From Candidatus Methylomirabilis sp. (GTDB lineage: Bacteria > DYJV01): a stretch of DNA of 24,553 nt. Made by a program: the position numbers and the translations under genes. This document shows, in pieces, positions 1-24,553 of this stretch. The notes under the pieces were generated by a model that was not told the DNA's origin, made no database searches, and saw nothing but the letters and a program-made list of their open reading frames with translations. The stretch spans positions 1 through 24,553 of the forward strand of contig DYJV01000034.1 of assembly GCA_020722945.1 (NCBI GenBank), in the 5' to 3' direction. Within the stretch, counting starts at the first letter, position 1. Each line of letters opens with the position of its first letter.

Positions 1-90
1 TCAAAAATCCATTACTCACTTATAGTAATTTCATATAGTTACAAATCAAAAAAACTCTCTTTTAAACTCTTTTATCTTTTTTTGACAAAC

Positions 91-150
91 TCGGGGTAGG
101 CGGGAGGAAACGCTGGGCGGGAATCAATCCTCAAAATCCAGAGGATTTTG
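91..150. other. GC-rich non-coding stretch with overlapping dyads
   Basis: No convincing gene is visible in positions 1-232. Bases 91-123 are strikingly G-rich compared with the AT-rich surroundings. Just after this, CAAAATCC (132-139) and GGATTTTG (143-150) form a perfect 8-bp stem with a 3-nt loop. AATCCTC (126-132) and GAGGATT (141-147) form a competing 7-bp stem. The two structures are mutually exclusive. The function is unknown; a dispersed intergenic repeat is possible, but no second copy is visible in the window. Confidence 0.4.
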
Positions 151-183
151 TTCAAAATGGGTTCTGATTTCGTCCAGCAAACA

Positions 184-238
184 CCACCATATTGAATTAG
201 CCACAGGCGAGGGCGAGGCGGCTAATTCAATATGGTGG
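184..238. repeat. Perfect 19-bp inverted repeat overlapping the tRNA 3' end
   Basis: Bases 184-202 are the exact reverse complement of 220-238, separated by a 17-nt GC-rich spacer (203-219). In the minus-strand transcript the 5' arm begins with the last six nucleotides of the tRNA (C71 to A76, CCACCA). It may serve as a terminator or processing hairpin for the tRNA transcript, although only a weak U run (TGTTTG) follows it. Confidence 0.75.
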
Positions 239-308
239 AGCTAAGGGGAGTCGAACCCCTGACCCCTTGAATGCCATTCAAGTGCTCTCCCAGCTGAGCT
301 ATAGCCCC
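233..308 (-). tRNA. tRNA-Ala (anticodon GGC)
   Basis: Read on the minus strand, this 76-nt segment folds as a full cloverleaf. The acceptor stem is GGGGCTA paired with TAGCTCC. The anticodon arm is CTTGA-ATGGCAT-TCAAG, giving anticodon GGC, and the T arm contains GGTTCGA. The third acceptor pair is the G3:U70 wobble, the established identity element for alanyl-tRNA synthetase. The discriminator is A and the CCA tail is genome-encoded (233-235). The mature 5' end lies only 4 nt after the stop codon of the flavoprotein gene upstream, so the tRNA is probably cut from the same transcript. No separate tRNA promoter fits in that gap. Confidence 0.96.
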
Positions 309-312
309 ATGA

Positions 313-876
313 TTAGAGATGAAATCCTAACTGATATGCTTTTTGAAGACAATCTTCTCGTTTGTTGATATCGGTGATATACTCCATAGAAGTTACTAAT
401 ACTTTGTCGGTATATTTTACTGAAAGTGCGTCAAAAAAAGATTTAACTGTAAGCTCGCCACCCTTAAAAGTAATTTCGTTGTCAAAACCACCTGTTGAGA
501 AGAAGAATCCTTTTCTGATAAAATTAAAATTATTTGCCAAGTCTTGATTTAGGATATATTTTTTTGCCCATAGAGGTTGGCACCTATCGATCAATGTTTT
601 TAATTGGGCTGATACTCCAAAGAAGAAAACAGGTGAAGCAACTGCAATATGATCACAAGTGGACAATGCATCACGAATCTCTGTCATGGGGTCATCAATC
701 CTGCATAGACCTTTTTTGGAGCAGTATCCACACTCCATACATGGTGATATTTTAATTTCGGTAGCGTCAATAAGTCTTGTAGAATGTCCCTTATCGCTAC
801 ATCCTTTTAGGAATTGTTGTAATAGCTTAAAGCTATTACCTTTGCGGGGGCTACCATTTATGCAAATTATATTCAT
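313..876 (-). CDS. Iron-sulfur-flavoprotein-like NAD(P)H-dependent flavin reductase
   Basis: This 187-residue flavodoxin-fold protein belongs to the NADPH-dependent FMN reductase / multimeric flavodoxin family. The FMN phosphate loop is at the N-terminus (NGSPRKGNS, residues 7-15). The segment SPVFFFGVSAQLKTLIDR matches the second flavin-contact loop. Between them is a compact cluster, C46-x2-C49-x2-C52-x5-C58, which matches the [4Fe-4S] ligand motif of archaeal-type iron-sulfur flavoproteins (Isf). Many relatives keep only one or two of these cysteines, so an iron-sulfur centre is likely but inferred. The probable role is cytosolic electron transfer or quinone/oxygen detoxification; the physiological partner is unknown. 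The start is the ATG at 876 with a weak GTGAG Shine-Dalgarno. The stop codon lies 4 nt before tRNA-Ala. Confidence 0.85.
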   Translation of the reverse strand: MNIICINGSPRKGNSFKLLQQFLKGCSDKGHSTRLIDATEIKISPCMECGYCSKKGLCRIDDPMTEIRDALSTCDHIAVASPVFFFGVSAQLKTLIDRCQPLWAKKYILNQDLANNFNFIRKGFFFSTGGFDNEITFKGGELTVKSFFDALSVKYTDKVLVTSMEYITDINKREDCLQKAYQLGFHL

Positions 877-1020
877 TTATACTCACTAAAGTAAATTTTA
901 TAACTCTTTTATTACAACCAAATCATTTTTTCAACTTTTTTTTAAGATGTATAAGATATCATATAAATTTTAGATTTCTAATGTTGTGCTACTTTTATTT
1001 TCATAGTGATGAAACAGTAA

Positions 1021-1036
1021 AGAGTTGATGCACTCT
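1021..1036 (-). terminator. Possible weak terminator after clpB
   Basis: Downstream of the clpB stop (1054), AGAGT (1021-1025) and ACTCT (1032-1036) form a 5-bp stem with a 6-nt loop. On the minus strand it is followed by TTTACTGTTT. The stem is short and the T tract interrupted, so this is only a candidate. Confidence 0.25.
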
Positions 1037-1053
1037 CATACGAAATTTCATTT

Positions 1054-3663
1054 CTAACTACTAATGTGATCCTTTCTAAAAAAAAGTTTATCTCCTGTTT
1101 TATCAACATCTGCAAAAACTTTATCACCAAGTGAAATATTACCAGCAATAATCTCTTTGGAAAGTGAATTTTCAAGATACCTCTGTAAAGCTCTCTTTAA
1201 AGGTCTTGCTCCAAAGTTTGGATCGTATCCAACTTCAGAGAGTAAATTTTTTGCTTTATCCGATAGCTCAAGGGTTATACCGCTCTCTTGCAATCTTTTG
1301 TTTATCCCTTTAAATTGTATATCAAGTATTTTTTTGATATTATCTCTTGAAAGTGAGTGAAAAACTACTATTTCATCTATCCTATTTAAAAATTCTGGTT
1401 TAAAGTAGTTTGTAAGCATATTTGTTACACTTTTTACAACTTTTTCAAAATCTTTCTCTGTGTCTGTATTGAGAATAGATTCACTTCCGATGTTGGAAGT
1501 CATTATTACTACACTATTTTTAAAATTAACAGTTCTTCCGTGGGAATCTGTAAGCCTTCCATCATCAAGTATCTGTAAAAGTATATTAAAAACATCAGGG
1601 TGTGCTTTCTCTATCTCATCAAGGAGAATTACAGAGTAAGGTTTTCTCCTCACAGATTCTGTGAGCTGTCCACCTTCGTCATAACCTACATAACCCGGTG
1701 GTGCTCCTATAAGTTTGGCAACTGTATGTTTCTCCATATACTCGCTCATATCAAGTCTCAATATACTACTCTCATCATCAAAAAGTGTTTCTGCGAGAGC
1801 TTTTGCAAGTTCTGTCTTTCCAACCCCTGTTGGACCTAAAAATATAAAACTCCCGATTGGTCTATTGGGATCTTTTAAACCTGCTCTTGCTCTAAGTATT
1901 GCTTGACTTACTGCAGACACAGCTTCATTTTGCCCTACTACACGATTGTGGAGATGGTCTTCCAATTTAAGAAGTTTATCTTTTTCCCCTTCTAATATTT
2001 TAGATGTAGGGATTCCTGTCCACTTACTTAAAACAGAACCTATATCATCCTCATCGATCTCCTCTTTTAGAAGTTTATTCTGTTTCTGCTTGCTTTGACT
2101 TTCAAGATTTTTAAGCTCCTCTTCGGCATCTCTGAGTTTGCCATACTTCAGTTGTGCAACTTTGTTGAGGTCATACTCCCTCTCTGCTCTCTCTATTTCT
2201 ATTTTAATCTCTTCTATCTTTTTTTTAAGCTCCCTTATAAGTTTTATTCCATCTTTCTCATCTTTCCACTCCTTTTCTATCTCCTCTTTTCTTTTTTTTA
2301 AAATAGAGAGTTCATTCGAAAGTGATTCAAGACGTTTTTTAGAAGCTTCATCTTTCTCCCTTTTTAAGCCCTGCTGCTCTATCTCAAGCTGCATAACCTT
2401 TCTCGTTATCTCATCAAGTTCTGAAGGCATAGAATCTATCTCTGTCCTTAATTTTGCTGCTGCTTCATCTACAAGGTCTATAGCTTTATCAGGTAAAAAT
2501 CTGTCACTAATGTATCTGTGGCTAAGTGTTGCTGCTGATACAAGAGCAGAATCTTTAATCCTTATCCCATGATGATTTTCATACTTCTCCTTTAACCCTC
2601 TCAAAATTGAGATTGTATCTTCCACTGTAGGTTCTGCTACAAGGACAGGCTGAAAACGTCTTTCAAGTGCAGCATCTTTCTCTATATATTTTTTATACTC
2701 ATTAAGAGTAGTTGCCCCAACACAGTGGAGCTCTCCCCTTGCGAGCATAGGTTTTAAAAGATTTCCTGCATCCATTGCTCCTTCTGCTGCTCCAGCACCT
2801 ACTACTGTGTGAAGCTCATCGATGAAAAGGATTATTTTCCCTGAAGATTTTTGAACTTCCTTCAAAACAGCTTTAAGACGCTCTTCAAATTCGCCTCTAA
2901 ATTTTGCACCTGCAATTAATGAACCCATATCGAGAGACAACAACTCTTTATCTTTAAGCCCCTCAGGAATATCTCTGTTCACTATCCTTTGTGCCAGACC
3001 CTCTACAATAGCAGTTTTACCTACGCCAGGTTCGCCTATTAATACAGGATTATTTTTGGTTCTTCTTGATAAAACTTGAATTGTTCTTCTTATCTCATCA
3101 TCTCTTCCTATTACGGGATCGAGCTTTCCCTCTTTTGCTTTTGATGTCAGATTGATGGTAAATTTTTCAAGAGAATTCATAGTTGCTTCAGGATTTTGGT
3201 TGGTCACTTTTTCATCTCCCCTTATTTTTTTTAATATCTGCATATAATTTTCTTCTTTAATGCCCGAATTAGTTAGAATTTTGAGAATATTATCGTTTGG
3301 ATCCAATTTGAATAGTGCTAAAAATATTATCTCAACACTTAAAAATTCATCACCCCACTTTTTCATTATATTTTCAGCATCGATAAGTAATTTATTTAAT
3401 CTTGGAGTAATGTATATTTGACTTGAAGCACCCGAACCTGTTACACTTGGTATTTTGTCTAACTCCCTCTCTATCTGGGATTTAAGTTGTGCTATATTTC
3501 CCACTGTTTGGTTTAAAATATTTACAACCAAACCTTCATTATCTGAAATTAATGAGTAGATAAGATGCTCTACATCAACATTTTGATGGTTTCTGCTAAT
3601 AGCAAGTTTTTGGGCATCTTGAATTGCTTCAATAGATTTTTGTGTGAAGTTGTTAAGATTCAT
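1054..3663 (-). CDS. clpB: ATP-dependent chaperone ClpB (Hsp104-type disaggregase)
   Basis: This 869-residue cytosolic AAA+ unfoldase, close to the usual length of about 860, resolubilises aggregated proteins together with DnaK. The order is: Clp N-terminal repeat domain (about 1-145), first AAA+ module with Walker A GEPGVGKT (near 210) and Walker [10 protein letters not shown], a long charged coiled-coil middle domain (about 400-530), then a second AAA+ module with GPTGVGKT and [16 protein letters not shown], and a C-terminal small domain. The coiled-coil M domain separates ClpB from ClpA and ClpC. The start is the ATG at 3663, preceded by AAGGAG. No CIRCE element is seen upstream; a short dyad between clpB and the divergent HD-GYP gene is noted separately. 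It appears to be a single-gene unit. Confidence 0.97.
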
Positions 3664-3710
3664 AATTTTTGCTCCTTATTTCTGAAAAAGATAACTATTT
3701 CTATACTATT

Positions 3711-3738
3711 AAATTAATAAGATTATCTTATAAGTCAA
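3711..3738 (-). promoter_or_regulatory. Candidate clpB promoter region with 7-bp dyad
   Basis: On the minus strand TTGACT (3738-3733) resembles a -35 box. About 16 nt on, TAATTT (3716-3711) is a poor -10 match. The spacer contains the dyad ATAAGAT-T-ATCTTAT (3717-3731), where a repressor could act. The heat-shock sigma-32 consensus (CCCCAT in the -10) and the CIRCE motif are both absent, so the mode of clpB heat induction is not evident. Confidence 0.3.
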
Positions 3739-3826
3739 GTTGGGACTGAATAAAAATTTTGAATATTTTATTAAACCTTTTCCAATATTTGGTTACTATT
3801 AAAAAATTGTAATTTCATAAAAAATC

Positions 3827-3855
3827 TTTACTTTTATCTATCTTTTTATTATATC
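3827..3855 (+). promoter_or_regulatory. Sigma-70-type promoter of the HD-GYP/HDOD/fbp/guaB operon
   Basis: TTTACT (3827-3832), a 17-nt spacer and TATATC (3850-3855) form a plausible housekeeping promoter. The predicted transcription start (about 3861-3863) lies at or within 3 nt of the ATG at 3864. No Shine-Dalgarno is visible before that ATG, so the mRNA may be leaderless. Confidence 0.4.
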
Positions 3856-3863
3856 TTGTCATT

Positions 3864-4964
3864 ATGAATGACAATATTCAGAGAACCTTAAATCTTCTGA
3901 TGAAACTTGGTAGGGGGATGCTTTATGAGCACAGCCCTGATAATCTCCTCATTTTTATATCTGATTTGGCAAGGGATCTTGTAGATGCTGAAAGATGCTC
4001 AGTATTTTTGTATAATGAGGAGGATAACACCCTCTATACAAGATTTGCCCACGGTGTGGATAAAATTACTCTCCCTGCGGATAAGGGTATAGTTGGTTAC
4101 ACGATTAAGAGTGGTGATATTCAGATAGTCCTTGACGCCTATAGTGACAGTAGGTTTTACTCTAAGATTGATGATGAGATTGGTTTTAAAACAAAGAATT
4201 TATTGACTGTGCCTCTGTTTAATAGGGAAGAAAAAATAATTGGAGTCCTTGAAGTTATTAACAAAAAGGTTGGTTTCTTCACAAATTTTGATGCTGAGCT
4301 CCTTCTTCTAAGTGCTAATTATATAAGTTTTATCCTTGAGAATATGATACTTTCAAGCAAGATACGGGAGAACAATCTCAAATTGATATATAAGCTTACT
4401 GCAGCCGCAGAATTTAAAGATCAAGAGACATCTTTGCATACAAAGAGAGTTGCACTTTACTCAGAAGTTATTGCGAGAAAATTAAATGTTGATGATGTTT
4501 TTATTGAAAGGGTAGTAATTGGAGCACCTATGCACGATATAGGTAAAATAGGTATACCGGATGCCATCCTCAATAAACCATCCAAACTTACAGATGAAGA
4601 GTTTAAGATAATTACTACCCACAGCAGCATAGGTTACAGAATTTTATACGATAAAGAGAATCCTTTCCTTAAGTTTGTAGCAAATATTGCAAAAGATCAC
4701 CATGAGCGTTGGGATGGACTTGGATATCCAAACTCTTTAAAATGCGAAGATATATCTTTGCAAGGGAGGATAGTTGCTATTGCAGATGTATTTGATGCAC
4801 TTACATCAAAAAGACCATACAAAGATGCTTGGTCATTTGACAAATCTTTTGGGCAGATAATGATAGACAAAGGGACACATTTTGACCCACACTTGGTCGA
4901 AATATTTAACTCTTCTATGGATAATGTTCTCAATATATACAATAATTTTAGAGAGGTATCGTGA
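3864..4964 (+). CDS. GAF domain / HD-GYP cyclic-di-GMP phosphodiesterase
   Basis: This is a soluble 366-residue protein. An N-terminal GAF sensor (about 20-160) is joined by a helix to an HD-GYP domain (about 175-350). The metal and catalytic signature is complete: H192, HDIGK (224-228), HHERWDGLGYP (279-289) and the GRIVAIADVFDALTSKRPYK block (301-320). The HHExWDGxGYP form is typical of active HD-GYP enzymes, which hydrolyse c-di-GMP to pGpG or GMP. The GAF ligand is unknown. The start ATG lacks a Shine-Dalgarno and sits almost on the predicted transcription start. An internal start at residue 13 (MKLGRG) would trim the helix before GAF but is not better supported. The stop overlaps the next start by 4 nt (GTGA), implying translational coupling to the HDOD protein. 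Confidence 0.93.
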   Translation: MNDNIQRTLNLLMKLGRGMLYEHSPDNLLIFISDLARDLVDAERCSVFLYNEEDNTLYTRFAHGVDKITLPADKGIVGYTIKSGDIQIVLDAYSDSRFYSKIDDEIGFKTKNLLTVPLFNREEKIIGVLEVINKKVGFFTNFDAELLLLSANYISFILENMILSSKIRENNLKLIYKLTAAAEFKDQETSLHTKRVALYSEVIARKLNVDDVFIERVVIGAPMHDIGKIGIPDAILNKPSKLTDEEFKIITTHSSIGYRILYDKENPFLKFVANIAKDHHERWDGLGYPNSLKCEDISLQGRIVAIADVFDALTSKRPYKDAWSFDKSFGQIMIDKGTHFDPHLVEIFNSSMDNVLNIYNNFREVS

Positions 4965-5782
4965 ATATAGAAGATGCAATATCTGAAAAGATAGAGTTGC
5001 TACAGCCTCTTCCTGAAACGGTTATCCGTATTCAAGAGATATGTCAAAATCCCGATTCATCTATAAAGGATCTCATTAATGTGGTTGAATCTGATCCACT
5101 TTTGACAGCAAGGTTGCTTAAAGTTGCAAACTCCCCTTTTTATGGTTTTACAAGTAAGATACTTTCAATATCACACGCAGTTGCACTTTTTGGGATGAAC
5201 ACGGTTTTAGGATTTGCCCTCTCAAGTTCTGTAAGGAAGTCTTTTAATAATGCAGATCTTACTCCGTATGGTATTACAACGGAAGATTTTATAAAATCTT
5301 CATTTTTGCAAAACAAAATAATGATAATGTGGCATCTTTATCTCCCCTTTAAAAATATACAGGTTGTTATCCCTGCTTCATTTATCAATGAGATTGGACG
5401 GCTTATATTGTCTGAGATACTTATAGAGAGAAAACTTCACAAAAATTTTATGAACAGTATAAGTGCTCTTAAGGGTGACGATATATACGAAATTGAAAAG
5501 ATATTTTTAGGGACCACTACACCTGAAGTAACAGGTAAGATACTTTACAAATGGTGTCTAAATATTAATATGGTTCTCTCTATTATAAGCAGTTTGAATC
5601 CAGAAAAATCTGACGATGACCTAAAACCTCTCGGTTATGCTATAAAGATATGCCGTGCTGCAGTAGGGTTAAAAGGTGATATAACAAGAGAGAGTATAGA
5701 GGATGCACTTAGATTAGTTGATCAAGCAAATTTCAATAGAAAAGATTTTTTGATTTCCATTAAGAAAGTTACAACATCTTAA
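4961..5782 (+). CDS. HDOD domain signalling protein
   Basis: This 273-residue protein is almost entirely an HDOD domain. The family start is clear at residues about 14-70 (LQPLPETVIRIQEICQNP, then VVESDPLLTARLLKVANSPFYG), followed by ISHAVALFGMNTVLGFAL. HDOD proteins share the HD fold but lack the metal-binding His-Asp pair, so catalysis is not expected. They usually act as regulatory partners in signalling, motility or stress pathways. The start is GTG at 4961, overlapping the HD-GYP stop, with GAGAGG 4 nt upstream. The four-base overlap with a c-di-GMP phosphodiesterase suggests the two proteins work together or at least in fixed ratio; this is inference. The C-terminal third has no recognised motif. 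Confidence 0.9.
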   Translation: MNIEDAISEKIELLQPLPETVIRIQEICQNPDSSIKDLINVVESDPLLTARLLKVANSPFYGFTSKILSISHAVALFGMNTVLGFALSSSVRKSFNNADLTPYGITTEDFIKSSFLQNKIMIMWHLYLPFKNIQVVIPASFINEIGRLILSEILIERKLHKNFMNSISALKGDDIYEIEKIFLGTTTPEVTGKILYKWCLNINMVLSIISSLNPEKSDDDLKPLGYAIKICRAAVGLKGDITRESIEDALRLVDQANFNRKDFLISIKKVTTS

Positions 5783-5805
5783 AATAATCAACATGGAGGG
5801 GTAGT

Positions 5806-6741
5806 ATGTCTTCAAGGCATGTAAGTAAAGGTTTATGGAACAATCTTATGAGAAACAATGTAGATTTGGGATTGGCAAGTATAATCTATGAAATAGGTGT
5901 TGCATCAAAATATATTGTTCATGCAATGAGGACTGGTGATTTGGGACTTGCAGGCACGAGTAATCTGTATGGTGAGCAGCAGCTTGCTCTTGATGTTCTT
6001 GCAAATGAGATAATCAAAGATAGACTTGATCATACAGGTCAGGTAAAATGTTTTGCTTCTGAGGAGATGGATAATTTCTTGATATTTGAAAGAAAGGGTC
6101 CTAAACAATTTAGTGTTGTTATAGATCCTCTTGATGGTTCTTCACTTGTAGATGTTAATCTATCAGTTGGAACAATTGTTGGGATATACAAAAGTGACTC
6201 GGTTATTAATATTGGTAGGAATTTATCTGGGGCAGTTTATGTTGTCTATGGTCCAAGGACTACCCTTGTTTACTCGACAGGTAACGGAGTTTTTGAATTT
6301 ACCCTCAACTCTCTTGGAGAGTTTGTCCTTACTGCTGAAAATATTCAGTTAAAGAGTAGTCACAAAATTTACAGTATTGGTGGTTTGAGGTCTCAATGCT
6401 ATGACAATCATATAAGATTTCTCAACTATCTTGAATCTAATTCTTACAAACTAAGATATAGTGGTGGTTTTGTTGCTGATATAAATCAGTTATTGCTAAA
6501 AGGTGGGGGAATATTTACATATCCTGCAACCAAGAAAGATACAAATGGTAAATTAAGATTGCTTTTTGAGTTGAATCCTATGGCTTACTTGATTGAAAAT
6601 GCGGGTGGTTTTGCTTCTAATGGTGAAATGCCTATACTTGACATTCAACCTGAGAGTATTGACCAGAGAGAGCCTGTATATATAGGTTCCAAGGAGGAAG
6701 TTTTGATTGCAGAAAAATTTTTAAAAGGGGAGAGCATTTGA
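5806..6741 (+). CDS. fbp: Class I fructose-1,6-bisphosphatase
   Basis: This 311-residue enzyme hydrolyses fructose-1,6-bisphosphate to fructose-6-phosphate, the committed step of gluconeogenesis, in the cytosol. Class I hallmarks run in order: NLYGEQQLALDVLAN (53-67), the metal ligands ASEE (84-87) and DPLDGSS (107-113) followed by DVNLSVGTIVGIY, the YGPRTTLVY strand, RYSGGFVAD in the substrate-phosphate region, FTYPA, GKLRLLFELNPMAYLIENAGG carrying the substrate-binding lysine, and ILDIQP...REPVYIGSKEEV at the end. It is slightly shorter than the usual 330 residues, mainly at the N-terminus, where allosteric AMP contacts lie in some relatives. The usual HR after VAD is NQ here. The start ATG is preceded by GGAGG. 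It lies 23 nt after the HDOD gene and 3 nt before guaB. Confidence 0.94.
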   Translation: MSSRHVSKGLWNNLMRNNVDLGLASIIYEIGVASKYIVHAMRTGDLGLAGTSNLYGEQQLALDVLANEIIKDRLDHTGQVKCFASEEMDNFLIFERKGPKQFSVVIDPLDGSSLVDVNLSVGTIVGIYKSDSVINIGRNLSGAVYVVYGPRTTLVYSTGNGVFEFTLNSLGEFVLTAENIQLKSSHKIYSIGGLRSQCYDNHIRFLNYLESNSYKLRYSGGFVADINQLLLKGGGIFTYPATKKDTNGKLRLLFELNPMAYLIENAGGFASNGEMPILDIQPESIDQREPVYIGSKEEVLIAEKFLKGESI

Positions 6742-8211
<1,470 letters not shown>

Positions 8212-8228
8212 ATATTATAAAAATTTTT

Positions 8229-8265
8229 AAAAAATATAAAAAATAGTTGCTTTTTTTATTTTTTT
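8229..8265 (+). terminator. A/T-stem intrinsic terminator after guaB
   Basis: The arms 8229-8243 and 8251-8264 can form about 14 A-U pairs with one bulged base around a 7-nt loop (TAGTTGC). The 3' arm is itself a nearly pure T tract. It lies just after the guaB stop and before the riboswitch promoter, as expected for an operon terminator in an AT-rich genome. Confidence 0.45.
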
Positions 8266-8268
8266 AAG

Positions 8269-8296
8269 TTAACCGTAATTCTGCTCATTGTAATAT
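8269..8296 (+). promoter_or_regulatory. Candidate promoter of the cobalamin riboswitch transcript
   Basis: TTAACC (8269-8274), a 16-nt spacer and TAATAT (8291-8296) match a housekeeping promoter moderately. The predicted transcription start at about 8303 falls just ahead of the first base of the riboswitch P1 helix (8306), which supports the assignment. Confidence 0.4.
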
Positions 8297-8305
8297 CATA
8301 ATTTA

Positions 8306-8463
8306 TTTTCTGGGTCCAAGAAATTGGTTAATAGGGAATGCCGTTAATTCGGCAGCGGGCCCGCCACTGTAAGTAGCGTTAAGCTTTCTCATTATCCCAC
8401 TGTAGATTTTTTCTATGGGAAGGGGAGAAAGTTTGCTACAAGTCAGGAGACCTACCCGGAAAA
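8306..8463 (+). ncRNA. Cobalamin (B12) riboswitch
   Basis: The aptamer is complete. Closing helix P1 pairs TTTTCTGGGT (8306-8315) with ACCCGGAAAA (8454-8463), ten pairs including one G-U. Inside are the conserved GGGAATGCCG, GCGGGCCCGCCACTGTAAG and CCACTG, then GGGAAGG, and the B12 box AGTCAGGAGACCTACC (8441-8456). These match the adenosylcobalamin/cobalamin aptamer family. A 260-nt leader separates P1 from the next start codon. The only downstream gene before strong hairpins is the 83-residue protein, so this gene is the regulatory target by position. In known cases ligand binding lowers expression; the direction here is inferred. Confidence 0.93.
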
Positions 8464-8523
8464 TTTGTATTGCTTAAGACTTCGAGGCTAAAGGTCAGGC
8501 AGTAAAAAGATCATATTTTCTCT

Positions 8524-8561
8524 ATTCAGGATATTTTTCTGAATTCAATTATTCTCTTTTT
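8524..8561 (+). terminator. Possible attenuator hairpin in the riboswitch leader
   Basis: ATTCAG (8524-8529) and CTGAAT (8539-8544) form a 6-bp stem with a 9-nt loop, followed by a T-rich run ending near 8561. It lies about 60 nt after P1, where an expression-platform terminator could sit. The stem is weak and the T tract interrupted, and no anti-terminator pairing was established by eye. Confidence 0.3.
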
Positions 8562-8723
8562 ATGCCACTCATTTTTTAACCTCTGAGTTCAATCTAACAT
8601 TTTCTTTATTTAAGCATTACAAATTAAATTATTTTATTACTTTCAACTATTATAGTTATTCAAAATAGTTGGTTTAAGTATTTTATTGTTTCTAATAATT
8701 TATCAAATAAGGGGGTGTTGATA

Positions 8724-8975
8724 ATGAAAGAGGGTAAAGTTATATTTATAGATAATATAGAATCTTTAGGAAACATTGATTTTGAGAAGTTAAAGAGTAG
8801 TTATTCAGAGAAAGATATTTATGTTGAGTTTGCTGTCGAAAATAAGATTTTAGGATTCTATTCGATACCAGAAGCAATCCTTAATTTGGTTCAGAGAGGT
8901 GTGAAGAGAGTCTCTGCTTTTCCATTTTCACTTGGAGAGAGTTATGAAGTCCCTTTGTATTGGGGGACTTATTAA
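8724..8975 (+). CDS. Unrecognised 83-residue protein under a B12 riboswitch
   Basis: I do not recognise this family. The ATG at 8724 is chosen because AAGGGGG (8709-8715) lies 8 nt upstream; a GTG at 8715 would sit on that site and adds three residues. The product is small and soluble, with no signal peptide, membrane segment or cysteine. It starts with a beta-rich, acidic part (KVIFIDNIESLGNIDFEKL), then DIYVEFAVENKILGFYSIPEAILNLVQRGVKRV, which looks like a strand, helix and strand, and ends in an aromatic tail, SAFPFSLGESYEVPLYWGTY. Its position as sole gene between a cobalamin riboswitch and two hairpins suggests a role in corrinoid or cobalt biology, or a B12-independent substitute function. 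That is inference from context alone. Codon use resembles its neighbours. Confidence 0.75.
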   Translation: MKEGKVIFIDNIESLGNIDFEKLKSSYSEKDIYVEFAVENKILGFYSIPEAILNLVQRGVKRVSAFPFSLGESYEVPLYWGTY

Positions 8976-9002
8976 TGAGTTGTAAAGCCTGTTAAGTTGT
9001 GA

Positions 9003-9038
9003 AGATAGATGGCGTTGCCCACCATCTATCTGTTTGTT
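9003..9038 (+). terminator. Intrinsic terminator after the riboswitch-linked gene
   Basis: AGATAGATGG (9003-9012) pairs perfectly with CCATCTATCT (9022-9031) around a 9-nt loop that can itself fold as GGC-GTT-GCC. It is followed by GTTTGTT. It lies 27 nt after the stop of the small protein gene. Confidence 0.65.
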
Positions 9039-9056
9039 ACTCATTTTCCCTCATTA

Positions 9057-9098
9057 AGATTGGAGTGGTTTCTGCCCTAAACCACTCCAATCTCCTTT
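9057..9098. terminator. Second, 15-bp perfect hairpin
   Basis: Bases 9057-9071 are the exact reverse complement of 9079-9093, with a 7-nt loop CTGCCCT. CCTTTATT follows on the plus strand. It comes 25 nt after the first hairpin. It may be a back-up terminator or a member of a dispersed repeat family. The rest of 9100-9265 shows no gene or clear structure. Confidence 0.6.
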
Positions 9099-9265
9099 AT
9101 TGAATTCTCATCATTTTTAATACCACAATAAATTAAATTTTAAAATAGAAAATTATCCAAATGAAGCAGATACGAAAAAGTCTTACAGTAAGATATTCAA
9201 AAATACTCCTCTGTTCCTCATTTAGATGGATATATCTATTTTTATTTCTCGAAATAAAACCTTTC

Positions 9266-9295
9266 TTGACAAAATGCTCAAATAAGTTGTAACAA
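9266..9295 (+). promoter_or_regulatory. Candidate hflX promoter
   Basis: A perfect TTGACA (9266-9271) is followed after 18 nt by TAACAA (9290-9295), a weak -10. The predicted start near 9302 would give an untranslated leader of about 30 nt containing AGGAG before the hflX ATG. Confidence 0.4.
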
Positions 9296-9333
9296 AGTTT
9301 GATTCACTATCGTCATCATCTATTAGGAGTTAA

Positions 9334-10995
9334 ATGGGCAAAATAATAGGTAATATAAAATTCCTTGATAAAGAGAGAGAGGATAAACTTCAAAATATTA
9401 TTAAAAGAGGGGTTTCTGCTCAATCATTTTTACCCTTCTCACTTATTAATACTGTATCTAAAATATCGAGAGATATTTATAAGCAGATTGGATTAATAAT
9501 AGACCGTAAGGGTAATATCCAATATATTGTAATAGGCAATGAAAGAGAGATTCTCTGGCCCACCTTGTATCAATTTCATTTGAATAGGAGTAACCTCAGG
9601 GGAGTTATGGCTATTCATACTCACCTTCACAACCATGGGATTGATAATGAAGATTTTACAGATCTTGCCTACCTTAGGCTCGATATGATAGGTGTTATTA
9701 ATGTTTCAGATTCAGGAGAGCCTGCTTTAGTTGAATTTGCTACGATCAAGATAGAGGATGGAAAATTTAAAAGTAAAATTATCTATTCAGGCTCACTTAC
9801 TAATCTTAATATTGATTACAAATCAGAAGTAGAAAACCTTGAATATTCAATAAATCAAAACAAAATTAATCAAAATAATTTTAACAGTAATGAAAAAGTT
9901 TTGTTGGTTAATGCCTCAAAATCTTCAAAATATTTGTTGACAGAAGAGATAGAGGAGTTAAATGAGCTGGCAAAAGCTGCTGATTATCAAGTTGTAGATA
10001 CAGTTATCCAGAGGATTAATAGAGTTGATAGCTCATTTTTGATAGGGAAAGGTAAACTTAAAGAGCTTATAATAAGGAGTATTGAAAAGGGTGCTGACAA
10101 AATTATCTTCTATTCAGATCTTACTCCTGTTCAAGCTAAAAATATTGCATCATTTGTTGATATTGAAGTTATTGATAGGACTACACTTATTCTCAATATA
10201 TTTGCAAAGAGGGCATTTTCAAAAGATGGAAAGCTTAAAGTAGAACTTGCAAAGCTAAAATATCTCTTGCCTCGTGTAGTTGACAAAGCTGAAGCACTTT
10301 CAAGGATACGTGGTGGAATAGGTATAAAGGGACCTGGTGAAAAAATTGCTGATGTTGAAAGGAGAAGGATAAGGGATAGAATTAAAGGTATTGAGAATGA
10401 GCTTAAAAGTTTTGAAAAGATGAGAGAGATCAGAAGACGGAGAAGATTAAGAAATAGTATCCCTTTAGTTTCAATTGTTGGTTATACAAATTCAGGTAAA
10501 TCGACACTTTTAAATACTATTACCAATAGTGAGCTATTTGTCGAAAATCTCTATTTCGCAACACTTGATGCTTTTAGTAGAAGATTTAGGATTAGTCCAA
10601 ATATTGAAATAGTCTTAAATGATACTGTCGGATTTATCAAAAATCTCCCTAAGGATATTCTTGGTGCTTTTAAATCCACATTAGAGGAGTTAAATTATTC
10701 AGATTTGCTTATCCATCTTGTTGATCTATCTGATGAAAATTTTCAATCTTATATTGAGGAGGTTGATAAGATTTTAACAGATATTGGAGCATCTCAAATT
10801 GAGCAGATTCTTGTTTTTAACAAAATAGACAAATTAGATAAAGATATTTATGAAGAGTTGAGTAATAGGCATCAGGGGATTTTTATCTCTGCTAAAGATT
10901 TCAAATCAACCAAGCCTCTTATAGATTATTTGAATTACTTTTTTACCCATAAAGCAAAGGATGGTAAAGATTTTGGAGCAAGCAGTTTTTATTGA
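9334..10995 (+). CDS. hflX: Ribosome-associated GTPase HflX with long N-terminal extension
   Basis: HflX binds stalled or hibernating 70S/50S ribosomes and splits subunits with GTP hydrolysis. At 553 residues this is over 100 longer than common HflX. The HflX core starts near 188: N-terminal domain (ASKSSKYLLTEEIEELNELAKAADY and IGKGKLKEL), the helical middle domain with GGIGIKGPGE, then the G domain with G1 GYTNSGKST (383-391), G3 DTVGF, G4 NKID and a late SA. After GPGE the usual TxLExDRR is KIADVERR. The first 187 residues are extra. They contain GLIIDRKGNIQYIVIG and AIHTHLHNHGIDNEDFTDLAYLRLD, a layout that recalls JAB/MPN domains (His95, His97, Asp104, Asp107); this is inference. The start is ATG after AGGAG. 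The 3' end overlaps gmhB by 35 nt. Confidence 0.92.
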   Translation: MGKIIGNIKFLDKEREDKLQNIIKRGVSAQSFLPFSLINTVSKISRDIYKQIGLIIDRKGNIQYIVIGNEREILWPTLYQFHLNRSNLRGVMAIHTHLHNHGIDNEDFTDLAYLRLDMIGVINVSDSGEPALVEFATIKIEDGKFKSKIIYSGSLTNLNIDYKSEVENLEYSINQNKINQNNFNSNEKVLLVNASKSSKYLLTEEIEELNELAKAADYQVVDTVIQRINRVDSSFLIGKGKLKELIIRSIEKGADKIIFYSDLTPVQAKNIASFVDIEVIDRTTLILNIFAKRAFSKDGKLKVELAKLKYLLPRVVDKAEALSRIRGGIGIKGPGEKIADVERRRIRDRIKGIENELKSFEKMREIRRRRRLRNSIPLVSIVGYTNSGKSTLLNTITNSELFVENLYFATLDAFSRRFRISPNIEIVLNDTVGFIKNLPKDILGAFKSTLEELNYSDLLIHLVDLSDENFQSYIEEVDKILTDIGASQIEQILVFNKIDKLDKDIYEELSNRHQGIFISAKDFKSTKPLIDYLNYFFTHKAKDGKDFGASSFY

Positions 10996-11503
10996 TAGAG
11001 ATGGGACATTAATTGAAGAGGTTAATTACCTCTCTTCACTTTCACAAGTGAAGATATACCCTTTTTCGTTTGATGCTGTTAAGATTCTTAATGCTTTGGA
11101 TTATAAAGTTATTATTGTAAGTAACCAATCGGGAGTTGGAAGAGGATATTTTACTGAAGATTTTGTGAAAAAGACAAACAGATATATCATTGATGAGTTT
11201 GCAAAAAATGGTGCTCTGATAGATGATTCATTTTTTTGCCCTCATTTACCTTCTGATAATTGTTCTTGTAGGAAACCTAAATCTTTAATGTTTATTAATG
11301 CTAAAAAAATTTATAATATTGATCTAACTAAAAGTTTTATGATTGGTGATAATATTACAGATTCTGAAGCTGCAAAGGGTGTGGGTGCTTTTCCTATACA
11401 TGTGCTTACGGGTCATGGGTATGATAGCCCACCTATAGATGTTGTTGTTACTTCAAATATATATACCGCTTCACTTCTTATCAGGAATATATTCACTAAT
11501 TAA
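10961..11503 (+). CDS. gmhB: D-glycero-D-manno-heptose 1,7-bisphosphate 7-phosphatase
   Basis: This 180-residue HAD-superfamily phosphatase removes the 7-phosphate during synthesis of ADP-heptose for the lipopolysaccharide core. The nucleophile motif is D12-R-D14-G-T, followed by motif II SNQSG (54-58) and motif IV GDNITDSEAA. Between them C93-x-H95-x5-C101-x-C103 is the structural zinc site typical of GmhB and the HisB N-domain. Absence of a fused imidazoleglycerol-phosphate dehydratase favours GmhB, but histidinol-phosphate phosphatase cannot be excluded. The chosen ATG at 10961 has AAAGG directly before it. A TTG at 10973 (start MEQAVFIDRDG) is an alternative that would reduce the overlap with hflX. 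No other heptose gene lies nearby. The last 33 nt overlap the convergent LysR gene. Confidence 0.87.
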   Translation: MVKILEQAVFIDRDGTLIEEVNYLSSLSQVKIYPFSFDAVKILNALDYKVIIVSNQSGVGRGYFTEDFVKKTNRYIIDEFAKNGALIDDSFFCPHLPSDNCSCRKPKSLMFINAKKIYNIDLTKSFMIGDNITDSEAAKGVGAFPIHVLTGHGYDSPPIDVVVTSNIYTASLLIRNIFTN

Positions 11504-12370
11504 AAATTCTTTAAACTTAATAGCTGCTGGTGAAGTGGAGAATTGATTGGAGGTTAGTATAAAAAAATCTCTTCTAATAGGTGTGATATTTTCAATATTT
11601 ACGATTTTGAAAATCTTTTTGTCCAGCTCATCAGCAACGGATATTTTACTCATAAACCCCAATCCCAATCCTGTTTTTAATATTTGCTTTAATCCATTTA
11701 ATGTTGCTACCTGAAGCATAATGTTGGTTTTAGTGAAATCAAAGTTACTTTTCTCTAAATGTTTCTTTACTGAAAAGAGAGTCCCCGAACTATCCTCTCT
11801 TATGACCAATGGGATATTGTAAAGCTCATTAAGAGTTATTTTATCTTTAAAATTTTTGTTACTATTTATTAGAACTATCTCATCTGAAAAAAATTTTTGA
11901 AAGTTAAGATTTTTGGAGTCTGTTTTTGAGCCAACAAAACCTATATCTATAAGCCCTTTTTCAATGTCATCAATTATTTTGAAAGTATCTTTTATTGTAA
12001 ATTTTATACTTATCTCTGGAAAATTTCTCTTATAATTTGAAATTATGCTCGGTAGGATATACTCTCCAGGTAGAGTGCTTGTGCCTATTGTAAGCTCCCC
12101 CGATTTGAGACCTTTGTAATCGTTAATCAGAGAATCTATCAGAGAGACTTGATTTATTACCTTTTTTGCCTGATGATAAAAAATCTCACCTGCTTTTGTA
12201 AGGGAGAACTTTTTGGTGGATCTATTGATAAGGTCGATGTTGAAATGTTTCTCTAATTGGGTGATTTGTGAACTTATGCTGGGCTGTGTGACGAAAAAAT
12301 CTTCTGCTGTTTTGGTAAAACTTTTATTTTCAACTAATTTGCAATAAATTTGTATCCATTTTAGAAGCAT
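11471..12370 (-). CDS. LysR-family transcriptional regulator
   Basis: This 299-residue protein has the standard LysR layout. The N-terminal winged helix-turn-helix covers residues about 1-60 (KSFTKTAEDFFVTQPSISSQITQLEKHFNIDLINRS), followed by the linker helix. A periplasmic-binding-protein-like effector domain spans about 90-290, starting ELTIGTSTLPGEYILPSII. The overall sequence is nearest in feel to the CysB/CysL-type group, but the effector cannot be told. The start ATG has AAAAGGGG 6 nt upstream. There is no divergent partner close by: a 309-nt gap leads to the hydrolase gene on the other side. A 20-bp palindrome lies downstream of its -10 box, as expected for autoregulation. The 3' end runs 33 nt into gmhB. 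Confidence 0.92.
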   Translation of the reverse strand: MLLKWIQIYCKLVENKSFTKTAEDFFVTQPSISSQITQLEKHFNIDLINRSTKKFSLTKAGEIFYHQAKKVINQVSLIDSLINDYKGLKSGELTIGTSTLPGEYILPSIISNYKRNFPEISIKFTIKDTFKIIDDIEKGLIDIGFVGSKTDSKNLNFQKFFSDEIVLINSNKNFKDKITLNELYNIPLVIREDSSGTLFSVKKHLEKSNFDFTKTNIMLQVATLNGLKQILKTGLGLGFMSKISVADELDKKIFKIVNIENITPIRRDFFILTSNQFSTSPAAIKFKEFLISEYIPDKK

Positions 12371-12393
12371 TAATAACCCCTTTTAAAGAGTGC

Positions 12394-12441
12394 ATTATTT
12401 TTTAAAAAATAATTAATACATTAAAATATCTAAATAATCAA
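12394..12441 (-). promoter_or_regulatory. LysR gene promoter and palindromic operator candidate
   Basis: On the minus strand TTGATT (12441-12436), a 17-nt spacer and TATTAA (12418-12413) form a plausible promoter. Immediately downstream, 12394-12413 is a perfect 20-bp palindrome, ATTATTTTTTAAAAAATAAT. It covers the likely transcription start and could be an autoregulatory site. Because it is pure A/T in an AT-rich genome, chance cannot be excluded. Confidence 0.4.
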
Positions 12442-12679
12442 ATAAAATGACGCTTCATAAAATCTAATCTTGGTTTGATCTCTTTCATCTAATTTTAAAA
12501 TTTATCTTTCCGCTTGAAATCTTATTTAAAGTAGAATAATTTCTGAAATAGTTCAAATATTTTAAAATTTGAAAGAGTGAATATCTAAGTTTCTGATTTA
12601 AAATGTTTATATTGATATTTTTTTATCTTTATGGCAGTATTATTCAAAAATCATAATTTTTTACAAGGATCTTATTATT
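12442..12679. other. Gene-free AT-rich spacer before the hydrolase gene
   Basis: Together with 12371-12441 this forms a 309-nt gap. It holds one short dyad, TTCAAAT (12552-12558) with ATTTGAA (12567-12573), and a TATTAT box upstream of the hydrolase gene with no convincing -35 at normal spacing. No RNA gene or further coding sequence is seen. Confidence 0.35.
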
Positions 12680-13147
12680 ATGAAAATTATTTTTATACAT
12701 GGTCTTGAAAGTTCAGGTTCAGGGTATAAAGGGAGATTTCTTAGAAAAATTTTTCCAGATATATTAACTCCTGATTTTAATGGGACGCTTGACGAGAGGA
12801 TGTCTCTTCTTAACAATCTATTAGATAGTGCTGAAGATGTTTTTATAATAGGCTCAAGTTTTGGTGGAGTGATGGGCACACTCTTTGCATTATCAAAAGA
12901 TAATAGTATAAAAAAGCTCCTCCTCTTTGCTCCTGCATTAAATTATTTCCCTGAGCTATTTGATGGTAAAGTTGTAGATACACCGACTACTATTTATCAG
13001 GGGAGAAGAGATGAAGTTGTTCCTATTAAAGATGTTAGAACTATATCGGAGAGATTATTCAGTAATCTTACATTTAATGAAGTTGACGATGACCATCTGC
13101 TTCATAATACTTTTAACTTTATTAATTGGGTAGATTTTTATGAATAA
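12680..13147 (+). CDS. YqiA/UPF0227-like alpha/beta hydrolase (esterase)
   Basis: This is a small 155-residue single-domain alpha/beta hydrolase. It begins with the beta strand and oxyanion loop IFIHGLESSG (4-13). It carries the nucleophile elbow G-S-S60-F-G-G, a catalytic acid at D111 in GRRDEVVP, and a histidine at H139 in DDDHLLH (H142 is the alternative). This size and the HGLxSSG opening match the YqiA/UPF0227 esterase group, whose natural substrate is unknown. A cap domain is absent, so the pocket should be open. The start ATG is preceded by AAGGAT. Its last 8 nt overlap the start of the diguanylate cyclase gene, so the two are probably translated in a coupled way. A direct functional tie to c-di-GMP is not evident. 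Confidence 0.85.
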   Translation: MKIIFIHGLESSGSGYKGRFLRKIFPDILTPDFNGTLDERMSLLNNLLDSAEDVFIIGSSFGGVMGTLFALSKDNSIKKLLLFAPALNYFPELFDGKVVDTPTTIYQGRRDEVVPIKDVRTISERLFSNLTFNEVDDDHLLHNTFNFINWVDFYE

Positions 13148-15158
13148 ATTTGAAGATTTGATAAAAGCTAAGATACTGATATTTTCCTTTCTCTTTGCCG
13201 TAATATTTTTTATTATCCTGATATATTTCAGCATCAAAAATTATCATCTTATATCTGACCAAATTTACTCCACTATAAACAATTACTACAAAAACAAAAT
13301 ATCTTCAGGCAGCAAAGAGAGGATTGACTTTATTCTCAAGGAGATTGACCATAATCAGAAAAATATCAATATCTTTGCACAAAAAGAGCTTGAAGATCGA
13401 GTCAACGAGATTGTCAAAATATCTTCTAATATATACAATAATCTGCAAGGTAGAGCTTCCAAAGAGGAGATCAAAAAAATTATCTTTGAAATAATTGCTG
13501 ATATTAATACTGATAAAGACAACTATATTTTTGTCATAGATTCAAGTGGTATTATCCAATATCATCCTACCTTAATTAAGGGGACAAATAGTTACGATTT
13601 TAAAGATATAAAAGGGAAGTCTTTTGTCCATGAGATAATTGAAAAATCTAAAAAAAGTGGTCAAGGTTTTGTAGAATACTATTGGTATAAGCTTAATAGT
13701 CCTGACAAAAAGGAGTTAAAACTTATATTTTCAAAAATTTATGCCCCACTTGATATCATAATATGCAAAGGATACTACTACTCTGACATCCTTGATACTT
13801 TAAACAAGAAAATAGTAAACATTGTTAATAGCTCACCATACTTTAATTCTAATCATGTAACTACAAGTATTTATAGTGTAAAGAGTGAAGGTAAGATAGA
13901 GCTACTTACTGATACTAATATTGATTTTGTTACAGATTCAGTGCTACAAAATTTAGAAAATCTTGACAATATTCCTATTTTAAGATTTGACACAAAGGAT
14001 AACAGCCTTATTACATTTTATAATATTAAATTTTTAAAATGGGTTGTAGTTGTAAAGGATAAAAATTCTTTCTTTTCTGTTGTAGAAGCTGAACGGAGTA
14101 AAATTATTAATTTTTTCTATAACAACAATAACAAATTTTTTATTTTAATTTTTATAATCTTTCTTATTTTTGGGTTTATAGGTTACTATTTTACAAATAT
14201 TACTGTTAAAAATATAAAATATTTCAGAGAGAGCCTCGAGCAGAAAGAGAAATTTCATCGCAAATTGATTAATACACTACCAATTCCAATATTTATAAAG
14301 CGTCTTAGTGGAGATTATATTGATTGTAATGATGAATTTTCCAAATTTTTTGGTATGCAGATAGATGATTTAAAAAAATATAAAGAGGAAGGGACTTTAA
14401 ATGAGATTGATATTCTTACTAAAATAATTCAAGCTGACATATTATTAGACAAGATTAATATTACAGATGGACTTATAAAAGTAACAGAGCTCGAAATGTC
14501 TAATGTAGACGGTGAGCTTAAAGATATAATTTTATACAAATCTTACTATCAAGGTGTTAAAGGTGAAACCGAAGGTATAATAGGTGTTATGTTTGATATT
14601 ACAAAACAGAAAGAGCTTGAAAAGAGTCTCACCCTACTTTCATACAATGATCCCCTTACAAATATTTTTAACAAAAGGTATTTTGATAAATTTATAAAAT
14701 CTGAATTTGATAAATTTAAGAGATACAATATTCCATTTTCTCTGATATCTTTTGATATCGATAAATTTAAAAATATCAATGATAATTATGGTCATCCTTT
14801 TGGTGACATTATATTAAAAGAGCTTACATCAGTTATTCTTCAAAATATAAGAGTTACTGATGTCTTAGCAAGGGTTGGTGGAGAGGAGTTTGCAATAATT
14901 GTATCAAATCCCGATTTTAATGAAGTTCTTCTTTTTGCTGAAAAGTTGAGAAGAGAAGTTGAAGAGCACAATTTTTGCAATAATTTTAAAATTACTATAA
15001 GTTTAGGTGTTACAAAGATAATAGAGTCTGATACAGTAGATACTCTAATAAAAAGGGTTGATGAAGCTCTCTATAATGCTAAAAATATGGGGAGAAATAG
15101 GGTAGAGAGCCTTATTGGCAAAGTGAGTGGGGATGATCAAAGAAGCACTTTTTTATGA
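13140..15158 (+). CDS. Membrane Cache-PAS-GGDEF diguanylate cyclase
   Basis: This 672-residue inner-membrane sensor makes c-di-GMP from two GTP. There is a membrane helix at 11-32, an extracytoplasmic sensory region (33-330) with a Cache fold signature (NYIFVIDSSGIIQYHPTLIKG, then GFVEYYWYKLNSPDKKELKLIFSKIYAPLDIIICKGYY), and a second helix at 333-352. A PAS domain follows (about 372-488), then GGDEF (about 500-660). The active-site motif is the functional variant GGEEF (580-584). The product-inhibition I-site R571-VTD574 is intact at the correct five-residue distance. The Cache ligand is unknown, possibly a small organic acid or similar. The start ATG overlaps the hydrolase gene by 8 nt with only a weak ribosome site. 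The 3' end overlaps the radical SAM gene. Confidence 0.94.
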   Translation: MNKFEDLIKAKILIFSFLFAVIFFIILIYFSIKNYHLISDQIYSTINNYYKNKISSGSKERIDFILKEIDHNQKNINIFAQKELEDRVNEIVKISSNIYNNLQGRASKEEIKKIIFEIIADINTDKDNYIFVIDSSGIIQYHPTLIKGTNSYDFKDIKGKSFVHEIIEKSKKSGQGFVEYYWYKLNSPDKKELKLIFSKIYAPLDIIICKGYYYSDILDTLNKKIVNIVNSSPYFNSNHVTTSIYSVKSEGKIELLTDTNIDFVTDSVLQNLENLDNIPILRFDTKDNSLITFYNIKFLKWVVVVKDKNSFFSVVEAERSKIINFFYNNNNKFFILIFIIFLIFGFIGYYFTNITVKNIKYFRESLEQKEKFHRKLINTLPIPIFIKRLSGDYIDCNDEFSKFFGMQIDDLKKYKEEGTLNEIDILTKIIQADILLDKINITDGLIKVTELEMSNVDGELKDIILYKSYYQGVKGETEGIIGVMFDITKQKELEKSLTLLSYNDPLTNIFNKRYFDKFIKSEFDKFKRYNIPFSLISFDIDKFKNINDNYGHPFGDIILKELTSVILQNIRVTDVLARVGGEEFAIIVSNPDFNEVLLFAEKLRREVEEHNFCNNFKITISLGVTKIIESDTVDTLIKRVDEALYNAKNMGRNRVESLIGKVSGDDQRSTFL

Positions 15159-16131
15159 AAATATTAATGATTACATCAGATGCAGATTGTGTGCCCACAA
15201 CTGCAAAATAACTGCTAATCAAAGGGGTATATGTAATGTTCGTGAGAATATAGATAATCATCTACTTTCTTTAAATTATATGAGAATTGTTGCAGAAAAT
15301 ATAGATCCAATCGAAAAAAAACCTTTATACCATTTCCTGCCTTCTACATTCACATACTCAATAGCAGCAGCAGGGTGTAATTTTAGTTGTAAAAATTGTC
15401 AAAATTACTCGATTTCTCAGGTTTCTCAAATATTTGGAACACCCCTTACTGCTTCTGATATAGTCAAACGAACATTAGACAATCATTTACTTTCAATATC
15501 TTATACATACACTGAACCTACTATTTATTACGAAACAGCAAGAGAGATTGGTATATTAGCAAAGGAGAGTGGAGTTAAAAATATATTTGTTAGTAACGGT
15601 TTTATGGGTGAAATTGTAATTGATGACCTCTGTTGTTGGCTTGATGCTGCAAATATTGACTTAAAAAGTTTTAACGATGATTTCTACAAAAAAATATGTA
15701 ATGGGAGATTAAAGCCTGTTTTGGAAAATATAGTTAGATTGAAGGAGAGGGGGATATGGGTTGAGATTACTACTCTGCTTATACCGGAGTTGAATGATTC
15801 TGAAAAGGAGATAAGAAGTATTGCAAAATTTATCAAAAGTGTTGATGAAGATATGCCTTGGCATATAAGTGCTTTCTATCCCACTTATAATATGTCTCTT
15901 GCTCTGCCTACACCTCCTGAAAAGGTAGAGGAAGCAAGAAGTATAGCTCTTAGTGAAGGTTTAAAATTTGTATATAGCGGGAATATCCGTAGCAAGCAAA
16001 GTAGTAATACTTACTGTCCCAACTGTATGTCACTTGTTATTCAACGAGTAGGGTATAGTGTGACACTCAATATAAAAGGGGATAGATGTAGCAATTGTGG
16101 TAAGATATTACCAGGAGTTTTTATAAATTAG
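15133..16131 (+). CDS. amrS: AmmeMemoRadiSam-system radical SAM protein (AmrS-like)
   Basis: This 332-residue radical SAM protein resembles pyruvate-formate-lyase-activating enzymes. The [4Fe-4S]-SAM motif is C82-NFS-C86-KN-C89. An N-terminal cysteine set (CRLCAHNCKITANQRGIC) and a C-terminal zinc-ribbon-like pair (CPNC and CSNCGK) flank the barrel. The sequence PLYHFLP, the YTYTEPTIYYE strand and DAANIDLKSF are typical of the AmmeMemoRadiSam-system protein, whose reaction is still uncertain. The usual partners (MEMO1 and AMMECR1 homologues) are not in this window. ATG 15133 is preferred with GAG 5 nt upstream; an in-frame GTG at 15127 would add two residues. It overlaps the cyclase gene by 26 nt, so it is the third member of a coupled three-gene unit. 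Confidence 0.88.
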   Translation: MIKEALFYENINDYIRCRLCAHNCKITANQRGICNVRENIDNHLLSLNYMRIVAENIDPIEKKPLYHFLPSTFTYSIAAAGCNFSCKNCQNYSISQVSQIFGTPLTASDIVKRTLDNHLLSISYTYTEPTIYYETAREIGILAKESGVKNIFVSNGFMGEIVIDDLCCWLDAANIDLKSFNDDFYKKICNGRLKPVLENIVRLKERGIWVEITTLLIPELNDSEKEIRSIAKFIKSVDEDMPWHISAFYPTYNMSLALPTPPEKVEEARSIALSEGLKFVYSGNIRSKQSSNTYCPNCMSLVIQRVGYSVTLNIKGDRCSNCGKILPGVFIN

Positions 16132-16323
16132 ATAGCAAAGAGTTTAATTATCCAATTTTGAAAGTTGAAAAATTATAGAGCTATCTGTAAATTTTTGATC
16201 CACTTTGTAAAATTTGATGTTGGAGGGGTTATCGATTAAGTGGGTAAAGTTTAAATTATTTTCCTCCACTCAAAATTAGTCCCCAATATCTAATTCTTCC
16301 CCTTTATTGTTATACAATTGACT

Positions 16324-17016
16324 TTACAAAAAATCTTTCATTAGAATTTTTAATTTTTTAAAACAGGTGCTTCTTATCTGTGAGACTCTTGATTCTGTTA
16401 TATCAAGTATAAGTCCTATCTCTGCAAGATTCAGCTCATCATAGTAGTATAGTGATAAAACTAACTGCTCCTGTTCGTCAAGCTTTTTTATGGCTTCTGT
16501 AAGGGCTACCTTTAGATCGTTTTTTACTGTCCATTCAAATGGATCGTAAGGGTTTTTTGATTGTTGCACAAAAGGTTCTATATCTGCAAATGATAACAGC
16601 TGAGACTCAGATACATTCTTAAGAGCTTCAAAAACTTCATCAAGAGTCATTCCGAGCTGCTCTGCTATTTCCTCCTCTGTAGGCTCCCTCATCAGCTCTG
16701 TTGAGAGTTTTTTGACTACATTTTGGACTCTTTTGACATTGTCTCTCATATATCGTGGGAGCCAATCCTCTTTTCGAAGTTCATCTATTATTGAACCCTT
16801 TATTCTATACTCAGCATAAGTTTCAAACTTGTTGTTTTTTAGGGGATCAAATTTCTGAGCAGCATCTATTAATCCTAAAACTCCGATTTGTACCAGATCC
16901 TCTATCTCAAGATTACTACCTGCATTTGCAAATTTTCTGAAAAAATTATATGCAATCTGCTTTACCTTAGGTAGCATTGAATTTATCAGTTCGTCTCTAT
17001 TAACATAAGGGTTCAC
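16324..17016 (-). CDS. fliA: Flagellar sigma factor FliA (sigma-28)
   Basis: This 230-residue alternative sigma factor directs RNA polymerase to late flagellar and chemotaxis promoters. Region 2 is seen in LEIEDLVQIGVLGLIDAAQKFDP and FETYAEYRIKGSIIDELRKEDWLPR, a strong FliA/WhiG signature. Region 3 follows (REPTEEEIAEQLGMTLDEV). Region 4 has the helix-turn-helix LNLAEIGLILDITESRVSQIRS near the end. FlgM normally holds it inactive until the hook is finished, but flgM is not in the window. The start is a GTG with AGAGG about 7 nt upstream, lying 15 nt after the flhG stop. It is last in the flhA-flhF-flhG-fliA run. No recognisable sigma-28 promoter precedes it. Confidence 0.95.
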   Translation of the reverse strand: MNPYVNRDELINSMLPKVKQIAYNFFRKFANAGSNLEIEDLVQIGVLGLIDAAQKFDPLKNNKFETYAEYRIKGSIIDELRKEDWLPRYMRDNVKRVQNVVKKLSTELMREPTEEEIAEQLGMTLDEVFEALKNVSESQLLSFADIEPFVQQSKNPYDPFEWTVKNDLKVALTEAIKKLDEQEQLVLSLYYYDELNLAEIGLILDITESRVSQIRSTCFKKLKILMKDFL

Positions 17017-17031
17017 TAATAGCCTCTAAAA

Positions 17032-17880
17032 TTAAAGATTAAAAATTTTATTCCAGAAAAACTGAATATTACCTTTTGAATTTGTTTTGAAATCTATATT
17101 ATTGATTTTGTTGACTATGTCATTGATTGATGAGTAAGTAGGGCTGTTTGGCTGTAATTCGAGCAGAAGCTTCTGCTTCTTTACAGCCATTGGAAAATTG
17201 GGGTCAGATGGTATATACCCTAAATAATTTAATGATACATCCACACCAAGATATTTGTCAACTACAAGACTCAATGTTTTAAATACCTGCATAGATTCAT
17301 TTTTTGATTTTGAGTTGTTAATAATGAGGTTAAATCGTTTCTCTTTATACTCTTTGTAAAGAACTTTCATTAATGCATAGGCATCTGTAATGCTTGTAGG
17401 CTCAGGAGTCGCTATAACAATAATCTCTTGTGCTGCTGTGCAAAAGTAAGTTACATTTTTTGCAATTCCAGCTCCTGTATCTATCATGAAATAATCAAAA
17501 TTATCTTGTAGATTTGTGAGCTGCTCTATAAGAATATTTTTTTCATAATCGTTAATATCTGTAGTCTTCTGAATACCTGATGCTGCAGGAATAATCTTGA
17601 TTCCACCTGGTCCAGATACTATTATCTGGTCAATAGTTTTCTCCCCTTTTAGTAGGTGGGATATATTGAATTTTGGGGATAATCCTAATAAAATATCTAT
17701 ATTACCCAGTCCAAGGTCTGCATCCATAAGCAGAACTTTATTCCCACTCTTTGCAAGAAGATAAGCAATATTTGTAATGATATTTGTCTTACCTACGCCA
17801 CCTTTGCCACTTGTAACTGCAATTACTTTTGTAGTGTGTGGAGCAGAGGTTATGTTTCTTAATGTTGATGCCTGATCCAT
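17032..17880 (-). CDS. flhG: Flagellar number regulator FlhG (MinD-like ATPase)
   Basis: This 282-residue P-loop ATPase limits flagellar number and stimulates the GTPase FlhF. The deviant Walker A is KGGVGKT (26-32). Further motifs are LLMDADLGLGNIDILLGL and DYFMIDTGAGI. The N-terminus reads MDQASTLR, matching the DQAxxLR activator helix by which FlhG stimulates FlhF. This supports the ATG at 17880, which also has AAAGGAG 5 nt upstream. An upstream in-frame ATG at 17895 lacks a ribosome site. The C-terminus ends in an aromatic and basic stretch (FFWNKIFNL), a candidate membrane-targeting amphipathic helix. It follows flhF by 20 nt and precedes fliA by 15 nt, so the genes are co-transcribed. 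Confidence 0.95.
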   Translation of the reverse strand: MDQASTLRNITSAPHTTKVIAVTSGKGGVGKTNIITNIAYLLAKSGNKVLLMDADLGLGNIDILLGLSPKFNISHLLKGEKTIDQIIVSGPGGIKIIPAASGIQKTTDINDYEKNILIEQLTNLQDNFDYFMIDTGAGIAKNVTYFCTAAQEIIVIATPEPTSITDAYALMKVLYKEYKEKRFNLIINNSKSKNESMQVFKTLSLVVDKYLGVDVSLNYLGYIPSDPNFPMAVKKQKLLLELQPNSPTYSSINDIVNKINNIDFKTNSKGNIQFFWNKIFNL

Positions 17881-17900
17881 AAATTCTCCTTTCATTAATG

Positions 17901-19085
17901 CTATGAATAGTCAAGTAAATAATTTATTAGTTTATCTTTGCTTGCAATTTCAAGGTCTTCAGGGACTTTTTGACCTATTCCAAAGTAAGATAGAGGTTTC
18001 TCTGTCTCAAATGCTTTATTAAAAATATTCCCATAAGTTGAACTTTCGTCGAGTTTAGTGAATAGTAGTGTGGTAAAAGGAACAACTGAAAATCTTGAGA
18101 TAATATCGTCTAAATCTCTGTTTTTAGTAGTTGCACTAAGGACAAGGTTTATCTCCATTGGAAAGTTGAAATAATCTTTTATCTTTTGGATATGAAAAGT
18201 GTCTCTCTGAGACCTTCCTGCGGTATCAACTAATATATAGTTGTAGTCTGAAAAAGAGTTTAATTTATCTTTAAAATCTTTATTCTCATTAACTACTACA
18301 ACAGGTGTTTTAAGAATTTCTGCGTATGTTTTAAGCTGTTCAACAGCAGCAATTCTGTAAGTATCAAATGTAAACAGAGCAGTTTTCTTCTTTTCGATAA
18401 GTCTGTATTTTGCTGCAATTTTAGCAAGAGTGGTAGTTTTCCCAACACCTGTTGGCCCTATGAATGATATTATTTTGGGAGTTTTATCTCCTTGATTAGT
18501 GGGTGGCTCGTAAGTTTTTATTTTACTCCTCATCTTAATTTTTAAAATATTTTTTAGCCGTTCAGAATTAATATTTGAGATGTTGCCTATTTCAAAAGCT
18601 ATATTTTCTATTAGTTTGTATGCGATACTCTCATTGACCTCTTGCATCACCATATCTTCATAAAGTGATATAAGTTTTGAGTCAAGTGAATCAATAGGAT
18701 AAATCCCTGAATGTTTCATAATCGTTGATAACATCTTTTTTAACTGTGGGAGCTCTCTATTAATTTCATTCCTCTCTGAAATATAATTTTCGAGAAGTTT
18801 CTTTATTGATTCAAGCTCATTTGAAAATTCAGATACATTCTCTATGTATGGTGTCATTTTTATGAAATTTTTTGATTTGTTAAGGTTGTTGTAGGAACCT
18901 CGCTCGTAAGTATCCTGATTGTCAATAGCTGCTTCTATTTCTACCCAATCTCTTCCAAAAATACCGAAACTGTCAGATTTTTGAATTTTTTTAGTTTTTA
19001 AGATAACAGCGTCATTACCAAATTCACATTTTACCATCTTTAAAGCTTCATCCATTGTAGGAGCTTGAAATTTTCTGACTTTCAT
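17901..19085 (-). CDS. flhF: Flagellar SRP-type GTPase FlhF
   Basis: FlhF marks the pole where the flagellum is built and recruits early export components. This 394-residue protein has the basic N-terminal B domain (1-110, starting MKVRKFQAPTMDEALKMVK), an NG core with the N helices (about 115-195), and a G domain. P-loop [10 protein letters not shown] lies at 210-219, followed by DTYRIAAVEQL, DTAGRS and TKLDE. The FlhF family form is thus complete and separates it from Ffh and FtsY. The start is the ATG at 19085 with GGAGAG upstream. The gap to flhA is 54 nt without a visible promoter, which argues for read-through from the sigma-54 site before flhA. FlhG follows and is its GTPase activator. 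Confidence 0.96.
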   Translation of the reverse strand: MKVRKFQAPTMDEALKMVKCEFGNDAVILKTKKIQKSDSFGIFGRDWVEIEAAIDNQDTYERGSYNNLNKSKNFIKMTPYIENVSEFSNELESIKKLLENYISERNEINRELPQLKKMLSTIMKHSGIYPIDSLDSKLISLYEDMVMQEVNESIAYKLIENIAFEIGNISNINSERLKNILKIKMRSKIKTYEPPTNQGDKTPKIISFIGPTGVGKTTTLAKIAAKYRLIEKKKTALFTFDTYRIAAVEQLKTYAEILKTPVVVVNENKDFKDKLNSFSDYNYILVDTAGRSQRDTFHIQKIKDYFNFPMEINLVLSATTKNRDLDDIISRFSVVPFTTLLFTKLDESSTYGNIFNKAFETEKPLSYFGIGQKVPEDLEIASKDKLINYLLDYS

Positions 19086-19139
19086 TCTTTCTCTCCATTG
19101 TGATTTTTTAGTTGTGTAAATAATCTAAAGTAAAAGTGT

Positions 19140-21230
19140 CTATTTTTCATCAATTACACCAACTGATTCTATGTTTGTAGATGGAACAATTTCGTTATGT
19201 GATAAAACATTTACCCTCTTTATATATTTTTCTAATAAAACTCTAAGGTGATATCGTGTTATTGGAGCTGTAAGGATAATTGTTTGAGCTCCAAGTATTT
19301 GAAATTTCTCACTGAGCTGGTTTACTTTCCTTATTATCTTATTTGCTATTACTGGATCAAGTGTGAGGAAAGCACCATGTTCTGTCCTATGTATTGCATT
19401 TGCGATCATATCTTCAAGCTGTGGTGATATTGTAGCTATTCTTAAAATATTATCTTCACCTACAAAAAGTTTGGTAATTGTTCTAAAAAGAGCTTGCCTT
19501 ACATACTCTGTGAGGATATCAGTCTCCTTTGTTATGGAAGCATAATCTGCAAGAGTTTCGAGGATAGTTTGGATGTCTCTTATAGGAATCTGCTCTCTAA
19601 GAAGGTTCTGGAATATTTTCTGAACTTTCCCTATTGATAATAAATTTGGAATGAGCTCTTCTACTAATTTAGGGTAATTGCTCTTTGCAGAATCAAGGAT
19701 ATTCTGTATCTCTTGTCTGGTCAAGAGTTCGTAACAGTGATCTTTTATAACCTCTGTTATGTGAGTTACTACTACTGTGGTAATATCAACCACAGTATAA
19801 CCTGCAACTTGTGCTCTTTCACGAACGCTATCTTTTATCCATATAGCAGGAAGTCCAAATGCTGGTTCGACTGTTTTTATGCCGGGGACTTCTTCAGTAA
19901 CTGTCCCTGGATTCATTGCAAGGTAGTGGTTTGTCATGACTTCACCCTTTGCGATACTGTTCCCTTTTATTAAAATTGCATATTCATTCGGTTTTAATTG
20001 TAGATTATCCCTTATTCTGACAGATGGTATAACAAATCCTGCCTCAAGTGCAAATTGTTTTCTGAGAGATTTGATCCTCTCTATAAGTTCTCCATTTTGA
20101 GAGGTATCAACAATAGAGATTAGACCATATCCGACTTCAAGTTCTATAATATCTATAGGTGGAAGTGTATCAACCACATCCTGCTGTTTTTTAAGTTTTT
20201 TAGATTTTTCATCTTCATCTTTTTGAATATCTTTAGAAACTTTCCCTAATAATTTGTCTGAAAAATATGCTGCAAAACCTGCTGCTATTGCAAGTATCAT
20301 AAATGGGAGTTTAGGTAATCCCGGTATAAGTGAAAACATTGTAAGAGTGAATGCTGCAATTCCAGTTGCTCTTGGGTAGCCAAGAAATTGTCCACCTATT
20401 TCAGCGCCCAAACTCTCTTTCGATGCAGCTCGTGAAACCAATATACCTGTTGCAAGTGAGATAGTTATTGATGGTATCTGAGCAACAAGACCATCACCAA
20501 TGGTAAGTATGGTGTATGTTTTTAATGCTTCTAAAAGTGGCATACCTTGTAGAGCACCAATAATAAAGCCACCTATTATATTTATAAAAGTTATGAGAAG
20601 CCCTGCTTGAGCATCCCCACTTACGAATTTTGATGCACCATCCATTGCTCCGAAAAAATCAGCCTCTCTTCGTATTGCCTCTCTTCTCTCTTTAGCTTCA
20701 TCCTCTGTTATGGTGCCTGCATTTAGGTCAGCATCGATACTCATCTGTTTACCGGGCATAGCATCCAATGTAAATCTTGCAGCTACTTCTGAAATTCTGG
20801 TTGCACCACTTGTTATAACTCTTATGTTTATCAATACGAGTATTGCAAATATAACACCTCCAACTACATAGTTCCCACCGACAACAAATTCACCAAATGC
20901 CTGTATTACTTTACCAGCAGAACTAATCCCCTCTGTCCCATTGAGGAGTATAAGTCTTGTTGAGGAAACATTAAGTGAAAGTCTAAATATTGTTGTGATT
21001 AGGAGAAGAGATGGAAAAACACTGAAGTCAAGAGTCTGTGGAACATACATTACAATTAGGAGTATCATTATAGCCATTGTAAGATTGAGTGATAAAGCGA
21101 TATCAAGAATATATGTAGGTAGTGGAATAATTATAAGTGCAATTGATAATATAACTACCATAGAGAGTATTACATCTTTGTTTTTGAGTATGCTGTTAAT
21201 GTCCATTTTTTTTAATGCAGCTTCTGCCAT
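19140..21230 (-). CDS. flhA: Flagellar export gate protein FlhA
   Basis: FlhA forms the nonameric ring of the flagellar type III export apparatus. The N-terminal half has about eight membrane helices, first seen at SMVVILSIALIIIPLPTYILDIALSL. The signature loop RISEVAARFTLDAMPGKQMSIDADLNAG, followed by ITEDEAKERR, is the family's most conserved part. The C-terminal half is the cytoplasmic domain that docks chaperone-substrate complexes. The start is set at the ATG 21230 because GAGAGGT lies 5 nt upstream, giving 696 residues, the usual length. A longer reading from 21275 would begin inside the sigma-54 promoter, ahead of the predicted transcription start. It is followed by flhF, flhG and fliA. 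Confidence 0.96.
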   Translation of the reverse strand: MAEAALKKMDINSILKNKDVILSMVVILSIALIIIPLPTYILDIALSLNLTMAIMILLIVMYVPQTLDFSVFPSLLLITTIFRLSLNVSSTRLILLNGTEGISSAGKVIQAFGEFVVGGNYVVGGVIFAILVLINIRVITSGATRISEVAARFTLDAMPGKQMSIDADLNAGTITEDEAKERREAIRREADFFGAMDGASKFVSGDAQAGLLITFINIIGGFIIGALQGMPLLEALKTYTILTIGDGLVAQIPSITISLATGILVSRAASKESLGAEIGGQFLGYPRATGIAAFTLTMFSLIPGLPKLPFMILAIAAGFAAYFSDKLLGKVSKDIQKDEDEKSKKLKKQQDVVDTLPPIDIIELEVGYGLISIVDTSQNGELIERIKSLRKQFALEAGFVIPSVRIRDNLQLKPNEYAILIKGNSIAKGEVMTNHYLAMNPGTVTEEVPGIKTVEPAFGLPAIWIKDSVRERAQVAGYTVVDITTVVVTHITEVIKDHCYELLTRQEIQNILDSAKSNYPKLVEELIPNLLSIGKVQKIFQNLLREQIPIRDIQTILETLADYASITKETDILTEYVRQALFRTITKLFVGEDNILRIATISPQLEDMIANAIHRTEHGAFLTLDPVIANKIIRKVNQLSEKFQILGAQTIILTAPITRYHLRVLLEKYIKRVNVLSHNEIVPSTNIESVGVIDEK

Positions 21231-21259
21231 TTTTACCTCTCTATTTTTTTTTATTGAAT

Positions 21260-21274
21260 GCAAATAATATGCCA
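21260..21274 (-). promoter_or_regulatory. Sigma-54 (RpoN) promoter of flhA
   Basis: On the minus strand 21274-21260 reads TGGCATATTATTTGC. Against the consensus TGGCACG-N4-TTGC the -24 GG and -12 GC pairs are exact and correctly spaced, as are TGGCA and TTGC. Transcription should begin near 21248, giving a leader of about 18 nt that contains the ribosome site. A sigma-54-dependent activator would be needed; none is encoded here. Confidence 0.75.
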
Positions 21275-21472
21275 TTGATATGTAAAAGTAGTTGGCTTTA
21301 AGATTATTTTATAAATTGATTTAAATTCAATTTTAATAATGTTTTAGAAGTTAGGTAGAATTATATTTAAAGTAATCTTACTCATAGTCGATTCCACTAT
21401 TTAAAATGTAAAGTTAGAGAATTAATATTAAATGAAGATTCTGTGTTATAGATGCTTTGAAAGTAAAAGGAG

Positions 21473-22525
21473 CTATATCTTATTTTTAAGTTTGTATACA
21501 TAGGCCAGAACCTCAGCTACAGCTTTATAAAAATTTTCAGGGATAGAATCACCTATTTCAACAAGTTTGAATAAAGCTCTTGTAAGTGGTTTATTTTCAA
21601 TTATAGGGACTCCATGCTCCTCAGCTATTTTTTTTATCCTCTCTGCGACAAATCCGGCACCCTTTGCAACAACTTTGGGTGCGTCCATTGTAGTTTTATC
21701 GTAATGAAGAGCTATTGCAAGGTGAGTAGGGTTTGTAATTACTACATCAGCTTTAGGAATCTGTTTGAACATACGCCTCATTGCAAGCTCCATCTGTTTG
21801 GTTTTTATTTTGCTTTTTACTTCAGGGTCCCCTTCAGCCTGTCTTCGCTCATCTTTTACCTCCTCTTTAGTCATTTTGATACTCTCTTCAAATTCATGCT
21901 TCTGATAAAGATAATCTAATATTCCGAGAGGAAGAAAGATAATAATAACTTTAAAGAATATTCTATAAGTAAGATTAGCAGTATATGAGAAAGAATCAAA
22001 TAAAGGCTGGTCCATTAGTGGGAGAATATTTTCAATTTCATCTTTGAGAACATTGTAGATAGGCCAACCAATTATGATCATTTTAATAATAGATTTTAAT
22101 AAAGTGATTAAGCTCTCTTTTGAAAAAAATCTTGGGAGTCCTCTAAAAAGTTTTGATAATTTTGGTTGTATTGGATTGTAGGTAACATGCCATCCTACCT
22201 GAGCTATATTTACAAGTAATCCTATTGAAAAAATTATTATCAACCATGGTGCAAGAGTAATTAGTATCTCTTTCATAACTAAAAGGAGAAGTGAATAGAT
22301 ATTTGCTTGGTTCATATTTTTAAGTAGATTATCTGAGAAACCCCACCTGAAGATGTCAAATAAATGACGGAATACATAGTTTGAGAAGAAGTAGAAGTTG
22401 ATAATAATAGCTACAAAAATTGCACTATTTGTGAGCTCTTCACTCCTTGCTACCTGCCCCTCATTACGAACCCTATCCCGCTGTTTCCGAGTTGCAGGTT
22501 CTGTCCGTCTTGGATCTTTTGGCAT
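21473..22525 (-). CDS. flhB: Flagellar export switch protein FlhB
   Basis: This 350-residue membrane protein switches the export apparatus from rod/hook to filament substrates. The N-terminus (TRKQRDRVRNEGQVARSEELTNSAIF) is the family opening. Four hydrophobic segments lie at about 33-53, 80-108, 143-160 and 183-205. The conserved cytoplasmic linker MTKEEVKDERRQAEGDPEVK leads to the autocleavage motif N265-PTH and the C-terminal domain ending PENFYKAVAEVLAYVY. The cleavage asparagine and proline are intact. The start ATG has AAGGG 6 nt upstream. A 242-nt gap to flhA, which has its own promoter, means the two need not share a transcript. fliR and other gate genes are not adjacent in the window. 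Confidence 0.96.
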   Translation of the reverse strand: MPKDPRRTEPATRKQRDRVRNEGQVARSEELTNSAIFVAIIINFYFFSNYVFRHLFDIFRWGFSDNLLKNMNQANIYSLLLLVMKEILITLAPWLIIIFSIGLLVNIAQVGWHVTYNPIQPKLSKLFRGLPRFFSKESLITLLKSIIKMIIIGWPIYNVLKDEIENILPLMDQPLFDSFSYTANLTYRIFFKVIIIFLPLGILDYLYQKHEFEESIKMTKEEVKDERRQAEGDPEVKSKIKTKQMELAMRRMFKQIPKADVVITNPTHLAIALHYDKTTMDAPKVVAKGAGFVAERIKKIAEEHGVPIIENKPLTRALFKLVEIGDSIPENFYKAVAEVLAYVYKLKNKI

Positions 22526-22560
22526 ATAGAACCCTTTTTATGAATTTATTTGTTATAAAA

Positions 22561-22575
22561 GCAATAATATGACCA
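22561..22575 (-). promoter_or_regulatory. Sigma-54 (RpoN) promoter candidate of flhB
   Basis: On the minus strand 22575-22561 reads TGGTCATATTATTGC. The -24 GG and -12 GC are exactly spaced and TTGC is intact, while the CA of TGGCA is replaced. The predicted start near 22549 leaves a leader of about 24 nt with AAGGG. It shares the TATTATT-like spacer with the flhA site. Confidence 0.6.
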
Positions 22576-22719
22576 AATTTTATCTTACCTTTCCAATTTA
22601 AAATAAAATTTTTAGACACTATCTGTTAAAATTATTTATTGTAAGAGATTGTATATTTATGTTAGAGCATTAATAGTTTTTATGCTTATATTAAAATTCA
22701 ATATTCGAAAGGATTTAAT

Positions 22720-23466
22720 ATGATGGTTGAAGATACCTTGTTTCAAGAATTTAAAGATAAAGCAGTAAAAGAGGTTATTGAGCTTGTATATATTGGAGTG
22801 GGCTATACTGCTTTACTCCTTGAGAGTGGAAGTATTGGGATAGCATATTCATACTTTGATTCTAAAAAAGGTTGCTCTCTTTTAGACATGGAAGTTGATT
22901 ATGAAAAGAAAACAGGAGAAAAACTCCTTGAGAAAATTTACAGCAATATTCCCTTTGAAAGGACAGTTGCACTTGCTCTGATAAATGCTTTGAATAATGA
23001 ATTTGCATTGAAACTTGAAGTTGATAGAGACAACTCTAAACTTTTTGAGCTTCTCGATATTTACAGTAGTAAAAAGATTGCAATGGTTGGATTTTTTGCT
23101 CCTATAGTAAATAAAATTTCAGCTTCAAACTCTGAAATAAAAATTATTGATGAAAGTCGAGAGATAGAGGATAAAGATTTTTTTAATTACCTTAATATTG
23201 CTGATTCACTTATTTTAACTTCAACATCTATATTAAATGGTAGTTTTAACTCAATTATAGAGAAAGTTAAAGATTCTAAAGTAAAAGTCATTCTGATAGG
23301 ACCATCTACCCCGATGGTGAAAAAACTTATTGATAATTATGGTATATCTATGCTTGCAGGGTCAGCTCCAAGAGAGGGCGAAGGTGTATTAAAAGCTGTA
23401 AGACATGGCAAAGGGACACCAATAATAGGTAAATACTGCAAAAAGGTCTATATGTCTAAATATTAA
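22720..23466 (+). CDS. DUF4213/DUF364 putative heavy-metal chelation protein
   Basis: This 248-residue cytosolic protein has the two-part layout of the family. A DUF4213-like N-terminal region (about 5-90, including ERTVALALINALNN) is followed by a DUF364 Rossmann-like region (about 95-248). The latter contains KIAMVGFFAPIVNKI, NIADSLILTSTSILNGSFNSII, VILIGPSTPMVKKLI and a terminal AREGEGVLKAV-like stretch (APREGEGVLKAVRHGKGTP). Family members are annotated as putative chelators of heavy metals, and some accompany molybdenum, nickel or cobalt systems; a defined reaction is lacking. It converges on cobI with only 5 nt between the stop codons, which suggests but does not prove a link to cobalt or corrinoid handling. 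The start ATG has AAAGGA 6 nt upstream; a second ATG follows directly. Confidence 0.85.
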   Translation: MMVEDTLFQEFKDKAVKEVIELVYIGVGYTALLLESGSIGIAYSYFDSKKGCSLLDMEVDYEKKTGEKLLEKIYSNIPFERTVALALINALNNEFALKLEVDRDNSKLFELLDIYSSKKIAMVGFFAPIVNKISASNSEIKIIDESREIEDKDFFNYLNIADSLILTSTSILNGSFNSIIEKVKDSKVKVILIGPSTPMVKKLIDNYGISMLAGSAPREGEGVLKAVRHGKGTPIIGKYCKKVYMSKY

Positions 23467-23471
23467 AAAAA

Positions 23472-24182
23472 TTATTTTTTGAGAAGTAGTATAGATAGAT
23501 ATTTTTGGATGCTGTCATCCTGAAGCTCACTGCTTGAGATATCAAAATTAATTTCTTGGTTTGGGAGGCATATATTTTTCATATGTATGATTTTGGAGAA
23601 TTTTTTACTTTTGATGAAATTCACAATTTCAGAAGATTTTTTAGGGATTTTCATTAATACGAGAGAATTGGAATTTTCATATAATGAATTGAATCTCTCT
23701 TTAGAGAAGTGTGTCATTGGATAGATGGTAAGAACTTCATCCTCCTCTACGAGTGATGTAGATGTATTGGCTGCAAGAGATGAAAATGATGTTATTCCGG
23801 GAATAGTTTCAAATGAGAGGTTGCTTATAGCTTTTCTAAGTTTGTCAAGTATATAGCTGTAAGTGCTGTAAAGAGTAGTATCACCCAATGTTACAAAGAC
23901 AACATCAAGTCCTTTATTAATGTCTATTTTTATCTCTTCTATAACTTTATCTCGATGGCTGTCAAGAATATCTGATTTGTAAGACATTGAAAATATAGCA
24001 GGTTTGATCAATGAATCTTTGATGTAAGGTTTGATAGTATTGTAAGCAATACTCTTTTCTATTGTATCTTTTGTTGGAACATATATTACATCAGCGTCAG
24101 ATATAAGCTGTGCACCTTTGACTGTAACGAGATCAGGACAACCTGGTCCTATCCCAACTCCAAAGAATTTACCTTTTTTCAT
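23472..24182 (-). CDS. cobI: Precorrin-2 / cobalt-factor-II C20-methyltransferase
   Basis: This 236-residue SAM-dependent methylase adds the C20 methyl group in corrin ring assembly. The tetrapyrrole methylase fold is recognised from FFGVGIGPG (6-14), SDADVIYVP, VTLGDTTLYSTYSYIL (98-112) and ETIPGITSFSSLAA. The LYSTYxYIL form after the GD motif marks the CobI/CbiL subgroup. Two positions are unusual: the normally acidic GPGDP loop reads GPGC15P, and GDP is GDT (101-102). Whether the substrate is cobalt-free (CobI) or cobalt-containing (CbiL) cannot be told. AAAGGGA lies just before the ATG and a good promoter lies 75 nt upstream. No riboswitch fits in the short leader. No other corrin gene is in the window. 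Confidence 0.9.
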   Translation of the reverse strand: MKKGKFFGVGIGPGCPDLVTVKGAQLISDADVIYVPTKDTIEKSIAYNTIKPYIKDSLIKPAIFSMSYKSDILDSHRDKVIEEIKIDINKGLDVVFVTLGDTTLYSTYSYILDKLRKAISNLSFETIPGITSFSSLAANTSTSLVEEDEVLTIYPMTHFSKERFNSLYENSNSLVLMKIPKKSSEIVNFIKSKKFSKIIHMKNICLPNQEINFDISSSELQDDSIQKYLSILLLKK

Positions 24183-24256
24183 ATTTCCCTTTCTATTTTG
24201 GGTTAAAATATAATTTTACAGAAATAATGAATGATTAATAAAAATGGTAGGTTAAT

Positions 24257-24285
24257 TTCATATTAAAATAGAAGATTATTGTCAA
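24257..24285 (-). promoter_or_regulatory. Sigma-70-type promoter of cobI
   Basis: On the minus strand a perfect TTGACA (24285-24280) is followed after 17 nt by TATGAA (24262-24257). The predicted start near 24250 gives a leader of about 68 nt, too short for a cobalamin riboswitch. Confidence 0.55.
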
Positions 24286-24489
24286 TTAATTTCTTTTTCA
24301 AGTTTATCTGTAATTCAATTTGAAGGTTTAAAATTTAAATTATAATTAAATTAAACGCTTGTTTTTTTGGCAAAAAAAGAGAGGAGAAATCTCAAGAATA
24401 TGCTTCAAGGCTGAAAAATAGAAAAGATAAAAACAAAAAGAAAAATTAAAAATAGAAAAAGAAGGAAGGGAAAAACAAAATCCAAAAGA
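24286..24489. other. Gene-free region with T7/A7 dyad and A/G-rich tract
   Basis: No gene is seen between the cobI promoter and the window end. T7 (24362-24368), GGC, A7 (24372-24378) form a short dyad. From about 24409 to 24489 the plus strand is almost only A and G, with few pyrimidines. The stretch does not match any RNA family known to me. Confidence 0.35.
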
Positions 24490-24553
24490 ACAACCACCCC
24501 GTCCAGCTTCGCTGTCCACCCCTTGAGTAGAGGGGAATTCTCCGTCACCTAAC
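24490..24553. repeat. GC-rich double-hairpin element at the window edge
   Basis: This segment is C/G-rich in contrast to the preceding A-rich tract. It holds CAGC-TTC-GCTG (24504-24514) and CCCCTT-GAGTA-GAGGGG (24519-24535, including one T-G pair), after ACCACCCCGTCC. The layout of two small hairpins around CCACCCC resembles abundant intergenic repeat elements in several AT-rich bacterial lineages; that comparison is from memory. The right end is cut by the window. Confidence 0.5.

Follow-up and report, generated by a model that had tools for sequence, protein, structure and literature searches.

The locus lies in a 24,553-nucleotide contig of Candidatus Methylomirabilis sp. (DYJV01000034.1, assembly GCA_020722945.1), which we call the window. 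There, a cobalamin riboswitch aptamer precedes a short gene that is followed by two hairpins (Table 1). In a cmscan search, the aptamer matched RF00174 with 103.6 bits (gathering score 31.5, E 3e-25) over model positions 1 to 189, i.e., a full aptamer with its B12 box, far beyond chance. An earlier note on this DNA had called the aptamer intact from P1 to the B12 box, which these data bear out, with a start at 8306 that falls slightly within it. After a gap of ~250 nt, an open reading frame with a good upstream Shine-Dalgarno sequence runs from an ATG at 8724 to a stop at 8975 and encodes a protein of 83 residues, P0001; an alternative in-frame GTG start at 8715 would yield 86 residues. The two hairpins that had been reported right after the small gene were also recovered, the second of them within a 61-nt stretch that folds with -22.5 kcal/mol (z = -6.5). 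Because both hairpins lie 3' of the gene and no further gene begins on this strand until hflX at 9334 (358 nt further on), the P0001 gene is very probably a single-gene unit.

Table 1. Features of the riboswitch and its downstream gene in the window.
Feature	Position	Strand	Basis
Cobalamin riboswitch aptamer (RF00174), P1 to B12 box	8295..8473	+	cmscan; sister of the G001 aptamer, support 0.993
P13/L13-like arm, loop CTTCGAGGCTAAAGG conserved in G001	8471..8501	+	comparison with the G001 leader
Possible L13-arm partner, contains ACCTC (could also pair with the Shine-Dalgarno sequence)	8563..8590	+	duplex prediction, weak
Shine-Dalgarno sequence AAGGGGGTG	8709..8717	+	sequence
Mini-chelatase-like protein P0001, 83 aa, 0 His, 0 Cys	8724..8975	+	homologue 55% identical; codon pattern 24/17/44; CbiX profile; fold match
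Hairpin 3' of gene	9003..9031	+	fold z -2.9 for 8976-9050
15-pair hairpin, T run weak, probably terminates the unit	9057..9093	+	folding

A homologue of P0001 was found in G001 (JALVYZ01), a MAG of 92% completeness that belongs to another family of the same order and is the only other genome of the phylum among those examined. This homologue, P0002, has 76 residues and shares 55% identity with P0001. Its gene spans the ends of two contigs with an exact 127-base overlap; one of these contigs carries the riboswitch, the Shine-Dalgarno sequence, the start codon, and the gene's first 22 codons. The riboswitch upstream of P0002 scores 125.6 bits against RF00174, and its aptamer is, among the aptamers compared, the sister of that in the window (75% identical, with all others at ≤60.2%). 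The P0002 gene also appears to form a single-gene unit, since the genes downstream run toward it. The pairing of a cobalamin riboswitch with this gene, which we describe below as mini-chelatase-like, is conserved across two families. Over 76 codons, the two genes differ at 24, 17, and 44 sites in codon positions 1, 2, and 3, with a dN of 0.34 and saturated synonymous sites, which shows purifying selection on the gene.

Searches of wider scope returned G001 as the only genome with a homologue: a homologue search in 60 genomes, a profile of the two sequences run against 386 genomes, and a scan of genome contigs. Ten weak profile matches (E 0.009 to 0.05) were unrelated proteins (an acyl-CoA ligase, a GTPase, a GGDEF protein, and others) and were fewer than expected by chance. 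The first reading frames behind 29 cobalamin riboswitches in other genomes, crudely called, contained no second mini-chelatase. The main limit on every argument made here is that the family has been found in just two genomes. The earlier note had proposed a riboswitch with a single small gene of undescribed function as its target and had named homologues in unrelated operons without a riboswitch as one finding that would speak against it. The profile search with the 83-residue protein that it had suggested returned the opposite, as the one genome with a homologue has it behind a cobalamin riboswitch, and the proposal thus still stands.

Comparison of the two leaders gave a partial view of how the riboswitch might act. 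The L13 arm shows one compensatory change in its stem between the leaders (GAC/GTC versus GGC/GCC). The G001 leader contains a long complement to this arm, CCCTTTAGCCTCC, a short way upstream of the gene (-19.2 kcal/mol, with 0 of 500 shuffles as good), and the CCTCC within the complement can alternatively pair with the Shine-Dalgarno GGAGG. With an arm held by the ligand, the ribosome site would then be closed. A predicted Shine-Dalgarno-sequestering platform is accordingly clear in the G001 leader but not in the window, where the arm alone is no more stable than shuffles and its duplex with the possible partner is weak (33 of 500 shuffles were as good, a count that rises to 122 of 500 when the loop is taken by itself). 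Between aptamer and gene, the G001 leader further holds a hairpin that resembles a terminator and carries a long T run; a search for such a terminator in the window found none. For L5-L13 kissing pairs, inspection by eye gave no clear Watson-Crick match. Going by its riboswitch class, the switch in the window would act in the OFF direction.

Searches of P0001 against Pfam and NCBIfam gave no match up to E 5, and PF01903 matched neither P0001 nor P0002 even at E 10. The earlier statement that the protein has no recognized family thus stands for these searches, whereas profile and fold comparisons do link P0001 to the class II chelatases. P0001 carries a pattern that resembles CbiX, namely "[ST]IPEA..L..RGVK.V", a strand, and then "EVP" at the position of the CbiX "DIP". 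Against a home-made profile of 14 CbiX domains, P0001 scored 12.5 bits, as compared with a maximum of 8.9 for 10,000 shuffles of both proteins and of 5.2 for unrelated open frames, and the alignment of the two proteins scored 32.4 against CbiX in a profile-profile comparison, where 400 column-shuffled alignments reached at most 19.9; because the likeness was first spotted by eye and then tested, the p-values are uncorrected for other families that are conceivable. P0002 alone scored only 3.2 bits against the CbiX profile. A sequence search of the PDB had no chelatase among its matches, and BLAST of P0001 against the CbiX of its own genome was uninformative.

The predicted structures, a check that the earlier note had proposed for the 83-residue protein, gave a divided outcome. 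AlphaFold models with a mean pLDDT of 73 (P0001) and 80 (P0002), both built on one two-sequence alignment, returned no significant E-value with Foldseek against the PDB, and no chelatase appeared among the top 50 rows for P0002. By contrast, VIA-align, which takes a second look at the candidates of Foldseek, placed chelatases at the top: For the P0001 model, rows 1 to 7 were all CfbA (Z 5.0 to 5.3), followed by HemH, CbiXS, and SirB, while for the P0002 model, 19 of the top 20 rows had the class II chelatase fold (CbiX, SirB, CfbA, CbiK, or FetB; Z 4.7 to 5.9), with an rmsd of 2.6 to 3.6 over 67 to 71 of the 76 residues. We regard this fold match as a strong pattern and not as proof, since Z stays below 6 throughout (and thus below 8). 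Taking the profile comparison and the two AlphaFold models together, we consider it probable that P0001 and P0002 are of class II tetrapyrrole chelatase ancestry (CbiX, CfbA, SirB).

Several parts of CbiX are missing from the two proteins. When they are aligned with it, they lack the GHGS that follows its first strand, the loop of the second histidine is 4 or 5 residues shorter than in CbiX, and the chain stops just past the DIP position, such that the C-terminal third of the chelatase domain is absent from both proteins. P0001 and P0002 thus appear to be a shortened class II chelatase lobe. Irrespective of any alignment, neither contains a single histidine or cysteine. As chelation depends on a histidine pair, His10 and His74 in the CbiXS of A. 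fulgidus (PMC7689651), the lack of histidine rules out a standard chelatase. A cobalt carrier that binds through histidine or cysteine was rejected on the same composition, and the "cobalt-handling factor" suggested in the earlier note is unlikely in that usual sense. A histidine-free lobe does exist in nature, inside a larger chain, since fused chelatases keep the histidines in just one of their two lobes (PMC7689651).

The genomic surroundings make a chelatase relative a reasonable target. Three further cobalamin riboswitches in the window genome have ordinary targets. One precedes a TonB receptor and a CbiK whose N terminus resembles a signal peptide, another a TonB receptor and a CobN-like protein, and the third (C104, 12121-13152) a membrane protein of 241 aa with no match in NCBIfam; TolQ/ExbB-like genes come after it, and the set is possibly an uncharacterized uptake system. 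Target names for which no family is listed are what we take these genes to be. The same genome also encodes an ordinary 135-aa CbiX in which both histidine motifs are present. In G001, at 92% completeness, CbiX was not found and a CbiK-like protein was the only such chelatase. Both genomes carry CbiD and hence probably use the anaerobic route to the corrin ring. Elsewhere, CbiX or CbiK is the first gene behind a cobalamin aptamer in three genomes (G023, G024, and G030), and cbiK-cbiL is a riboswitch target in Desulfovibrio and D. psychrophila (PMC545781). The cobalamin riboswitch repeatedly has class II chelatases as targets (in the window genome, G023, G024, G030, and Desulfovibrio), which renders a chelatase relative behind such a riboswitch plausible.

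Several observations on B12 genes stand apart from this unit. At the end of the window (22720-24182), cbiL (precorrin-2 C20-methyltransferase, TIGR01467 above cut-off) lies without a riboswitch, convergent with the gene of a 248-aa protein that has no NCBIfam match and that we take to resemble a DUF364-type protein. At G030:C28:32709-33328, a cobalamin riboswitch sits directly before a CbiX-like gene with SHQS in place of GHGS, perhaps a further chelatase relative with an altered active site. At G001:C124:2616-2733, a cobalamin riboswitch precedes a coiled-coil, porin-like outer-membrane protein of at least 422 aa, which would be an unusual target, provided that the call is correct. Large insertions are present in this riboswitch and in another on G001:C199, with CCGAGCACCTGG...CCAGGTGCTCGG as their arms; the word GAGCACCT of these insertions also forms the hairpin after the mini-chelatase gene of G001, possibly a repeat that spreads in hairpins.

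We tentatively favor a reading in which P0001 is a noncatalytic chelatase lobe whose production AdoCbl represses. It would bind sirohydrochlorin or another, related corrin precursor and would serve either to carry it or to assist the true cobaltochelatase as its partner; both the tetrapyrrole binding and the role are inferred. When AdoCbl is plentiful, the aptamer would close, the L13 arm would be held, and expression would be shut off; when AdoCbl is scarce, the mini-chelatase-like protein would be made. Devoid of metal-binding histidines, it would most likely bind a precursor of the sirohydrochlorin or cobalt-sirohydrochlorin type, and it could act as a carrier or contribute the noncatalytic half of an active site that it would share with CbiX or CbiK, by which the branch-point precursor would be pulled toward cobalamin. 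A role as partner of CbiX would not be general, because G001 has a CbiK-like protein only. The corrinoid or tetrapyrrole chaperone among the candidates of the earlier note comes close to this best reading. A bolder form of it, in which a free and catalytically dead lobe, made only at scarce AdoCbl, binds the branch-point tetrapyrrole or completes a cobaltochelatase and so steers sirohydrochlorin to B12, is possible, and we hold it with greater reserve. To our knowledge, no riboswitch-controlled tetrapyrrole chaperone or partner subunit of such a kind has been described, and a literature search found no orphan small-protein target of a cobalamin riboswitch.

One alternative is that P0001 is an unrelated small alpha/beta protein, e.g., a regulator or an adaptor, and that its likeness to chelatases reflects a common arrangement. 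Z values of only 5 to 6, the nonsignificant Foldseek result, the lack of a PF01903 match, and the absence of chelatases from the PDB sequence search would all fit with this, yet the CbiX profile score exceeds all shuffles and the top fold rows belong almost purely to one superfamily for both models, and we thus think it unlikely. The protein could also block or tune, by replacing the normal lobe in a pair with CbiX or CbiK and lowering or redirecting chelation. CbiXS and CfbA function as homodimers whose active site lies where the two subunits meet (PMC7689651), and a 135-aa CbiX is at hand in the window genome; an OFF switch, however, would have the protein made at low B12, when more cobalt insertion would be wanted, and G001 offers no detected CbiX to block, which leaves this reading rather improbable.

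Two deflationary explanations fare worse. That the aptamer is real and the short gene incidental, with the transcript stopping upstream or the true target having moved away, draws on the long 250-nt stretch between aptamer and gene and on the lack of a clear platform in the window; we judge it very improbable, as the order of aptamer and gene recurs in the other family, with a platform there that could mask the Shine-Dalgarno sequence, and the window shows no terminator between the two. A functionless, decaying remnant of a riboswitch-controlled cbiX would look much like P0001, i.e., like CbiX minus its catalytic residues and C-terminal third. We give this reading the least credence of all, because the protein has been kept in two families at 55% identity with the codon pattern given above and saturated synonymous change, and because length, ends, and leader are similar or conserved in both genomes.

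Siroheme, some hemes, coenzyme F430, and B12 all derive from sirohydrochlorin, and chelatase structures alone do not account for the choice of metal at this branch point (PMC7689651). If the favored reading of a noncatalytic tetrapyrrole-binding lobe is true, a B12-controlled protein of this kind would give direct access to the question of metal choice and would extend the known range of cobalamin riboswitch targets by one protein family.

Set against known systems, the riboswitch in the window resembles the RF00174 class in its complete aptamer up to the B12 box, its CCACUG...GGGAAGG arm, and the L13-like arm that follows, and it departs from the class in its target, a small protein of no described family where synthesis, transport, or isozyme genes are usual. 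With CbiXS and CfbA, the two proteins share a predicted order of strands and helices in the first two thirds of the domain, the succession of IPEA, helix, RGVK, and strand, the EVP akin to DIP, and the link to B12; unlike these enzymes of 120 to 145 aa, they measure 76 to 83 aa and lack the GHGS, the second histidine loop, the C-terminal third, and a PF01903 match. The fused class II enzymes CbiK and CbiXL likewise have one lobe without catalytic histidines (PMC7689651), and cbiK is a known riboswitch target (PMC545781), but in them a catalytic lobe is fused to the one without histidines, whereas the mini-chelatase is free and shorter. FetB of Porphyromonas gingivalis (PDB 9b86), a chelatase-fold protein that its PDB title describes as able to hold heme, is among the fold matches of P0002, but it has ~260 aa and two lobes and stands in a different setting.
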